From: an uncultured Flavobacteriales bacterium
GTDB lineage: Bacteria > Bacteroidota > Bacteroidia > Flavobacteriales_G > Salibacteraceae
NCBI GenBank assembly: GCA_937121175.1
Contig: CAKZKD010000003.1
Span: 186,001-250,000, forward strand
Direction of reading: 5' to 3'
DNA length: 64,000 nucleotides
Both the position numbers and the translations under genes were made by a program. Below are positions 1 to 64,000 of the stretch, in pieces. A model generated the notes under the pieces. It saw nothing but the letters and a program-made list of their open reading frames with translations, had not been told where the DNA came from and made no database searches. Numbering within the stretch: the stretch's first letter is position 1; each line of letters opens with the position of its first letter.

Positions 1-808
1 AATTTGGCGCATAGCTCGTGTAGCTTTGGAGGTAGGTTTAACTGTGTATTTTTTGTTATATGTCAATCAAAACTGGGAATCTCGCGCTCTTGGAATTGCC
101 ACGGCCGGTATCGCAATTGGTATAATTGCACTTGCGTATTACCTAAGAAAAGATTTTTCCTTATCCACAAACAAAGGTGAGATAAAGGAGATTTTAAATT
201 TTGGATTACCGTACATACCCCACGTACTCGGCGGAGTAGTTCTAACGTATATGGATATTTTGTTTGTTAGGAATATGGTAGGTAATGAGGCCACTGGTTT
301 CTATGCAGTTGGCTATCAAATAGGGATGATAGTTAGCTTGGTTCAAAACTCGTTTAATCAAGCGTGGGTACCATGGTTTTTTGCCAAACTAAAAGTGATT
401 AATGATGACATAAGAACGCAACTCGTAAAGATTACCTACGGCTATTTCATTGCACTTTCAGTTTTTACCGCAGTTCTTGTAGTTACGCTTCCGTATGTGT
501 TCGAATTGTTTTTCGATGAGCGATATACTCAGGCCATTCAATATGTTGGCTGGATTGCAGCTGGATATGCGGTGAATGGAATGTACAAAATGGTGGTTAA
601 CTACCTGGTATTTTTAAAGCGAACCACCACAATTGCTTCCGTAACCATTGTGGTTGCTGTGCTTAATTTGGTATTGAATTACGTTTTAATCGATAAATTC
701 GGAGCCATTGGTGCGGCACAATCCACATTTATTTGTTTTGCTATTCAATTTGTTGTGATTTGGGTAATCAGTAATAAGCAATATCCAATGAACTGGCTAA
801 TGAGATAA
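1..808 (+). CDS. Wzx-type polysaccharide flippase, C-terminal part (truncated by window edge)
   Basis: The reading frame is open from base 2 to the TAA at 806-808, so the gene enters from the left; the TTG at 26 is an internal leucine, not a start. About 268 residues are visible, nearly all in hydrophobic helices separated by short polar loops, as in the C-terminal half of MATE/Wzx oligosaccharide flippases. Known members move undecaprenyl-linked sugar units across the inner membrane. The next gene starts at 809, directly after this stop, and encodes a Wzy/ligase-like protein, which supports a role in surface polysaccharide export. Which glycan it carries cannot be read from the sequence. Confidence 0.85.
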   Translation, partial: IWRIARVALEVGLTVYFLLYVNQNWESRALGIATAGIAIGIIALAYYLRKDFSLSTNKGEIKEILNFGLPYIPHVLGGVVLTYMDILFVRNMVGNEATGFYAVGYQIGMIVSLVQNSFNQAWVPWFFAKLKVINDDIRTQLVKITYGYFIALSVFTAVLVVTLPYVFELFFDERYTQAIQYVGWIAAGYAVNGMYKMVVNYLVFLKRTTTIASVTIVVAVLNLVLNYVLIDKFGAIGAAQSTFICFAIQFVVIWVISNKQYPMNWLMR

Positions 809-1993
809 ATGATTGGACTTTTTACATATCTACCTACTGTATATGGCGTGCCACAGTTCACGTTTTTACTAGTTGTGCTTTTTGTTTTGATAAGAGATAG
901 AGCGACAATTTTATTTCAATGTAAGGCCTTGTTTCAGAACCCAAAATCGGCGTCGGTCAATACATTGCTCATAATGGCAATATTGGTACTCAGTAGCATT
1001 AATTATTTTTTTGGATTTCATGAAACGCGATGGTCGGTTAACACCATTCACTTTACACTACTTTTTATTCCAACTCTAATTATTGCCCAGTTTTTAAGGG
1101 AATCGGATATTCGAATTTTATTGTATTGCATTGCCTTTGAATGTTTTATAAGCTTTGTAGAGTTTGGACTTGGGGTAAATACCATTTTCTTTTGGAGCCC
1201 AAAATTTACGCAGTTCCAACAAAACGACTTACTCTATTTCTCAAGACCGTTTGGTTTAAGCGCCAACTCTAGTGTTCTTGCTTTCAAAGCATTTATAGGC
1301 CTTTTGTTACTATATACGTATTCGTTTAAAGCGAATACAAGGAAAACCCTAACCATTGTTTTACTAGCAACCGTTATTATCACATTCGCGCGAACTGTTT
1401 CCATAGCATTGATAGTGCTGTTTGCAATTCTGAGTGTTGAGTATTTTTTCTCTAAAGAGAAAAGGAGCAGAACGCATTGGTTTGTATTTGGCTTGCTACT
1501 ATTTATGGTGTCTATTGCATCTATTGGCGGAATAGTTTACTATTATGACGTAATTGTAGCCCAGTTTACACGAAATACGGGAACCTTAGAAATGAGTGGT
1601 AGAGAGGCAATTTGGCCGTTCTTCTCAAACTTTGTATCTGAACATTTTTGGATTGGAAATGGATCTGTTAAAGTGTGGTTTGATAAATATCATGCTCACA
1701 ATTCATTCCTGCAACTACTTGCAAATCATGGAATTGCAATTGCATCGGCCTATTTTATACTCATAATCTGGAATCTGAAAAGAAGAAATGCAAAGGCGAT
1801 AATTCCAATTCTGATTTACAGTATAGCTCAATACGGAATCTTCTGGGGAGTGAGCTTAATGGACATTGTGTTTTTCCATTTTCTGCTGAGCTACAGCCCA
1901 ACTGAAGAATCAAATCGTTTTAACGAACTTCCACACCTCCTGAAGCAGGATAATGCCAATACCCACAATAACCCCAAGGAAAGTTATTCCTAA
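809..1993 (+). CDS. O-antigen polymerase/ligase-like membrane protein
   Basis: A 394-residue multipass membrane protein starting at an ATG that abuts the flippase stop, so the two are probably translated together. It has about ten hydrophobic segments and a long extracytoplasmic loop near residues 245-300 that contains 'SGREAIWPFF' and 'HAHNSFLQLLANHG', which resemble the Wzy_C (O-antigen ligase) signature of an arginine-containing segment followed by a conserved H-N-x-F/Y-L motif. The family either polymerises lipid-linked repeat units or transfers glycan to an acceptor; the two roles cannot be separated here. The last 28 codons overlap the convergent gene that ends at 1910. Confidence 0.8.
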   Translation: MIGLFTYLPTVYGVPQFTFLLVVLFVLIRDRATILFQCKALFQNPKSASVNTLLIMAILVLSSINYFFGFHETRWSVNTIHFTLLFIPTLIIAQFLRESDIRILLYCIAFECFISFVEFGLGVNTIFFWSPKFTQFQQNDLLYFSRPFGLSANSSVLAFKAFIGLLLLYTYSFKANTRKTLTIVLLATVIITFARTVSIALIVLFAILSVEYFFSKEKRSRTHWFVFGLLLFMVSIASIGGIVYYYDVIVAQFTRNTGTLEMSGREAIWPFFSNFVSEHFWIGNGSVKVWFDKYHAHNSFLQLLANHGIAIASAYFILIIWNLKRRNAKAIIPILIYSIAQYGIFWGVSLMDIVFFHFLLSYSPTEESNRFNELPHLLKQDNANTHNNPKESYS

Positions 1994-2710
1994 TATCCAA
2001 ACCATTCCTGGTTGAACTGGATTATACGATCTAAGTTCAGACACCACCACAATAGGTTTCAGCAATCCAATATTTTTCTTGGTTTGGTTTACAGAGAACA
2101 TAAACGTCATCCGCTGATTGACCAAATTATCTACAGAAACCATTACTGAACTAGAACCGCTCAATTTCATTTGACTTAAAGCAGAAATGTTCGAGTCTAA
2201 ATCGGCAACTGATTTTTCTAAATCTTGAATATTCAATTCCAGGTTCAACGCACTGTATTTCATCTGTTCAGAAACCGACTTATTTTCTTTGAATGTCGAT
2301 TCAATAATTTGCTCCAAATGTTTGAAAACGGAAGTGTCTTTTACTTTAAAAGTAGCCTCGAAATTTGCAGGTGGGTTTAAGCTGTAATTGTCTGTACTCA
2401 ATGAGTTTTTTACCTTGCAATTGATAATGTTTCTAAGAACGTTTTGGTCGTAATTAATTATTTCTGACAACGATTTGTAATCTCCTTTTTGGCTGTAATG
2501 GTTTAAAACTGAAATGCAATTTTTGCTTTCAGCAAAGCTTATGTGTTCAGATCGTAAGTTTACTTTTACTGTATAGGTGGGTTCTTGGATAGAAGTGTAT
2601 GCAATGCCAATCCCAAGAAAAATCAGTGTTGAAACAACAATGATGTAAAATTTTTTGATGGATTTTTTAATAATTAAAGCTACGAGCTCAACAAAACTTA
2701 AATCTTGCAT
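1910..2710 (-). CDS. Wzz-like polysaccharide chain-length determinant
   Basis: A 266-residue protein with the topology of the Wzz/polysaccharide co-polymerase family: a short cytoplasmic N-terminus, a membrane helix near residues 20-42, a long periplasmic region with helical and coiled-coil character, and a second helix near the C-terminus (about 235-258, rich in G, I and V). Family members set glycan chain length together with Wzy. I choose the ATG at 2708-2710; a TTG two codons upstream is also in frame. A TAnnTTTG element lies just upstream at 2725-2732. No Walker motif is present, so it is not a Wzc-type kinase. The 3' end overlaps the opposite gene by 84 nt. Confidence 0.72.
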   Translation of the reverse strand: MQDLSFVELVALIIKKSIKKFYIIVVSTLIFLGIGIAYTSIQEPTYTVKVNLRSEHISFAESKNCISVLNHYSQKGDYKSLSEIINYDQNVLRNIINCKVKNSLSTDNYSLNPPANFEATFKVKDTSVFKHLEQIIESTFKENKSVSEQMKYSALNLELNIQDLEKSVADLDSNISALSQMKLSGSSSVMVSVDNLVNQRMTFMFSVNQTKKNIGLLKPIVVVSELRSYNPVQPGMVWILGITFLGVIVGIGIILLQEVWKFVKTI

Positions 2711-2724
2711 TTTCAATGTTTTTT

Positions 2725-2732
2725 CAAATGTA
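2725..2732 (-). promoter_or_regulatory. candidate -7 element TACATTTG for the Wzz-like gene
   Basis: On the minus strand this reads TACATTTG, an exact match to the Bacteroidota -7 consensus TAnnTTTG. It sits in the 27-nt gap after the stop of the upstream gene and 14 nt before the ATG. I did not see a clear -33 TTG. Confidence 0.4.
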
Positions 2733-2737
2733 ATTAT

Positions 2738-4462
2738 TTAGTTAAAGTCGGCTTGTTTTGCAGATAGTTTGGTCTTAGATATATTAGGTGGGTTTATTTT
2801 ATACAGGTATATGTTCCAATGATTTTCTGGGGAGGTAAAAAGTTTTTCAAATTTTAAATTGCTCGCTTCCGAATTATTGATGAACACTCCAGCAAGTAGG
2901 TATTGACAGTTTAATCGCAGAGCTTTTTGGGTGTTGAGTTGTAGGTTCTTGATTGTATCCGTTTTTCCATGCAGCATATTTATGCCGAATTCAGTGGAGA
3001 AAGCATAACAGCGCGAACCCCAATTATCGAAGTATTTGCTTACGCTTTCGTTTTTTTCTAATTCCTTACTTATTATTTTTCTGAACTCTGTTTTATACTC
3101 AAGCGGATAATCTGTAAAGTAGCCATCAATAGTGTGTAGTCCGTTGAATAATGCAACTGCTGGGTCAATGGCAACACTCATTACTTTGTAGGCGTCGGTT
3201 GGCTGATTGATGTGCGTCTTCATTTTAGAATATTCTGACTCAGAATAGTAAGCTTTGAAAGAAGGAGTATTTGTATTGTTATTAATTTCTCGTTCGTTCC
3301 ACAAATTATCGAACTGAATAACAAAAACCACAATAACAATTGCCAACCCGTATTTCATTTGTTGGGTAAACGTGTGAAAGGTAATAGCCAATAAAAGGAA
3401 CCAAATTACAGGATAGAATATGTGAAATCGTTGAAGTTGAATTGGTATCAAATTCGTGATTATGGAAATGTATGGAGCCGCACTTTCCCAACTTATGAAG
3501 CCATAAACTACCGCAAAGAGGCCCGCTGAAAGCAATAAAACATCAAACAATACATGCTTTTTACCAGCGCTAATTTGCAAACCTTTCGCTAAAATAATTA
3601 GTGGAATAAACAAAAAGTGCATACTGTGAGTATGGTACTGGCCTTTTCTAAATAACCAATTCGATTGGTAAACTGCTTCATCGAAGTTTAACAACTGTAA
3701 ATTAAATGCAGTTCTGTGAGAGATTTCTCCACCGCTCAAAAAGAAACTGCTTAGTAACGGTAAATGAGAAACGCAATAGGAGAGTAGAAGTAGTGAAATT
3801 CCGGCTAAAAATTTTGGTCTTAATTCTTTGGTTGTAAAATAGTGGTACACCCACAAAAACACCAGCATACTAATGACAAATAAGCCTGCTAAAACAATAG
3901 AAGAGCCAAAAGCATAACCCACAATAATCAACCACGAATACCAATGAGGTCTATTGTACAATATGCTGCAAAAAGCATGAAAAACTAACGGAATGGCAGC
4001 TATGTGCAGGCTGAAAGACCAAAAAGGTAGAATGGCAAATAGGATAGAAATGGTATAGTGAATTGCCCACTGTGTTTTGGTTGGAATTACCCAATTGCGC
4101 AGCAACAAAAACATTCCACAAAATGCGGTCATTGACATTAGCATTTTGTTCATTACGTATCCGTAATACATACCAAACAAATCGAAACTAATAAACGCTA
4201 AATCGTAAAAACTAGATAGTGAAGACCGCGGCAGACCTTGTAGGGTGTTTGGCACAATTGCATTAGGTGCAGACAGCCATCCAACACTTTCCAATACCGT
4301 TTTGTACCATACAATATTTGAATCTAAGTTATCGTGAATCAGTACATTAGAATCGGTTCCAGCAATTAAGTACGGTAAATAATTTAAAAGCGTAAGCAGA
4401 ATCCCTACTAAGACAAAGAGCCAGTTGTTGTTTTGGATGACACCAATAAATTTAGTATTCAT
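2738..4462 (-). CDS. multipass membrane protein, DUF6044-like
   Basis: A 574-residue protein with roughly ten hydrophobic segments in the first 400 residues and a soluble C-terminal part of about 170 residues. The first periplasmic loop carries 'IHDNLDSNIVWYK', which resembles the acidic H-D-N-L-D motif of DUF6044 membrane proteins, and a later segment contains 'IQLQRFHIFYPVIWF'. Such proteins resemble GT-C fold glycosyltransferases and often lie in polysaccharide loci, as here, but no activity has been assigned to my knowledge. Its ATG overlaps the stop of the small membrane protein upstream (ATGA), so the two are translationally coupled. The family assignment is from memory of motifs. Confidence 0.65.
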   Translation of the reverse strand: MNTKFIGVIQNNNWLFVLVGILLTLLNYLPYLIAGTDSNVLIHDNLDSNIVWYKTVLESVGWLSAPNAIVPNTLQGLPRSSLSSFYDLAFISFDLFGMYYGYVMNKMLMSMTAFCGMFLLLRNWVIPTKTQWAIHYTISILFAILPFWSFSLHIAAIPLVFHAFCSILYNRPHWYSWLIIVGYAFGSSIVLAGLFVISMLVFLWVYHYFTTKELRPKFLAGISLLLLSYCVSHLPLLSSFFLSGGEISHRTAFNLQLLNFDEAVYQSNWLFRKGQYHTHSMHFLFIPLIILAKGLQISAGKKHVLFDVLLLSAGLFAVVYGFISWESAAPYISIITNLIPIQLQRFHIFYPVIWFLLLAITFHTFTQQMKYGLAIVIVVFVIQFDNLWNEREINNNTNTPSFKAYYSESEYSKMKTHINQPTDAYKVMSVAIDPAVALFNGLHTIDGYFTDYPLEYKTEFRKIISKELEKNESVSKYFDNWGSRCYAFSTEFGINMLHGKTDTIKNLQLNTQKALRLNCQYLLAGVFINNSEASNLKFEKLFTSPENHWNIYLYKINPPNISKTKLSAKQADFN

Positions 4463-4740
4463 AGTGTCCAGTTTATACTAGGGTCATCCAGTAAATACGG
4501 AATCATGTAATAATACAATATCAACTGGATGGCAAGGCCAGTAAGCACAACGGAACGGCTGCTGAGTTTTTCTCTTAAACCAACAATTAAAGCGAAAAGA
4601 AAAACATTGAGAATTATAACTGAATACAGAATTTCTTGAATCCCTGCGGCAAATCGCCAACCAGTATATTCTTGCAAAATAAGATGCACCAAAAAAACGA
4701 ATGTCAACCCCTTAAAAAGTGTGCTAAACCCTTTTTTCAT
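4459..4740 (-). CDS. small three-helix membrane protein coupled to the DUF6044-like gene
   Basis: A 93-residue protein of unknown function with three predicted membrane helices (about residues 10-28, 35-52 and 65-82) and a short polar tail. Its TGA stop overlaps the start codon of the 574-residue membrane protein by four bases, so it is the first gene of a two-gene unit and its product probably acts with that partner. Just upstream on the minus strand is CATTTTTG, one mismatch from TAnnTTTG, ending four bases before the ATG. I recognise no family. It could be a subunit or regulator of the larger protein; that is inference from coupling only. Confidence 0.65.
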   Translation of the reverse strand: MKKGFSTLFKGLTFVFLVHLILQEYTGWRFAAGIQEILYSVIILNVFLFALIVGLREKLSSRSVVLTGLAIQLILYYYMIPYLLDDPSINWTL

Positions 4741-4915
4741 ATTTCAAAAATGAACATAAACTTTCAACTGGTTCGTTCAATGTTTTAAAAGTTGAAAAAA
4801 CTCAGAGTTTATATGAGCATTCTTACGTTGAGAAAAAGAATTATGAGAGTCATTAGGTAAATACAAGAATTATAAATTGCAATGGAATTGATGCTGGTCT
4901 AGTAGTCTTTGAACA

Positions 4916-6133
4916 ATGAAATTAATAATACTTACACAATACTTCCCTCCTGAGATTGGAGCTCCTCAAAACAGATTGTTTGAGTTGGCTAGCAGGCTTA
5001 AAAGTGAGGATTTGGAAATTGATGTGTTAACTGCCATGCCAAACTATCCGCACATGAAAGTGCAAGATGGGTATAAAGGCAAATATTCGATGAAGGAAAC
5101 CATGAACGGAATGACCGTTCATAGACGGTGGATTTATGTGTCCAAAAGCAAATCTATTGTTCCTCGATTAATAAATTATTTCTCATTTGTAATCACTTCA
5201 TTATTTGCCGGAATATTTTCACTGCGCAAATATGATGCAGTGTTATGTGAGAGCCCACCGTTATTTTTGGGTATCTCGGCTTATTTAATTTGTAAAATAA
5301 AAGGAGCTAAACTTATTTTTAACGTGTCGGACCTGTGGCCAGAAAGCGCCGAAAAGCTTGGATTGGTAACCAATAAAGCCATGTTGGGTCTAGCAACTAA
5401 ATTAGAAGAGTTTTTATATCGAAAAAGCCATCTGATTACAGGTCAAACCCAAGGAATCGTTGAAAATATTTCGTCACGTTTTCCGAACAAAAAAGTGTAC
5501 TGGCTGCCTAATGGAGTGGATATTAATTTGTTTGAACCAGACGCAATTGAATCTGATTTTAGAGAAAAAAATGGGTTTCAAACATCACAATTGTTGTTTT
5601 TTTATGCAGGAATTATTGGCCATGCACAAGGGTTAGATATTATTTTAGATGCAGCGAAAAAAATAAAAAACAGTAAGGCGCATTTTGTTATGCTTGGCGA
5701 GGGCCCTGAAAAGCCAAGGTTATTGAAAAGAAAAGAAGATGAACGCATTGAAAATATTACTTTTTTAAACGCCATTACAAAAGATGAAATGCCTGCATTT
5801 GTAAAGGCTATGGACGTTGCGGTTATACCATTAAAAAAATTGGATCTGTTTAAAGGTGCTATCCCTTCCAAGATTTTTGAAAATTTGGCCATGAAGAAGC
5901 CGATATTATTAGGGGTCGAAGGTGAAGCAAAAGCCTTGTTCATTGATACTGGCAAGGCTGGACTTTTCTTTGAACCTGAAAATGAAACAGAATTGGCAAA
6001 GGCTGTTGATGAAATTGCCAATAATCCAAGTGCTGTAATGCACTTTGGTGAAAACGGCAGAGAATACGTTTCTCAAGTTTTTAATCGAGATAAAATTGCT
6101 GCTGAATTTAATAAGGAATTAAAACAACTATAA
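4916..6133 (+). CDS. GT4 glycosyltransferase, WbuB-like
   Basis: A 405-residue GT-B fold glycosyltransferase. The N-terminal donor-domain motif 'QYFPPEIGAPQNR' (residues 8-20) is typical of the WbuB/WbpH group of GT4 enzymes, which transfer N-acetyl-fucosamine-type sugars in O-antigen synthesis. The C-terminal Rossmann half has the G-x-x-G-x-A-x-G-like loop near residue 230 and the nucleotide-sugar motif 'AIPSKIFENLAMKKPIL' near 315-331, including the E of the EX7E-like signature. The protein is cytosolic, perhaps membrane-associated. It heads the operon with wecB, which starts directly after its TAA. The donor sugar is inferred only from family resemblance. Confidence 0.88.
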   Translation: MKLIILTQYFPPEIGAPQNRLFELASRLKSEDLEIDVLTAMPNYPHMKVQDGYKGKYSMKETMNGMTVHRRWIYVSKSKSIVPRLINYFSFVITSLFAGIFSLRKYDAVLCESPPLFLGISAYLICKIKGAKLIFNVSDLWPESAEKLGLVTNKAMLGLATKLEEFLYRKSHLITGQTQGIVENISSRFPNKKVYWLPNGVDINLFEPDAIESDFREKNGFQTSQLLFFYAGIIGHAQGLDIILDAAKKIKNSKAHFVMLGEGPEKPRLLKRKEDERIENITFLNAITKDEMPAFVKAMDVAVIPLKKLDLFKGAIPSKIFENLAMKKPILLGVEGEAKALFIDTGKAGLFFEPENETELAKAVDEIANNPSAVMHFGENGREYVSQVFNRDKIAAEFNKELKQL

Positions 6134-7240
6134 ATGTCGAAGTATAAGATAATAACGATTGTAGGCGCAAGGCCTCAATTTGTAAAGGCAGCTGCTCTTA
6201 GTCGTGAGTTGAAGAACTATCCAAATATTGAAGAGATAATAGTTCATACTGGACAACATTTCGATGAAAAAATGTCGGACATATTCTTTGATGAAATGGA
6301 TATTCCTAAACCAATTTACAACCTTGAAATAAATAGTCTGGGGCATGGGGCAATGACTGGCCGAATGCTTGAAGGAATAGAAGAGGTGCTTAAAAAAGAA
6401 CAACCTCAATTATTGCTGGTGTATGGCGACACTAATTCGACCTTAGCAGGTGCTTTGGCAGCAAAGAAAATGCATATACCAGTTGCCCACGTAGAGGCAG
6501 GTTTGCGCAGTTTTAACATGGATATGCCTGAAGAAGTAAATCGTATTCTCACTGATAGAATTTCAGATATTCTGTTTTGTCCAACCGATACGGCTATTGA
6601 GAATTTAGAAAAGGAAGGGTATCAAAATATTTCTAATCAGGTGGTTCGTAGTGGAGATGTAATGCAAGATGCTGCACTTTTTTACGCAGAAACTTCAGAG
6701 CTTAAATCAACGGTAATTACCAAAGAAAACCTAAAACCCGGCGCATTTGGGTTGGTTACCATTCATAGAGCAGAAAATACAGATAACCCAGACAAATTAA
6801 GGTCAATTTGTAATGCCTTAAATGAAATTAGCGCACATACCGAGTTGGTGTTACCCTTGCATCCAAGAACAAAAGGAATCCTTGATAAATTGGGAATAGA
6901 ATTGAACGCCAAGGTTAGCGAACCAGTAGGTTACTTCGATATGATTGAATTGTTGAAGAACTGCTCTTTTGTAATGACCGATAGTGGTGGGTTGCAAAAA
7001 GAAGCGTTTTTCTTTTCAAAACCATGCATTACCATGCGAGAAGAAACTGAATGGGTGGAGTTAATTAAAGGTGGTTACAACACAATTACAGGTTCAAGTA
7101 AAGATAAAATACTTGCCGCCCACAATAACCTAAACATAGTAAACTTAGATTTTAGCAAAGACTTATACGGACAGGGTAAGGCGTGCAAAAATATTGTGTT
7201 GGAAATCGAACAATTTCTAAGTGGGCAAAGCGCTAAATAG
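6134..7240 (+). CDS. wecB: UDP-N-acetylglucosamine 2-epimerase (non-hydrolysing)
   Basis: A 368-residue cytosolic enzyme that interconverts UDP-GlcNAc and UDP-ManNAc. It carries the family motifs in order: 'GARPQFVKAA' (11-20), 'HTGQH' (38-42), 'VYGDTNSTLAG' near 95, 'HVEAGLRSF' near 119, 'HRAENTD' near 210, 'HPRT' near 237 and 'DSGGLQKEA' near 282. Length matches the family. It begins with no gap after the GT4 gene and overlaps the following O-antigen ligase gene by 20 nt, so it belongs to a coupled operon. No wecC dehydrogenase is in the window; a close relative (FnlC/Cap5G type) that makes UDP-L-FucNAc precursors is an alternative given the WbuB-like neighbour. Confidence 0.93.
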   Translation: MSKYKIITIVGARPQFVKAAALSRELKNYPNIEEIIVHTGQHFDEKMSDIFFDEMDIPKPIYNLEINSLGHGAMTGRMLEGIEEVLKKEQPQLLLVYGDTNSTLAGALAAKKMHIPVAHVEAGLRSFNMDMPEEVNRILTDRISDILFCPTDTAIENLEKEGYQNISNQVVRSGDVMQDAALFYAETSELKSTVITKENLKPGAFGLVTIHRAENTDNPDKLRSICNALNEISAHTELVLPLHPRTKGILDKLGIELNAKVSEPVGYFDMIELLKNCSFVMTDSGGLQKEAFFFSKPCITMREETEWVELIKGGYNTITGSSKDKILAAHNNLNIVNLDFSKDLYGQGKACKNIVLEIEQFLSGQSAK

Positions 7241-8498
7241 ACATTATTGGCTATCCATATTGTTAGCCTTTATTATTCCTTTATTTCCGGTAATTCTTCC
7301 GGCTTTATTGGTGTTGCTTATTGCTAATTGGATTTCTGTTCGAAATAAAAATTGGAACATCCTTCAACGCCAACACGCACCTTTCTTATTAATAGCCTTC
7401 TTTTTTGTTTATCACCTTCTTGGTGTTGTTTGGTCTGATAACCAGTCGTTTGCGTGGTTTGATATTCAGATTAAATTGTCCTTTTTGCTACTACCAATAA
7501 TTTTTATAACGACCCCGACTTTCGAAAAAAAAGAATTTAATATCATTCTCAATGCTTTTGTTTTCGGATGTGCAGGAACGGTGCTGTTCGGGGTGAGTAA
7601 TGGCTTGTATGAGTACTATATCGGCGAGTCTAGCTACTTAAATCTGTACCATACCAAAATAAGTCCCTTGCTTCATATTGGTTATTTTTCAATGTATTTA
7701 AATACAGCAATTGCCGTATTGGCCTTTCAAATTATGACCGGCCTTAGCCAAGGTTTACGAAAGGTACTTTTAGTAAAGATAGCGTTGGCTATTTTGTTTG
7801 CCACGGCTACCTTTTTGAGTACATCGCTCAACGGTATTATAGGTTTAGGAGTTGTCCTCCTGTCATCTATTGTTATTGCAGTAATCAAATCTAAGAAATG
7901 GTTTTTGCTCATCAGTTTTATGCTGCTCAGCTGGATTTTTATTTTCTCCTTCTTTCGTGTTTCTATAAAAGATTCGGAAGATAAATATGGGGTACAAAAC
8001 GTAGAAAAGGCTTTGGGCGGTGAAGAACTCAAAAAGAACGAACATAAATCAAGCTCTGTAAGGGTGTTGATTTGGCGTTCGGCTGCAGAACTTATACAGC
8101 AAGCTCCACTTTTGGGACAAGGAACTGGTGACGTTAAAGATAGATTGGTTGAAACCTACAAGAAACACGAATACAAGTACCCTTACGAGAAAAGGTATAA
8201 CGCGCACAGTCAGTTTTTGCAGACTGCAGTTGCACTGGGCGTTCCCGCTACCTTACTATTAATTTTAATGTTCTTTTCACCGCTAATTGCAAGTTGGAAA
8301 AGAATTCATTTTCTAGGTGTTTTTCTGTCCATTATAATAACGGTTGCTTGTCTTACCGAGTCTATTCTGGAAGTACAAGCGGGGGTAGTATTTTACACTT
8401 TCTTTGCATCCTTGTTTGCGCAAAACATGCGGTTGGATTACGGAACAAATTTTATCGACAACCCTCTTATTATTAAACGAAAAAAACATAACGATTGA
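7221..8498 (+). CDS. O-antigen ligase/polymerase family protein (Wzy_C)
   Basis: A 425-residue integral membrane protein with about eleven hydrophobic helices and a large periplasmic loop near residues 255-330. That loop contains 'RVLIWRSAAELIQQAPLLG' followed by 'YNAHSQFLQ', the W-x-x-A...P-x-x-G and H-S-x-x-L pattern of Wzy_C/WaaL proteins. It is therefore either an O-antigen ligase, joining glycan to lipid A core, or a polymerase. The start is a GTG inside the end of wecB; no better start follows soon. It is the second such protein in the locus, the other being at 809-1993, so one may be the polymerase and the other the ligase. Confidence 0.85.
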   Translation: MGKALNRHYWLSILLAFIIPLFPVILPALLVLLIANWISVRNKNWNILQRQHAPFLLIAFFFVYHLLGVVWSDNQSFAWFDIQIKLSFLLLPIIFITTPTFEKKEFNIILNAFVFGCAGTVLFGVSNGLYEYYIGESSYLNLYHTKISPLLHIGYFSMYLNTAIAVLAFQIMTGLSQGLRKVLLVKIALAILFATATFLSTSLNGIIGLGVVLLSSIVIAVIKSKKWFLLISFMLLSWIFIFSFFRVSIKDSEDKYGVQNVEKALGGEELKKNEHKSSSVRVLIWRSAAELIQQAPLLGQGTGDVKDRLVETYKKHEYKYPYEKRYNAHSQFLQTAVALGVPATLLLILMFFSPLIASWKRIHFLGVFLSIIITVACLTESILEVQAGVVFYTFFASLFAQNMRLDYGTNFIDNPLIIKRKKHND

Positions 8499-9712
8499 TG
8501 AGAGTACCTTTTTCTCCTCCTAGAATGGATCAAAAAATGGCGGATGCCGTTGTAGATACGCTGTATTCAGGTTGGATAACTACAGGGCCAAAGACCAGAA
8601 AACTAGAAGAAGAACTAGCAAAATATACTGGTGGAAAAGCAGCAGTTTGTTTAAACTCGGCAACGGCGGGGTTAGAATTGGCGTTACGATGGTTCGGCGT
8701 TTCTGAAGGCGATGAAGTTATTCTGCCTGCCTATACGTATTGTGCTACGGCAAACGTGGTAATGCATTGTGGCGCAACCCCAGTTTTGGTTGATATCCAA
8801 GATGATTTTAATATTGACGTTTCCAAGATTGCCGCGGCTATTACCGAAAAGACAAAAGTGATAATGCCGGTTGATATTGCAGGTATGCCAATAGATTATG
8901 ATGAGTTGCAAGCTGTTTTAGCTTCGGATAACATTAAAGGTTTGTTTTCTCCAAAATCCGCAGAACAAACCAAGTTGGGCAGAATAATGGTGCTAGCGGA
9001 TGCAGCACATTCTATTGGCGCAACTTATAAAGGAAAAATGTCTGGAACCCTAGCGGATATGAGTTCGTTTTCTTTTCACGCGGTAAAAAATTTGCCTACA
9101 GCAGAAGGTGGCTCAGTTATTATCAATCTTCCTGAGCAATTCGATTCTCATGCAGTTCAGAAACAATTAAAAGTAAAGTCACTGCACGGCCAGTCTAAGG
9201 ATGCTTTAGAGAAAACTAAAGCAGGAGGTTGGCGTTACGATATCACCGAACCTGGCTATAAATGTAACATGACCGATATTCAAGCGGCATTGGGCTTGGT
9301 AGAATTGGAACGATACGATGATGATATGCTGGTGCGCCGTAAAGAGATTTTTGATAAGTATAACGAGGCTTTGTCCAATTATTCATGGGCTAATATTCCA
9401 GTTTACAAAACAGAAGATAAACAAAGTTGCTTTCACATTTATATGCTTCGAATCAATGGAGCTTTGGAGGAACAGCGCGACCAAATCATTGATAAGATTT
9501 CAGCCGAAAAAGTAGCAGTCAATGTTCATTTTCAGCCAATACCCTTGCTAACCGCATACAAAAAGTTTGGGTACAAAATGAGCGACTATCCAGTGGCATG
9601 GAACAACTATCAAAATGAAATTACACTTCCCGTTTTTTATGATATTACAGACGAGCAAATATGGTGGGTTGTTGATGCGTTAGTAAATGCTGTGGACTCG
9701 GTGCTGAAATGA
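8498..9712 (+). CDS. DegT/DnrJ/EryC1/StrS family PLP aminotransferase
   Basis: A 404-residue sugar aminotransferase. Family features are the N-terminal 'YSGWITTGPKTRKLEEEL' substrate region, the 'CLNSATAGLEL' phosphate-binding loop, the aspartate of 'VLADAAHSIGA' that contacts the PLP ring nitrogen, and the 'SFHAVKN' motif with the Schiff-base lysine at residue 197. These enzymes aminate nucleotide-linked keto sugars, giving amino sugars for O-antigen. I place the start at the ATG of 8498-8500, which overlaps the previous stop by one base (TGATG); a TTG one codon earlier is less likely. It is followed by a PglC-type transferase, as in PglE/PglC pairs. No dehydratase partner is in view. Confidence 0.9.
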   Translation: MRVPFSPPRMDQKMADAVVDTLYSGWITTGPKTRKLEEELAKYTGGKAAVCLNSATAGLELALRWFGVSEGDEVILPAYTYCATANVVMHCGATPVLVDIQDDFNIDVSKIAAAITEKTKVIMPVDIAGMPIDYDELQAVLASDNIKGLFSPKSAEQTKLGRIMVLADAAHSIGATYKGKMSGTLADMSSFSFHAVKNLPTAEGGSVIINLPEQFDSHAVQKQLKVKSLHGQSKDALEKTKAGGWRYDITEPGYKCNMTDIQAALGLVELERYDDDMLVRRKEIFDKYNEALSNYSWANIPVYKTEDKQSCFHIYMLRINGALEEQRDQIIDKISAEKVAVNVHFQPIPLLTAYKKFGYKMSDYPVAWNNYQNEITLPVFYDITDEQIWWVVDALVNAVDSVLK

Positions 9713-10296
9713 TTCGAATTGCAGACATAATCTTTAGCCTTCTGGGAATTATTATTATTCTTCCATTATTAATACTTATAGGGGTTTGGATAAAAATTGA
9801 CTCTAAAGGCCCAATTTTATTCAATCAACAAAGAGTAGGGCGTTGGAGTAGAGATTTTTATCTGCATAAATTGAGGACAATGAAGGTCGATTCCGAATCT
9901 AAAGGTCAATTGACAGTTGGAGGAAGGGATCCTAGAATTACTTCAATTGGGTATTACTTGCGTAAATTCAAACTAGACGAATTACCCCAATTGTTTAATG
10001 TGCTAAAAGGTGAAATGAGTCTGGTTGGTCCTCGACCCGAGGTTCGAAGGTATGTTGAATATTACCAAGGTGAACAGTTGAAAGTGCTAAATGTAAAACC
10101 GGGAGTAACAGATTATGCGTCGATTTCTTATTCCAATGAAAATGACCTGCTCTCCACCTCAGATAACCCAGAAAAAACTTACATCGAAGAAGTAATGCCA
10201 GCCAAGTTAGAGTTAAACAAGAAATTTATCGAGAATCCAACAATCGGAAATTACTTGAAAGTGATTTTACTTACCGTTTCGAAAATTATTCGGTAG
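9709..10296 (+). CDS. PglC/WcaJ-type sugar-1-phosphate undecaprenyl transferase
   Basis: A 195-residue monotopic phosphoglycosyl transferase of the minimal (PglC-like) size. It has an N-terminal re-entrant hydrophobic helix (about residues 3-28), the conserved 'KLRTMKVD' (54-61), the catalytic Asp-Glu pair D90-E91 in 'KLDELPQL', and 'SLVGPRPEV' (104-112). The family attaches the first sugar phosphate to undecaprenyl phosphate at the cytoplasmic face and so starts repeat-unit synthesis. Its ATG overlaps the aminotransferase stop by four bases (ATGA), making it the last gene of the operon that begins at 4916. Its 3' end overlaps the opposite TPR gene by 11 nt. Confidence 0.93.
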   Translation: MIRIADIIFSLLGIIIILPLLILIGVWIKIDSKGPILFNQQRVGRWSRDFYLHKLRTMKVDSESKGQLTVGGRDPRITSIGYYLRKFKLDELPQLFNVLKGEMSLVGPRPEVRRYVEYYQGEQLKVLNVKPGVTDYASISYSNENDLLSTSDNPEKTYIEEVMPAKLELNKKFIENPTIGNYLKVILLTVSKIIR

Positions 10297-11047
10297 GTTC
10301 TTCTGTATTGCAATGCTCCGGTTTAAGGTCCAATAGTGCTGGAGCATTTGAACCCATGGCTTCTGCCATTACCAAATCTTTACATCCTAGGTCAATTCTT
10401 CCAAAATTGAGGTGGATAATTCCACGTAATAAATATGGTTCAGCTTCAAACTGGTTCAATACTATTGCTTTGTCCAAATCAGAAAGTGCCAATTCGAAAT
10501 TTTGCATCTCGTTGTGTAAATTAGCTCTTTGAATAACGGCTTTGTATTCATTCGGGAACAGATTCAGCAGTTTGTCATATACATCTAACTCTTTATCCTT
10601 GTCTAGATTTGCAGCATGGATTACAGCCATGTAGTAGTATAATTCTCGTTTTTTAGGAAATTTTTGAATTGCAATTTCAAAACTTGCTAATGCATCCTCA
10701 TTTTCTGCGTTGTTGTATTGGCAAAATGGAAGGTAATAGTACGCCAATAACACATTACTATCCAACTCCAGTACTTTGGCGAACTGAACACCAGACGAAT
10801 CAAAATATTCCATTTTATAATACGCCATAGCTAAATTGAAATGAGCTTTCATATAATCTGGTTTCAACACAACGCTTTGTTTGAAATCATCAATCGCTTC
10901 AGGAAACAGCTTCTCGTTGTAATGCGCTTGGCCGTCAAGATTTTTCTGAACATGTTCTTGTCCTATGACAGAAACATTTATTAATACCAAAATCAACCCA
11001 GTGAAGAGTGAAATTTTATACCGAATTAACAGAGATGAAGGGTTCAA
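10286..11047 (-). CDS. secreted TPR protein
   Basis: A 253-residue protein with a signal peptide (hydrophobic core about residues 13-28, ending 'VSVIGQ') and five to six tetratricopeptide repeats over residues 35-240, for example 'PDYMKAHFNLAMAYYKMEY' and 'AEPYLLRGIIHLNFGRIDL'. TPR proteins act as scaffolds; the partner is unknown. The start is a TTG with no ATG in the signal region, so the exact N-terminus is uncertain. It is divergent from accC and convergent with the polysaccharide operon, so it is probably transcribed alone. Confidence 0.75.
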   Translation of the reverse strand: MNPSSLLIRYKISLFTGLILVLINVSVIGQEHVQKNLDGQAHYNEKLFPEAIDDFKQSVVLKPDYMKAHFNLAMAYYKMEYFDSSGVQFAKVLELDSNVLLAYYYLPFCQYNNAENEDALASFEIAIQKFPKKRELYYYMAVIHAANLDKDKELDVYDKLLNLFPNEYKAVIQRANLHNEMQNFELALSDLDKAIVLNQFEAEPYLLRGIIHLNFGRIDLGCKDLVMAEAMGSNAPALLDLKPEHCNTEEPTE

Positions 11048-11054
11048 ATTATTT

Positions 11055-11062
11055 TAGCTTTG
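11055..11062 (+). promoter_or_regulatory. candidate -7 element TAGCTTTG for accC
   Basis: An exact TAnnTTTG match 45 nt upstream of the accC ATG, in the short divergent gap. No convincing -33 TTG at the usual spacing was seen. Confidence 0.45.
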
Positions 11063-11107
11063 AGGATTATAGCCTCGTTACAAATTTATTGAATTGAATT
11101 GAACATT

Positions 11108-12586
11108 ATGAAAAAAGTACTTGTAGCAAATCGAGGAGAAATTGCTCTCCGAATAATGCGTTCATGTCACGAAATGGGTATCAAAACTGTTGCCGTTTTT
11201 TCTGAAGCGGATAGAAATGCTCCTTTTGTGCGTTATGCCGATGAAGCTGTGTGTATTGGCCCTGCTGCTTCTAACCAATCTTATTTGGTTATGGAAAATA
11301 TTTTAGATGTTGCCAGAAAACTCGATGTTGATGGCATTCATCCGGGTTATGGTTTTCTGAGTGAAAACGCTGAATTTGCAAAAAAAGTAGAAGAAGCTGG
11401 CGTTACTTTTATAGGTCCAGGGACTTTGGCAATTGAAGTAATGGGAAATAAATTGGCGGCGAAGGAAGCGGTTAAGGCATTCGGTATTCCAATGGTTCCT
11501 GGAACCGAAGGAGCAATAAAAGATTTAGCCGAAGCAAAACAAGTGGCCAAAGAAATTGGCTTTCCAATTTTGATTAAAGCTGCTGCAGGCGGTGGCGGTA
11601 AGGGTATGCGAACCGTTTATGAAGAAGAAAGTGTAGAGGAGCAATTGCAATTAGCCATGAATGAGGCAATTTCGGCATTTGGAGACGGGGCAGTCTTTAT
11701 TGAACGATACGTTACTTCACCCAGACACATTGAATTTCAAGTTTTGGCAGACAAGCACGGAAATGTGGTTCACTTATTCGATAGGGAATGTAGTGTTCAA
11801 AGACGACATCAAAAGGTAATTGAAGAAGCACCGAGTTCTGTACTTACGCCTGAACTGAGAGAAGAAATGGGCGAATGTGCCAAAAGAGTTGCATTAGCTT
11901 GTGATTATGTTGGAGCGGGAACAGTAGAATTTATTTTGGAGAATAATACCAATTATTATTTCCTTGAAATGAATACCAGGTTACAAGTAGAGCATCCAGT
12001 TACCGAAGAAATTACAGGAGTAGATTTGGTAAAAGAGCAAATCAAAGTTGCACGTGGTGAAAAATTGTCATTTAAACAAGAAGATTTAAAAATAAAAGGG
12101 CATTCATTAGAAGTTCGAGTCTATGCAGAAGACCCTCAAAATAATTTCTTACCAGATATTGGAACCCTTCATAAATACCGCAAGCCTGAAGGTCCAGGTA
12201 TTAGAGTAGATGATGGATTTGAAGAGGGGATGCAAATTCCTATTTATTATGATCCGATGATCTCGAAGCTAATTGCCACTGGAGATAATAGACAAGAAGC
12301 TATTGAGCGCATGGTCAGAGCAATAAACGATTATAAAATCGAAGGAGTAACTACGACCCTGCCGTTCTGTCGTTTTGCAATTCAACACGAGGCATTTACA
12401 AGCGGAAACTTCGATACTCATTTTGTAGAAAAGTATTTTAAGCCAGAGATTCTTGATCATTTTGATGAAAAAGAGGAAGAATTGGCAGCATTGGTAATTG
12501 GTAAATTATTTGATGACTCAAAAACTGATAATTCAAATGGAATACCCAGCAATACGGTTACCAATTGGAAAACAAGTAGAACATAA
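11108..12586 (+). CDS. accC: acetyl-CoA carboxylase, biotin carboxylase subunit
   Basis: A 492-residue ATP-grasp enzyme that carboxylates biotin on the carrier protein, the first half-reaction of acetyl-CoA (or acyl-CoA) carboxylase. It shows the N-terminal 'VLVANRGEIALRI', the glycine-rich 'AAAGGGGKGMR' loop (about 158-168), 'HQKVIEEAP' and the active-site 'EMNTRLQVEHPVTEE' (about 287-301). The start is the ATG at 11108; a TTG three codons upstream is in frame but less likely. The core ends near residue 450 and is followed by a polar tail with no biotinyl (MKM) motif. No accB or carboxyltransferase gene adjoins it, so the operon partners must be elsewhere. Confidence 0.95.
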   Translation: MKKVLVANRGEIALRIMRSCHEMGIKTVAVFSEADRNAPFVRYADEAVCIGPAASNQSYLVMENILDVARKLDVDGIHPGYGFLSENAEFAKKVEEAGVTFIGPGTLAIEVMGNKLAAKEAVKAFGIPMVPGTEGAIKDLAEAKQVAKEIGFPILIKAAAGGGGKGMRTVYEEESVEEQLQLAMNEAISAFGDGAVFIERYVTSPRHIEFQVLADKHGNVVHLFDRECSVQRRHQKVIEEAPSSVLTPELREEMGECAKRVALACDYVGAGTVEFILENNTNYYFLEMNTRLQVEHPVTEEITGVDLVKEQIKVARGEKLSFKQEDLKIKGHSLEVRVYAEDPQNNFLPDIGTLHKYRKPEGPGIRVDDGFEEGMQIPIYYDPMISKLIATGDNRQEAIERMVRAINDYKIEGVTTTLPFCRFAIQHEAFTSGNFDTHFVEKYFKPEILDHFDEKEEELAALVIGKLFDDSKTDNSNGIPSNTVTNWKTSRT

Positions 12587-12598
12587 AAATTAAACACA

Positions 12599-13342
12599 AT
12601 GGCATTAATAGAGAAATCATCAAATCCAGCATTCAGCAGTAAAATTTTTGACAAGCAAGGATTCGTGCAAAGTGGCGAGCGCATGTCGGTGCAAGGAACT
12701 GTAAACAAATCTCTAATTCTCTTTGCATGTACCCTTTTACCTGCATACTACGTGTTCGATATGTTTCTTGCGGGGCATAGCACAATGGGCTTGTTGTTAG
12801 TAGGTGCAATTGGTGGGCTCATAGCTGCAATGGTTACTATATTTAAACCAACAGTTGCTCCAATTAGTGCTCCAATTTATGCAGCCTTGGAAGGGTTGTT
12901 CTTAGGTGGAATTTCGGCAATTGCCGAAATGAATTTCCCCGGAATTGCTTTTCAAGCGGTAATCTTAACCTTTGGAACTATGTTCGTCATGTTGGTTTTG
13001 TATCGAACTGGAATAATTAAGGTAACAGAAAAATTAAAATCAGGAATAATAGCTGCCACTGGGGCAATTTTCGTGGTTTATTTCATCAATTTCATCATGT
13101 CAATGTTTGGCTCCGGAATGCCAATGATGCACGAAGGGGGAATGATGGGAATAGGATTTAGCTTGTTGGTTATTGGTATTGCTGCTATGAATCTTTTATT
13201 GGATTTTGATTTTATCGAAAAGAATGCCCTGCACGGTTCTCCAAAATACATGGAATGGTACAGTGCATTTGGTTTAATGGTGACCTTAGTGTGGTTGTAC
13301 ATGGAGATTCTGAGGCTGTTGATGAAGCTCAATAGAGATTAG
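12599..13342 (+). CDS. Bax inhibitor-1/YccA family membrane protein
   Basis: A 247-residue protein with a short polar N-terminus ('SSNPAFSSKIF') followed by seven hydrophobic helices, the layout of the bacterial Bax inhibitor-1-like group. The C-terminal helices carry the family's acidic residues in 'LLLDFDFIEK', the DFDxIE pattern linked in homologues to pH-dependent calcium leak. The cellular role in bacteria is not settled. It begins 12 nt after accC and is likely co-transcribed with it. Confidence 0.88.
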   Translation: MALIEKSSNPAFSSKIFDKQGFVQSGERMSVQGTVNKSLILFACTLLPAYYVFDMFLAGHSTMGLLLVGAIGGLIAAMVTIFKPTVAPISAPIYAALEGLFLGGISAIAEMNFPGIAFQAVILTFGTMFVMLVLYRTGIIKVTEKLKSGIIAATGAIFVVYFINFIMSMFGSGMPMMHEGGMMGIGFSLLVIGIAAMNLLLDFDFIEKNALHGSPKYMEWYSAFGLMVTLVWLYMEILRLLMKLNRD

Positions 13343-13381
13343 GCACAAACTTTGTAATTTTAGGGTCGTATATGTTTTACG

Positions 13382-13972
13382 ATGAGAATTACGACAATCA
13401 TATTTATCTTCTTAACGAGTTGGTTTTCCAACTTAACTGCTCAGCAGGATTCTACAGCTGGGCATTTGTTGTTTGCCACGGTGGATAACGGTGATACTAT
13501 TCCGGTAGTTTCTATGAATACATATTACGTTTGGGAGCTGAGAACCTTCGCTTCCAAAAAAGAAGAAAAAAAATACAACCGACTACAGCGTTATGTGAAA
13601 ATTGTTTATCCCTATGCTAAAAAAGCTAATGTACTTTTAGCCAAGTATGAAGATGAGATTGCTGCTGAAGAAGATCCTAGAAAACGTAAAAAGTATTATA
13701 AGAAAGTAGAAGATGAGTTATTAGCTGAGTATGGTGAAGACATGAAAGAAATGACTACCAGTCAAGGACGAATTCTAATCAAGCTCATTGATAGAGAAAC
13801 AAGCAGAACCTCTTATGAATTGGTGAAGGAGTTTAGAAGTGGAGTAACGGCATTTTTTTGGCAAGGTATTGCTAGGGTGTTTGGTCAAGATTTGAAGTCG
13901 GAATATCAGGCCGATGAAGAAGATAAGTACATTGAAGAAATTGTACTGGCAATCGAACAAGGTAGGTATTAG
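13382..13972 (+). CDS. DUF4294 secreted protein
   Basis: A 196-residue protein with a signal peptide ending 'NLTAQ' near residue 21. The rest is a charged, largely helical region with 'YVKIVYPYAKKA', 'LLAEYGEDMKEM' and 'TSQGRILIKLIDRET', which I recognise as the DUF4294 family of Bacteroidota. No function is known to me. It starts 39 nt after the Bax inhibitor-like gene and ends just before a strong terminator, so it probably closes the accC transcript or has its own weak promoter; TATGTTTT lies three bases before the ATG. Confidence 0.82.
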   Translation: MRITTIIFIFLTSWFSNLTAQQDSTAGHLLFATVDNGDTIPVVSMNTYYVWELRTFASKKEEKKYNRLQRYVKIVYPYAKKANVLLAKYEDEIAAEEDPRKRKKYYKKVEDELLAEYGEDMKEMTTSQGRILIKLIDRETSRTSYELVKEFRSGVTAFFWQGIARVFGQDLKSEYQADEEDKYIEEIVLAIEQGRY

Positions 13973-13991
13973 TTCAATAAAAAGTTTAGCA

Positions 13992-14027
13992 TAAAAAAAG
14001 CCCGATAGTTCTATCGGGCTTTTTTGT
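13992..14027 (+). terminator. rho-independent terminator
   Basis: A ten-base stem AGCCCGATAG/CTATCGGGCT flanked by an A-run and followed by TTTTTT. It closes the DUF4294 gene and, because both flanks suit, may also end the tRNA-Ser transcript coming from the right. Confidence 0.9.
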
Positions 14028-14029
14028 TG

Positions 14030-14117
14030 CGGAGAGACAGGGATTCGAACCCTGGGTACCCTTTTGAGGTACGCTTATTTAGCAAACAAGTCCTTTCGGC
14101 CACTCAGGCATCTCTCC
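14030..14117 (-). tRNA. tRNA-Ser(GCT)
   Basis: On the minus strand the sequence folds as an 88-nt class II tRNA: acceptor GGAGAGA/TCTCTCC, D-arm with GAGTGGCCGAAAGGA, anticodon loop TTGCTAA giving GCT, a long variable arm, and T-arm CAGGG-TTCGAAT-CCCTG. It reads AGC/AGU codons. A CCA end is not encoded. Confidence 0.95.
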
Positions 14118-14236
14118 GATACTTCTTTTCTTACGATTAGAACGAACGGCAAAAGTAAAATTAAAACTATTTATTCCAACACAAAATTACCTTTAAATTT
14201 AAGAATTTTGGTTCTACATTCTAGGGTTGAATTAAA

Positions 14237-14635
14237 CTACTGACTTTGAGATTGTTTGCGCGTTTTCTTGTCCCAAACCTCAATTTCTACTTTCATTTCA
14301 GGTTGAACCAACTGTGCGGATATCATAGTTGCTGCCGGACGAATTTCGTTGAAGAAGTTACTTAGAATGGACCAACATTCTTTAAAGTCTTCTGGGTTTG
14401 GATAAATGTAATTGACTTTAATGATGTCCTCTTTATTTAGGCTAGTTTTAGCCAAGGCCAATTCAATATTCTCTAGTGCTTGCTCGGTTTGTTCTGTGGC
14501 GCATGTCGGAATTGACATAGTAGTGTAATTGTATCCCGTAGTGCCCGAAACAACTACCCATTCATCAATTTCAACACATCGGCTGTAGCCAATTGCTTGT
14601 TCAAAATCAGAGCCGCTCGAATGATTTATGCGCAT
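14237..14635 (-). CDS. Rid (YjgF/YER057c/UK114) family protein
   Basis: A 132-residue protein with the Rid/chorismate-mutase-like fold. The family arginine is present as R99 in 'IRPAATM', followed by 'KVEIEVWD' with the usual glutamate. RidA proteins hydrolyse reactive enamine/imine intermediates; this one is divergent from RidA itself and may belong to another subgroup. The ATG at 14633-14635 starts two bases after the TAG of the PgpH-type gene, so the two are coupled; a GTG one codon upstream is less likely. Confidence 0.85.
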   Translation of the reverse strand: MRINHSSGSDFEQAIGYSRCVEIDEWVVVSGTTGYNYTTMSIPTCATEQTEQALENIELALAKTSLNKEDIIKVNYIYPNPEDFKECWSILSNFFNEIRPAATMISAQLVQPEMKVEIEVWDKKTRKQSQSQ

Positions 14636-14637
14636 CA

Positions 14638-16647
14638 CTAACCTTTTGGATATTCAATTCGAACGTGGTAAATATTCATTATCATTTTTTTGAAAATACC
14701 CTTAATAAGGGTAATGTCCTTGTAAGTAATATCGGCATTCTGAAATTGACCTTCATTTGCCTGACCTTCAATTAGTGAGTCGATAAGATTGCTAACCGAT
14801 TCACTAGAGTATTCTTTAAGGCTTCTAGAGGCAGCTTCACAAGCGTCGGCCATCATTAGCACAGCAGTTTCTTTACTGAATGGAATTGGTCCAGGGTAAG
14901 TAAACTCCTTTTCATCTACCGGATTATTTCCTTCATTTTCTTTCGCTTTATAATAGAAGTACTTAACCATACTTGTTCCGTGATGCGTTCTAATGAAATC
15001 GATTAATACTTCTGGAAGGTTATGCTTTTTGGCCAACTCAATTCCATTAATAACATGGTTAATTATAATTTCACCGCTTTCTTCGGGCTCAATGTCGTCA
15101 TGTGGATTATATCCACTTATTTGGTTTTCAATGAAATACTGGGGCGACTCCATTTTTCCGATATCGTGGTAAAGTGCTCCAGTTCTCACCAGTAAAGGGT
15201 TGCCACCAATTTTTTGAATTGCATTCTCAGCCAAGTTTGCAACCTGAATGCTGTGCTGGAAAGTACCAGGTGTTTTGGTTGCCAAATCTCTTAGCAAGGG
15301 AGAATTTGTATCGGATAATTCCATTAAAGTTACATCAGACAAAAACCCAAATAGCTTTTCGAAAATGTAAATTAAAGGGTAGGAAAGTAGCGTTAAGGTT
15401 GCAGCACCGCCAAATGCATAAAAATTGCTTAGCTCTATATTGTGCCATGTACCTTCTTGCATCATAATAATGGAAAGATGCGCAATGGAATACGTTACAA
15501 GAATGATTGCCGCCGTACCCAATAATTGAGAACGTTTTTTTAGATTCACCAAACTGAACACTGCAATCAACCCTGCAATAGATTGAATATAGACGAATTC
15601 GAATCCATTAGGCACGGAAAATCCAATCAGTATTATAGCCAAAATGTGTATAAACGCGGCCATGATTTCATCGTAGAAAGCTTTTATAACAATAGGTAGA
15701 ATGCAGAAGGGAAGAAGATATACGTTTAATTCGTTTATATAAAGTGGAACGATTCCCATTAATACAGCTGAAGTAAACGTAATAAGGATAAAAACAACTC
15801 GGTTGTTTGTATTTAAAATGTTTTGTCTAAATATTCCTAAGAACAAAATCAAGACAAAGAAAATTATGAAGACCAAAATGGTTTTGCCGATGATTACAAA
15901 TAAATTAGAGAGTTCATCCGCTTTCGAGTGTTCAAATTCACTTTTAAGTGAGTTTAGCTTCCAATACACCTCTTCATTCACCAATTCTCCCTTGGCTACT
16001 ATAAGTTCCGACTTTTCAATTTTTCCATGAGTTCTTAGGAGGCTATTGAGTTTTTGTTCTAGAACTGCATTGGTTTTTGAAAAATTGTAAATTACATTTT
16101 GTTGCAAGGAGTTCACTATTAGTTCCTTTGATGCAGGAGCTAGGCCACTATCGTTCCTAATTTCAGAAGCTGCTTCTTGTATGGAAAGTAATTCCCCAAA
16201 TTCAATTTCTTCGTAATGGCCTTCTTTCTGAACCACTATCAATGTATTTTCACTTGGCTCTTCTTCCAAACTGTTGGTTTGAACTATGCCAATTTCAAAT
16301 AATTTGGCAAGTCTATTCGTGTCCATTTTAAGGCTATCCCATTGGTTAGAACTGGTCAATTGACTAACGGCTAATGAGGAAATAGAGTCGGAATACTGAA
16401 AGAAGAATGGACTTTGTTTTACAATTTCTGCTCTTTCAATTTCAAGTTGTTTATCTGATTTTAGAATAGCAAAATCGAAAGGGGCATACAGATTCTCATG
16501 CAGCCAAGGTTTTCCTTCTTGGAATTCATATTTGAATTTCCCTTCACTTGGAAGGCTGTATATAATAATTCCCGCGCATAGAATAAGTAATAGCGACTTG
16601 TAAATTTTGTCGTGACTGTTTTGAATTCTTAGTAAAAGCTCCTTCAT
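14638..16647 (-). CDS. pgpH: 7TM-HD cyclic-di-AMP phosphodiesterase, PgpH type
   Basis: A 669-residue membrane enzyme in the 7TMR-HD layout: one N-terminal helix (about 17-32), a large extracytoplasmic domain to about 240, seven membrane helices to about 440, then a cytosolic HD domain. The HD signature is complete: 'GTFQHSIQVANLAE', 'GALYHDIGK' with the H-D pair near 491, 'INHVINGIELAKKH' and 'IRTHHGTSM'. Homologues (PgpH) hydrolyse c-di-AMP to pApA, controlling potassium and osmotic balance. Presence of two MscS-type channels elsewhere in the window is consistent but not linked. It is coupled to the downstream Rid gene. Confidence 0.93.
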   Translation of the reverse strand: MKELLLRIQNSHDKIYKSLLLILCAGIIIYSLPSEGKFKYEFQEGKPWLHENLYAPFDFAILKSDKQLEIERAEIVKQSPFFFQYSDSISSLAVSQLTSSNQWDSLKMDTNRLAKLFEIGIVQTNSLEEEPSENTLIVVQKEGHYEEIEFGELLSIQEAASEIRNDSGLAPASKELIVNSLQQNVIYNFSKTNAVLEQKLNSLLRTHGKIEKSELIVAKGELVNEEVYWKLNSLKSEFEHSKADELSNLFVIIGKTILVFIIFFVLILFLGIFRQNILNTNNRVVFILITFTSAVLMGIVPLYINELNVYLLPFCILPIVIKAFYDEIMAAFIHILAIILIGFSVPNGFEFVYIQSIAGLIAVFSLVNLKKRSQLLGTAAIILVTYSIAHLSIIMMQEGTWHNIELSNFYAFGGAATLTLLSYPLIYIFEKLFGFLSDVTLMELSDTNSPLLRDLATKTPGTFQHSIQVANLAENAIQKIGGNPLLVRTGALYHDIGKMESPQYFIENQISGYNPHDDIEPEESGEIIINHVINGIELAKKHNLPEVLIDFIRTHHGTSMVKYFYYKAKENEGNNPVDEKEFTYPGPIPFSKETAVLMMADACEAASRSLKEYSSESVSNLIDSLIEGQANEGQFQNADITYKDITLIKGIFKKMIMNIYHVRIEYPKG

Positions 16648-16759
16648 AAATCATGGACTAAAATAAAATTTACATTCATGTATTGTTTTCGGCAAGACTA
16701 TTGTTTATAAACGAACTACAATAAAATGTAACCCCCTTCCTATTCAGAAGGTATAACAG

Positions 16760-16767
16760 TATTTTTG
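16760..16767 (+). promoter_or_regulatory. candidate -7 element TATTTTTG for the paralogue trio
   Basis: An exact TAnnTTTG match 19 nt upstream of the GTG that starts the first of three tandem secreted proteins. It is the only such match I see before the trio. Confidence 0.4.
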
Positions 16768-16786
16768 TATATAAATCGTGATGTAA

Positions 16787-17323
16787 GTGAAGTATTTAGT
16801 ACTTAGTTTGATATTGGTTTTTAGTGTTTTTTCTTCACTAGGTCAAGGGGTCTTGGAATTTGGAGATGAACCCGAAACTGCCGCTGATACCAATTTACTA
16901 ATTGAAGCACAGGTATTAGAAACTGGAAAACCAAAATCCAATGTGAACATTAGGATACTCCATAATGGTGTGATAATAAATTCAGCCAAAACTAAATCTG
17001 ATGGATTTTTTAAACTGCAAATAGGGTTTGATACATTGGTAACCCTCCAGTTTTCAGAAAGTGGCTATGTCACTAAACTTATCGAAGTAGATACACGAAA
17101 CATGCCTCAAGAAGACAGGGTTCGTGGGTATGATGCTGGATTATTCAAACTATCTATGATCAGGCCAGATTCGGATTTACCGCTAGGTTTATACAAAAAT
17201 CCTATCGCTAAGATTGTTTATGACCCAATATCCATGAATTTTGTAATGGATAGAGCTTATAAGAAAAAAGTAAAGAAGAGCTTCAAAGAAGCTGACTCTA
17301 AACCAGATGTAATACAGTTTTAA
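16787..17323 (+). CDS. secreted Ig-like (carboxypeptidase-regulatory-like) protein, trio member 1
   Basis: A 178-residue protein starting at GTG, with a signal peptide ending 'FSSLGQ'. Residues about 35-115 form a carboxypeptidase-regulatory-like beta-sandwich: 'NVNIRILHNGV', 'TKSDGFFKLQI' and 'FSESGYVTKLIEVD'. A conserved tail follows, 'PIAKIVYDPISMNFVMDRAY', then a lysine-rich helix. The next two genes encode proteins with the same N-terminal module plus TPR-like repeats and a C-terminal domain that this one lacks. The gap to the next gene is two bases. Function unknown; probably periplasmic or surface. Confidence 0.8.
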   Translation: MKYLVLSLILVFSVFSSLGQGVLEFGDEPETAADTNLLIEAQVLETGKPKSNVNIRILHNGVIINSAKTKSDGFFKLQIGFDTLVTLQFSESGYVTKLIEVDTRNMPQEDRVRGYDAGLFKLSMIRPDSDLPLGLYKNPIAKIVYDPISMNFVMDRAYKKKVKKSFKEADSKPDVIQF

Positions 17324-17325
17324 AA

Positions 17326-18555
17326 ATGGAAAGAACAATTTTTCGCTCAACGTTATTGATGTTAATTGTGTTTTGTGCTGTACTTGCACATTCGCAAACT
17401 GAAGAAAGTGCAGACAAAAAGGCACCATTAACAAAGCGTCTTTGGGGTGGATATGACAGTAATGCCATCGAGAAAAACTTAATTATTAAAGATGCTTTTG
17501 TAACAGAAGGAGAAAAGCTCCTAGAAGGAGTAGGTGTTCAAATCCTAATCAACAATAGTGCGGTTAAAACTATGACTACAGATAAAGAAGGTGGGTTTAA
17601 AACTAATTTGCAGTTTGACTATAAGTACATTCTTGCCTTTTCAAAAACGGGTTACGTTACCAAAAAAATTGAAATTGATTTAACAGATATTCCTGTAGAG
17701 TTCAAGAATGAAGGGTATGATTTGGGCCGTTTTCAATTGGGAATGGTTCGTTATGTGGAAGGAATGGATGCTGAGGAATACAATACTCCTGTTGCTCGAT
17801 ATTATTTTGATATTAGAACATCAATGGTAACATTGGATAGGGCATACTTGAAGAAGAAGAGAAAAGAGGTTGAAAAACAAAAAGCAAGAAATGAAAAGGT
17901 AGTCGCAAATGCTGCTGACGAGCAAGACGAGCTTCAAGAAGAATACAATGTGTTGATTCGTGATGCGGATATTGAGTTTGAGGCTAAGGATTATCAATTG
18001 GCGAAATCATATTACCAAGATGCTATTAAACTAAAGCCGCTTGCAGAGTACCCCAGGGCACAGTTAGAAATAATTAATGGGTTGTTGGATGTAAAATTAG
18101 TGGATGACGAAAAGTATGATGCACTTATTTCTCAAGCTAATGAAGCCTTTGACCTGAAGGAATATGAAGAATCGAAAAGCCTTTATTTAGCTTCAATAAA
18201 AATAAAAACAACAGAACCTTTTCCTCGAGAAAGAATTGAAAAAATTGATGAGCTCATTGCAAATCAAAAGAAACCTGAATTAAAAAAACCAAAGGATGAA
18301 CTATCCCTCAAGGATGTTCAAATATCTAGTGACCGAGCCTCTTTTTGTTCTGATTTGGCGAGGAAGTATCCCCAAGGCTTAACTGAAGAAAAATACATGG
18401 AAGGAAGTAAGTCTGTAGTGCGAAGAATTATTGTTGATGGCGATATAGGTGTAGAGTATAAGCACGTAACACACAATTGGGGTGGTTCGTATTTTTTCAA
18501 AAATGGCAAGCCAACTACTCGATTTACCTGGCAAAAGGAAGCTATGCAATACTAA
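17326..18555 (+). CDS. secreted Ig-like/TPR protein, trio member 2
   Basis: A 409-residue protein with a signal peptide ending 'AHSQ' (about residue 25). Order of parts: the Ig-like module shared with its neighbours (about 45-150, with 'TTDKEGGFKTNLQF' and 'FSKTGYVTKKIEIDL'), a charged linker, two repeats of about 60 residues of the form 'A..EF..KDYQLAKSYYQDAIKLKP', and a C-terminal domain of about 75 residues with 'DGDIGVEYK' and 'WGGSYFFKNGKPTTRF'. The last domain recurs in the next protein. No enzyme motif is visible. It lies two bases after member 1 and three before member 3. Confidence 0.82.
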   Translation: MERTIFRSTLLMLIVFCAVLAHSQTEESADKKAPLTKRLWGGYDSNAIEKNLIIKDAFVTEGEKLLEGVGVQILINNSAVKTMTTDKEGGFKTNLQFDYKYILAFSKTGYVTKKIEIDLTDIPVEFKNEGYDLGRFQLGMVRYVEGMDAEEYNTPVARYYFDIRTSMVTLDRAYLKKKRKEVEKQKARNEKVVANAADEQDELQEEYNVLIRDADIEFEAKDYQLAKSYYQDAIKLKPLAEYPRAQLEIINGLLDVKLVDDEKYDALISQANEAFDLKEYEESKSLYLASIKIKTTEPFPRERIEKIDELIANQKKPELKKPKDELSLKDVQISSDRASFCSDLARKYPQGLTEEKYMEGSKSVVRRIIVDGDIGVEYKHVTHNWGGSYFFKNGKPTTRFTWQKEAMQY

Positions 18556-18558
18556 TTT

Positions 18559-20244
18559 ATGATTCGAACTTGTGCGACCATACTAATCATAATACTCGTC
18601 GGTTCAAATGCTGTCGCACAGTCTGAGTATGGGCTTAAATTCAAAATAGTAGTAAAACATAAAGGTGAACCTTACCCAAGCTCCATCATTAAGGTTTACA
18701 AAAACAATTCGTTTCTTGACCAAGTCTCGGTGTCAAATGAAGGTGAATTAACTTACATCATGCCGTACACAGGAGTTTATCAACTTCATTTTACGGGTGT
18801 AGGAATGGCTACTAAAGTTCTAGAATTAGACTTAATTACCCATATTCCAGAGGAAGAAAAAGGAACTATTCACGAATGGAGTATAGGTGAAATTGAATTA
18901 TTTAAAGCTTATAAAGAGCTTGATTTAGATAAGCTTAAGGAACCTATTGCTAAAATTCATTATGCGCAAGATTTAGCTGAATTTGACATTGATTATAAAT
19001 ACACTGGAAAGCGAAAAAAAGAATTGGCTACGATTGAAAATAAGGTGGAGCAGTTTGAGAAAAAAGAAGCAATAGCAGAAAAAGCTGCCAAAAAGGAATA
19101 CGAAGAATTGGTGATTCAAGGAAATCAAGCATTGAATAACAAGCAGTTTGATAAAGCGAAATCTTTCTATGAAAAAGCAGTAGTAATTAAACCTGAGGGT
19201 GAAGCCAAACAAAAACTCACCGCTATTAATACAGTGTTAGCTACCGAGAAAAAATACGAAACGTTATTGGCAGATGCTAAAACCCTCCGTGATAAAGGTG
19301 AGCTTCAACAGGCTTCTGAAAAGTACATAGCTGCTTCAGCCATAAAACCAACGGCAACATTTCCTAAGGAGCAAGTAAGTTTACTTGTGCAAGAAATGAG
19401 AACCAAAGAACAGCAAGCCAATTCGTTTAATAACTATATGGCCGTTGCGAATCGGGCTTATGCCAATGGAAATTTCGAAGCAGCGGCGCAAAGTTACAAC
19501 AAGGCCTTGGATTTGAACCCAGATGCCCTTCTAGCCTCAAAAAAATTAAAATTAAGTGAACAAAAAATAAATGAACAGGAGAAGCAAGAACAGGTGGACA
19601 ATAAGTTTTCAAGTTTATTGGTAGATGCGAAAAATGCAAGAAGTAGAGGTGATGTTGAGCAAGCACAGGCATTTTTAAAGCAGGCGGCTCTTTTGAAACC
19701 AAATAACGACGAACTGAAACAAGAACAAAAGACCGTGAGTACCATGGTGGTAGAGCAAGAACAGAAAGAACAACTGGCACTTCAAAGAGCGGCTGCCATC
19801 GAAAAAGAAAAAGCAGAAGAGGTTGAAAAATATATCACGCTTGCTGAAAAATCTGTTGCTGAAGGAAATAAAAAGCAAGCCTTGTTTTTTTATAGCAAAG
19901 CGAAACAGATTAGACCCGAAAACAAGAAGGTGCTCGCCGGTATCGCTACAGCAAACAACATGAATGGAAGTAAACAAAGTACCAGTGACGAAGCGGTAAC
20001 TGCCGATATTGATAAAATGGACAAAAAAAGTGTTGAATTTCAGTCAAAGCTAGCTAGCTTGTATCCAGAAGGTAAGACGGTTAATGAATCTACAAAAGGC
20101 AACAAAAATATTACCCAAGTAATAATTGTGAAGGATGGGATAGGAGTTGAATACCAAAAAATCAAGTATAGCTGGGGCGGTGTATATTATTTTAAGAATG
20201 GGGACCCAATAACAGAGCTTATCTACAGTAAAGAAACCAAATAA
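18559..20244 (+). CDS. secreted Ig-like/TPR protein, trio member 3
   Basis: A 561-residue protein with a signal peptide ending 'NAVAQ' (about residue 21). It repeats the layout of member 2 with an enlarged middle: Ig-like module (about 25-130), then five or so TPR-like units such as 'GNQALNNKQFDKAKSFYEKA' and 'ANRAYANGNFEAAAQSYNKA' separated by long charged helices, then the shared C-terminal domain with 'KDGIGVEYQKI' and 'WGGVYYFKNGDPIT'. The strong lysine/glutamate bias is as expected for coiled helices. Function unknown; likely a periplasmic or surface scaffold made together with members 1 and 2. Confidence 0.82.
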   Translation: MIRTCATILIIILVGSNAVAQSEYGLKFKIVVKHKGEPYPSSIIKVYKNNSFLDQVSVSNEGELTYIMPYTGVYQLHFTGVGMATKVLELDLITHIPEEEKGTIHEWSIGEIELFKAYKELDLDKLKEPIAKIHYAQDLAEFDIDYKYTGKRKKELATIENKVEQFEKKEAIAEKAAKKEYEELVIQGNQALNNKQFDKAKSFYEKAVVIKPEGEAKQKLTAINTVLATEKKYETLLADAKTLRDKGELQQASEKYIAASAIKPTATFPKEQVSLLVQEMRTKEQQANSFNNYMAVANRAYANGNFEAAAQSYNKALDLNPDALLASKKLKLSEQKINEQEKQEQVDNKFSSLLVDAKNARSRGDVEQAQAFLKQAALLKPNNDELKQEQKTVSTMVVEQEQKEQLALQRAAAIEKEKAEEVEKYITLAEKSVAEGNKKQALFFYSKAKQIRPENKKVLAGIATANNMNGSKQSTSDEAVTADIDKMDKKSVEFQSKLASLYPEGKTVNESTKGNKNITQVIIVKDGIGVEYQKIKYSWGGVYYFKNGDPITELIYSKETK

Positions 20245-20308
20245 AACAAGATTAGAATAGAGTACGGATAAGGAAGCACAGTTGAAGTAAGCTAAAGAAC
20301 GGCAAAAA

Positions 20309-20341
20309 AAAGCCGCAAAAACAAATTGTTTCTGCGGCTTT
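20309..20341 (-). terminator. rho-independent terminator for the DUF6580 gene
   Basis: A nine-base stem AAAGCCGCA/TGCGGCTTT with a partly self-pairing A/T-rich loop. The T-run is strong on the minus strand (TTTTTTTT after the stem), so it mainly serves the gene ending at 20362, and may also stop the trio transcript. Confidence 0.85.
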
Positions 20342-20361
20342 CAATATTTTATAAGTCTGTG

Positions 20362-20919
20362 TTATTTAGTGTTCAAAGCCAATTTTGGGAATTTAACTTC
20401 AGCTAAATAAAACCCTCCGAAAAGGACACTGCTAAAAAACAAATCGCCAATTAACGTGTTTCCAAAGAATGGAATTCCAGCCAAATATGCAAGACCTAGA
20501 CCTTCAAAAGTTAATGGATACATCATTCCAGAAGCCCAAACACCAAAATTTGAAACCAAAAAGAATAGTCCAGAAGCGGCAATGCTTCCTACAACAATAT
20601 TCTTAATACTTAATTTTTGAATTACAAAAGGTGCAATTAACGCAATTGCTGCGATACCTACATAAGTCCAAATCGCTCCTTCGTAGAAAAGCGTAAAACC
20701 TTCAAGTGAACTTGCATAAATCGTGTTGTTGATGATAACGTCGCTTATAAAAAGTGCTCCAAGGGGTAAAATAACTCTGAGCATTTTGTTGGAAAGTGCC
20801 GCGCCGCCAAACAAAGCCATGGCGCCAATCGCCGTAAAGTTTGGTGGGTGAGGTAATAATCTACTTAATCCAGCGATAATCACTAAAGTGAAAACAAACA
20901 ACCAATTTCCTTTTTTCAT
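20362..20919 (-). CDS. DUF6580 membrane protein (ECF-transporter S-component-like)
   Basis: A 185-residue protein with about five or six hydrophobic helices, carrying 'RLLPHPPNFTAIGAMALFGG' at residues 20-39, the hallmark I associate with the DUF6580 family of putative transporters. The fold resembles vitamin-uptake S-components, but no substrate is indicated and no riboswitch or ABC partner is adjacent. A TAnnTTTG element precedes it at 20937-20944 and a terminator follows, so it is a single-gene unit. Confidence 0.8.
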   Translation of the reverse strand: MKKGNWLFVFTLVIIAGLSRLLPHPPNFTAIGAMALFGGAALSNKMLRVILPLGALFISDVIINNTIYASSLEGFTLFYEGAIWTYVGIAAIALIAPFVIQKLSIKNIVVGSIAASGLFFLVSNFGVWASGMMYPLTFEGLGLAYLAGIPFFGNTLIGDLFFSSVLFGGFYLAEVKFPKLALNTK

Positions 20920-20936
20920 AATTCTTATTTAGACTA

Positions 20937-20944
20937 CAAAAGTA
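20937..20944 (-). promoter_or_regulatory. candidate -7 element TACTTTTG for the DUF6580 gene
   Basis: Exact TAnnTTTG on the minus strand, 17 nt before the ATG. A -33 TTG at 19-21 nt is not evident. Confidence 0.45.
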
Positions 20945-20960
20945 ATAATTACCAATTTTA

Positions 20961-21016
20961 ATTGAACGGTTTTAAGTCATCGTTCAATCAAAAACAGTTC
21001 TTTTATAGAACTGTTT
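20961..21016. other. two adjacent stem-loops in the DUF6580-recQ divergent gap
   Basis: The first hairpin pairs ATTGAACG (20961-20968) with CGTTCAAT (20981-20988). The second pairs AAACAGTTC (20992-21000) with GAACTGTTT (21008-21016) around a seven-base loop. Neither has a following T-run, so they are not obvious terminators. They could be operators for dimeric regulators or structure in a recQ leader. Confidence 0.55.
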
Positions 21017-21105
21017 AGATATCGTAGCAGTTTAATCGTTGTTTCCACGCAATACTTGTTCAATAATGTTCTATTTTTAATTTTTAAGTACATCAAATAT
21101 TATAA

Positions 21106-23298
21106 ATGAATTTACAGGCAGAACTTAAAAAACACTTTGGCTTTGATGCCTTCAAAGGGGACCAAGAAGAAATCATTCAAAGCGTTATTTCTGGTAACGA
21201 TACATTCGTTATTATGCCAACTGGTGGAGGGAAATCACTCTGCTATCAACTACCAGCATTAATACACGAAGGAACGGCAATAGTTATTTCTCCATTGATT
21301 GCTCTTATGAAAAATCAGGTGGATAGTATCCGTGGTCATTCGGAAGATGATTTTGTTGCACATTTTTTAAACTCATCGCTCAACAAAGCTGAGCAGATTG
21401 TAGTTAAAGATGATTTGCGAGCGGGTAGAACTAAATTATTGTACGTAGCTCCCGAAACGCTGAACAAAAAAGAAACGATAGATTTCTTCAAGGAGCTTAC
21501 AATAAGCTTTGTTGCGGTTGATGAGGCGCATTGTATTTCAGAATGGGGTCACGATTTTAGACCAGAGTATCGCCGAATAAAAGAAATGATAAAGGGTATC
21601 AATTCGAAGATTCCCGTCATGGCACTTACTGCAACTGCAACACCAAAAGTACAAGGCGATATCCAAAAAAACTTGGGTATGTCTGATGCTAGAGTGTTTA
21701 AAGCATCTTTTAATAGGACGAACTTATTTTATGAAGTACGCCCAAAGGTGGAATTGGCCAAACAACTCATTCGATTTGTCAAAGAACGACAGGGGAAATC
21801 AGGTATAGTTTATTGTCTGAGCAGGAAGAAGGTTGAGGAGATTGCAGAGACTTTACAAGTAAATGGTATAAAAGCACTACCATATCATGCAGGTTTTGAT
21901 GCCGGAACACGTGCCAAAAACCAAGATATGTTCTTGAATGAGGACGTTGATGTAATTGTTGCCACTATCGCCTTTGGAATGGGAATCGATAAGCCCGATG
22001 TTCGTTTCGTTATTCACCACGACATGCCTAAAAGTTTGGAAGGTTACTACCAGGAAACTGGTCGAGCTGGCCGTGATGGAGGGGAAGGGCATTGTTTAGC
22101 TTTTTACGATTATAAAGATATAGAAAAGCTTGAAAAATTCATGCAAGGCAAACCGATTTCTGAGCAAGAAGTCGGAAAACAACTACTAGAAGAAGTCGTG
22201 GCTTACGCTGAAACCGCCATGAGCAGGCGTAAATTCTTGTTGCATTACTTTGGTGAGGAATTCGATGAAGAAAATGGCGAGGGCGCCAAGATGGACGATA
22301 ACGCGGTTAATCCAAGGCCTAGAGAAGAAGGTAGTAAGTGGGTGAAGATGTTGCTAGATTGCGTCGCGGAACTTAAAGAAACTGCTAAAGCAAAGTACAT
22401 TATTGAAATTCTAACTGGGGTTAGTAATTCACAAATTAAATCCTTCAGACACGATACCATCAAGTCATTTGGTGCAGGCAAGGAAAAAGATAAAAAATTC
22501 TGGATGGCGGTCATTCGTCAAACCACAGTTGGTAAGCTGCTGATTAAAGACATTGAAACATACGGTGTACTCAAACTAGGCGAAAAAGGCAAGGAATTTA
22601 TTGCAAATCCACAGCCTTTTACGGTTATTCTAGATCACGATTACATCGAAAGAGCAGAAGACGATAATCTAATTTTGAATACGAAAGCACAGGGAAGTGC
22701 GATGGATGATAAGCTTTATCAATTGCTAAAAGATTTAACACGGTCTGTTGCAAAGGATAACAATGTACCTCCGTTTGTTGTTTTTCAAGAGCCTTCGCTT
22801 ATGGATATGGCAAACCAGTATCCAATAACACTAGAGGAATTAGCTAATATTCAGGGTGTTGGGCAAGGAAAAGCGAATAAGTATGGAGCTTCTTTTGTTT
22901 CAACAATCGCGGACTACGTAGAAGAAAATGACATAGAACGAGCGCAAGATATTGTTGTTAAGTCTGTTGTAAACAAATCAGGTACAAAAGTTTATATCAT
23001 TCAAAATATTGATCGAAAACGACCATTAGAAGATATAGCTAAAGCCAGGGATATGTCTATGGAAGACTTGTTGACAGAAATAGAGAACATAGTGGAATCT
23101 GGAACTAAAGTGAACCTGGATTACTATCTAGGGGATGCGGTGGATGAGGATAAGCAAGACGAACTCTACGATTACTTCATGGAGGATGCCGAAACGGGTA
23201 CCATCGAAGAAGCTATGGAAGAGTTGAAAGATGAAGACTATTCTGAAGAGGAAATTCGATTAATGCGCATTAAGTTTATGAGTGAGGTGGCAAACTAG
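21106..23298 (+). CDS. recQ: ATP-dependent DNA helicase RecQ
   Basis: A 730-residue superfamily 2 helicase that unwinds DNA 3' to 5' in recombination and fork repair. It shows Walker A 'PTGGGKS' (38-44), DEAH box (139-142), 'ALTATATPKV', and motif VI 'QETGRAGRDG' near 317. The RQC region follows and an HRDC domain lies about 540-606. The four cysteines that bind zinc in most RecQ proteins are absent: 'MSRRKFLLHYFGEEF' has Ser for the first, and 'AKMDDNAVNP' stands where C-x-x-C-D-x-C is usual. A further acidic C-terminal tail of about 120 residues is present. It is followed 19 nt later by the SLC12-like gene. Confidence 0.96.
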   Translation: MNLQAELKKHFGFDAFKGDQEEIIQSVISGNDTFVIMPTGGGKSLCYQLPALIHEGTAIVISPLIALMKNQVDSIRGHSEDDFVAHFLNSSLNKAEQIVVKDDLRAGRTKLLYVAPETLNKKETIDFFKELTISFVAVDEAHCISEWGHDFRPEYRRIKEMIKGINSKIPVMALTATATPKVQGDIQKNLGMSDARVFKASFNRTNLFYEVRPKVELAKQLIRFVKERQGKSGIVYCLSRKKVEEIAETLQVNGIKALPYHAGFDAGTRAKNQDMFLNEDVDVIVATIAFGMGIDKPDVRFVIHHDMPKSLEGYYQETGRAGRDGGEGHCLAFYDYKDIEKLEKFMQGKPISEQEVGKQLLEEVVAYAETAMSRRKFLLHYFGEEFDEENGEGAKMDDNAVNPRPREEGSKWVKMLLDCVAELKETAKAKYIIEILTGVSNSQIKSFRHDTIKSFGAGKEKDKKFWMAVIRQTTVGKLLIKDIETYGVLKLGEKGKEFIANPQPFTVILDHDYIERAEDDNLILNTKAQGSAMDDKLYQLLKDLTRSVAKDNNVPPFVVFQEPSLMDMANQYPITLEELANIQGVGQGKANKYGASFVSTIADYVEENDIERAQDIVVKSVVNKSGTKVYIIQNIDRKRPLEDIAKARDMSMEDLLTEIENIVESGTKVNLDYYLGDAVDEDKQDELYDYFMEDAETGTIEEAMEELKDEDYSEEEIRLMRIKFMSEVAN

Positions 23299-23317
23299 GC
23301 TGCTTTAATTCCATTTA

Positions 23318-25528
23318 ATGTCAGAAAATCTCAACAAACAGTCCACCATGGGAACTATGCCTGTTTTTATGACAGCGCTGAGTACCATTTTGGGTGCAAT
23401 TCTCTTTCTTAGATTCGGCTATGCCGTAGGACATGTTGGGCTAATAGGCACACTGGGTATCGTGCTCCTTGGGCATTTAGTAACTATTCCAACTGCTATG
23501 GCTGTTGCCGAAATTGCAACCAATAGCAAGGTGGAAGGCGGTGGAGCGTACTATATGATTTCACGTTCCTTCGGACTGAACATTGGTGCGGCAATCGGTA
23601 TCGCTTTATTTCTTTCTCAGGCAATTAGTGTTGCATTTTATGTAATTGCCTTTGCGGTTTCCTTCGAACCCCTAGCGGATATAATTTACAGCCACTATGG
23701 AATATATGTTGACAATCGTTCGGCAGGACTTATTTTTATGGTGTTGCTTTCTATGTTAATGTTGAGCAAAGGCGCTGACATTGGAGTTAAGGCCTTATAC
23801 ATCGTAGTTGCAGTATTGTTGTGTTCTTTGGGGATGTTCTTCATGGGAAGTCCGTATTCGGCTTCTTCCGGCGATTTTTCGGCAACGATTACCAATCCAG
23901 ACAACTTCTTCTACGTTTTTACAATAATATTTCCTGCATTTACGGGTATTGCTGCCGGACTTGGGCTAAGTGGGGATTTAAAAGACCCTAAAAAATCTAT
24001 ACCCGCTGGAACTATGTGGGCCACAGCCGTTGGTATCGTAGTCTATGTGGCTGTTGTAATTAAATTATTTGTATCAGCCAGCCCCGAGGATTTGGCAAAT
24101 ACCGATGTGCTTATTATGGGTAAAATAGCCATTTGGGAGCCAATTATTCCTATTGGCCTAGGTTGTGCGGCCATCTCTTCGGCATTAGGGAGTATAATGA
24201 TTGCGCCGAGAACCTTACAGGCGCTGGGAGTAGATAGGGTATTTCCTCAAAACCTAAGCGTTTGGTTTGCAAAAGGAAAAGGAAAGAAATTAGAACCTTT
24301 TAATGCTGCAATTATAACTTGTGTTTTCGGCTTCATTTTCGTGGCAATAGGAGATATCAACTTTGTTGCAGAGATAATCTCCATGTTTTTCATGGTGACG
24401 TATGGTGCTATTTGTCTAATCTCATTTCTAGAGCATTTTGCAGCGGACCCAAGTTATCGCCCTACGTTTCGTTCAAGATGGTACTTGTCGCTTTTGGGTG
24501 CGGTGCTTTGTTTCTATTTGATGTTCAAAATGAATACGGCCTATGCTATTCTTTCCATATTAATAATGGCAGGGATTTATCGCTGGGCAATTTCGGTTGG
24601 AAATACTCGCCGTGATGTTGCTAAATTACTGCAAGGTGTTCTTTTTCAAATGAATAGACGTCTTTCCGTTTACATTCAAAAGCGTGCGGGTTCTGGTGAA
24701 CAAGGGTGGAGGCCATTCATTATTTGTCTCTCTGCTGATACGTTTAAAAGAACTACTTCATTGGATTTTGTGCGTTGGCTGTCTCACAAATATGGCTTTG
24801 GAACTTACATTCATTTTACCAAGGGTTTTCTGGATAAGCAGGCATACAAAGCATCTAAGAAGACTAAACGTAGACTTATTTCCTTAATTCAAGGAACTAG
24901 TAGTCGCGTGTATTTGGATACCATCGTATCCCCTTCATACACTTCAGCCATTGCGCAAAGTATCCAGTTAGGAGGTGTTTCGGGAAGTGGTAACAACCTT
25001 ATTTTATTTGAATACAGCGACGAGGACAAAACGAAACTCAAAGAAGTAATTGATAATTATGGTTTATTACACGCTACCAATTTTGATGTTTGCATTTTGC
25101 GCTCTACGTATAAAGGCTTTGGCTACAAAAAGTCGATTCATGTGTGGATTTCAGCAACCGATTACGAAAATTCGAATTTGATGATTCTTTTGGCTTACAT
25201 CATGACAGGCCATCCAGATTGGAAACAAGCTGAAATCAAAATATTCAGTGGTTACTCAAAAGGAGAGTACGAATCGAAACGACAAACCTTAACAGACCTA
25301 ATTGCTACAGGCCGCTTACCTATTTCGCCTAAAAATATTGAATTAATTCCTCAAGATGGTGAGTTGATATCTACCGTTATCGAGCAAAAATCTAGTGATG
25401 CCGATTTAACGATTTTAGGATATACTAGTGATGCATTAAATCAGCGTGGCGGTGACTTGTTTAACGATTTACCTAATCTCGGAAACACACTGTTTGTGAG
25501 TGCCTATAATGATAAAACAATTGAATAA
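23318..25528 (+). CDS. SLC12/cation-chloride cotransporter-like APC permease
   Basis: A 736-residue transporter. Residues about 10-430 form twelve helices of the APC (LeuT-fold) type; the first helix region 'LSTILGAILFLRFGYAVGHV' and 'ATNSKVEGGGAYYMISRSFG' are those of SLC12 cation-chloride cotransporters rather than ordinary amino acid permeases. The remaining 300 residues form a soluble domain with 'RPFIICLSADTFKRT', as in the SLC12 C-terminal region. Eukaryotic members move Na/K with chloride; bacterial substrates are poorly known. It starts 19 nt after recQ and its stop overlaps the DinB-like gene by one base. Confidence 0.82.
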   Translation: MSENLNKQSTMGTMPVFMTALSTILGAILFLRFGYAVGHVGLIGTLGIVLLGHLVTIPTAMAVAEIATNSKVEGGGAYYMISRSFGLNIGAAIGIALFLSQAISVAFYVIAFAVSFEPLADIIYSHYGIYVDNRSAGLIFMVLLSMLMLSKGADIGVKALYIVVAVLLCSLGMFFMGSPYSASSGDFSATITNPDNFFYVFTIIFPAFTGIAAGLGLSGDLKDPKKSIPAGTMWATAVGIVVYVAVVIKLFVSASPEDLANTDVLIMGKIAIWEPIIPIGLGCAAISSALGSIMIAPRTLQALGVDRVFPQNLSVWFAKGKGKKLEPFNAAIITCVFGFIFVAIGDINFVAEIISMFFMVTYGAICLISFLEHFAADPSYRPTFRSRWYLSLLGAVLCFYLMFKMNTAYAILSILIMAGIYRWAISVGNTRRDVAKLLQGVLFQMNRRLSVYIQKRAGSGEQGWRPFIICLSADTFKRTTSLDFVRWLSHKYGFGTYIHFTKGFLDKQAYKASKKTKRRLISLIQGTSSRVYLDTIVSPSYTSAIAQSIQLGGVSGSGNNLILFEYSDEDKTKLKEVIDNYGLLHATNFDVCILRSTYKGFGYKKSIHVWISATDYENSNLMILLAYIMTGHPDWKQAEIKIFSGYSKGEYESKRQTLTDLIATGRLPISPKNIELIPQDGELISTVIEQKSSDADLTILGYTSDALNQRGGDLFNDLPNLGNTLFVSAYNDKTIE

Positions 25529-25986
25529 TGAAATTACAGTTTGAGTATAATCGGATTACAAGAGAACGGATTTTAGGTGCTATCGAAGGTTTGAGTGTGG
25601 AACAAATGATTGCCGTTCCCGAAGGTTTTGGAAACAATGTGCTCTGGAACTTTGGTCATATTCTAATTACTCAGCATTTGTTGTGTTTTAAGCTAGCGGA
25701 TAAAGAGCCTTCAATACCAAATGAACTGATAGAAAGCTATAGAAAAGGAAGTAATGCTGCTGCTATCACTGAGCCACAGAAAGATTTAGACTATTTCAAA
25801 GCAAACGTCAACAAGCTAATTGATTTGACAGAGGAAGCTTATGAGGATGGTCAACTGGCTGGTTTTAATGAATATACCACCAGTTATGGTGTTACATTGA
25901 ATTCGGTTGAAGAGGCTATTTCGTTTAATAACTTACACGAGGCATTGCACCTGGGGTATATTATGGCTATGAAGAAGTGTATTTAG
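25528..25986 (+). CDS. DinB-like (YfiT/DinB four-helix) protein
   Basis: A 152-residue helical protein with the histidine pattern of DinB/YfiT metal-binding bundles: H in 'FGHILITQH' (about residues 48-56) and the pair in 'NLHEALHLGYI' near the C-terminus. Members include bacillithiol/mycothiol-type thiol transferases and damage-induced proteins; which applies is unclear. The start codon overlaps the SLC12-like stop (TAATG), so it is coupled to it. Confidence 0.8.
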   Translation: MKLQFEYNRITRERILGAIEGLSVEQMIAVPEGFGNNVLWNFGHILITQHLLCFKLADKEPSIPNELIESYRKGSNAAAITEPQKDLDYFKANVNKLIDLTEEAYEDGQLAGFNEYTTSYGVTLNSVEEAISFNNLHEALHLGYIMAMKKCI

Positions 25987-26139
25987 TGAGTTAGTGATTA
26001 GTGAATAGGGATTATGTTACTGTAAACTATGTCGCTACGTTACTAAAAACTAATCTGTTGATAATTCCAATTCAATTCGTTAAAAACTAAAACCCACCAT
26101 AAGCCAAAGCCCAAAAGCAAAGTCCTTTATTTGCCTTGC

Positions 26140-26922
26140 GTGAAATACGGTATTTCCATATTAAGCATTATTCCCGGCAGGGAAGAACCCAGTGATAAAG
26201 CTCAGATGGTAACTCAGTTGCTTTTTGGTGATCATTATAAGATTATCGATGAGCGGGTTAATTGGGTCAAAATTCGAAGTGCGTTTGATAAGTATGAGTG
26301 CTGGATTGACCGAAAGCAGTCTTACGAAGTGTCAAAAGACATTTACGAAGAAGTGGAAACTTCTCGCAAATGGGAGAGTTGCACGGATTTGGTAAATATC
26401 ATTCAAAATGCTAAGGATAATGACCTTCAGCCAATAGTAATGGGCTGCGCCTTGCCATTTTACAACGACAATTTGGTGACTATTGGTGAACATGCGTTTT
26501 CTTTTACTGGAAACTCTGAACTTAGCACTGCTGGGCTTTCCAGGTCGAAGATTTTAGAGAATGCACTACTGTACATAAACGCACCATACTTATGGGGTGG
26601 AAAATCGCCCTTTGGAATAGATTGTTCTGGATTTACGCAAATGGTGTATAAAATTGCAGGTAAAAAATTGCCTCGAGATGCCTACCAGCAGGCCGAAATT
26701 GGAACTACCTTAAGTTTTGTTGAAGAATCCAAAGATGGAGATTTAGCATTTTTCGATAACGATGAAGGCAGCATAATTCACGTTGGTATTTTGATGAATG
26801 AAAACGAAATCATTCACGCCAGCGGAAAAGTCCGAATAGACAAGATTGACCACCAAGGTATTTACAATGTTGACACCAAAACCTATTCCCATAAGCTTAG
26901 ATTGATTAAGCAAATCATCTGA
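26140..26922 (+). CDS. NlpC/P60 (C40) peptidase with SH3-like N-terminus
   Basis: A 260-residue cell-wall peptidase. The N-terminal half carries SH3b-like segments ('EPSDKAQMVTQLLFGDHY', 'WVKIRSAFDKYECWIDR') and the C-terminal half is the NlpC/P60 domain with catalytic Cys162 in 'GIDCSGFTQ', His214 in 'IIHVGI' and a polar third residue His226. Such enzymes cleave stem peptides of peptidoglycan (D-Glu to diamino acid bond). I choose the GTG at 26140, giving an N-terminus 'MKYGISILSIIP' like relatives; a TTG nine bases upstream is in frame. There is no signal peptide, so it may act on recycled muropeptides in the cytosol. Confidence 0.88.
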   Translation: MKYGISILSIIPGREEPSDKAQMVTQLLFGDHYKIIDERVNWVKIRSAFDKYECWIDRKQSYEVSKDIYEEVETSRKWESCTDLVNIIQNAKDNDLQPIVMGCALPFYNDNLVTIGEHAFSFTGNSELSTAGLSRSKILENALLYINAPYLWGGKSPFGIDCSGFTQMVYKIAGKKLPRDAYQQAEIGTTLSFVEESKDGDLAFFDNDEGSIIHVGILMNENEIIHASGKVRIDKIDHQGIYNVDTKTYSHKLRLIKQII

Positions 26923-27027
26923 TTAACAGCACCCTGTAATTTTTTTTCATTTTTCTTATGGAATTTTTAGGCTTTCTGCATCCTATGGTCAGAAACGTAC
27001 TTCTCGAGAGGCTTAAAACTAAAAATT

Positions 27028-27729
27028 ATGAAAATGCAAAAAATAGGATTAGCAGTAATGCTTGTAGTTGCCGGATTTGGCGCATGGGCACTTGGAAACG
27101 GAACAATTAAAGGAAAAGTACTCGACCCAACAGGATTACCAGTAATTGGTGCAAACGTGTTTACGTATGTGGGAGGTTCAATGCGAGGAGCATCAACCGA
27201 CCTGGACGGTAGATTTACCATAAAACCGCTCCCCGCAGGGACTTACAATCTAACCATTACGTCAATTGGCTTTGATACTCTATTTGTCAAAGGCATTAAA
27301 GTGAAAGGAGATGGGCTGGTTATACTGGAGGATAAGCAAATGGAGTATCGCTCTCTGGGAGGTTACACGGTAATAGATTTTACAATACCGTTAATCGACA
27401 AGGTAGAACCCAGTGCAATTGATGTGTTGCCAGAAACCTTCACCAAATCTGCAACAAAGACCAGTTTGAGTGCAATGATTTCTGCTCAAAGCTCTGATAT
27501 TTTTCAGGCAGAGGAAGGTGAACCGATGTACTTCAGGGGGGCCAGGGCTGGGTCTGTTGTTTATTTAATTGATGGAGTTAAAAGCTTTGGTGCAAACGAT
27601 GGCTTTCCATCCGCCTCAATTGGTTCTATGAGAATCTACACCGGAGGAGTGCCGGCGCAGTATGGAGATTTACTCGGTGGAATAGTGGTCATTGAAACTA
27701 AAAGTTACCTAGACATGTATAATCGATAA
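27028..27729 (+). CDS. secreted carboxypeptidase-like + TonB-plug protein without beta-barrel
   Basis: A 233-residue protein with a signal peptide (about 1-22), a carboxypeptidase-regulatory-like domain (about 24-105; 'IKGKVLDPTGLPVIGANVF', 'ASTDLDGRFTIKPLPAGTY'), a short linker, and a TonB-dependent receptor plug domain (about 135-230; 'YFRGARAGSVVYLIDGVK', 'IYTGGVPAQYGDLLGGIVVI'). In SusC/TonB receptors these two domains precede a barrel of some 600-700 residues; here the gene stops at the end of the plug and the sigma-factor gene begins 19 nt later, with no barrel remnant. It may be a free periplasmic signal protein. An ancient deletion is the alternative. Confidence 0.85.
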   Translation: MKMQKIGLAVMLVVAGFGAWALGNGTIKGKVLDPTGLPVIGANVFTYVGGSMRGASTDLDGRFTIKPLPAGTYNLTITSIGFDTLFVKGIKVKGDGLVILEDKQMEYRSLGGYTVIDFTIPLIDKVEPSAIDVLPETFTKSATKTSLSAMISAQSSDIFQAEEGEPMYFRGARAGSVVYLIDGVKSFGANDGFPSASIGSMRIYTGGVPAQYGDLLGGIVVIETKSYLDMYNR

Positions 27730-27748
27730 GCCAAAATTGGCAAACTAG

Positions 27749-28318
27749 ATGAGTTCAAACTATAAACATATTGCTGATGAAGAATTGTTGAAGCGATTTC
27801 AGCAATACAACGACAAAGAGGCATTCGGTACCTTGTACAAAAGGTACCTGCCTTTGTTGTTGGGTACTTGCAAAAAGTACTTACAATCCAAAGAGGAGGC
27901 AGAGGATTTAGTTATGGATTTGTTTGAAAAGTCAATGGATATTCTGAGCAAAAACAAAGAGATTAAATATCCGAAATCATTCTTGTACGTAGTCGCTAAG
28001 AATATGGCACTTGGCAAGCTTAGAAGTAAAAAAGTATTGGTTGAATATAATGAGTTGTCTAAAGTTGTGGTTAAAGAAGAGAGTTCTAATGAATTTATTT
28101 TGAATAATATAACCGATTCTGATTTGGATAAAGCTTTGTCGAAATTGAATGCCGAACAGCGCAATTGTATTGAGCATTTTTACTTTAAAAAGATGCGATA
28201 CAACAAAGTTGCAGAGGTTTTGAATATGGATTTGAAACGAGTTAAGACCAACCTTCAAAACGGAAAGCGCATGCTGAAAAATTACTTACTAAAAAATAGA
28301 AATCATGAAAACCGATAG
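27749..28318 (+). CDS. ECF-type RNA polymerase sigma factor
   Basis: A 189-residue sigma-70 family protein of ECF layout: region 2 in residues about 8-90 ('FGTLYKRYLPLLLGTCKKYL', 'EDLVMDLFEKSMDIL', 'YPKSFLYVVAKNMALGKLR') and region 4 in about 130-180 ('LNAEQRNCIEHFYFKKMRYN', 'VKTNLQNGKRML'). It directs RNA polymerase to specific promoters. It overlaps the following membrane-protein gene by 14 nt, the usual pairing of an ECF sigma factor with its anti-sigma factor, and follows the plug-domain gene closely. Confidence 0.92.
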   Translation: MSSNYKHIADEELLKRFQQYNDKEAFGTLYKRYLPLLLGTCKKYLQSKEEAEDLVMDLFEKSMDILSKNKEIKYPKSFLYVVAKNMALGKLRSKKVLVEYNELSKVVVKEESSNEFILNNITDSDLDKALSKLNAEQRNCIEHFYFKKMRYNKVAEVLNMDLKRVKTNLQNGKRMLKNYLLKNRNHENR

Positions 28319-29330
28319 ACTAAAGGACATAATGAATCATGATTTTGATACGAACGAAACCGTGAGTGAAAACTGGTACTCATTGGAGAAGCTTGCTGTG
28401 GACTTTGATTTTGTTGATGAAAGTATTACTGAGGTTAACGAAAGTGAAATTGCTGGTCTTGAAAAGAGATTAAATGCCAAGATTAATTGGGGTAACAACT
28501 TCGCCTTCTATTATTTGGTCAGTTCAATAGTGGTAGTGCTACTTTCTATAACTTCTGTAATTGGATTATATGAAAATCGAAGTCAAAAGATTACTGCCAA
28601 CAAAGCGTTAAGTTTTTCGGATAAAGTAGCTCTGAATTATGAAAGAATATATAGAGGTTCAAATGATGAGTTTGAAATTGAATCGTCAAAAAGGCAAGAA
28701 ATTGCCGCAGTTTACAAAAGGGTTGAAGAAGTAAGTGCAGGAATGGTTTTTACAGCCCAATTGGATTTAAAAGAAAGTCTAGCGTTGGAGTTAGAACCAG
28801 AGTTGAAAGAAATTCAAAAACCGCGTAAATATTTTGATTACAGGTATTTGCGGAATTTCAGAGTATTAAATTTCAAGTCAAATCAACCTGATGATAGGTT
28901 CAAAGAATTAAAAAGTACTTCTCCTCAGTTTGCGTTTTCAACCCAGAAATTTGAGGCTAGTCAGCAAGAAACAATAAATTATTACCGAATGCTGGAGCGC
29001 GCATTGGTATTGCTAAAACGGGGTAAACTCGAGAAGAGCGAACGCATTTTCGCTTCCTTGCAATATTTGTTTCCAAAGGATGAAAATGTGCTTTTTTATA
29101 GAGGTTTGGTCAATTACAAATTAGGAGACTTTGGTTATGCGTTGTCCAATTGGAAGCAAATTTTAGAAGAGAATGAATCACTTTTTTCAGAAGAGTCAGC
29201 TTGGTACAGTGCACTTGCTTTAATGCAGTTAAACCAGCTGGATAAGGCTAAATTAGAGCTAGATGCTATAGTGAAAAGTGAAGGATTTTATAAAGAACAA
29301 GCAATAAGTAAACTATCTGAAATTGAATAG
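28305..29330 (+). CDS. one-pass membrane protein with TPR region, candidate anti-sigma factor
   Basis: A 341-residue protein with an acidic cytoplasmic N-terminus of about 65 residues, one membrane helix (about 66-89, 'YLVSSIVVVLLSITSVIGLY'), and an extracytoplasmic part whose last 120 residues look like TPR helices ('LLKRGKLEKSERIFASLQYL', 'FYRGLVNYKLGDFGYALSNW'). It overlaps the sigma-factor gene by 14 nt and the next gene by 8. Position and topology fit an anti-sigma factor with an external sensor arm, but I see no FecR domain or zinc (ZAS) motif, so the role is inference. Confidence 0.78.
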   Translation: MKTDRLKDIMNHDFDTNETVSENWYSLEKLAVDFDFVDESITEVNESEIAGLEKRLNAKINWGNNFAFYYLVSSIVVVLLSITSVIGLYENRSQKITANKALSFSDKVALNYERIYRGSNDEFEIESSKRQEIAAVYKRVEEVSAGMVFTAQLDLKESLALELEPELKEIQKPRKYFDYRYLRNFRVLNFKSNQPDDRFKELKSTSPQFAFSTQKFEASQQETINYYRMLERALVLLKRGKLEKSERIFASLQYLFPKDENVLFYRGLVNYKLGDFGYALSNWKQILEENESLFSEESAWYSALALMQLNQLDKAKLELDAIVKSEGFYKEQAISKLSEIE

Positions 29331-30624
29331 GCTGTTGAAATATAGGTTGTTGTGGATGCTGATGTCTGTTTTGTTCGGGAACGCGGGTATTTCGCAAAAT
29401 AATTTTCTTGTGAAAAGCAAGAACTCTCAGAAACCAATTGAAGGTGTCCATGTTTTTGTAAAAGGGAAAGCTGTTCATGTAATTTCTGATAAATCTGGTG
29501 GGTTTCAATTGCCTAATTACACTCGGAATCCGCTAGTGTTATTGACTCATGTAGCATTCGATAGTTTGGTAATCCGGTTTTCTGAACTTAAGAACAGTTC
29601 AATTTTGAAAATGAGTCCTAGAACTTACAGTTTGCCAGCGGTGAGTATTTCGGAGCAGAAGTTAGAGGAGGTCTTTCATTCGAGGTATCATTATGTGTTT
29701 GATTATGAGTTTTTAGAAGATAAAATAGTGCTCCTAACTTTCAATAGGTCGCTAAAGAAAGATGCAGAAATTACCGTTTGCGACGCAAACCAGCAGATAC
29801 TCTTTGAGCGAGGGATAGGAGCGGAGCCTGAGAAATTTATAAAGGATTACAAGGGTAATCTATACCTGCAAACCAGTAAGGCAATATTCGTCTTGAGTTT
29901 AGCCGGTGACAGTGTTGAAATGAAGAAAATCGACAAAAAAGAATATGCTTTTCGGTTGAACCATTGTGTCGATAGTGTCAGTAATCATGTGCTGTTCAAT
30001 GATTTTAAGTCTTATATCCCACGAATGAATTATTACGCTCTGAATACGATAGATTCAAATTATTTCTTGCTCAAGTCGCATGTAAACGATGTGGTAAACA
30101 AAATGTACCGTTGGGAATATTACGAGTTATCGCTCGAGCAAAAGCGTGAAGCAAGAGAAATGGCTGAGAAAATACCCAACATGGACAAGAAGGATGTAGG
30201 GGCTATGTTTACAGGATTTCATAAATCCATTTATTACGAACCGGTTTATGCTCCGTTATTTGTGAAGAACGATACCGTCCTTGTCTTTGACCATTCAAGT
30301 GAGTTGATTTTTAAGTTTAATCAATTCCAAGTGATTGATAGCGTGAGTATTCGGTATGCGAAAAATGAAGCGAAAGCAAAATGGAAAAACAAACTCATCA
30401 TGGATGAATCGGAGGAGGAGTTCTATGGGCTGTACCTAAAAAGCGGCTACTATGTTTTGAAGAATATTGATGTGAATTCTGGAAATCCAACTTTTAGCTA
30501 CCGAATTGAAAAACGCTTCGCAGAAAAGCTTAAAATCGACAACGGCTACGTGTATTACTTGTACAAGCAGCCATCTAGCCAAGAAAAGCCATTCTTGTAT
30601 CGCGAATTGATTGCTGGAAACTAG
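29323..30624 (+). CDS. secreted carboxypeptidase-regulatory-like protein, possible beta-propeller
   Basis: A 433-residue protein with a signal peptide ending 'GNAGISQ' and an N-terminal carboxypeptidase-regulatory-like domain (about 27-100; 'PIEGVHVFVKGKAVHVISD'). The rest is beta-rich, with repeated units of the kind 'FLEDKIVLLTFNR', 'YKGNLYLQTSKAIFVLSL' and 'NDTVLVFDHSSELIFKFN', which suggest a six-bladed-propeller-like fold. It is the last gene of the plug/sigma operon and overlaps its predecessor by 8 nt. The start is a TTG; a second TTG at 29335 would also give a good signal peptide. Function unknown; perhaps the ligand-binding or effector part of the system. Confidence 0.75.
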   Translation: MNRLLKYRLLWMLMSVLFGNAGISQNNFLVKSKNSQKPIEGVHVFVKGKAVHVISDKSGGFQLPNYTRNPLVLLTHVAFDSLVIRFSELKNSSILKMSPRTYSLPAVSISEQKLEEVFHSRYHYVFDYEFLEDKIVLLTFNRSLKKDAEITVCDANQQILFERGIGAEPEKFIKDYKGNLYLQTSKAIFVLSLAGDSVEMKKIDKKEYAFRLNHCVDSVSNHVLFNDFKSYIPRMNYYALNTIDSNYFLLKSHVNDVVNKMYRWEYYELSLEQKREAREMAEKIPNMDKKDVGAMFTGFHKSIYYEPVYAPLFVKNDTVLVFDHSSELIFKFNQFQVIDSVSIRYAKNEAKAKWKNKLIMDESEEEFYGLYLKSGYYVLKNIDVNSGNPTFSYRIEKRFAEKLKIDNGYVYYLYKQPSSQEKPFLYRELIAGN

Positions 30625-30640
30625 CCGTATCTTACTTTTG
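30611..30640 (+). promoter_or_regulatory. promoter of the CoA-binding gene, likely leaderless
   Basis: TTG (30611-30613), 19-nt spacer, TACTTTTG (30633-30640): a full match to the Bacteroidota -33/-7 promoter. The -7 element ends four bases before the ATG at 30645, so transcription should start at or next to the start codon. It overlaps the end of the previous gene. Confidence 0.65.
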
Positions 30641-30644
30641 AAGC

Positions 30645-31013
30645 ATGGCAAAAAATGAAAAAGTACTGGTTTTTGGAGCTTCAACAAATCCCGATAGGTA
30701 TGCGCATAAAGCAACCAAGGCGCTTTTAAATGCTGGTCATGAGCCCGTTTTAGTTGGTTTAAGAGATGGAGTCGTGAGTGGAATTTCCATTCAAAAAGGC
30801 CAGCCAGACATTGAGGGTGTTGACACGATAACCATGTATGTTGGTCCTAAGCATCAGCCTGCTCAGTACGATTATTTGTTGAGCCTCAATCCGAAGCGGA
30901 TTATTTTTAATCCTGGAACGGAGAATGAAGAATTTATGAAAATGGCTCAAACTGCAGGAGTGGAGGTGGTTCCTGCATGTACATTGGTTATGCTTTCATT
31001 GGATAACTTTTAA
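30645..31013 (+). CDS. CoA-binding domain protein (YccU-like)
   Basis: A 122-residue protein that is a single Rossmann-type CoA-binding domain: 'VLVFGASTNPDRYAHKATKA' at the N-terminus, 'IIFNPGTENEEF' in the middle and 'VVPACTLVML' at the end. Relatives are the small YccU-like proteins, whose exact job is unknown. It has its own promoter and may be translated from a leaderless message. Confidence 0.9.
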   Translation: MAKNEKVLVFGASTNPDRYAHKATKALLNAGHEPVLVGLRDGVVSGISIQKGQPDIEGVDTITMYVGPKHQPAQYDYLLSLNPKRIIFNPGTENEEFMKMAQTAGVEVVPACTLVMLSLDNF

Positions 31014-31081
31014 TGGGTTTCTGTTAGTTTAAGAGGTGGTTTTTTTGCAAATAATTACTTTAGCCATTCCAAAATTTCCAA

Positions 31082-33877
31082 ATGGCTAAAAAAGTTAAGC
31101 ATCAAAAGGTAGGAAACAACGCACCTACCAATTATCAGGTTAGTTCAGCTAAGATAATCGATATTGTGTTTATGTGCTCTGATGCTGAAAAAGCTCAGTC
31201 TCTAGTTGATTCTTACGGAAATTTAAATACTGACCAACAGTCGAAACTTCGCGTTTTTGTTTTTGGTTGTAATTCGGAATTGAACCTAAATTCGAATTGT
31301 TTTCAATTTGAAAACTCAAGTGTTACCGGAGTATTGGATGTTATTGGGCAGCGAAATAGCCAAAAGGCGGTTGTAATAGAAGGTGAAAAGCTGACTAAAA
31401 AACTCGAACTTCAGGATTTTGCTAAACTCGATGTAGCTGATAATGCAGTAACCTCCATTTTTTACGTTGGACAAGAAGGAAAAGACAAGCCGTCGTCCGC
31501 AAGTTATACAGTTGCCAATACATCTGTACAGCAATATGCGGTTGAAATATTGCCAAAGAATACTGAATTAAGCGAAATAACAAGCTTTGTTGCTCGAAAA
31601 CTAAATCTATCAGCAAACAGAGTCGAATTACGTAAAAACGCTCCAAATGAGCCTGTTTCAAGAAATTCGGTTGCTAATAAAATTAAAAGGTGGTTTTGGT
31701 GGTATTTGATGTTGCCTCTAAAAGAGCTAAAAACTAAGCCTGTAGATCGATTTGACTTCTTGTTTGAGGAGTCGTTTTACCGAATGAAGTTTGTTGCATT
31801 CGCTACCATATTGCTAATCGGAATGCCAATAGCCTCTTATAATTCAGGTATTTCTGGTGATGAATTCGTTCAATACAAGCAAGGTAAGGCGGTGTTGGAT
31901 TGGTTTGTGAATTTTGGTGAGGTTACCGACGAAAACCGAACAGCGGTTGAAGACCCTAAGACATTACTGCACTTGTATGGTAGTTCGTTTGATTTGGTTA
32001 CTGCCGCATTTAATAAAGCTTTCGGAATCGAAAATGAATACGAGTGGCGTCACGTTATTAATTCTTTAACTGGCTGGTTGCTAATTCTTTTTTGCGGCTT
32101 ACTTGCTGTAAAGATTAAATCTTGGAGGGCAGGTTTGTTGGCAATGTTTTTGGTGTTTGTTTCGCCTAGAATATTGGGCCACTCCTGGAATAACCCCAAG
32201 GATATTCCTTTTGCAATGAGTTACGTAATTGGGCTCTATTTCATTTTGGTTTATCTAAAAAACCTAAAAGCCATTAAATTCAAGCACGTTCTGTTGGTTG
32301 CTATGGCTATTGGGATGTCCATTGGTATTCGTATTGGTGGTCTGCTTTTGTTTGCGTACTTGTTCATGTTTACAGGGCTGTACTATCTTATAATGAGCGG
32401 GGGATTGCTAAAAGCCTTCGCTCCGAAAAACTTGGCTCGACTAAAGCCGATTTTTACTTCATTAGGAGGGATTGTTGTTCTAGGATACATCGGGGGAATT
32501 ATTCTGTGGCCGTATGCTTTGTTGGACCCAATTGCTAATCCTTTAGAGTCTTTAAATGTAATGACAAGTTACGGAACAAGTATCCGGCAACTGTTTGAGG
32601 GTGAGATTGTTTGGAGCGATTACTTGCCGTGGTACTATATATCTAAATACATTCTAATTACTACCCCTATTTTGGTTTGGTTAGGTGTAGGAAGCTTCTT
32701 GGTTTTATACTTCAAATTCAGAGATAGAATGGAGTTGTTTTGGAAGTTCACGCTGTTCTTTGCCTTCGCATTTCCGATAGCTTACATCATTTACAAAAGC
32801 AGTAATGTTTATGGTGGTTGGAGACATGCTTTGTTTGTTTATCCACCAGTAGCAGTATGCGCAGCAATCGGATACGACCAACTGATTAGCCTCATTAAAA
32901 ATCGAATGTTTCAAAAGTTGGCGTTAATTGGAGTAGTGTTGTTGGCGTTTCATCCGTTAAAACACACATTTTCGAATCACCCGTATCAATATCAATATTT
33001 TAACGAGGCTATTGGAGGTATTGATGCCGCTGCATCGAAATACGAAACAGACTATTATTACCACAGTACCAAGGAGGCTTATGAGTGGGTGATTGCTAAT
33101 ACCGATTTATCTAACTATTCTAAGGAAAACCCACTTGTTATTGCCACAAATGGGTATTTCTCCATCAAGTACTTTGCGAGAAATGAAGTTGCAGAAGGTA
33201 GTGTGAAAGCCATTTATTGTAGATATTATGATAGAGGTACCAAGGATTGGGACAAGTACATCTGTGTAAATAGCTACATTAACCCAGGCCAACTAAAAAG
33301 AGGGCTTTGGCCTCCAAAAAACACTGATTATTCAGTAAAAGTTGATAATACGCCACTTTGTGCAGTAATAAATCGAAAAACAACTAAAGACTTACTTGGA
33401 ACTCAGGCTATGAATAGAGGGGATAATTCATCTGCAATTCAATTGCTAACTGATGCTATTCAAGAAGACCCCATGTCTGAAATAGCATATCTGAACTTGG
33501 CTCAGGCCTATTTGAACACAAGACAGTTCGAAAAGGGTATTCAAGTAACAAAAGATATTATGCAGATATACCCAAATTACGACAAGGCATTGTACACTAG
33601 GTCTATGCTGTATTTAAATATGGGTAAACTAAAAGAAGCTATTGAAACTTCAAAAGAGGTACTAAAAGCGAATCCGAAATACGATAATTCCTATTACATC
33701 ATGGCCTTGGCTTACGCCAATGCTGGTGACTTGAGTTCGGCGAAAACCAACTTGCAGAAATGTATAGAAGGAATGCCAAACTTTAAACCTGCTTACGAGT
33801 TAACTGCACAGATATTCAGGCGAGAAGGTAACGAAGCCGAAGCAAAGCGCTTTGAAGGCTATGCAAGTCAATTGTAA
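31082..33877 (+). CDS. GT-C-like (GT39/ArnT-type) membrane protein fused to TPR domain
   Basis: A 931-residue protein in three parts. Residues 1-230 are cytosolic and of no family I recognise. Residues about 235-640 are multipass membrane helices; the first external loop holds 'SGISGDEFVQYKQG', with the D-E pair typical of GT-C lipid-linked sugar transferases (GT39/ArnT group), and a later one 'SWNNPKDIPFAM'. Residues about 770-925 are four TPR units ('IAYLNLAQAYLNTRQFEKGI', 'ALYTRSMLYLNMGKLKEAIE'). The protein probably transfers a polyprenyl-linked sugar to an extracytoplasmic acceptor. Its stop directly abuts the end of the convergent metallo-hydrolase gene. Confidence 0.78.
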   Translation: MAKKVKHQKVGNNAPTNYQVSSAKIIDIVFMCSDAEKAQSLVDSYGNLNTDQQSKLRVFVFGCNSELNLNSNCFQFENSSVTGVLDVIGQRNSQKAVVIEGEKLTKKLELQDFAKLDVADNAVTSIFYVGQEGKDKPSSASYTVANTSVQQYAVEILPKNTELSEITSFVARKLNLSANRVELRKNAPNEPVSRNSVANKIKRWFWWYLMLPLKELKTKPVDRFDFLFEESFYRMKFVAFATILLIGMPIASYNSGISGDEFVQYKQGKAVLDWFVNFGEVTDENRTAVEDPKTLLHLYGSSFDLVTAAFNKAFGIENEYEWRHVINSLTGWLLILFCGLLAVKIKSWRAGLLAMFLVFVSPRILGHSWNNPKDIPFAMSYVIGLYFILVYLKNLKAIKFKHVLLVAMAIGMSIGIRIGGLLLFAYLFMFTGLYYLIMSGGLLKAFAPKNLARLKPIFTSLGGIVVLGYIGGIILWPYALLDPIANPLESLNVMTSYGTSIRQLFEGEIVWSDYLPWYYISKYILITTPILVWLGVGSFLVLYFKFRDRMELFWKFTLFFAFAFPIAYIIYKSSNVYGGWRHALFVYPPVAVCAAIGYDQLISLIKNRMFQKLALIGVVLLAFHPLKHTFSNHPYQYQYFNEAIGGIDAAASKYETDYYYHSTKEAYEWVIANTDLSNYSKENPLVIATNGYFSIKYFARNEVAEGSVKAIYCRYYDRGTKDWDKYICVNSYINPGQLKRGLWPPKNTDYSVKVDNTPLCAVINRKTTKDLLGTQAMNRGDNSSAIQLLTDAIQEDPMSEIAYLNLAQAYLNTRQFEKGIQVTKDIMQIYPNYDKALYTRSMLYLNMGKLKEAIETSKEVLKANPKYDNSYYIMALAYANAGDLSSAKTNLQKCIEGMPNFKPAYELTAQIFRREGNEAEAKRFEGYASQL

Positions 33878-34732
33878 TTAGAGCAATTCAGATAAATTAA
33901 ACCCGGTATCGAACTTTGGGCCGCGTTCGGTTTGCTTTAATTTACCGCATTCATGAACCGCATCGTGTTCAAACATAAGGGTGTAGTCGTTTTCAGTGGC
34001 GGATTCAAAAAATGATTTTTTCTCGCTTAAAGTTAGAAGTGGTCTGGTGTCGTATCCCATTACCCATGGCAATGGAACATGTGCGTGAGAGGGTAGCAAG
34101 TCAGCCATAAATACTATGGTTTGACCGTTGTAATCGATATGTGGAATCATTTGTGCTTCGGTATGTCCGTTGACAAGCAGTGCTTTAAACCCAGGAAAAA
34201 CCTCCTCTGTAAATTCACCTTTGCTTGATACAAACTTCAATTGACCACTTTCTTGAATCGGTAGAATATTCTCTTTCAGAAATGAAGCTTTCTCGCGTGC
34301 ATTTGGTTCAATTGCCCATTGCCAGTGGTCTTTGTGACTCCAATACGTAGCGTTTTTGAATGCAGGACGATAGCCGTCTTTAGCAGAGTTCCACTCAATC
34401 GCTCCTCCACAATGGTCAAAATGCAGGTGTGTGAGGAAAACATCGGTTATATCATCTCTAGAAAAACCATGCTTGGCTAAGCTATTATCTAATGTGTAGT
34501 CTCCATGTAAGAAATAATGGCCAAAAAACTTGTCAGATTGTTTGTTGCCTATTCCTGTGTCAATTAGCACGAGTTTGTCGCTGTATTCGACTAAAAGACA
34601 CCTCATGGCCCAGGTGCACATGTTGTTACTGTCAGCTTCGTAGCGTTTACTCCAAAGAGATTTTGGAACAACGCCAAACATGGCACCACCGTCGAGCTTA
34701 AATAATCCAGTTTCTATAGAATACAGTTGCAT
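33878..34732 (-). CDS. MBL-fold metallo-hydrolase
   Basis: A 284-residue beta-lactamase-fold hydrolase. The metal motif is 'THLHFDHCGG' (H102, H104, D106, H107), with further ligands in 'VNGHTEAQM', 'FMADLLPSHAH' and 'FEHDAVHEC'. The spacing matches the lactonase/AttM-like and general MBL groups; the substrate cannot be told. It starts 10 nt after uvrA and is likely on the same transcript, though a shared role in repair is not implied. Confidence 0.88.
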   Translation of the reverse strand: MQLYSIETGLFKLDGGAMFGVVPKSLWSKRYEADSNNMCTWAMRCLLVEYSDKLVLIDTGIGNKQSDKFFGHYFLHGDYTLDNSLAKHGFSRDDITDVFLTHLHFDHCGGAIEWNSAKDGYRPAFKNATYWSHKDHWQWAIEPNAREKASFLKENILPIQESGQLKFVSSKGEFTEEVFPGFKALLVNGHTEAQMIPHIDYNGQTIVFMADLLPSHAHVPLPWVMGYDTRPLLTLSEKKSFFESATENDYTLMFEHDAVHECGKLKQTERGPKFDTGFNLSELL

Positions 34733-34742
34733 AATACCTGTC

Positions 34743-37577
34743 TTATGGGTTCAATCTTTCTTTTAAATACTTGGCAGTGTAGGATTTTTTGTTTTTAAGT
34801 AGTTGTTCAGGAGTGCCCTTAAATACTACGTGTCCACCATCGTTTCCACCTTCTGGACCAAGGTCAATTATCCAATCGGCACATTTAATAACATCGAGAT
34901 TGTGTTCAACCACAATAATGGAATGCCCTAAATCAACTAAAGCATTTAATGCTTTGAGGAGCTTTTTGATGTCATGAAAGTGCAGGCCAGTTGTTGGTTC
35001 ATCAAAAATAAATAAGGTTTTATCGCCACTAGAAGTTGCTTGACCTTTTAACAGGAAGGAGGCGAGCTTAATGCGTTGGGCCTCTCCGCCACTTAAGGTG
35101 TTAGATGCCTGTCCGAGCTGAACATAGCCTAGGCCAACTTCTTGTAATGGTAGCAGTTTTTGGCCAATTTTCTGCGAAATACGTTCCTCTCCTTCATTGA
35201 AAAAGACGATTGCATCATCGATGGTCATGGTAAGTACGTCCGACACATTTTTTGTTCTGTATTGCACTTCAAGTATATCTTCGGTAAATCGCTTTCCGTC
35301 ACAAACATCACATTTGAGCTGAATATCCGGCATAAACTGCATTTCTACTGTAATAGTACCATCGCCTTTACACTTTTCGCATCGTCCACCTTCTACATTA
35401 AATGAAAATGATGCTGGTTTGTAACCACGCATTTTAGCAAGACTTTGATTTGAAAACAAGGTTCGAATCTCGTCAAAGGCTTTGATATAGGTTACAGGGT
35501 TTGAACGAGAAGATTTACCAATAGGGTGTTGATCAATGTATTCTACATTCCCAATTGATTTGATATCACCATCTATTGAGGTGTGTTTTCCTGAGGCTTG
35601 AGCAATACCTCCGTGTAATTTTTTAAGAACTGGGTATAAAATTTTGTTCATCAATGTGCTTTTTCCTGAGCCACTAACACCAGTAATAACTGAGAGTGTG
35701 TTTAATGGAAATTCAACATCAATTGACTTTAAATTATGTTCAGACGCACCAGTTATTTGAATCGACTTTTTCCACGCACGCCTTGATTTCGGTAGTTCAA
35801 TGGATTCTTTGCCGGTCATGTATCGTGCGGTAAGACTCTTTGTTTCTTTTTGCAATTCTTTCTGAGAGCCTTGAAAAACCAGTTGACCACCTTCAGTTCC
35901 AGCTAATGGGCCAAGGTCAATAATCATATCAGCTTCTCGAATTACTTCTTCTTCGTGCTCCACTACTACCACAGTATTTCCAAGGGTTTGCAGTGACCTT
36001 AGCACAGAAACCAATTGTTCAGTATCTCTGGGATGCAGGCCAATGCTAGGTTCGTCGAGAATGTACATACTTCCAACGAGGCTACTGCCGAGTGATGTAG
36101 CTAAATTTATGCGTTGAGTTTCACCACCAGAAAGTGTAGAAGCAAGTCGATTGAGTTGGAGATATCCGAGGCCTACTTTATTGAGAAAACCTATTCGTGT
36201 TATAATTTCGGTAAGAATTCGTTTGGATATTTTCCCTTCATTTTCCGATAATTTTAAATTCTCAAAGAAATCAGGCAGGTCTTTGATTTCGGTGAGAATA
36301 ATGTCTGTAATGGACTTGCCATTTATTTTTACATAATTGGCATCTTTTCTAAGGCGAGTTCCTTTGCAGTCGGGGCATGATGTTTTTCCTCTGTACCTAG
36401 ACAACATAACTCGGTACTGGATTTTGTACGAATTTTCCTCAAGCATTTTAAAGAAAGCATTTATGCCTTTGAAGTGTTTGTTTCCTTCCCAAAGTAAGTC
36501 AGACTGCTTCTGCGATAGTTCCGATATAGGCTTGTGAATCGGAAATTCAAATTTGTGCGATTGCGCCACCAAATCGTCCTTCCATTTGCTCATTTTCTCT
36601 CCCTTCCAACACATTACAGCACCATCAAAAACACTTCGAGATTTGTCTGGAATGACCAAATCAGGGTCGATTCCAATTACACTGCCTAGTCCTTCGCAGG
36701 TTTTACATGCACCAACTGGATTGTTGAAACTGAAGAAATAATCAGAAGGAATTTCAAATTGAATACCATCCGCTTCGAATCTGTTAGAAAACGATTTGAT
36801 TTCTGTCTTTTCGGGTTGAACAATATGCAAAAAGCACTCGTTGTTTCCTTCGAAGTATGCCAATTCAATAGAATCTACAATTCTGCTTTGGTTGTTTTCG
36901 TCATCATGTTTTACGGCAAAGCGGTCAATTAATACATGAATATTCTTTTCTGACTTGGGCTTGGCTTTTAAGGTATCGGCTATACCTTGTAGTTCCTCCT
37001 TTATTATTACTCTCGAAAAACCTTGCTGTTGCAGAAGTTGTAGTTTTGTATTTACGGTCTCTTTGTCTCTCAATGTCAATTGAGCCGACAACATTATTTT
37101 AGTCCCTTCCTCCAATTTATGAATGAACTTGAAAACGTCTGCCGGGGAGTTCCGTTTAACCTCTTTACCTGAAATGGGTGAAATAGTTCTTCCAATTCTT
37201 GCAAAAAGCAATTTTAGATAATCGTAAATTTCGGTAGAGGTTCCAACCGTGGAGCGGGAGGAGCTAGACCCGGTTTTTTGCTCAATGGCAACAGCGGGCG
37301 ATATTCCTTTAATGTAATCAACAGCTGGTTTGTCTATTTTTCCTAGAAATTGCCTTGCGTAGGAGGAGAGGCTTTCAACATAGCGTCGTTGCCCTTCAGC
37401 GTATAGGGTGTCAAAAGCTAAAGAAGACTTCCCACTCCCAGACAAACCTGTAATAACCACGAATTTATCTCTTGGAATTGCAACGTCGATATTTTGCAAA
37501 TTATGCTCTTTAGCCCCTTTTATTAATATGAAATCTTGCGGATTGAGCTTGTCTATATTAGAAGTAATTTTTGCCAT
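34743..37577 (-). CDS. uvrA: excinuclease ABC subunit A
   Basis: A 944-residue nucleotide-excision repair ATPase that recognises DNA damage with UvrB. It has two ABC modules, with Walker A 'GLSGSGKSS' (44-52) and 'GVSGSGKST' near 635, ABC signatures 'LSGGETQRI' and 'LSGGEAQRI', and the zinc modules 'CKTCEGLG...CPDCKG' and 'CEKCKGDG...CDVCDG'. Length matches the family. A TAnnTTTG element lies 13 nt upstream at 37591-37598. The MBL gene follows after 10 nt. SOS boxes are not evident. Confidence 0.97.
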   Translation of the reverse strand: MAKITSNIDKLNPQDFILIKGAKEHNLQNIDVAIPRDKFVVITGLSGSGKSSLAFDTLYAEGQRRYVESLSSYARQFLGKIDKPAVDYIKGISPAVAIEQKTGSSSSRSTVGTSTEIYDYLKLLFARIGRTISPISGKEVKRNSPADVFKFIHKLEEGTKIMLSAQLTLRDKETVNTKLQLLQQQGFSRVIIKEELQGIADTLKAKPKSEKNIHVLIDRFAVKHDDENNQSRIVDSIELAYFEGNNECFLHIVQPEKTEIKSFSNRFEADGIQFEIPSDYFFSFNNPVGACKTCEGLGSVIGIDPDLVIPDKSRSVFDGAVMCWKGEKMSKWKDDLVAQSHKFEFPIHKPISELSQKQSDLLWEGNKHFKGINAFFKMLEENSYKIQYRVMLSRYRGKTSCPDCKGTRLRKDANYVKINGKSITDIILTEIKDLPDFFENLKLSENEGKISKRILTEIITRIGFLNKVGLGYLQLNRLASTLSGGETQRINLATSLGSSLVGSMYILDEPSIGLHPRDTEQLVSVLRSLQTLGNTVVVVEHEEEVIREADMIIDLGPLAGTEGGQLVFQGSQKELQKETKSLTARYMTGKESIELPKSRRAWKKSIQITGASEHNLKSIDVEFPLNTLSVITGVSGSGKSTLMNKILYPVLKKLHGGIAQASGKHTSIDGDIKSIGNVEYIDQHPIGKSSRSNPVTYIKAFDEIRTLFSNQSLAKMRGYKPASFSFNVEGGRCEKCKGDGTITVEMQFMPDIQLKCDVCDGKRFTEDILEVQYRTKNVSDVLTMTIDDAIVFFNEGEERISQKIGQKLLPLQEVGLGYVQLGQASNTLSGGEAQRIKLASFLLKGQATSSGDKTLFIFDEPTTGLHFHDIKKLLKALNALVDLGHSIIVVEHNLDVIKCADWIIDLGPEGGNDGGHVVFKGTPEQLLKNKKSYTAKYLKERLNP

Positions 37578-37590
37578 TTTTGAGTACTTA

Positions 37591-37598
37591 CAAAAGTA
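37591..37598 (-). promoter_or_regulatory. candidate -7 element TACTTTTG for uvrA
   Basis: Exact TAnnTTTG on the minus strand, 13 nt before the uvrA ATG, implying a leader of only about nine bases. No clear -33 TTG. Confidence 0.45.
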
Positions 37599-37801
37599 TT
37601 CGGCTCAAATAAATTTTTGCGTTTACTTGTTTTTTTTATCATATTTGCCCAACTATCGTGTAATTAGCACGTTAGATTTAAGAACACAAAAGAAGAAGCC
37701 TATAGGATACATTTACTCTTAACAATTAAAGCCACCTTTCCTTACGACCTAAGATTAATTAATTGTTGAACAGCTCGCATAGAGCAAAATAGAGTAAGTG
37801 T

Positions 37802-38386
37802 ATGAATTCCATTAATACAGAAGATAGTATCCTAATTAGGAGCTATTTAGAAGGAGATGAAAAGTCTCTAGAGAAATTAATTTTAAAGCATAAAGATCGT
37901 GTTTTCGGGTATGTGTATTTGATTGTTAAGAACCATGATATTGCCAACGATATTTTTCAAGATACCTTTATGAAAGTCGTAAATACCATGAAAAAAGGGA
38001 AGTACAACGAAGAAGGAAAGTTCATTCAATGGACGTTGAGAATAGCGCATAATTTGGCTATCGACCACTTTAGGTTCAAAAAGAGAATGCCCACAACATC
38101 TGGAGGAGAAGACTTTGATATTTTTGATGTGTTAGGGCTGGAAGACGAAAACATGGAAGAAAAATTAATCGGTGAACAAATTAAGTCTGATGTGGTAAAG
38201 TTGGTCGATCATTTACCAAAAGACCAAGCAGAAGTATTGAAAATGAGATTGTTTTTCGAAATGTCGTTTAAAGACATTGCAGAAGAGACAGGAGTAAGTA
38301 TTAATACTGCTTTAGGGCGTATGCGATATGCGTTAATGAACCTTAGAAAGCTGGTTAAAGAAAGAAATATTGAGCTGAGTTATTAA
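37802..38386 (+). CDS. sigma-70 family (ECF/SigW-like) RNA polymerase sigma factor
   Basis: A 194-residue sigma factor with region 2 ('ILKHKDRVFGYVYLIVKNH', 'ANDIFQDTFMKVVNTM', 'FIQWTLRIAHNLAIDHFR') and region 4 ('LPKDQAEVLKMRLFFEMSFK', 'DIAEETGVSINTALGRMRYA'). Region 4 is a very regular helix-turn-helix. The downstream gene is a 66-residue acidic protein followed by a terminator, with no classical membrane anti-sigma gene, so control may be by another route. The 224-nt region upstream shows no TAnnTTTG match near the start. Confidence 0.93.
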   Translation: MNSINTEDSILIRSYLEGDEKSLEKLILKHKDRVFGYVYLIVKNHDIANDIFQDTFMKVVNTMKKGKYNEEGKFIQWTLRIAHNLAIDHFRFKKRMPTTSGGEDFDIFDVLGLEDENMEEKLIGEQIKSDVVKLVDHLPKDQAEVLKMRLFFEMSFKDIAEETGVSINTALGRMRYALMNLRKLVKERNIELSY

Positions 38387-38419
38387 AAATTCTGTGAGGC
38401 ATACAATAAATGAGTTTTC

Positions 38420-38446
38420 AGGCGTTTCTTCCAAAATAAGACGCCT
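38420..38446 (+). other. small stem-loop abutting a start codon
   Basis: AGGCGT (38420-38425) can pair with ACGCCT (38441-38446), and the next base is the A of the ATG of the 66-residue gene. The stem could affect translation of that gene. Six pairs with a 15-base loop is weak. Confidence 0.35.
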
Positions 38447-38647
38447 ATGCAACATATTTATTCTCCAGAAGAATATCTAAAATTTGAACAAATAACAGAA
38501 GAACTTAAAGATCTAGAATTAAATCAAAGTTTAGATAACAAATTAAGACCAAAACAAAGCTCAGTACTGAATGTACTGAACTACTCAAAAGCACTGGAAA
38601 TTCGAAAATCCAAATGGCTTGGTCAAATTGAAAGTATCAACAATTAA
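38447..38647 (+). CDS. small acidic protein downstream of the sigma factor
   Basis: A 66-residue soluble protein, rich in E, K, L and S, predicted as two or three helices, with no signal peptide or membrane segment and no recognised domain. It starts 60 nt after the sigma-factor gene and ends just before a strong terminator, so both are probably on one transcript. Coding is supported by an ATG start, clean placement and no competing frame. It could be a soluble regulator of the sigma factor; that is inference from position. Confidence 0.65.
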   Translation: MQHIYSPEEYLKFEQITEELKDLELNQSLDNKLRPKQSSVLNVLNYSKALEIRKSKWLGQIESINN

Positions 38648-38653
38648 TAAATT

Positions 38654-38682
38654 AAATCCCGCTTTTAGCGGGATTTTTTTTT
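38654..38682 (+). terminator. rho-independent terminator
   Basis: Nine-base stem AAATCCCGC/GCGGGATTT with a five-base loop and a T-run of nine. It closes the sigma factor/66-residue unit. Confidence 0.92.
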
Positions 38683-38795
38683 GAACAACTTACCAAGACC
38701 GCAATTCTACTTGCTATAAATATTTAGTTTTAACCAAGACTGAATCTTTTTTTGGTTTAATCTTATTTTCCTGTTAAACAGATACTTGAGCGAAT

Positions 38796-41700
38796 ATGTA
38801 TTTAATTTTTGATACTGAAACAACCGGACTTCCAAAGAATTTTAATGCTCCTGTTTCTGATTCAGAAAACTGGCCTAGAATGGTTCAGCTGGCGTGGCAA
38901 ATTCACGATAAGGAAGGTCAGTTGGTTGAGGTTAAGAATTACATCATTAAACCAGAAGGTTATACCATTCCGTTCAACGCAGAACAAATTCACGGTATAT
39001 CAACCAAAAGAGCCAAAGAGCAGGGTGCTGACTTAACCTTTGTATTGGATGAGTTTAATAAATCCTTAGAGCAAGTTGACTATGTAGTTGGTCATAACAT
39101 TGAGTTTGATGTAAATATTGCTGGAGCAGAATTTTACCGAAAAGAAGTAGATTCCGAACTCGAAGCAAAAATTGCGTTTGACACTAAATCAGAAGAAACA
39201 GCTAATTATGTTGCCATTCCAGGTGGTCGAGGCGGGAAATTCAAATGGCCAACGTTAACCGAGTTACACGAAAAACTGTTCAGTGAAAAATTTGCCGAAG
39301 CCCACAATGCCTCTGCCGATGTTGAAGCTACTGCGCGTTGTTTTTTGGAGATTGTTAGATTAGGAATTGTTGAACCGTCGTCTGTCTCGCTTGAGGATGA
39401 TGAATATGCTGCTTTTTTGCTCGCAAACCCTGACCCAATAGCATTAATAGGCTTAAACATTGAACCCTACAATCCGAATGAATTAGACGAAGGTTCTATA
39501 AAAGAGCAATCTTACGATGCTGATATCCCGGAGGCGGAAAGTAATTCTGTCTTGTCCGATGATGTACAATTTTGTCATTTACACAATCATTCCCAGTATT
39601 CAGTACTCCAGGCAACCACAAACATTTACGCAATGGTAAAAAAGGCCAAAGCAGATGGAATGACAGCTCTGGCCATAACTGACCGAGGAAACATGTATGG
39701 TGCTTTTGCCTTTACCGAAGCCTGTATTGCAGAAGGAATCAAACCCATTATTGGTTGTGAAGTTTTTGTTGCAGAAGATTACAAGCGATTAAAGTTTACA
39801 AAAGACGACCCAGACCGGAAATATCCGATGGTACTGTTAGCCAAGGATATAGCAGCGTATCATAACTTGACCAAAATTGTATCCGAAGGATATATTCATG
39901 GATTTTATGCGGGTAATCCGCGTGTAGGACGAGAAGTAATTGAACAATATAAAGAGGGATTGATTTGTCTTTCTGGTGGTGTCCACAGTGAAGTTTCGAG
40001 TCTAATATTAAATGTTGGAGAGGAGCAAGGCGAAACTGCTGCAAAGTACTGGCATTCTGTTTTTGGAGATGATTATTATTTAGAATTGGTTAATCACGGC
40101 CTAGACGAGGAGAAGCATTTGCAAGAGGTATTACTCGATATTTCAAAGAAAAACGGCATTAAAACCGTTGCTGCAAATAACAATTTCTACCTAAATCAAG
40201 AGGACGCCAACGCTCACGATATTCTCATTTGCGTAAAAGAGGGCGCCATCCAGTCAACGCCAATTGGCAGAGGTAGAGGGTATAGACCTGGAATGAAGAA
40301 TCAAGAGTATTTCTTTAAGACCCAAAAGGAAATGCGAGAAATTTTCAAACATTACCCTGATGCACTGGAAAACACTAATAAAATTGCCGAAAGCGTCACG
40401 CCATTTCAATTAAAAAAAGACCCGCTTTTACCTGAATTTGCGCTTCCTGAAGGATTCACAGACCAGAATGATTTTTTGCGTCACATAACCTACGAAGGAG
40501 CTAAGGAGCGTTATGACGAAATCACTCATGAGATTAAAGAACGTTTAGATTACGAGCTGAAAATTATCAAGGAAATGGGCTTTCCTGGTTACTTCTTAAT
40601 AGTTCAGGATTTTACTTCTCAAGCCCGTAAAATGGGAGTTTCAGTTGGGCCGGGTCGTGGCTCAGCTGCTGGTTCGGCAGTTGCATTTTGTGTTGGAATT
40701 ACCAACATCGACCCTATTAAGTACAAATTACTATTTGAACGATTTTTGAATCCAGAACGTGTATCCATGCCTGATATCGATATCGATTTTGACGATGAAG
40801 GTCGAAGTTCCATAATTGATTGGGTAGTGGAGAAATACGGGTATAAACAAGTAGCACAAATTGTTACTTATGGAACCATGGCTGCCAAATCGTCCTTGCG
40901 GGACGTGGGACGGGTATTGGATATGCCACTTCCTGATGTAAATAATATTTGTAAAGCTTTTCCGGACCACCTTAGTGCAACCCTAAATAAAGTACTGGCT
41001 GATGGAGGCGTAGATAAAAAATTAGAATCGAAGCTCAATGGTGATTTAAAGAAACAAGCAGAAGATTTTAGAGAATTATGGGAAGGTGATAATGAAGCTG
41101 GTCAATTAATCAAGCAAGCAAAAATTTTAGAAGGTTCAGTAAGGAACACCGGAACACATGCATGCGGAGTTATAATAGCTCCAGACGATTTAACGAATTA
41201 CATACCAGTAAGTACCAGTAAAGATTCGGATTTACTCATTACCCAATTCGATAATAAGGTTGTTGAGGATGCTGGGCTGCTAAAAATGGACTTTTTAGGG
41301 TTGAAAACCCTAACCATTATCAAACACGCCATTCAGCATATTAAAGACAAACACAGCGTTGAAATTGACATAGATGAAATTCCATTAGACGATGAAAAGA
41401 CATTTGAACTTTATCAACGTGGAGAAACTAACGGAACGTTTCAGTTTGAGTCTGTGGGAATGCAGAAATACCTGCGTAAGTTAAAACCGACCGACATAGA
41501 GGATTTAATTGCAATGAACGCTTTGTACCGACCTGGTCCATTGCAGTTTATAGATACGTTCATCAACAGAAAGCATGGTGTTGAAGAGGTGAATTACCCA
41601 CATCCATTACTCGAAGAAATACTGAAAGACACCAATGGTATTATGGTTTATCAGGAGCAGATTATGCAAACTGCTCAAATTATTGGTGGGTTTTCTCTTG

Positions 41701-43094
41701 GTGGTGCTGACTTGCTGAGACGTGCCATGGGTAAGAAAAAGATGGACGTTATGCAACAGCAGAAAGCTGTTTTTGCAGAAGGTGCTAAAAAATTGCATGA
41801 TATTGATGAGTCTATTGCCATTGAGATTTTCGAGGTAATGGAAAAATTTGCCGAATATGGATTTAACCGTTCTCACTCGGCAGCATACTCCGTTGTTGCC
41901 TACCAAACGGCCTACTTAAAGGCAAATTACCCAGCAGAGTTTATGGCTGCGGTGCTTACGAATAACATGAACGATATAAAGAAGGTAACCTTCTTTATGG
42001 ATGAATGTCGTAGAATGGGAATTCCAGTTTTAGGGCCTGATGTAAACGAATCTCAATATCGTTTTGCAGTAAATGATGAAGGAGAGGTTCGGTTTGGTAT
42101 GGGTGCAATAAAAGGAGTAGGAGAGAGTGCTGTAGAATCAATAGTAAATGAAAGAGTGAATGGAACTTACACATCGATTTTTGATTTTACCAAACGAATG
42201 GATGCTCGTGCATGCAACAAGCGCACACTGGAAAGTCTTGCATTAGGTGGCGGTTTTGATTCGTTCAAAGGAACCCACAGAGCACAATACATGCATCTTG
42301 AAGGTAATTCGACATTCCTTGAAAAAGCTATCAAGTTTGGGATTTCGCATCAAGAAAGTGAAAATTCGGCACAAGTATCTTTGTTTGGAGAAGCTAGCGC
42401 AGTTAGTATTCCTGAGCCACTACCTCCGGTTTGTGAAGAGTGGGGGACTCTTGAAAAATTGTCGAAGGAAAGAGATTTGGTGGGGGTTTTCATTTCAGGA
42501 CACCCATTGGACGATTATAAATTAGAAATCAATCATTTCTGCACTAGGTTTTTCCATTTGGGCTTAACCGATAATTTGGATAACCTAATGGGAAAAGGCG
42601 AGTTGAAATTTGCCGCCATTGTAACGGAGTCGTTGCATTTGCAAACCAAAAAAGGAAAGCCTTGGGGAAAAGTAAAGTTGGAAGATTACAAAGGCGATTT
42701 TGAATTGGCACTCTTTGGTGATGATTATATCAATAATCAACAGTTCTTGAATCCGAATTACTTCTTGTTTGTAACCGGTAAGGTGGTAATGAGTCGTTAC
42801 AGAAACGAGCCAGAGTTCAAGATTTCGAAAATTTCATTGCTCAGTGACCTTAGAGAAAAAATCGCTAAGGAAATTAATTTGTCGGTTGAGGTTGGTCAAA
42901 TAAGTGATGAGTTTTTAGATGAGTTGGATAATCTTATCAATGAAAATGAAGGAAACTGTAGGGTGGTTGTGAATATTTTGCACAAAGAAGAAAAATTATC
43001 TGCCAAAGGATTGCTGCGCGGAAAGAAAGTTTTTATTACAGATCCATTGATTGAAACCCTTGATAAAATGGATATCAAATACGTATTGAATTAA
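38796..43094 (+). CDS. dnaE: DNA polymerase III alpha subunit fused to a proofreading exonuclease
   Basis: A 1432-residue replicative polymerase. Residues 1-200 are a DnaQ-type DEDDh exonuclease: 'DTETTG' (6-11), 'HNIEFD' (100-105) and 'HNASAD' with H170 and D175. After a linker comes the PHP domain ('FCHLHNHSQYSVLQ', near 260), then the polymerase core with the catalytic 'PDIDIDF' (659-665), a helix-hairpin-helix region and an OB domain near 1290-1360. In proteobacteria alpha and the epsilon exonuclease are separate; in PolC the exonuclease is inserted inside PHP. Here it is N-terminal, which should give proofreading in one chain. Confidence 0.96.
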   Translation: MYLIFDTETTGLPKNFNAPVSDSENWPRMVQLAWQIHDKEGQLVEVKNYIIKPEGYTIPFNAEQIHGISTKRAKEQGADLTFVLDEFNKSLEQVDYVVGHNIEFDVNIAGAEFYRKEVDSELEAKIAFDTKSEETANYVAIPGGRGGKFKWPTLTELHEKLFSEKFAEAHNASADVEATARCFLEIVRLGIVEPSSVSLEDDEYAAFLLANPDPIALIGLNIEPYNPNELDEGSIKEQSYDADIPEAESNSVLSDDVQFCHLHNHSQYSVLQATTNIYAMVKKAKADGMTALAITDRGNMYGAFAFTEACIAEGIKPIIGCEVFVAEDYKRLKFTKDDPDRKYPMVLLAKDIAAYHNLTKIVSEGYIHGFYAGNPRVGREVIEQYKEGLICLSGGVHSEVSSLILNVGEEQGETAAKYWHSVFGDDYYLELVNHGLDEEKHLQEVLLDISKKNGIKTVAANNNFYLNQEDANAHDILICVKEGAIQSTPIGRGRGYRPGMKNQEYFFKTQKEMREIFKHYPDALENTNKIAESVTPFQLKKDPLLPEFALPEGFTDQNDFLRHITYEGAKERYDEITHEIKERLDYELKIIKEMGFPGYFLIVQDFTSQARKMGVSVGPGRGSAAGSAVAFCVGITNIDPIKYKLLFERFLNPERVSMPDIDIDFDDEGRSSIIDWVVEKYGYKQVAQIVTYGTMAAKSSLRDVGRVLDMPLPDVNNICKAFPDHLSATLNKVLADGGVDKKLESKLNGDLKKQAEDFRELWEGDNEAGQLIKQAKILEGSVRNTGTHACGVIIAPDDLTNYIPVSTSKDSDLLITQFDNKVVEDAGLLKMDFLGLKTLTIIKHAIQHIKDKHSVEIDIDEIPLDDEKTFELYQRGETNGTFQFESVGMQKYLRKLKPTDIEDLIAMNALYRPGPLQFIDTFINRKHGVEEVNYPHPLLEEILKDTNGIMVYQEQIMQTAQIIGGFSLGGADLLRRAMGKKKMDVMQQQKAVFAEGAKKLHDIDESIAIEIFEVMEKFAEYGFNRSHSAAYSVVAYQTAYLKANYPAEFMAAVLTNNMNDIKKVTFFMDECRRMGIPVLGPDVNESQYRFAVNDEGEVRFGMGAIKGVGESAVESIVNERVNGTYTSIFDFTKRMDARACNKRTLESLALGGGFDSFKGTHRAQYMHLEGNSTFLEKAIKFGISHQESENSAQVSLFGEASAVSIPEPLPPVCEEWGTLEKLSKERDLVGVFISGHPLDDYKLEINHFCTRFFHLGLTDNLDNLMGKGELKFAAIVTESLHLQTKKGKPWGKVKLEDYKGDFELALFGDDYINNQQFLNPNYFLFVTGKVVMSRYRNEPEFKISKISLLSDLREKIAKEINLSVEVGQISDEFLDELDNLINENEGNCRVVVNILHKEEKLSAKGLLRGKKVFITDPLIETLDKMDIKYVLN

Positions 43095-43164
43095 ATATTA
43101 AAAAATCATTCAAAAAAGTCAATTTGATGCTTGGGGGGCTAGTAAGAAATACTACTTTCGCAGC

Positions 43165-43249
43165 GGAGAATTGGCAGAGTGGTCGAATGCGGCAGTCTTG
43201 AAAACTGTTGACTGTAACAGGTCCGGGGGTTCGAATCCCTCATTCTCCG
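43165..43249 (+). tRNA. tRNA-Ser(TGA)
   Basis: An 85-nt class II tRNA: acceptor GGAGAAT/ATTCTCC, D-arm with GAGTGGTCGAATGCGG, anticodon loop CTTGAAA giving TGA, long variable arm, and T-arm with GGTTCGAATCC. The three bases after the discriminator G are CCA. It reads UCA and related codons. A damaged partial copy follows about 60 nt downstream. Confidence 0.95.
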
Positions 43250-43260
43250 CCAAAGTTTTA

Positions 43261-43292
43261 AAAGGGTCTTCCTAAACGGAAGGCCCTTTTTT
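43261..43292 (+). terminator. rho-independent terminator after tRNA-Ser(TGA)
   Basis: Twelve-base stem from AAAGGGTCTTCC and GGAAGGCCCTTT (one U-G pair), five-base loop, followed by further T residues. Confidence 0.9.
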
Positions 43293-43306
43293 GCTTTAAG
43301 GAAATG

Positions 43307-43381
43307 CGGGTGAGAACCCGGGGTTCGTGCCGGAGTGAAACGGAGACGTGTAGCAGAGCGAAACCATCCCTCATTCTCCGC
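43307..43381 (+). pseudogene. tRNA-Ser 3' half with an insertion in the T-loop
   Basis: This stretch resembles the 3' end of the tRNA-Ser(TGA) just upstream. GGGGTTCG (43320-43327) matches the 5' side of the T-arm, then 38 foreign bases (43328-43365) follow, then ATCCCTCATTCTCCGC (43366-43381) matches the 3' side and acceptor exactly. The insert holds GAGTGAAAC and GAGCGAAAC, an imperfect direct repeat. In front, CGGGT/ACCCG (43307-43320) forms a hairpin with a GAGA tetraloop. No 5' half or anticodon is present, so it cannot be a tRNA. Confidence 0.7.
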
Positions 43382-43400
43382 TCTAGTTTTAAAAGGGTCT
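43366..43400 (+). repeat. second copy of a 35-bp direct repeat (first copy 43235-43269)
   Basis: Two copies 131 bp apart, each 35 bp with three adjacent mismatches (positions 17-19). The first covers the tRNA-Ser T-arm 3' side, acceptor stem, CCA and start of the terminator stem; the second is the end of the damaged tRNA copy. Repeats of a tRNA 3' end can mark an old integration site or unequal exchange. Confidence 0.85.
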
Positions 43401-43537
43401 AATCTAGTGACCTCTACTAAAATTTACAAGTAGCTTGTGCCTTTTTGAACTCATCAGCTTAGATGCAAGTAAAGCACACCTCAATCAAGTAATTCCTTTC
43501 AAAATTGATTCTGTGCGTTATAAATTGGAAGATTGAT
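43401..43537. other. non-coding stretch, nothing recognised
   Basis: Between the repeat and the end of the histidine-kinase gene I find no ORF of good quality, promoter or RNA gene. No T-rich hairpin for the kinase gene is obvious. Confidence 0.5.
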
Positions 43538-45283
43538 TTATTCTTCCCAAACAGGCATCTCAATCGTTACAATTGTTCCTGAAGGTTTATTTTCTGCAAA
43601 ATGAATTGTCGTGTTATTGTATTTGGCGAAATCCATACAAAGCTTAAGTCCAAGGCCAATTCCCTTCTCCCCATTTGTTCCTCTTTCAGGAGTAACATCG
43701 GAAATTTCATTTTGAATGTTCTTTAACACAGAATCGGGAATCCCAATTCCTGTGTCTGAAATGGTAAGAGTTGCCTTTGCATCTTCAGCAGAACTTGAAA
43801 TTGATATGTGTTTTCCGTTAGGTGTAAACTTGATGGCGTTACCAAGTATATTGCGCACAATTATTTTTAGTACGTCAAGATCAGAGTAAACAACGATATT
43901 TTCAAGGTTAACATAATCTATAGTTATTTTTTTATGCTTCCACCTAATCTCATTTTCAGAGATTGCATTTTCCGTAACTTCTTTAAGGTTTAGACTTTGA
44001 GGTTGAGTTTTGAATTCTTTTTTATTCGAATTTGCCCAGTACACTAGATTGTCAAGCATTAACATTCCGTTTTCTGCTGCCACTCGGGTACTTTTAATTA
44101 TCTCATCTCGGTCTTCTTCCGAAAGTTCAACCTCCTCAAGTACATTTAGAAAAGAAATAAGATTAGAAAAAGGAGACCGCAAGTCATGTCCAATTATCGA
44201 TAGAATACTGTTTTTAACTTCGTTAACCTCCTTCAGTTTTTTTATGTTTTGAGTGTTTTCTTCGTTTAGCTTGTGTAATTCCAATACTTGGGATTTTTGT
44301 TGCTTGCTAGACTTGTAATATCCCCATGAGAGAATGACTACAAGCAAGAAAATGAATAAGGTTAAACCCAGTTGAATGTTTCTCCTTTCCAGAAGCTCTT
44401 CTTCTAACATTAGGCGTTCCAGTAAATCTTTATTTACCCTTTCTTGTTGCTCAGCTTCCAAATATTCGGTTAACGATTTGATTTTTGCGGTTTCTTTTTC
44501 ATTTTGATAAGAGGTTGAAACTCGTTCACGTTTCACTAAATAATTATAGGCTTGTAAATAATCTTTTTTGTTGTCAAAGTAATTGACCAATTGATTAAAG
44601 GCCATTACTTGATACACCTTAATGTTTGCTGGAATTGAGTATTCTAAAGCTTTTAGAGCATAGGTCTTAGAAGAATCAAACTCTCCAACGGTATTAAAAG
44701 AAATGGAAAGGTTAACAAATGCGAGCGCAATCATATTAGTGTCTTGAGAAACCTTGGTTTGATTATGCGCCAATTTTAAATAATGCAATGAGCTATCGAT
44801 GGATATACTTCTATAAACAGCTCCAATTAAAATAAGGTCATAACCTAAGCTGACAGGATTGTTTAATCTTTGGCTCATAAGAGCAGCATCTTTTGCATAA
44901 TACAATGCCGAATCCATCGCCTTTTCTTCGTAGAAAATAGCTGATTTTAATGAATAGAAAGAGCGCAGATTCGGAAGCGAATCTGTAGATATAATAATCG
45001 GCTCAATTCTTTTAAGTGCTCTTTTTGCTAATTTATAGTTGTGGGTAGCCCTATAAACATCAGCCATTTGCAATTGCATTTGCAAATATTTTGTGGTGTT
45101 TTCTTGTTGTTCAGAACTCTCACTCTCTTTTTTTAGTATCGATAAAAGTTCTGAATAGTTAGCCTCTCGGTATAATTTTTTGTAGTTGGTCCATTTTGCG
45201 GAAGAGTCTCCATTGCCTAATGCGCCACTACTGGTAAATACCAGAAAGAAAAGAAGAGGTAAGTAGATTGAGAATTTGACCAA
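43538..45283 (-). CDS. TPR sensor histidine kinase
   Basis: A 581-residue kinase. Order: signal peptide (about 1-23), a periplasmic TPR region (about 30-265, e.g. 'LAFVNLSISFNTVGEFDSSK'), a membrane helix (about 300-320), a coiled coil, HisKA with the phospho-histidine near residue 365 in 'SIIGHDLRSPFSNL', and HATPase_c with 'NILGNAIKFTPNG' (N box), 'DTGIGIP' (G1) and 'GEKGIGLGLKLC' (G2). It should sense an envelope or intracellular cue and phosphorylate a response regulator; none adjoins it, so it is an orphan here. Start is a TTG; a TAnnTTTG element lies 50 nt upstream. Confidence 0.92.
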   Translation of the reverse strand: MVKFSIYLPLLFFLVFTSSGALGNGDSSAKWTNYKKLYREANYSELLSILKKESESSEQQENTTKYLQMQLQMADVYRATHNYKLAKRALKRIEPIIISTDSLPNLRSFYSLKSAIFYEEKAMDSALYYAKDAALMSQRLNNPVSLGYDLILIGAVYRSISIDSSLHYLKLAHNQTKVSQDTNMIALAFVNLSISFNTVGEFDSSKTYALKALEYSIPANIKVYQVMAFNQLVNYFDNKKDYLQAYNYLVKRERVSTSYQNEKETAKIKSLTEYLEAEQQERVNKDLLERLMLEEELLERRNIQLGLTLFIFLLVVILSWGYYKSSKQQKSQVLELHKLNEENTQNIKKLKEVNEVKNSILSIIGHDLRSPFSNLISFLNVLEEVELSEEDRDEIIKSTRVAAENGMLMLDNLVYWANSNKKEFKTQPQSLNLKEVTENAISENEIRWKHKKITIDYVNLENIVVYSDLDVLKIIVRNILGNAIKFTPNGKHISISSSAEDAKATLTISDTGIGIPDSVLKNIQNEISDVTPERGTNGEKGIGLGLKLCMDFAKYNNTTIHFAENKPSGTIVTIEMPVWEE

Positions 45284-45332
45284 CGTAATTTGCTTGTTAG
45301 CTACAAGTGTATGTATATTTTAGTTACGAACC

Positions 45333-45340
45333 CAAAAGTA
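45333..45340 (-). promoter_or_regulatory. candidate -7 element TACTTTTG for the histidine kinase
   Basis: Exact TAnnTTTG on the minus strand about 50 nt before the TTG start. Confidence 0.4.
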
Positions 45341-45454
45341 CATAGTATTAGTTGGGAAAGCCTATGAGGAATAAGAATTAGGCTCCAAAAATCACGGGAT
45401 TAAATCCATGTCTTGTTTATGGTATTTTCTACGTTTAACAAATCCAAAAAACCA

Positions 45455-45478
45455 AAAAGCCACCCGAAGGTGGCTTTT
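45455..45478 (-). terminator. rho-independent terminator for the DUF3332 gene
   Basis: Ten-base stem AAAAGCCACC/GGTGGCTTTT with a CGAA (TTCG on the minus strand) tetraloop. It lies 22 nt after the stop at 45500 and is T-rich on both strands. Confidence 0.88.
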
Positions 45479-45499
45479 CATTTTTATGTAAATAACCTT

Positions 45500-46078
45500 C
45501 TAGTTTTTTGCAAACATAGAAGACTGGTTAATCATTTTTTCTTGCAATCCAGCAAGGTTGTTGTCGTTTAGGTCATACTGAATTTGACCGTTTGGAGTAT
45601 TAATAACGATTTCTTCAGTTAATTTACCGCTTTCATCTTTCAAGCCCTCAATAATTGTCATTGTTTCACCGCCCTCTGTAGCAGTCCAGCTTAAAGCCGC
45701 AGGATTGAACATTAATTCTGCAATTTCTTCAGTTTCCATGTCCTTAATCTCAAACTTATTTTGGGTGGCTGTAATGAGGTAATCTTTTCCATCTTTACCT
45801 TTTACCATTTGCTGCTCAACATCGCCTTCGTTCATTGCAACTGGGTTAGAACCAGTCCAGAATTCAATAGAATTTAAAATAACTGCATCAATAAATATGC
45901 AAATACTATAAACCGGAAACCACGCAAGTACAAAGAAGATTAATTCATTGACGAATTTTTCGGAGACATTTCTGTTCCACTCCAGAATTTTATTGGTTAA
46001 GCCAAATGAGCCAATACAGCTAACCTGAGACATTAACAATGTGCACGCAATTAACATTCCTGGAATTACTTTTTTCAT
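45500..46078 (-). CDS. DUF3332 lipoprotein
   Basis: A 192-residue protein starting at the ATG of 46076-46078. It has a lipoprotein signal with lipobox 'QVSC' (Cys near residue 22), a hydrophobic segment near 43-70 ('VNELIFFVLAWFPVYSICIF'), and a C-terminal beta-rich part ('TATEGGETMTIIEGL', 'INTPNGQIQYDL'). I recognise the DUF3332 family, whose function is unknown. An in-frame extension to 46324 runs into the flippase gene and is not real. A promoter with TTG-N20-TACTTTTC lies just upstream, so it is expressed on its own. Confidence 0.85.
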   Translation of the reverse strand: MKKVIPGMLIACTLLMSQVSCIGSFGLTNKILEWNRNVSEKFVNELIFFVLAWFPVYSICIFIDAVILNSIEFWTGSNPVAMNEGDVEQQMVKGKDGKDYLITATQNKFEIKDMETEEIAELMFNPAALSWTATEGGETMTIIEGLKDESGKLTEEIVINTPNGQIQYDLNDNNLAGLQEKMINQSSMFAKN

Positions 46079-46108
46079 AATATTTGATTTTTTTAGTTTA
46101 ACATTTTC

Positions 46109-46139
46109 GAAAAGTAATTCATGTTCAGTTTCAAACCAA
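46109..46139 (-). promoter_or_regulatory. candidate promoter of the DUF3332 gene
   Basis: On the minus strand: TTG, 20-nt spacer, TACTTTTC, one mismatch from TAnnTTTG at the last base. About 30 nt before the ATG. Confidence 0.45.
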
Positions 46140-46166
46140 ATAAAGACAAGTTCATTTTTATGAACA

Positions 46167-47600
46167 TTAGTTGAAACGAATCTTTTTAAGGCTAGTAACC
46201 TCCGAACGAAGAAGATAAAGACCAGAAAGAATGAACATAGGGAGGAAAAGGAGTAGAAAGTAATTTGAAAGTTGGAATGATTTGATACCAAAAGCACTAA
46301 TAGTGAGTAGGGCAAACACCGCAAGATATTTGAACATCCAGTTTATTTGATTTAGACCGATTTTTAATCGAATAACAGTTCGGTACATTAGCAAACCAAT
46401 GAAAACTTGTGTAAACGCACTGGTTGCCGCTGCTGCTATAATGCCGTAATAAGGAATTAGCAATCCATTTAAAGTTAGGTTAATGCCAAAGCCAACTCCA
46501 GTAATTTTTATCATTTTCATCAATTCTCCTTTAGCTGTTAAGGCAGTACCGTACACAGACGTAAGTCCAAGACCTATCAGTGCAATACAGAAAAGAACTA
46601 ACAATTGATTGCTTGAAATGAAAGGTGCAGAGTATAACAGTTTCATGAGTTCGCCTCCTTTCAAAATGGTTAGCGGCAGTAATATTACTGCTGGGAATAG
46701 TAGTAATCTGAGAACCATACTCGTAAGCATGGACGTATCTTTATTTTCAAAAAAACTTTTGGTTAGCATCGGGAATAAAATACCCGTAATTAAAAAAATA
46801 AAGTTATTGAGCACATCAAAAAGTCTGAAACTCTGTGCGTAATATCCAGCTTGTGTAGCTCCATCTTCTAACATTCGTTCTATCATAAATGCATCTATAC
46901 GATAATAGAAGGTCATGAATAGAATTATCACCGCAAACGGATAGCTTTTTTGAAGCAATTCTGCAAAAGCCAACTTTGCGCCAGGTGAATCCATCTGGCT
47001 TTTTTTCTTCATGAAATTGATAAGGAGAAGAATAACCCCTGTACCTATATAACTTAAAAGTTGAACGTAAACCAACCATTCAATTTCAAAAATTGAGATT
47101 CCGGAAAACCACAATAAGTAGGAACAGCCAACTATTACGAGCAGTTTATCCATTATGGAGAAAATGCTATCAAGCCAAAATATTTGTAGCCCAGCCAATA
47201 CTGAACGTTGAAAAAGTATGTAACTGAGTAAAAATTGGTTGATACATAACCCAAACAAAAGCAGGATGCTTTTTTGGTCGTACTCGAAGATTAGGGCTAC
47301 TAGTACGGTTACTACTACATAAAGAACGCCTAAGACTAATTTAAGCCTTGCAAGTTTTTCGAAGCCAAGTCTGACAAAAGAAGGGTTTCTAGAAATTGAC
47401 CATGAACTAAAATTGGTTACCCCTAAATCAAGCAGTGAATTAAACAAGAAACTAAATCCAAATAAGGAAAAATACCAACCGTATTCTGCAGACCCAACTT
47501 CGTTTTGGATAGTTCTATCAATACCTAAAACCCAAAAGGGTTTTATAAGAACATTGAGTAGGATGAGGAAAAATATATTGAGCAAAAACTGCTTGCGCAC
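46167..47600 (-). CDS. Wzx/MATE-type polysaccharide flippase
   Basis: A 477-residue protein with twelve to fourteen hydrophobic helices through its length, typical of the polysaccharide transport (PST) branch of the MVF/MATE superfamily, with positively charged cytoplasmic loops and 'FYYRIDAFMIERMLEDGATQ' in the usual mid-protein place. It probably flips lipid-linked oligosaccharides. Unlike the first flippase it is not in a glycosyltransferase cluster; it is the third gene of an operon with an outer-membrane-like barrel protein 11 nt upstream and a lipoprotein before that. Confidence 0.87.
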   Translation of the reverse strand: MRKQFLLNIFFLILLNVLIKPFWVLGIDRTIQNEVGSAEYGWYFSLFGFSFLFNSLLDLGVTNFSSWSISRNPSFVRLGFEKLARLKLVLGVLYVVVTVLVALIFEYDQKSILLLFGLCINQFLLSYILFQRSVLAGLQIFWLDSIFSIMDKLLVIVGCSYLLWFSGISIFEIEWLVYVQLLSYIGTGVILLLINFMKKKSQMDSPGAKLAFAELLQKSYPFAVIILFMTFYYRIDAFMIERMLEDGATQAGYYAQSFRLFDVLNNFIFLITGILFPMLTKSFFENKDTSMLTSMVLRLLLFPAVILLPLTILKGGELMKLLYSAPFISSNQLLVLFCIALIGLGLTSVYGTALTAKGELMKMIKITGVGFGINLTLNGLLIPYYGIIAAAATSAFTQVFIGLLMYRTVIRLKIGLNQINWMFKYLAVFALLTISAFGIKSFQLSNYFLLLFLPMFILSGLYLLRSEVTSLKKIRFN

Positions 47601-47611
47601 GGTTTAAATCT

Positions 47612-48892
47612 TTAGAAGAATTTCCAATGAAATCCAAGATGAACGTTGAAGCCACTGAAATATTCTGGGTTGGTAAGTCCAATTATATTGCGGCTTCCAA
47701 CTACAAGATCAAAAGCAGGAGCTGAAACTGAAAAACCAGCTCCAAGGCCTGCATAGTTGTATCCTCCAAAAGATTCATGAAATCTTAGGTTATAGGCTAC
47801 AGGTTTATTCCCATCGTTTAATCTGATTTCTTGGTCAAGTCCAATAAAAGGAAGCATGTTGCTAAAAAATCGTTGTTGCAAGTTTGCCGTTAGTAATACT
47901 CTATCGTTTAATTGTTCTGCATAGCGAACACTAAACCGTACTGGAAGCATCGCGTTAATTGTTCCAGATTCCGTTTTTCGTAAGAAGCTTCGTTCAATAT
48001 CGTTGGGTTGTTGCGAACTAATTATGGAATCATTCAAATCAAATAGAGTTGGTGCTTTGAAACCTGCCCAACTGTAATTTCCGTCTATGGAATAGGTAAG
48101 TGTGTTTTTGTTCCAGACCATAAAACCCAAGTCATTAACTTCGAAGGTGAGCTGCCCAATACTTTCATTTTTTCTAAAAATATCGAATGGCATGCTGTAG
48201 AATAAATCAATTGCCGCTCCAATACCATTTGGATCATAAGCAAGTTTGGACGATGTGTCGTTTTGAGAGAAAGTACCTTTAGCTTCAGCGTAAACACTGT
48301 CGCCAATAGGTGAGGTGTACAGAAAACCGCCTTCACTATTTACTCTAGCCATTTTATTTCCAATTACTACACTTGGTGCAATTCCAAAGGTTTTTTTATC
48401 CCTAGTTCTTGTAATACCAAATTGAATGCTGGTGTATTGTTGAAGCAAAACATTCAGGTTATTTACATCTGCTTTTTTTCCTGCGAATTCTTTATTGCCA
48501 TAGGCAATTAGTCTCAATGCATCTTCACCAAACTTCGCTGTAATTTGCCTGCTAGAATGAAGGCTGAAAAAGCCAGTTAAAGCAACCGAATCGGATTTGG
48601 AATTGAGTTTTTGAACGTAATATACACGCTCAAAACCATTGTATCCAGCTCTATTAGAGTTGTTTACCCGATTTTTCATATTCTGCATTGACTGAAAAGT
48701 TGGTCCGTTTTTCATGGCAAGGTTAAAAACTACTGAATTATTGATTACGTTGGAGTTGAACGATTGCTCAATCCATAGTCCAGTCTTTATTTTGGTGGAG
48801 TCTTTTAATGTAAACTGAGTAAGAGTAAAATCACTTTGCGAAAAGCCAAAAGTGCTTACAAAAAGAATGAGCGCTGTGAGATGGAATTTCAT
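47612..48892 (-). CDS. outer-membrane beta-barrel protein, DUF5723-like
   Basis: A 426-residue protein with a signal peptide ending 'TFGFSQ' and a run of amphipathic beta strands to a C-terminal phenylalanine ('FNVHLGFHWKFF'), as in outer-membrane barrels. The strand pattern and 'GFFSLHSSRQITAKFGEDAL' recall DUF5723 proteins of Bacteroidota, which are PorV/FadL-like. I take the ATG at 48890-48892, one base after the stop of the upstream lipoprotein gene; a TTG three codons upstream is less likely. Function unknown. Confidence 0.75.
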   Translation of the reverse strand: MKFHLTALILFVSTFGFSQSDFTLTQFTLKDSTKIKTGLWIEQSFNSNVINNSVVFNLAMKNGPTFQSMQNMKNRVNNSNRAGYNGFERVYYVQKLNSKSDSVALTGFFSLHSSRQITAKFGEDALRLIAYGNKEFAGKKADVNNLNVLLQQYTSIQFGITRTRDKKTFGIAPSVVIGNKMARVNSEGGFLYTSPIGDSVYAEAKGTFSQNDTSSKLAYDPNGIGAAIDLFYSMPFDIFRKNESIGQLTFEVNDLGFMVWNKNTLTYSIDGNYSWAGFKAPTLFDLNDSIISSQQPNDIERSFLRKTESGTINAMLPVRFSVRYAEQLNDRVLLTANLQQRFFSNMLPFIGLDQEIRLNDGNKPVAYNLRFHESFGGYNYAGLGAGFSVSAPAFDLVVGSRNIIGLTNPEYFSGFNVHLGFHWKFF

Positions 48893-48893
48893 T

Positions 48894-50504
48894 TTACTCA
48901 ATTAATAATCGGTATTTGAAATCACCAACAACATCTACTTTGGTGTAATAAGAGGAGTAGATGTCTTGAAAATCTTGGTTTACAGTATTGAATTTTAATT
49001 TGACTATTGCACGTTCGGCTCTGTAGAGTAATTCTGTTTTATTGCCATTGACCGGTGCAGAAACAACAGATTTCGTTGGTGAGTTGACTTTGCCACTAAT
49101 TGGAATTCCCGCTTCTATAGTTGAACCGTATTCCATCAACGAATCTACAATCCGGTCGTATTGGTCCAACGTGTATATCTGAATTTCTGCAGTAAAAGGG
49201 TAGTAGTTCTCTGTATGAACTCGAACAAATCCACCTTCTATTAATTCAGCACCTTCGTCATCTTCTCCAAAATCAAAATCAACAGTGTCTATCAAGGTAA
49301 GCTCATTAGCTCTTATGTTCATTGGAATACGCATGTTCAAATTAGCTTTTATTCCATGTTCACTGAAAAGAAAGTCATTTCCACCTGAAATATTGCCGAG
49401 CGGATTAATCGTAAATCCAATATCGTAATTGACCTTGTTAGGTAATAATCCAATGAACTCAGTAATATTAGAGTTTTGCTCGTTGAGGCTATACCCAGTT
49501 GTACTTGGAATAATAGGGGTTTGGTAAAGCGAATAATCTTCTTTGGCTCTTGAAAGATTTAATGACTGATTAATAAAGTCACCAGATAAATCAACTTTTT
49601 TGCCAGTTGTTGTATTCTCCGCAGACAATTGGTTTACTTGACCTTGCAGATCCACTCCAATTCTATTAACAAATTCGAACTCGAAGCTGGCTGCTTTTAC
49701 ATCAAATGATCCAGCAGTAATTTGCTTAAAGGCGTCAAAATCAGAACTTGCTTCATCTGGTCGTTCAAAGGTTGTATTGAAAACACCTTTTATAAACGAT
49801 GGCTGAACCGATTTAAAGCTGTTTTCGATGGTTACAATGTCAGTACTTCCATAATCGTAAATGGTATCTGGGATAGTTGGGTTAGAAAACCGAACGGTGA
49901 AGTAATAAAATATTGTGTTGTAATCGTTTCCATTTTTTCCTCTCAAATCAAGAGTGTATCCTGATAAATCAATTTCATCCTCAATATTCACTGGTTTTGA
50001 AGGACTTCCCGCTCCAACATTTCTGGTTACTAATAAAGTTTTGCCGTCTTTACTAGCCGAACTCATGTTGTAGGTAATGGTTGTTGGTTCAGAAATAGTT
50101 GAGGAAACCTTAAACTTAATTTTCCCAAATTTAATTTTGGCTTGGGTCAAATTAGCGTGTGTGATTTCAAATTTTGATTCGTTGGTGTCAGAGATTAACG
50201 GATTTCGTTTGTCCCATGCCAAATCAAAAGATGGTCCCGGGTTTTCTTGAGTTATTGAAGTGTCTGGAATACTAAAATCATCTGCTAATTTTAGGTCTAA
50301 AATTTCATTGTTGTAAACCAAAAATAGCAAGTCGTTCTCCCCAGCACTTACCAAATCATCATCGAAAATATTTTGGATGTCTAGCTTACTGTCCACCAAT
50401 GGTATTAAGGTGTCAACATTCCAGCCTTCTTTTCTTTTTTTACATGAAAAAAGAACCAACGCTACCAATAATAGGAGTTTATATCGAAATATTTTTCTAC
50501 ACAT
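48894..50504 (-). CDS. large secreted lipoprotein, function unknown
   Basis: A 536-residue protein with a lipoprotein signal peptide; the lipobox is 'LFSC' with Cys at about residue 21, followed by a lysine/arginine-rich stretch. The rest is soluble, acidic and predicted beta-rich, with no recognised domain. In Bacteroidota such lipoproteins reach the outer membrane or surface. It opens the operon lipoprotein - barrel - flippase; the barrel gene starts one base after its stop, so the two products probably work together. Confidence 0.8.
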   Translation of the reverse strand: MCRKIFRYKLLLLVALVLFSCKKRKEGWNVDTLIPLVDSKLDIQNIFDDDLVSAGENDLLFLVYNNEILDLKLADDFSIPDTSITQENPGPSFDLAWDKRNPLISDTNESKFEITHANLTQAKIKFGKIKFKVSSTISEPTTITYNMSSASKDGKTLLVTRNVGAGSPSKPVNIEDEIDLSGYTLDLRGKNGNDYNTIFYYFTVRFSNPTIPDTIYDYGSTDIVTIENSFKSVQPSFIKGVFNTTFERPDEASSDFDAFKQITAGSFDVKAASFEFEFVNRIGVDLQGQVNQLSAENTTTGKKVDLSGDFINQSLNLSRAKEDYSLYQTPIIPSTTGYSLNEQNSNITEFIGLLPNKVNYDIGFTINPLGNISGGNDFLFSEHGIKANLNMRIPMNIRANELTLIDTVDFDFGEDDEGAELIEGGFVRVHTENYYPFTAEIQIYTLDQYDRIVDSLMEYGSTIEAGIPISGKVNSPTKSVVSAPVNGNKTELLYRAERAIVKLKFNTVNQDFQDIYSSYYTKVDVVGDFKYRLLIE

Positions 50505-50546
50505 CTGGAATGGTAAAAGTAGATATTTATAAGAGTAATAATATCT

Positions 50547-50554
50547 TAATTTTG
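50547..50554 (+). promoter_or_regulatory. candidate -7 element TAATTTTG
   Basis: Exact TAnnTTTG 31 nt before the ATG of the small membrane-protein gene at 50586, in the divergent gap. Confidence 0.45.
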
Positions 50555-50585
50555 TAGCTAGCTTCTTTTATTATTGGCTGCTTTC

Positions 50586-51047
50586 ATGAGTAATTCAAAA
50601 CTAAAACCCCACTTTGGAATGCCGTTCTTCACGGCATGGATACTGACTTTCGTATTCCTTTATGGGCTTTCTTATACTTGGCACGGAATAATCTTAAATG
50701 ATTTAAGTCGAGTAAGCTATCCGAAAGATACTTTCTTGCTACTAGTCGCTTTGGTGTATTTCTGTATTTCGTTTGGTCTTACTTTTTTAGTTCAAGTTTT
50801 ACCTTTTGGCGAAAAATTGAGTGTGAAAGGATTAGCAGTTGGGGCCCCTATGGGTACGTTCATTTATTTAGTGGCATTTGTCTTTGGAATAAGTTTTTAT
50901 TCTAATCCAACCATGGCTCATGTAGCATTTGATTTAGGATGGCAAATATTTGAGGAAGCTATTGGAGGGTTTGTAGCCGGCGGACTAGTAAGTCTTTTTA
51001 CGTTCATTGCAAAAGAACGAAAGAAGGCCGCAACGGTAAATAATTAA
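50586..51047 (+). CDS. four-helix membrane protein of unknown function
   Basis: A 153-residue protein with four hydrophobic helices (about 13-32, 47-67, 80-100 and 122-143) and a basic C-terminal tail. The histidine and tryptophan positions do not remind me of a named family, though the size and layout are like DUF1761-type membrane proteins. The start is the ATG at 50586; a TTG four codons earlier is in frame. Its stop abuts the end of the convergent zupT gene. Confidence 0.75.
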   Translation: MSNSKLKPHFGMPFFTAWILTFVFLYGLSYTWHGIILNDLSRVSYPKDTFLLLVALVYFCISFGLTFLVQVLPFGEKLSVKGLAVGAPMGTFIYLVAFVFGISFYSNPTMAHVAFDLGWQIFEEAIGGFVAGGLVSLFTFIAKERKKAATVNN

Positions 51048-51854
51048 TTATCCCCCGATTAACAAGCTCAAAGCCATTACCACCATGCCTCCTATCAATC
51101 CGTAAAGTGCTCTATGGTGAGAACCGAATTTTTGAGCAGCTGGTAACAATTGGTCAAAAGAGATAAAAACCATAATGCCTGCAATAAAGGCGAAAACAAC
51201 CCCCATCAAAACATCAGAAAGGAAATTTCGAAGTAATAAATAGCCAACTAAAGCACCTACCGGCTCTGCCAGACCTGAAAGAACAGAATAAAAGAAAGCT
51301 TTTCTCTTATTTCCAGTTGCATAATAAATCGGAGTTGAAACAGCTATCCCTTCCGGAATATTGTGAATTGCAACTGCTACGGCAATTGAAATGCCTAAAT
51401 TGATATCCTTCATGCTGCCCATAAAAGTTGCAATTCCTTCAGGGAAATTGTGAATACCGATTGCCAAAGCGGTAAATATCCCCATTCGATATAGGTGCTT
51501 GTACTTTTGCTCTTCGGGAGGTGGTTCAGGGCCATCATGGAACTCATGTGGGTTTTCGAAGCTTGGAATCAGTTTGTCTATTAAAGCGGTAACCAACATT
51601 CCGCCAAAAAAGGAACCACATACAATCCAGCCAGCAACATCTTCACCAAGAACATGGCCAACAGAATTAAACCCCTCTGACAGCATTTCTACAAAGGATA
51701 TGTAAATCATTACCCCAGCAGAAAAACCCATCGCAGTTGAAAGTAATTTGGTGTCAGTTTTTTTTGCAAAAAATGCAATTCCTGCACCAATAGCGGTACT
51801 AAGTCCGGCTAAGGTAGTGAGCGCAAAAGCAAAAAGTAGATTTTCTTCGTTCAT
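51048..51854 (-). CDS. zupT: ZIP-family zinc transporter ZupT
   Basis: A 268-residue transporter with eight membrane helices that imports zinc and other divalent metals. The ZIP metal sites are both present: 'HNFPEG' (135-140) and 'HNIPEG' (164-169). The loop between helices III and IV (about 102-120) is histidine- and proline-rich ('PHEFHDGPEPPPEE'), as in this family. It overlaps the thioesterase gene upstream by one base (TAATG). No Zur-type operator was recognised. Confidence 0.93.
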   Translation of the reverse strand: MNEENLLFAFALTTLAGLSTAIGAGIAFFAKKTDTKLLSTAMGFSAGVMIYISFVEMLSEGFNSVGHVLGEDVAGWIVCGSFFGGMLVTALIDKLIPSFENPHEFHDGPEPPPEEQKYKHLYRMGIFTALAIGIHNFPEGIATFMGSMKDINLGISIAVAVAIHNIPEGIAVSTPIYYATGNKRKAFFYSVLSGLAEPVGALVGYLLLRNFLSDVLMGVVFAFIAGIMVFISFDQLLPAAQKFGSHHRALYGLIGGMVVMALSLLIGG

Positions 51855-52240
51855 TACTTATTGTATCTGTCTTTCACGAGTTGTGGAACTGGAACAGGGT
51901 CACCACCTTCATCAATTCTAACAAAAACGATTCGTGTTCGGCACACCACACTTTCGTCTGTGCTATAGACATTGTATTTTCTGGCTTCTATCGACAGTGT
52001 TATAGAAGTATTCCCAACAGCTGCCACTTCTCCGTAAATTCTTATTTGCTGACCGGCCTTTACGGCTTTTTCAAAAACTACCTCTTCAATTTTTACCGTA
52101 ACCAAATTTGGTGAATGGCAGATTTGGGCGGCGTAACTTCCGGCAGCTTCATCTATCCAACTGAGCATCGTTCCACCAAAAAGATTACCATGAATCCCTA
52201 TGTCACGCACCATACAGAGCTTTTGCATCAATAAAACCAT
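51854..52240 (-). CDS. hotdog-fold acyl-CoA thioesterase
   Basis: A 128-residue single hotdog domain of the YciA/acyl-CoA thioester hydrolase group: 'NLFGGTMLSWIDEAAGSYAA' (residues 19-38) contains the catalytic-type aspartate, and 'EEVVFEKAVKAGQQIRIYGE' and 'SITLSIEARKY' follow in order. It hydrolyses acyl-CoA thioesters; chain length is not readable. Its stop overlaps the zupT start. A TAnnTTTG element is 18 nt upstream. Confidence 0.9.
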   Translation of the reverse strand: MVLLMQKLCMVRDIGIHGNLFGGTMLSWIDEAAGSYAAQICHSPNLVTVKIEEVVFEKAVKAGQQIRIYGEVAAVGNTSITLSIEARKYNVYSTDESVVCRTRIVFVRIDEGGDPVPVPQLVKDRYNK

Positions 52241-52258
52241 ACGTCAATTATTGGTCGG

Positions 52259-52266
52259 CAAAAGTA
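52259..52266 (-). promoter_or_regulatory. candidate -7 element TACTTTTG for thioesterase-zupT
   Basis: Exact TAnnTTTG on the minus strand, 18 nt before the ATG at 52240. Confidence 0.45.
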
Positions 52267-52283
52267 GGTAAACAAGGCACAAA

Positions 52284-52306
52284 AAAAGAGGCTAAAAGCC
52301 TCTTTT
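52284..52306 (-). terminator. rho-independent terminator after the small MscS gene
   Basis: Nine-base stem AAAAGAGGC/GCCTCTTTT with a five-base loop; on the minus strand it is followed by a run of T. It lies between the MscS gene and the thioesterase promoter. Confidence 0.9.
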
Positions 52307-52329
52307 AATATGTAGTATGTATTGTCTAT

Positions 52330-53160
52330 TTATGTGGTAATCATGTGAACATCTCGTTGCGGGAAAGGAATCGTAATATTTGCTTCATCGAGTGCAATTT
52401 TACCTTTCTCTAACGTTTCAAAATAGACATCCCAATAGTCGTCTGGAGTAGCCCAAGGTCGAACGGCAAGATTTACGGAAGAATCAGCTAATTCGCTTAC
52501 AGCAACTAACGGAGCAGGGTCTTTTAGTACTTTAGGATTACTGGTCATTATTTCCATAAGCATATCTTTAGCTTTTCTAATGTCGCTGTCGTAGCTAATT
52601 CCGATAGTCAAATCAACTCTTAATTGATTTAGTAAACTTAGATTAGTAAGGCTTCCATTTGAAATTGCACCATTCGGAATAATGGCAATTTTTCCTTCGG
52701 GTGTATTAAGTTTTGTAACAAAAATTTGAATTTCAATAACATGCCCAAAGTGTCCTTGAGCATCAATCAAATCACCAACTCTGTAGGGTTTGAATAATAA
52801 AATAAGAACACCTCCAGCAAAGTTTGCAAGAGTACCTTGTAAGGCTAAACCTACAGCCAAACCAGCCGCACCAATAATGGCAACGAACGACGTGGTTTCT
52901 ATTCCAATCATACTAGCGACGCTCACAAAAAGCATAACTTTTAACAATATGGTTACCATACTCAAGATGAATGGTCTTAAGGTTTCATCGACCTTCTTTT
53001 TCTCAAAAGCCTTGTTTAATAGTTTAGATATTCCGCCTATTATTCGCAATCCGATTAGGAGAACTATTATAGCTAGAATCAGTTTTGGTCCGTTGGTCAT
53101 GATCATTTCCAGGGCCATGTCGGAGTATTTATCTATACTCGAAAGTTCAATTTTATCCAT
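52330..53160 (-). CDS. small-conductance mechanosensitive channel (MscS type)
   Basis: A 276-residue MscS-size protein: three membrane helices in the first 125 residues, the pore helix with glycine/alanine packing ('GAAGLAVGLALQGTLANFAGG', given here in pieces: GAAGLAVGLA and LQGTLANFAG), then the beta domain 'YRVGDLIDAQGHFGHVIEI' and 'IIPNGAISNG', and a C-terminal mixed domain. Such channels open under membrane tension and release solutes on hypo-osmotic shock. It is a single gene with its own terminator. Confidence 0.94.
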   Translation of the reverse strand: MDKIELSSIDKYSDMALEMIMTNGPKLILAIIVLLIGLRIIGGISKLLNKAFEKKKVDETLRPFILSMVTILLKVMLFVSVASMIGIETTSFVAIIGAAGLAVGLALQGTLANFAGGVLILLFKPYRVGDLIDAQGHFGHVIEIQIFVTKLNTPEGKIAIIPNGAISNGSLTNLSLLNQLRVDLTIGISYDSDIRKAKDMLMEIMTSNPKVLKDPAPLVAVSELADSSVNLAVRPWATPDDYWDVYFETLEKGKIALDEANITIPFPQRDVHMITT

Positions 53161-53255
53161 TTTTTATAGTTTATTTTTCAGAACCAAAGTACATTGATTA
53201 CTTGTCTTCTAAGTTGATTTTGGACAAGTAAATCACCTAGGCGATATACAGCAGT

Positions 53256-54422
53256 TTATTTTTCGACAAGGGTATTCAATTCGTTTAATAAAATTGAACA
53301 TCCTAACTCTATTTCTTCCATTGAAATGCTTAGCGGAGGGGAAATACGGAAACCATTTGGAACGCTTAAAAACCAAAATAGAAGTAGGCCCTTTTCCCTG
53401 CATTTCACGATTAGTCGCTCCACCAATTCAGAGGATGCTAACTCAATTCCAATCATTAAACCTATTTGGCGAATAGTTACAACCAGTTCATGATGTTGCA
53501 ACAACGTGCCGATGTGCTTTCCTTTTTTTTGAACTTCCAAGCTAGCTTCTAGTTCTTTGTACTTTTTGAGTGCAGCGTTTGCTGCTGCACAAATAACTGG
53601 GTTTCCACCAAATGTAGTTATATGCCCCAGAGCAGGATTTTGTTGAATGCACTGCATTATTTTTTCGTCAGAAACAACTGCTCCTATCGGAAAACCTCCT
53701 CCAAGAGCTTTACCTAAGCACAAAATATCAGGGGTTATGCCGAAATTGGTAAATGCAGAAAAGTTTCCCGTACGCCCATACCCACATTGTATTTCGTCTA
53801 AAATTAGCAGCACATTATAGTTAGAACAAGTTTTGCGAAGGGTTTTCAAAAACTCTGCAGACGGAATTCGAACTCCCGCATCTCCTTGAACAGTTTCTAA
53901 TAGGACGCAAGCCACTTGGTTATTTATTGAGTCAAGTTCCTCAATATTATTCCATTCCAAAAATTCAACTCCAGGTAATAATGGACGAAAAGCCGATTTT
54001 TTGCTTTCGTTGTGGCTCACGCTCATACTACCATGCGTATTCCCGTGATATGCACCTGTGAAAGAAATGATTTTATGTCGATTGGTAAACCGTTTGGCAA
54101 TTTTTATTGCAGCCTCAATGGCCTCTGTTCCACTATTTAAAGGATAAACCGTATTTAGATTTTTGGGTAGGAGAGAGGTGAGGGTTTCTGCAAAATTCAT
54201 AACTGAATTTTGTTGATATTCTCCGTAAACCATTACGTGTGTGTGTCTTTGTAATTGGTCGATTACCGCCTCATTGACCTCTAGAATTTGATGCCCCAAA
54301 TTATTTACGGATATTCCTGCCGTAAAGTCCAAATACTTTTTACCCGTAGCATCAATAATGAATGAGCCCTTTGCTTCTTTTACTTTAATGTTAATGGGGT
54401 AAGGGGATGTTTTTGCAAGCAT
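53256..54422 (-). CDS. class III PLP aminotransferase (ArgD-like)
   Basis: A 388-residue aminotransferase. It has 'NSGTEAIEAA' (96-105, phosphate binding), 'YHGNTHGSMS', 'LDEIQCGYGRTG' (208-219, Asp209 to the PLP nitrogen) and the Schiff-base Lys238 in 'LCLGKALGGGFP'. The best-known relatives are acetylornithine and ornithine aminotransferases. No arginine-pathway genes adjoin, so substrate is open. A TAnnTTTG element ends four bases before the ATG, suggesting a leaderless message. Confidence 0.9.
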   Translation of the reverse strand: MLAKTSPYPINIKVKEAKGSFIIDATGKKYLDFTAGISVNNLGHQILEVNEAVIDQLQRHTHVMVYGEYQQNSVMNFAETLTSLLPKNLNTVYPLNSGTEAIEAAIKIAKRFTNRHKIISFTGAYHGNTHGSMSVSHNESKKSAFRPLLPGVEFLEWNNIEELDSINNQVACVLLETVQGDAGVRIPSAEFLKTLRKTCSNYNVLLILDEIQCGYGRTGNFSAFTNFGITPDILCLGKALGGGFPIGAVVSDEKIMQCIQQNPALGHITTFGGNPVICAAANAALKKYKELEASLEVQKKGKHIGTLLQHHELVVTIRQIGLMIGIELASSELVERLIVKCREKGLLLFWFLSVPNGFRISPPLSISMEEIELGCSILLNELNTLVEK

Positions 54423-54426
54423 TGTT

Positions 54427-54434
54427 CAAATTTA
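54427..54434 (-). promoter_or_regulatory. -7 element TAAATTTG four bases before the aminotransferase ATG
   Basis: Exact TAnnTTTG on the minus strand; the G lies four bases from the ATG at 54422. The spacing matches the one at 30633-30640 and implies a transcript starting at the start codon. Confidence 0.55.
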
Positions 54435-54549
54435 GTTTCAAAATTGAAAGAGGCATTGAAAAAATTGAAACAAAAAATGTGACCGAGCAGAGACTTCACC
54501 ATTTCGATTTAATCTTTAGAAAAAAAATCTCGCCGATTGAGTGCAAAAA

Positions 54550-54581
54550 AAACCTCTGACCATTTTCAGGAACAGAGGTTT
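54550..54581 (-). terminator. rho-independent terminator after tRNA-Lys
   Basis: Nine-base stem AAACCTCTG/CAGAGGTTT with a 14-base loop, followed on the minus strand by a T-run of six or more. Confidence 0.85.
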
Positions 54582-54591
54582 AAAAAAAATG

Positions 54592-54664
54592 TGACCTGGC
54601 TGAGGCTCGAACTCAGGACCCTCTCCTTAAAAGGGAGATGCTCTACCAACTGAGCTACCAGGTC
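54592..54664 (-). tRNA. tRNA-Lys(TTT)
   Basis: On the minus strand a 73-nt tRNA: acceptor GACCTGG/CCAGGTC, D-arm TAGCTCAGTTGGTAGAGC, anticodon loop CTTTTAA giving TTT, T-arm with GAGTTCGAGCCTC. CCA is not encoded. Confidence 0.96.
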
Positions 54665-54780
54665 TCATAAATGAGGCGGCAAATATATAATTCTCTTTTG
54701 GGAGGACAAGCCACAATTTTTACTTTTTTTTAATTCAATTCTATTACGCTGGTAATCTTGATTTTACCTTTTTTTGTAGC

Positions 54781-55293
54781 ATGAAAATTTTCCTTGTAGG
54801 ACCTTCTGGAACGGGTAAATCGACCATTGGAAAGCAACTTGCCAACAGATTGGAAGTAGATTTTATAGATACTGATCGGGTTATTGAAAAGCAAGAAGGA
54901 GTCACCATCTTTGATTATTTTCAAAAAGAAGGTGAGCCAAAATTTAGAACATTGGAGGCTGAATTGACCATGAAGTTGATTGGAAATGAAAGTTTAAGCG
55001 GAGTGGTTTCAACTGGCGGGGGACTTCCGTGCCACAGTAACCTTATGAATAGCATGCTAAATACTGGAATAGTCATACAACTTCAATTGCCAAAAGAAAT
55101 TTTAATAAGTCGTTTAAAAAAGTCATACAACAGGCCGTTGTTGCAGTCTAAACTTGAGGAACGTGTTGAACAACAATTGCGTGAACGTTCAGAATTCTAC
55201 AACTTATCTCATTTAAGCATTGATACATTAAACTGGAATGCAGAAAAAATGGACGTTTTAATTGAGTCCCTAGACCAAATAAACCCCGTCTGA
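54781..55293 (+). CDS. aroK: shikimate kinase
   Basis: A 170-residue P-loop kinase that phosphorylates shikimate at O3 in the chorismate pathway. It has Walker A 'GPSGTGKST' (7-15), 'DTDRVIE' with D32 binding shikimate, R56-type arginine in 'KFRTLEAE', 'STGGGLP' near 80 and the lid arginine in 'RPLLQ'. Length is as expected. TTTTTTTG ends four bases before its ATG, a weak match to the leaderless promoter pattern seen elsewhere. The last 24 nt overlap the convergent phosphoribosyltransferase gene. Confidence 0.95.
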   Translation: MKIFLVGPSGTGKSTIGKQLANRLEVDFIDTDRVIEKQEGVTIFDYFQKEGEPKFRTLEAELTMKLIGNESLSGVVSTGGGLPCHSNLMNSMLNTGIVIQLQLPKEILISRLKKSYNRPLLQSKLEERVEQQLRERSEFYNLSHLSIDTLNWNAEKMDVLIESLDQINPV

Positions 55294-55773
55294 CTTACCC
55301 AGTTCAACCTGAATATGTTCTTGTAGTGTAGTTGCAAGAGACAACCCAACAAAATTTGCAGTTACAGGATAACGGTGGTGCTCCCTGTTTACCAAAATGG
55401 CGGTTTGAAGCATTTTAGGGTCTTTTTGCAGTAAATAAGAGGCCGCGTAGGCAAGGGTTTTTCCAGAATTAAGTACATCATCAACCAGAATAATTGACTT
55501 GTTAGTTAAATCGAACTCCTCTTTAATAGTAATCTGATTCTCAAGAGGTTTGTCTTTGTCTAAAATGAGTTCGGAGAATTGCACCTTAAAATCAGCTATT
55601 TCTCTCAAAATAGTAGCAATGCGTTTTGTGAAATCGAAGCCTCTTCCTGAAATACCAATTAAATAGAGTTCGTTTTCCTTGTAGCAATGCTCGTGAATTT
55701 CATGAGAAATACGTTCTATTTTAGCCTTTATTTCAGCTTTAGAGAGAATTTTATTACGTGGAGCAACTTTCAC
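55270..55773 (-). CDS. phosphoribosyltransferase family protein (PyrR-like)
   Basis: A 167-residue type I PRTase domain. The PRPP-binding motif is 'IILVDDVLNSGKT' (94-106) and the fold matches PyrR-type proteins (uracil phosphoribosyltransferase/regulators), with 'LIGISGRGFDFTKRIA' near residues 38-53. It may be an enzyme or a regulator; the nucleobase is not certain. The start is GTG, four bases after an exact TAnnTTTG element on the minus strand. It overlaps the end of aroK by 24 nt. Confidence 0.85.
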   Translation of the reverse strand: MKVAPRNKILSKAEIKAKIERISHEIHEHCYKENELYLIGISGRGFDFTKRIATILREIADFKVQFSELILDKDKPLENQITIKEEFDLTNKSIILVDDVLNSGKTLAYAASYLLQKDPKMLQTAILVNREHHRYPVTANFVGLSLATTLQEHIQVELGKSDGVYLV

Positions 55774-55777
55774 AATT

Positions 55778-55785
55778 CAAATGTA
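55778..55785 (-). promoter_or_regulatory. -7 element TACATTTG four bases before the PRTase GTG
   Basis: Exact TAnnTTTG on the minus strand followed by AATT and the GTG start codon, the same four-base spacing seen for two other genes here. Confidence 0.55.
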
Positions 55786-55794
55786 ACGAAAGGT

Positions 55795-56391
55795 TTACTT
55801 AACTGATAATTTGATGAATAATTCAGAGTTAGCTCTTGGAGGGATAGAGTTATATGCCGTTTCCATTTTATGGATTCTGAATTGAGTTTCGAAAAGGGAT
55901 TGATATTCATTTGAATTACCTCCGAATGGTGGATGTTCAGTATTTAGTTCCTTTTGAAATAAAAGTCCAATCAGTAGTCCATCTGGTTTTAGAAGTTCGG
56001 CCATTTTTTCGACGTAATTCAGTCTTAGATTGGGGTTCAATGCACAGAAAAAGGTTTGTTCGATAATTAAATCATATTGCCCAATCCAATTAAAAAAATC
56101 TGCGCAAATGATCTGTTCTTCCAATAGTTCGGGAATTCGAGTTTTTATATTCTCCCAAGCTTTTCTAGAAATATCTATGACTGAAACATTTTTAAAACCT
56201 TTACCGATTAAGTATTCAGCTTCGCAGGCATTTCCTGCACCGGGAATTAAAATTGAAATTGTCTTGTCTGATATTGTGTCAAAATATTCTTTTAAGGGTG
56301 TAGAAGGCGCACCAATATCCCAGCCAATTTCATTTTTGTTATATCTATTATCCCAATATTCTTGATTTAAATTCGGTTCTATTATGCTCAT
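55795..56391 (-). CDS. TPMT-like SAM-dependent methyltransferase
   Basis: A 198-residue class I methyltransferase of the thiopurine S-methyltransferase group: 'YWDNRYNKNEIGWDIG' (13-28), the SAM loop 'ILIPGAGNACEAEYL' near residue 48, 'VIDIS' for the ribose-binding acid, and 'EQTFFCALNP' near 110. Bacterial relatives act on small thiol, selenium or tellurium compounds. The substrate here is unknown. It lies 21 nt upstream of the PRTase gene, which has its own promoter. Confidence 0.88.
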   Translation of the reverse strand: MSIIEPNLNQEYWDNRYNKNEIGWDIGAPSTPLKEYFDTISDKTISILIPGAGNACEAEYLIGKGFKNVSVIDISRKAWENIKTRIPELLEEQIICADFFNWIGQYDLIIEQTFFCALNPNLRLNYVEKMAELLKPDGLLIGLLFQKELNTEHPPFGGNSNEYQSLFETQFRIHKMETAYNSIPPRANSELFIKLSVK

Positions 56392-56511
56392 TTCGATTCG
56401 TTTTTTGGATTAATTACACTTAATCAGGATAACCTGCACAGTTAATAGTTAAATGTGAATAATCGAGGAAAGCTGCTTTATATCTCCAGTAATTCATAGT
56501 AACATTGTCTC

Positions 56512-57039
56512 ATGCAAATGTTAGTGAAAATTTTATTTACTACCATCCTATTATTTCCATTCCTCTTCTCCTGTACAGGCCAAACTATCGACTGGTTAGA
56601 TACCATTGTTTTAGAGCAGTTTCGTGGAAAAACCATTGTTGTAAAAGAGTTAGATAGTATTGGTAAGCAGTGTTTAGCAGGGCGTAACTCCGAATATTGT
56701 TCAAATTCTGAACGTTTGTTCGATTCGCGATTAAGTGAATTAAGGAAACAACAGCGAGAAATTTTGAATGCCTATAAAATGGCGACAAAAGTCACAGACA
56801 AGGAATTGGATAAATTAGATAGAAAAAAGCATCAATTTTTTATTGATTATGATTTTGACTTACTAAACATAAGTAAGGAACGTAGCTCTATTCACTACTT
56901 GAAATTTGATTTCCTTGTGGTGGATTTGACTACAAACAAAATTGTTGGTAGGGCAAGAGCCGAAAATTTAAAATCCCCGTTTGATGCATTATCAACTTTG
57001 CTTGATAGCATACAGGAATTTCAGAATGAAGGTTACTAG
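56512..57039 (+). CDS. small lipoprotein of unknown function
   Basis: A 175-residue protein with a lipoprotein signal ('FLFSC', Cys near residue 21) and a charged, helical body. A methionine two codons later is an equally good start. Cysteines also occur near residues 53 and 62, perhaps a disulfide. No domain recognised. It is divergent from the TPMT-like gene and convergent with the small secreted protein that follows. Confidence 0.72.
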   Translation: MQMLVKILFTTILLFPFLFSCTGQTIDWLDTIVLEQFRGKTIVVKELDSIGKQCLAGRNSEYCSNSERLFDSRLSELRKQQREILNAYKMATKVTDKELDKLDRKKHQFFIDYDFDLLNISKERSSIHYLKFDFLVVDLTTNKIVGRARAENLKSPFDALSTLLDSIQEFQNEGY

Positions 57040-57053
57040 GGGGTAAACTAAAC

Positions 57054-57266
57054 CTATTTGAATTCTGTTTCTAAGAAAGGAAACACAATAAATGGTGTTG
57101 GAAAGAATACTTTTTGTTGAACCTCATTTTTAACAGTATCTGGTTTGGATGTAATTAGAGAGTCAGCTGATGTTTTCAGGCTAGTTTTTGATTCCGCCTT
57201 TTTTGTAGCAAAACCAGTGAAACCGAGAGAAATACAAAAGATTATTATTCCTGTAATTTTTTTCAT
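57054..57266 (-). CDS. small secreted protein, unknown
   Basis: A 70-residue protein with a signal peptide (about 1-20, 'IIIFCISLGFTGFA') and a short serine/threonine/lysine-rich mature part ending in 'FFPTPFIVFPFLETEFK'. No family recognised. A TAnnTTTG element stands seven bases before its ATG, and it is 21 nt downstream of the response-regulator gene, so it may have both its own and a read-through transcript. Confidence 0.6.
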   Translation of the reverse strand: MKKITGIIIFCISLGFTGFATKKAESKTSLKTSADSLITSKPDTVKNEVQQKVFFPTPFIVFPFLETEFK

Positions 57267-57273
57267 GATTAGT

Positions 57274-57281
57274 CAAATGTA
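57274..57281 (-). promoter_or_regulatory. candidate -7 element TACATTTG
   Basis: Exact TAnnTTTG on the minus strand, seven bases before the ATG of the 70-residue secreted protein, and located in the gap after the response-regulator gene. Confidence 0.45.
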
Positions 57282-57287
57282 ATTATT

Positions 57288-58526
57288 CTAATCTATTTTT
57301 AATCCAAGAACTAGTATGTCATCTAATTGTTCTTCAATAGTTCCTTGCCAATCTTTCAATTCTTTGTTAAGAGTGTGATGCTGCTCACTTGCTGGTTTAT
57401 TGCAAATTTCGCTTAGTTTATTTTTGAATCGTTTACTCATGTATCGCTTGTTTTTTGAGCCACCTATTTGGTCAGTAAAACCATCACTAAATAAATATAG
57501 TTGGTCGTTAGATTGTAAATCGATTTCGACTTCTTCGAAGCTTTTTCCTTCTATACTATATAGCCCGACCGAACTTCTATTAGGTTTTATTTCTATTAAA
57601 TCACTGTTTCTATATATGTACAGAGGTCTCTTTGCACCACAGAAGCGTAGTTTTTTAGATTGAAAGTTGAAAATACAAAAGGCCCCATCAAAACCACTAT
57701 TCAAGTCACTAATTTCCAACGACATTTTGTTTTCAATATCATTACCTGAACCCTCTTCATAATCGGAAAGAATTTGGTCAACCTTGCTCAACATATCTCC
57801 TAATTTGTGCTCAAACCCCAGTCCTTTTAGTGCTTGATTTAATTGGTAATTTACCAACACGGACATTAAAGCTCCCGGAACTCCGTGTCCGGTACAATCC
57901 ACGACACCGAAGAGTAGTTCTCCATTATTAAGCTCACGATACCAAAAAAAATCTCCGCCAAGACTATCTTTTGGTTTATTCATAATGAACGAGTTGGGAA
58001 AGTAGTTTTTGAAGCCAGATTCTGTAGGTAGAATAGCGCGTTGAATTTCTTTTGCGGATGTAAAACTGTCGATTAATTCTTGAGTTTGGTATGAAATAGT
58101 GTCGTAGGCTAACTGCAATTCTTTTGCTTTTCTTGCTTCAACTTCCCGAATAGATAAAGCAACAACCAAAGTTGATTTGAGTGCTTTTCGATTGTATGGT
58201 TTTAAAATGTAACCCAAGGGTAGAGTAGAGGAAGCCTGATTAATAGTTTCTTCTTCACCATCTGCAGTAGCATAAATTACTGGAATCCCGTATTTATCTA
58301 AAATAATTTCGGCCGCTTCTATTCCATCCATTTCTCCTGCTAAATTGATGTCCATGAGAACTAGGTCGGGATTATAGGATTCAGCAGCAATAAGAGATTC
58401 CTCTCCGGAGTCAACAGTGGTGCAGACCTCATAACCCATGTCGTTCAGTAATTTTTTTAGTAAGAACGCCATGGTGGGCTCATCTTCCACAATCAGTATA
58501 TTAGCTGTATGATTTTCGCTGCCCAC
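57288..58526 (-). CDS. response regulator fused to a SpoIIE/RsbU-type PP2C phosphatase
   Basis: A 412-residue protein. The receiver domain (about 8-125) has acidic residues E14-D15, phospho-acceptor D59 in 'DLVLMDINLAG' and Lys in 'YILKPYNRK'. A helical linker leads to the phosphatase domain (about 195-410) with 'LGGDFFWYRELNNGELLFG', 'VVDCTGHGVPGALMS' and 'LYLFSDGFTDQIGG', the metal-binding pattern of SpoIIE. Such proteins usually dephosphorylate an anti-anti-sigma factor in response to a kinase. No anti-sigma partner is near, and the start is GTG. The kinase at 43538-45283 is a possible but unproven partner. Confidence 0.92.
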   Translation of the reverse strand: MGSENHTANILIVEDEPTMAFLLKKLLNDMGYEVCTTVDSGEESLIAAESYNPDLVLMDINLAGEMDGIEAAEIILDKYGIPVIYATADGEEETINQASSTLPLGYILKPYNRKALKSTLVVALSIREVEARKAKELQLAYDTISYQTQELIDSFTSAKEIQRAILPTESGFKNYFPNSFIMNKPKDSLGGDFFWYRELNNGELLFGVVDCTGHGVPGALMSVLVNYQLNQALKGLGFEHKLGDMLSKVDQILSDYEEGSGNDIENKMSLEISDLNSGFDGAFCIFNFQSKKLRFCGAKRPLYIYRNSDLIEIKPNRSSVGLYSIEGKSFEEVEIDLQSNDQLYLFSDGFTDQIGGSKNKRYMSKRFKNKLSEICNKPASEQHHTLNKELKDWQGTIEEQLDDILVLGLKID

Positions 58527-58552
58527 TGTTGCGAAGCTAAATTATTTATTGA

Positions 58553-59029
58553 ATGAATTCTACGATTTCCGTATTCAAAATTTCTAAATACATACAACTG
58601 TTTCTAATTGTAGTGTCAATTGTGGCTCTGGGCGCATGTAAACAAGACTCCAATACTTCTAAAGAAATAGAGCAATCGGTTAAGATTGCCATGCAAGAAC
58701 AGCAACAAAACTGGAATTCCGGAAATATTGATGGATTTATGAAATGGTATTGGAAAAGCGATTCTTTGAAATTCGTCAGTAAAAAAGGAGTTTCGTATGG
58801 ATGGGAAAAGGTTATGAATAATTACAAAGATTCATATCCTACTAAAGAAAAAATGGGACAGTTACAGTTTGAAATAACTAAAGTGGAATCTATTTCTACG
58901 ACACACGCTTTTGTAATTGGTAGCTGGAATTTATCCTACACTGAACAGCCAGACGTTGGAGGTTATTTTACATTGTTATGGAACTTAAAACCTGAGGGTT
59001 GGCGTATAGTTGTTGACCATACTAGTTAG
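58553..59029 (+). CDS. NTF2-like (DUF4440/SnoaL-type) lipoprotein
   Basis: A 158-residue protein with a lipoprotein signal ('VALGAC', Cys near residue 29) followed by a single cone-shaped NTF2-like domain: 'QEQQQNWNSGNIDGFMKWYW', 'KNYKDSYP'-like helix and 'GGYFTLLWNLKPEGWRIVVD'. Such domains bind small molecules or act as hydrolases or isomerases; none can be picked here. It overlaps the end of the convergent MscS-family gene by eight nt. Confidence 0.85.
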   Translation: MNSTISVFKISKYIQLFLIVVSIVALGACKQDSNTSKEIEQSVKIAMQEQQQNWNSGNIDGFMKWYWKSDSLKFVSKKGVSYGWEKVMNNYKDSYPTKEKMGQLQFEITKVESISTTHAFVIGSWNLSYTEQPDVGGYFTLLWNLKPEGWRIVVDHTS

Positions 59030-60278
59030 TGGCTAGCTTTCTGAAATCAGTTCCCGAAGGGTTCTGAAAAAGCTCAATGTCGAAGTAACCAGCAACGGCT
59101 AAAATATGGTCAAAAATATCGGCTTGAATACCTTCATAATTTACCCATGCCTTGTCTTTGCTAAAGCAATAAACTTCTAACCCTACACCTGACGCTGTGG
59201 GTTCAAGTTGCCTAACCATGCAAGTTAGCTCTGTATTTACTTGAGGGTGTTTCTTCAAATATTCTTCAATGTATTGCCTAAACAAACCAATATTGGTAAG
59301 CCTTCGGCCATTCACATCATTGGTTCCATTTTTTACTGCTGTTTTGTTGTAGTTATCAATTTCTTCAATTTTGGATTTTACGTAGTCTTCTAAATAATCT
59401 ACCGCTTTCATTTTATTCAATAGTTGGTCATCGCATATTTTGATTGATGGAATGGCCACGTTCACCTTTCGTTTAATTCTTCGGCCTCCACTTTCCTGCA
59501 TGGCACGCCAGTTTTTAAAAGAATTAGAGATAAACGCATACGTTGGTACGGTGGTAATTGTATTGTCAAAGTTTTTGACCTTCACGGTGTTCAAGTTAAT
59601 TTCCAATACGTCTCCATCAGCTCCATAACTGTCAACACTTACCCAGTCTCCAACGCGAATCATGTCGTTCGATGATAGCTGAATACTAGCCACAAAACCC
59701 AGAATAGAATCTCTAAACACCAAAATTAGCACGGCGGTTAATGCTCCTAAAGCACTCAATAAATACATGGGTGATTTATTGATTACTATGCTGACAATGA
59801 GAATGGTAGCTATGCCGTAATTGAAAATAGTCATCAATTGGCGGTAACTGGTAAGTGGCTTGTCCTTAAACGCTTCTTTGGGTTCTAAAACTTGCTGAAC
59901 AGATTTTAGAATAGCATTAATTATTGAAGCGCCAATGCCAATTACATACACGTTGGTTCCGCCAATAATAACGTATTTTACGGCTCCTAGGTGTGCTAAC
60001 ACTACATCATCAAATGCATAAATAGCCAATGCAGGAAACAAAAAGCTAACCTTTCGAAAAACCTTGTTTTCCAGAAAAATATCGTCGTAGTTGGTTTTAG
60101 ATTTTTTGGTAAGTCTATTTACAATCTTCAAGAAAATGCTCCTGCCAACCAAGTGAAGAATACCAGCCAATAGAAACAAGATGAAAATCAACACGATTGA
60201 CCGAGCAACAGATGCCCAAAAATCACTTAAACCTTGATTAATCAACAAATCATAAAGTGGTGTAAAATCGCTATTCAT
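59022..60278 (-). CDS. mechanosensitive channel, YbdG/MscM-like
   Basis: A 418-residue MscS-superfamily protein. Five membrane helices precede the pore helix ('SALGALTAVLILVFRDSILG'), then 'FVASIQLSSNDMIRVGDWVS' and 'NLNTVKVKNFDNTITTVPTY'. The length and the insertion after the beta domain match the YbdG miniconductance group rather than MscS. It is the second MscS-type channel in the window. It lies nine nt downstream of the tamL-like gene and is probably co-transcribed with it. Confidence 0.92.
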   Translation of the reverse strand: MNSDFTPLYDLLINQGLSDFWASVARSIVLIFILFLLAGILHLVGRSIFLKIVNRLTKKSKTNYDDIFLENKVFRKVSFLFPALAIYAFDDVVLAHLGAVKYVIIGGTNVYVIGIGASIINAILKSVQQVLEPKEAFKDKPLTSYRQLMTIFNYGIATILIVSIVINKSPMYLLSALGALTAVLILVFRDSILGFVASIQLSSNDMIRVGDWVSVDSYGADGDVLEINLNTVKVKNFDNTITTVPTYAFISNSFKNWRAMQESGGRRIKRKVNVAIPSIKICDDQLLNKMKAVDYLEDYVKSKIEEIDNYNKTAVKNGTNDVNGRRLTNIGLFRQYIEEYLKKHPQVNTELTCMVRQLEPTASGVGLEVYCFSKDKAWVNYEGIQADIFDHILAVAGYFDIELFQNPSGTDFRKLATN

Positions 60279-60287
60279 ATTATTTTA

Positions 60288-62744
60288 TTAGTTAAATGGA
60301 TATCCAATTCCTAAATTGAAATTGATTCCATGTTTGTATTTTCTGTTATTCCAATTTTGGTAAACATCTTTTTTCTGCCAAAACCATCTTTCCGATTCCG
60401 CCAAACTTGGGTCTCTTGCTTTAAATCCAAAATCGCCACGAATTATAAAAAAATCGAGATCAATTCTAAGTCCAGTACCTATGCCTATTGCTAATTCTTT
60501 GTAAAATCGATTTACAGCGAACTCCGCATTCGGCCGAAGTGGGTCTTCTTTTCGGAGCCAAACATTACCAACATCTGCGAAAAATGCACCTTTTAATCCA
60601 TCAACAATATCGAACCTGTATTCAATGTTTCCCTCAATACTAATTTCTCCAATTCGGTCAATGGTATTTAAAGAGTCAATGGCTGGCAGCCCTCCTGGAC
60701 CTAGAGTACGGGTAACCCAAGCCCGGTTGGTATTGGCTCCTCCGCCAAAAAAAGATTTTTCGAACGGAAGTACGTTTAGGTTAGTAAGCGGTACACCTAT
60801 CCCGCCATACAAGCGATATTCTAAACTTGAATTTCTGGTTAATACATTGTGTAATCGAATATCGGCATCCACTTTTACGTACTGAGCATACCGTATTCCA
60901 AATTTGGTGTAATATCCTTCAGTCGGGTCTTTTGGCGTTCCTAGTAGTTTGTCCAATTCGTGAAGTATGTTGCCAGCGGTTTCTAGACTGGACCTAAAGA
61001 ACATATAGTTTTTATCATCACTTACTTTATTTGTAAACGTGTACTGGATATTACTTGCAGCAATAAGGTGATCTTGATATGAATTTATTAGTAATGAATT
61101 ACCAGTTGCGCGCAACCGATTTTCAAAAGCCGTATCTTTTTCAATCCGTACAAAACTTAAATCTAATGGGCTGTACACAAAACCATGCTTGTTAATCGAA
61201 TACCCATCTTTATTATTTACTAGCCACCGATAACGGTAAGCTATATTCAAAAGATCTCTATCAAAAGAACCACGATATTGGTAATTGTAGCCTGTACTTA
61301 TTTCTGTACTTGGGTTAAGGTATCTAGGTACATCCTCTCTAAGTTTGGGAATTAGTAAATCAGGAATTTTTAATGTTACGTCCGCACCGTATTCTAGGGT
61401 ATTAAAAGGTAGTGCTTCATTAATTTGTTCGGTTTGATCTTCAAATAAATCGTTGTTGGTTTGCTGTGCTTCCAAACCGCCAAAAACACCAATATTCAAG
61501 GATTCTGCCCCTTTAAATGTGTTTTTATTCGTGAAATTTACTCTAGAATTAATACCTAGATTGCCAGCTCGGTTCGTTCCCTCAGTTTCGAACGATATAC
61601 TGTATTTCGGACTCATACTAAGTGTGATTACGGCAATAAGGTCATTACTCTCGGGGTTATTTGGGTCTGGATTAACGTCGATGTTTATATTGCTAAATAC
61701 ACCCAACGCGGCCAGGCGACTATAGGTGTACTCAACTTTGTCCAATTCGTACAAATCGTCTTTTTCAAAGAAAATTGAACGGGCTATAACCTTCGGTCGA
61801 ATTACATTTCCTTGATAATTCACAAAATCATAACCTTTTACTTTGATTGTGTCATCTGTGGCAATAGAATTCGGACTCGAACTCATTGAAACCGTAATTT
61901 GTCTGATATAGAATTTTTTGTGAGGGAGCTGAATGGTCGTGTCTTTACCTGTTGCCGTAGTTCGCTTAGCCACAGGACTTTTTACGTTAATGTTGTAATT
62001 TACTTTATGGTTGTTTAGATGTGTATCTACCTTGTATTCAATGTATTGCTTGCCAAAGTTGTAATATCCATGATTTTTCATGAATCGGTCCATTCTAGTT
62101 CGTTCATCGGCTAGTTTGTATTCGTCGTAGTTGGATCCACTTTCAATGGAAAGACCATTGTCCTCTTTATTTCGAGAATATTTGGTGATTACTTGTACTA
62201 GACTATCATCGCTTAATGCAAAACCAACTTTTTTTACCTCCCAAGGTTCTTTTGGTGTTAGCGAATAATAAACAAAAGCCTTTCTCTTTTTAGTTTTCTT
62301 TCCGTTCCAATTTGTTTTCACTTTGTAATGCACCGAATCAACACCTGATGCTTCGAAATATCCTTTTTTCTTTAGAAATAGAACCATTTGTTCGGTGCTG
62401 GTGGTAACTAATGAAGTGTCCAATATTGAAGGTGGTTCACCAATTCGTTTCATCCAGCGGCGAAACCCATTGTCCTTTTTAGTGCCATAGGTATATACCC
62501 TCAGGTGAAACTTGTACAAGCCTATAAGTTTATTGTTGGGTTGTTGCTTAATGATATCTGTAACGTCGTCCGTATTTATTTTTCTAAAAAACTCAGACTC
62601 TCTTTTTTTTGTGGGAAGCTTGTATTCGACTGTAGATTTTTCGAGAAGATACTGACCATCAGCCAATTGTTTATAAGGGTTACAGCCAACAATGAAAATT
62701 GCAGCAAATACAAGGGATGTTATGGGCTTTAACAGCTTTTTCAA
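60288..62744 (-). CDS. tamL: TamL-type Omp85 lipoprotein (BamA/TamA family)
   Basis: An 818-residue outer-membrane protein. The signal peptide carries a lipobox with Cys near residue 21 ('IFIVGCNPYKQL'), then POTRA-like repeats to about 440, then a 16-strand Omp85 barrel to the end; 'SFFGGGANTNRAWVTRTLG' is the usual loop 6-type region with the conserved arginine, and the last strand ends 'NLGIGYPFN'. Lipid-anchored TamA homologues are typical of Bacteroidota (TamL) and work with TamB in envelope biogenesis. No tamB adjoins. The start is a TTG that gives a good signal peptide. Confidence 0.9.
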   Translation of the reverse strand: MKKLLKPITSLVFAAIFIVGCNPYKQLADGQYLLEKSTVEYKLPTKKRESEFFRKINTDDVTDIIKQQPNNKLIGLYKFHLRVYTYGTKKDNGFRRWMKRIGEPPSILDTSLVTTSTEQMVLFLKKKGYFEASGVDSVHYKVKTNWNGKKTKKRKAFVYYSLTPKEPWEVKKVGFALSDDSLVQVITKYSRNKEDNGLSIESGSNYDEYKLADERTRMDRFMKNHGYYNFGKQYIEYKVDTHLNNHKVNYNINVKSPVAKRTTATGKDTTIQLPHKKFYIRQITVSMSSSPNSIATDDTIKVKGYDFVNYQGNVIRPKVIARSIFFEKDDLYELDKVEYTYSRLAALGVFSNINIDVNPDPNNPESNDLIAVITLSMSPKYSISFETEGTNRAGNLGINSRVNFTNKNTFKGAESLNIGVFGGLEAQQTNNDLFEDQTEQINEALPFNTLEYGADVTLKIPDLLIPKLREDVPRYLNPSTEISTGYNYQYRGSFDRDLLNIAYRYRWLVNNKDGYSINKHGFVYSPLDLSFVRIEKDTAFENRLRATGNSLLINSYQDHLIAASNIQYTFTNKVSDDKNYMFFRSSLETAGNILHELDKLLGTPKDPTEGYYTKFGIRYAQYVKVDADIRLHNVLTRNSSLEYRLYGGIGVPLTNLNVLPFEKSFFGGGANTNRAWVTRTLGPGGLPAIDSLNTIDRIGEISIEGNIEYRFDIVDGLKGAFFADVGNVWLRKEDPLRPNAEFAVNRFYKELAIGIGTGLRIDLDFFIIRGDFGFKARDPSLAESERWFWQKKDVYQNWNNRKYKHGINFNLGIGYPFN

Positions 62745-62767
62745 ACCACGCCGAGCGGCGAAAATTA

Positions 62768-62775
62768 TACCTTTG
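62768..62775 (+). promoter_or_regulatory. candidate -7 element TACCTTTG for the TrmH-family gene
   Basis: Exact TAnnTTTG, 33 nt upstream of the GTG at 62809, in the divergent gap with tamL. A small GC-rich palindrome CGCCGAGCGGCG lies next to it near 62749-62760. Confidence 0.45.
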
Positions 62776-62808
62776 CAATATTACTGAAAATGCAATCTTA
62801 GAACCCAG

Positions 62809-63588
62809 GTGCTTACTAAAAACAAAATCAAATTAATTAACTCGTTAGATCGAAAAAAGAACCGAAAAGAACACGGACTTTTTATCGTTGAAGGCGAGAA
62901 AATGGTAGATGAGTTAATTGCTGAGTGCGAGGCTCGAACTACTTGTCAGTACCGTATTTCGGAACTTTTTTATACCCTTGGTTATAAAGAAAAAAGAATT
63001 GCAGATTTGGAGGAGCTAAACGTTCTCCAAACTTTAATTACTGAAGCTGAACTGGAAAAGATTAGCAATTTTTCTAGTCCAAATCAAGTTTTAGCGTTGG
63101 TTGAAATTCCAAAGGATAAAATTCCTTATTACGAAGAAGATATTGTGTTGATGATTGACGGCGTGATTGACCCTGGAAATTTGGGAACCATTATTCGATG
63201 TGCCGACTGGTTTGGAATTAACCACGTAATTTGTTCCACCAACTGTGTAGGCTTGTACAACCCTAAAGTTGTGCAGGCAAGTATGGGCAGTATTTTTAGA
63301 ATTAATGTATTGTACTTGGAGCTTACTACGGTTTTGGCCAAAATGAGAAAGAACAACCCGTTAAAACCTGTTTACGGAGCTACTTTGGAAGGTGAAAATA
63401 TTTATGAAATGAACCTGAATAGTAACTCAGCAATTGTGGTTGGAAGTGAATCGCACGGAATTTCTGCAGAGGTGAAGGCTCATTTGACTAAAGAAGTAAA
63501 AATTCCACAAATGGGTAGAGGTGAGTCGTTGAATGTTGCTTCCGCAACCGCTATTTTATGTTCTGAATTTAAACGTTTTACGGTATGA
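62809..63588 (+). CDS. TrmH/SpoU-family RNA 2'-O-methyltransferase
   Basis: A 259-residue protein with an N-terminal RNA-binding (L30e-like) domain and the SPOUT knot domain: motif 1 '[17 protein letters not shown]' near residue 120, motif 2 '[12 protein letters not shown]' near 212, motif 3 '[14 protein letters not shown]' near 239. The family methylates ribose in rRNA or tRNA; the target is not certain. The start is GTG. Its TGA overlaps the surE ATG by four bases, so the two are coupled. Confidence 0.93.
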
Positions 63589-64000
63589 AAAAGCCATTGA
63601 TACTCATCTGCAATGACGATGGTGTAACTGCACCTGGAATTCAGTCATTAATTGAAGCCGTGCGTGACCTAGGAGATATTATGGTGGTAGCACCCGATAA
63701 ACCGCAAAGTGGAACCGGTCATGGTATTACCATTAATGCCACATTGCGCATGCAAAAATTGAGAGAAGAAGAAGGGCTTACTGTTTACAGTTGTTCCGGA
63801 ACTCCCGTAGATTGCATCAAGCTGGCTATTTATAAAATGGAAGTAAAACCAGATGTCATTATTTCGGGCATCAATCACGGCAGTAATGCATCAATAAATG
63901 TAATTTACTCAGGTACTATGTCGGCAGCGGTAGAAGGAGCGTTGGAAGGTGTTCCAAGTATTGGTTTTAGTTTGTTAGACCATAGTATTGATGCAGATTT
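63585..64000 (+). CDS. surE: 5'/3'-nucleotidase SurE, N-terminal part (cut by window end)
   Basis: An open frame runs from the ATG at 63585 to the window end without a stop, 138 residues. It has the SurE metal site 'NDDG' (10-13), '[11 protein letters not shown]' near 42 and '[18 protein letters not shown]' near 97, the family's substrate pocket. SurE removes phosphate from nucleoside monophosphates in stationary phase. It overlaps the TrmH-family gene by four bases (ATGA). Confidence 0.93.

Follow-up and report, generated by a model that had tools for sequence, protein, structure and literature searches.

Broken tRNA ends lying behind intact tRNA genes are usually taken for the scars of integrases or are ignored. 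In Escherichia coli, the rttR repeats include a piece of the 3' end of tRNA-Tyr. SegB of phages T4 and T6 has been described as a free-standing GIY-YIG homing endonuclease which cuts within tRNA genes (PMC13096335). The same source gives RAWTSGAAC as the enriched motif of the phage T6 enzyme (23 of 83 sites), reports tandem amplification of the tRNA together with segB through recombination and cites inefficient donor cutting for SegB-like enzymes (PMC13096335). The reverse complement of this motif, GTTCSAWTY, would by our reading correspond to the tRNA T-loop.

The window analysed here is a 64,000-nucleotide stretch (positions 186,001 to 250,000 of contig CAKZKD010000003.1) of the genome of an uncultured Flavobacteriales bacterium (G000). 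It carries an intact tRNA-Ser(TGA) gene at 43165-43252 (ARAGORN; Rfam RF00005, 58.9 bits), the 3' end of which is repeated downstream; all features of this unit lie on the forward strand. Copy 1 of the direct repeat (43235-43269) comprises the 3' strands of the T-stem and acceptor, the trailer and the start of the terminator. Copy 2 (43366-43400) holds the same elements, with its T-stem and acceptor 3' strands at 43366-43381. The two 35-nt copies are spaced 131 bases apart and are 91% identical (32 of 35 positions, three mismatches). The description of a broken tRNA-Ser copy in the initial annotation was exact. Terminator 1, seen in the sequence as AAGGGTCTTCC-TAAAC-GGAAGGCCCTTTTTT, spans 43262-43292, and the GAGA-loop hairpin that had been reported in front of the broken copy is present at 43307-43320 (CGGGT-GAGA-ACCCG). 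Within the broken copy, CCGGGGTTCG (43318-43327) represents the T-stem 5' strand and the opening bases of the T-loop. The 38 foreign bases said to interrupt the T-loop were likewise found, as a non-tRNA insert at 43328-43365 which directly follows GGGGTTCG (43320-43327) and replaces the remaining T-loop; TTCGA is absent from 43296-43384. A 9-base internal repeat noted in the insert (GAGTGAAAC/GAGCGAAAC) does exist, but its significance was rejected as it occurs at chance level (GAGYGAARC is expected 1.5 times in DNA of the window's size and was found twice).

The tRNA-Ser repeat exceeds chance, since no other direct-repeat family occurs in the 900 bp that were analysed and since, in four genomes, the tRNAs' own 3' ends scored higher against their own downstream DNA than did swapped 3' ends, a comparison in which tRNA clusters cause some high scores on both sides. 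Second copies of the tRNA's own 3' end were identified behind Met, Asn, Leu, Val, Asp, Lys, Arg, Gln, Trp, Thr and Phe genes in this genome and its relatives. Within this genome, tRNA-Met (L063), tRNA-Phe (L070) and tRNA-Asn (L067) are followed by full or partial copies of their own 3' ends approximately 60-180 bases downstream. A probable decayed unit, separate from that of tRNA-Ser, lies within the window behind tRNA-Lys (54591-54664, reverse strand) at 54479-54534 on the same strand (GGCGAGATTTTTTTTC ... GTCTCTGCTCGGTCAC), where GTCTCTGCTCGGTCAC and the tRNA-Lys 3' end are alike at 12 of 16 positions. Two further arrangements were observed in this genome. The tRNA-Asn gene (L067) is followed by two tandem hairpin units (TTGGACGAGYAGAGTCCAAGAGG) that contain T-stem sequence and represent a third insert type, also seen in congener G002 (L099). 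Downstream of tRNA-Arg(CCT) (L074), a broken copy resembling tRNA-Arg carries the palindrome CCCGCCTGTCGGTAGGCAGGG before its anticodon arm.

These broken copies form a family in which the core of the T-loop is replaced by 25-40 bases. Most units of the relatives share one order, consisting of an arm, GAGAAGTTTATCCYGA, an inner hairpin, AA(G) and finally the resident tRNA's own T-stem and acceptor 3' strands. This shared insert was found behind Met, Leu (several), Val, Asp, Lys, Arg, Trp, Thr and Gln genes, and with a diverged motif behind Asn. The motif GAGAAGTTTATCCYGA had initially been chosen from units in four genomes, and its search across 395 genomes of the phylum, judged from named loci and from the sequences to be Bacteroidota, therefore serves as an independent test: the exact 16-mer occurs 18 times (reversed control, 0) and is followed by a tRNA 3'-end copy in 17 of these, the remaining occurrence being in apparent coding sequence. 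Furthermore, among 25 distinct units an average of 5.2 of the 7 arm positions pair with the unit's own tRNA, in its T-stem 3' strand and two bases of the loop, compared with 4.06 after shuffling of arms between units. None of 5000 such shuffles paired as well, and this register was the sole standout among the five tried. Inverted copies of tRNA 3' ends showed no general enrichment. The window's insert resembles the family motif weakly (alignment P of 0.13 against GAGAAGTTTATCCYGA, and 0.037 for the orthologue in G002); the likeness is carried by GAGACGTGTAGC (43343-43354), which resembles the family motif GAGAAGTTTATC at 9 of 12 positions. The window's unit is assigned to the family by its anatomy and its genomic neighbours.

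A tyrosine-integrase history, with the tRNA 3' end serving a prophage or island as attB and a displaced att copy remaining once that element was lost, would explain why the repeat, like att cores, starts in the T-arm and extends beyond the tRNA, and some relatives' tRNA-Ser genes are seemingly followed by integrative elements. We nevertheless consider this history quite improbable for the window's unit. Units of the family recur behind many tRNAs at approximately 64-150 bp (a few hundred bp where a GIY-YIG ORF is included), share an insert motif between different tRNA species and have the core of the T-loop destroyed by 25-40 replacing bases, and the window's insert does not resemble the scar of an integrase-type island. 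The ORF list shows no integrase gene adjoining the window's unit and no large element between the repeats, and the phage and plasmid collections yielded no match to the element; carriage by a phage or plasmid was rejected on the latter result. As a separate observation, the DNA behind tRNA-Ser(TGA) in G019 (L040) and G026 (L041) resembles the end of an integrative element, and this gene may also be a normal attB site.

Several units occur as tandem arrays, with repeat units of 72 or 64 bases for Trp, 83 for Val, 105 for Leu and 108 for Gln, and several arrays contain GIY-YIG genes. Local duplication with repair errors, such as slippage or template switching at hairpins, could, with no dedicated nuclease, copy the 3' ends of tRNA genes and introduce common palindromes. 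Such a process is compatible with the Met (L063) and Phe (L070) units, in which the terminator is duplicated too, with inserts that are plain palindromes (e.g. TCCCGATAGCTATCGGGA) and with the arrays, which suggest unequal recombination. It would not be expected to place one 16-base motif behind different tRNAs in different families, nor GIY-YIG genes within the units, and is regarded as unlikely.

The tRNA-Ser site was compared among congeners. An orthologous unit is present behind tRNA-Ser beside dnaE in G002, with 84% identity over approximately 43296-43375, whereas the DNA downstream of the unit gives no convincing alignment with the window. In this orthologue the tRNA-like 3' end is decayed, and the terminator varies in loop and stem. 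The dnaE-tRNA-Ser junction is thus occupied in G000 and G002; it is empty in G001 and G003, where a second tRNA 3'-end copy was not found at this junction, and the difference is one between species of the same genus. The initial annotation had named uniqueness and lack of conservation as signs of a single chance event; the insert shows neither, with an orthologue in a congener and a like architecture behind many tRNAs. Tandem duplication of the whole tRNA followed by decay is an insufficient explanation, given the conservation of the insert from one species to another and the shared motifs at other tRNAs. The T-stem of the resident tRNA-Ser was observed to be GGGGG/CCCTC at the occupied sites (L033/L034) and GAGAG/CTCTC at the empty sites (L051/L052), a difference that might relate to nuclease resistance or to 3'-end replacement, or might be due to chance. 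Among Flavobacteriaceae, a tRNA-Ser unit is retained in four genera (Kordia, Allomuricauda, Muricauda and Subsaxibacter) in another style, with different loops between the arm and the tRNA-Ser 3' end.

This retention, the identity of the insert between two species next to DNA that cannot be aligned, and the T-arm-like pairing conserved across units speak for a small RNA or processing element that is maintained and arises when transcription passes the tRNA terminator, much as with E. coli rttR behind tRNA-Tyr. Such a role is rather improbable given the empty sites of two congeners and the decayed tRNA-like 3' end in G002. A small structured RNA, one of the readings initially offered, also lacks support from the fold of the region of the broken copy, which is no better than that of shuffled sequences (z = 0.17), and from Rfam, where tRNA is the only family matched at the gathering score. 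Two of the initial readings endure in combination, that of a dispersed tRNA-derived repeat and that of a mobile-element scar, the latter apparently not of an integrase-type island.

Small GIY-YIG ORFs were identified inside units at tRNA-Asp in G004 (tandem), tRNA-Met in G029 and G003, tRNA-Val(TAC) and tRNA-Leu(CAA) in G008 and tRNA-Lys in G078, and three of the unit-borne proteins match PF01541 (E ~1e-15). Among the small GIY-YIG genes listed for G000, G002, G003 and G008, 9 of 14 lie no more than 200 bases from a tRNA, where approximately 0.1 would be expected by random placement (counts made by hand, with at least 14 genes in total); further small GIY-YIG genes in these genomes are not near tRNAs. 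The clearest case is the tRNA-Lys unit of G078, composed of an intact tRNA-Lys, the ORF and then a tRNA copy in which the anticodon arm is altered and GGTTCGA has become GAGAAGTTTATCCCGATGAAATCGGGAA. Several ORF-bearing units have a broken copy with a palindrome in the anticodon arm and a retained T-loop. A different arrangement from these downstream units was seen at tRNA-Pro(GGG), tRNA-Val(GAC) and tRNA-Ala (L290, L291, L295), where GIY-YIG ORFs lie directly upstream of the tRNA, that of L295 terminating within it. A literature search covering few subscription journals returned no description of such GIY-YIG units beside the tRNA genes of bacteria.

Since broken copies occur behind many tRNAs, often arrayed with small GIY-YIG genes, they can be read as footprints of a selfish nuclease element that targets tRNA genes. 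We put at about even the chance that the window's locus is a small, ORF-less footprint, decayed in part, of a selfish cassette which targets tRNA genes and is widespread in Bacteroidota; the family and its anatomy are observed, whereas both the nuclease mechanism and the descent of the window's copy from such a cassette are inferred. In favour stand the occupied and empty tRNA-Ser alleles, the second 3'-end copies behind other tRNAs, the shared 16-mer, the pairing of the arms, the GIY-YIG genes in units and near tRNAs, and the precedent of SegB. The full cassette would consist of an intact tRNA, its terminator, a small free-standing GIY-YIG gene and a partial copy of the same tRNA in which a hairpin replaces the T-loop (or the anticodon arm). 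Its nuclease is predicted to cut tRNA genes at a loop, chiefly at the near-universal T-loop sequence GTTCGA. Units would then be inserted, amplified or shrunk as the break is repaired from an occupied allele, or unequally by way of the short tRNA 3'-end repeats. The incoming unit would supply an intact tRNA 3' end, and the displaced one, its loop destroyed, would no longer be a tRNA or offer a cutting site. Units like that of the window would arise when recombination between the repeats removes the ORF; loop cutting, repair from occupied alleles and unequal recombination could together account for full units, arrays and ORF-less units.

Several observations count against the cassette. The window's locus has no GIY-YIG ORF nearby in the ORF list and its insert bears only a weak family likeness, the intact tRNA retains the presumed target, and the GIY-YIG genes upstream of some tRNAs fall outside the model. 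A single cutting site cannot account for all units, given the anticodon-arm lesion and the T-loop kept in several of those that bear an ORF. The broader proposal is held more tentatively, at somewhat short of an even chance: that selfish tRNA-homing cassettes are widespread on Bacteroidota chromosomes, have a GIY-YIG nuclease that targets the near-universal T-loop (GTTCGA), can enter almost any tRNA gene, carry a replacement 3' end that spares the tRNA and mark their visits by a displaced 3' end in which a conserved hairpin insert stands in for the T-loop. Here the broken tRNA ends make up a family, with an insert common to tRNA species, arms that match the resident tRNA and sometimes a nuclease gene inside. 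The cassette, if real, would show how a single type of selfish nuclease could spread across many tRNA genes, and the occupied and empty tRNA-Ser sites of one genus would provide ready alleles for a direct test.

When compared with known systems, the units resemble the attL and attR sites of integrases in tRNA genes in that the tRNA 3' end is duplicated from the T-arm on, but they are approximately 100 bp long, no integrase was seen and the core is destroyed by the insert. The transcribed repeat region of tyrT/rttR (tyrV-rttR in E. coli K-12) likewise lies directly downstream of a tRNA gene. It differs in being confined to a single tRNA locus, in lacking the GAGAAGTTTATCC insert and in having no GIY-YIG gene, and the window has no Rfam match to the rttR family. 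SegB belongs to phages and the units described here to chromosomes; T-loop-replaced tRNA copies are not described for SegB in the consulted passages of its account, and the window's own unit has no ORF. SegB shares with the family a GIY-YIG protein encoded beside tRNA genes and tandem repeats of tRNA and nuclease, and the cassette, if confirmed, would be its chromosomal counterpart.
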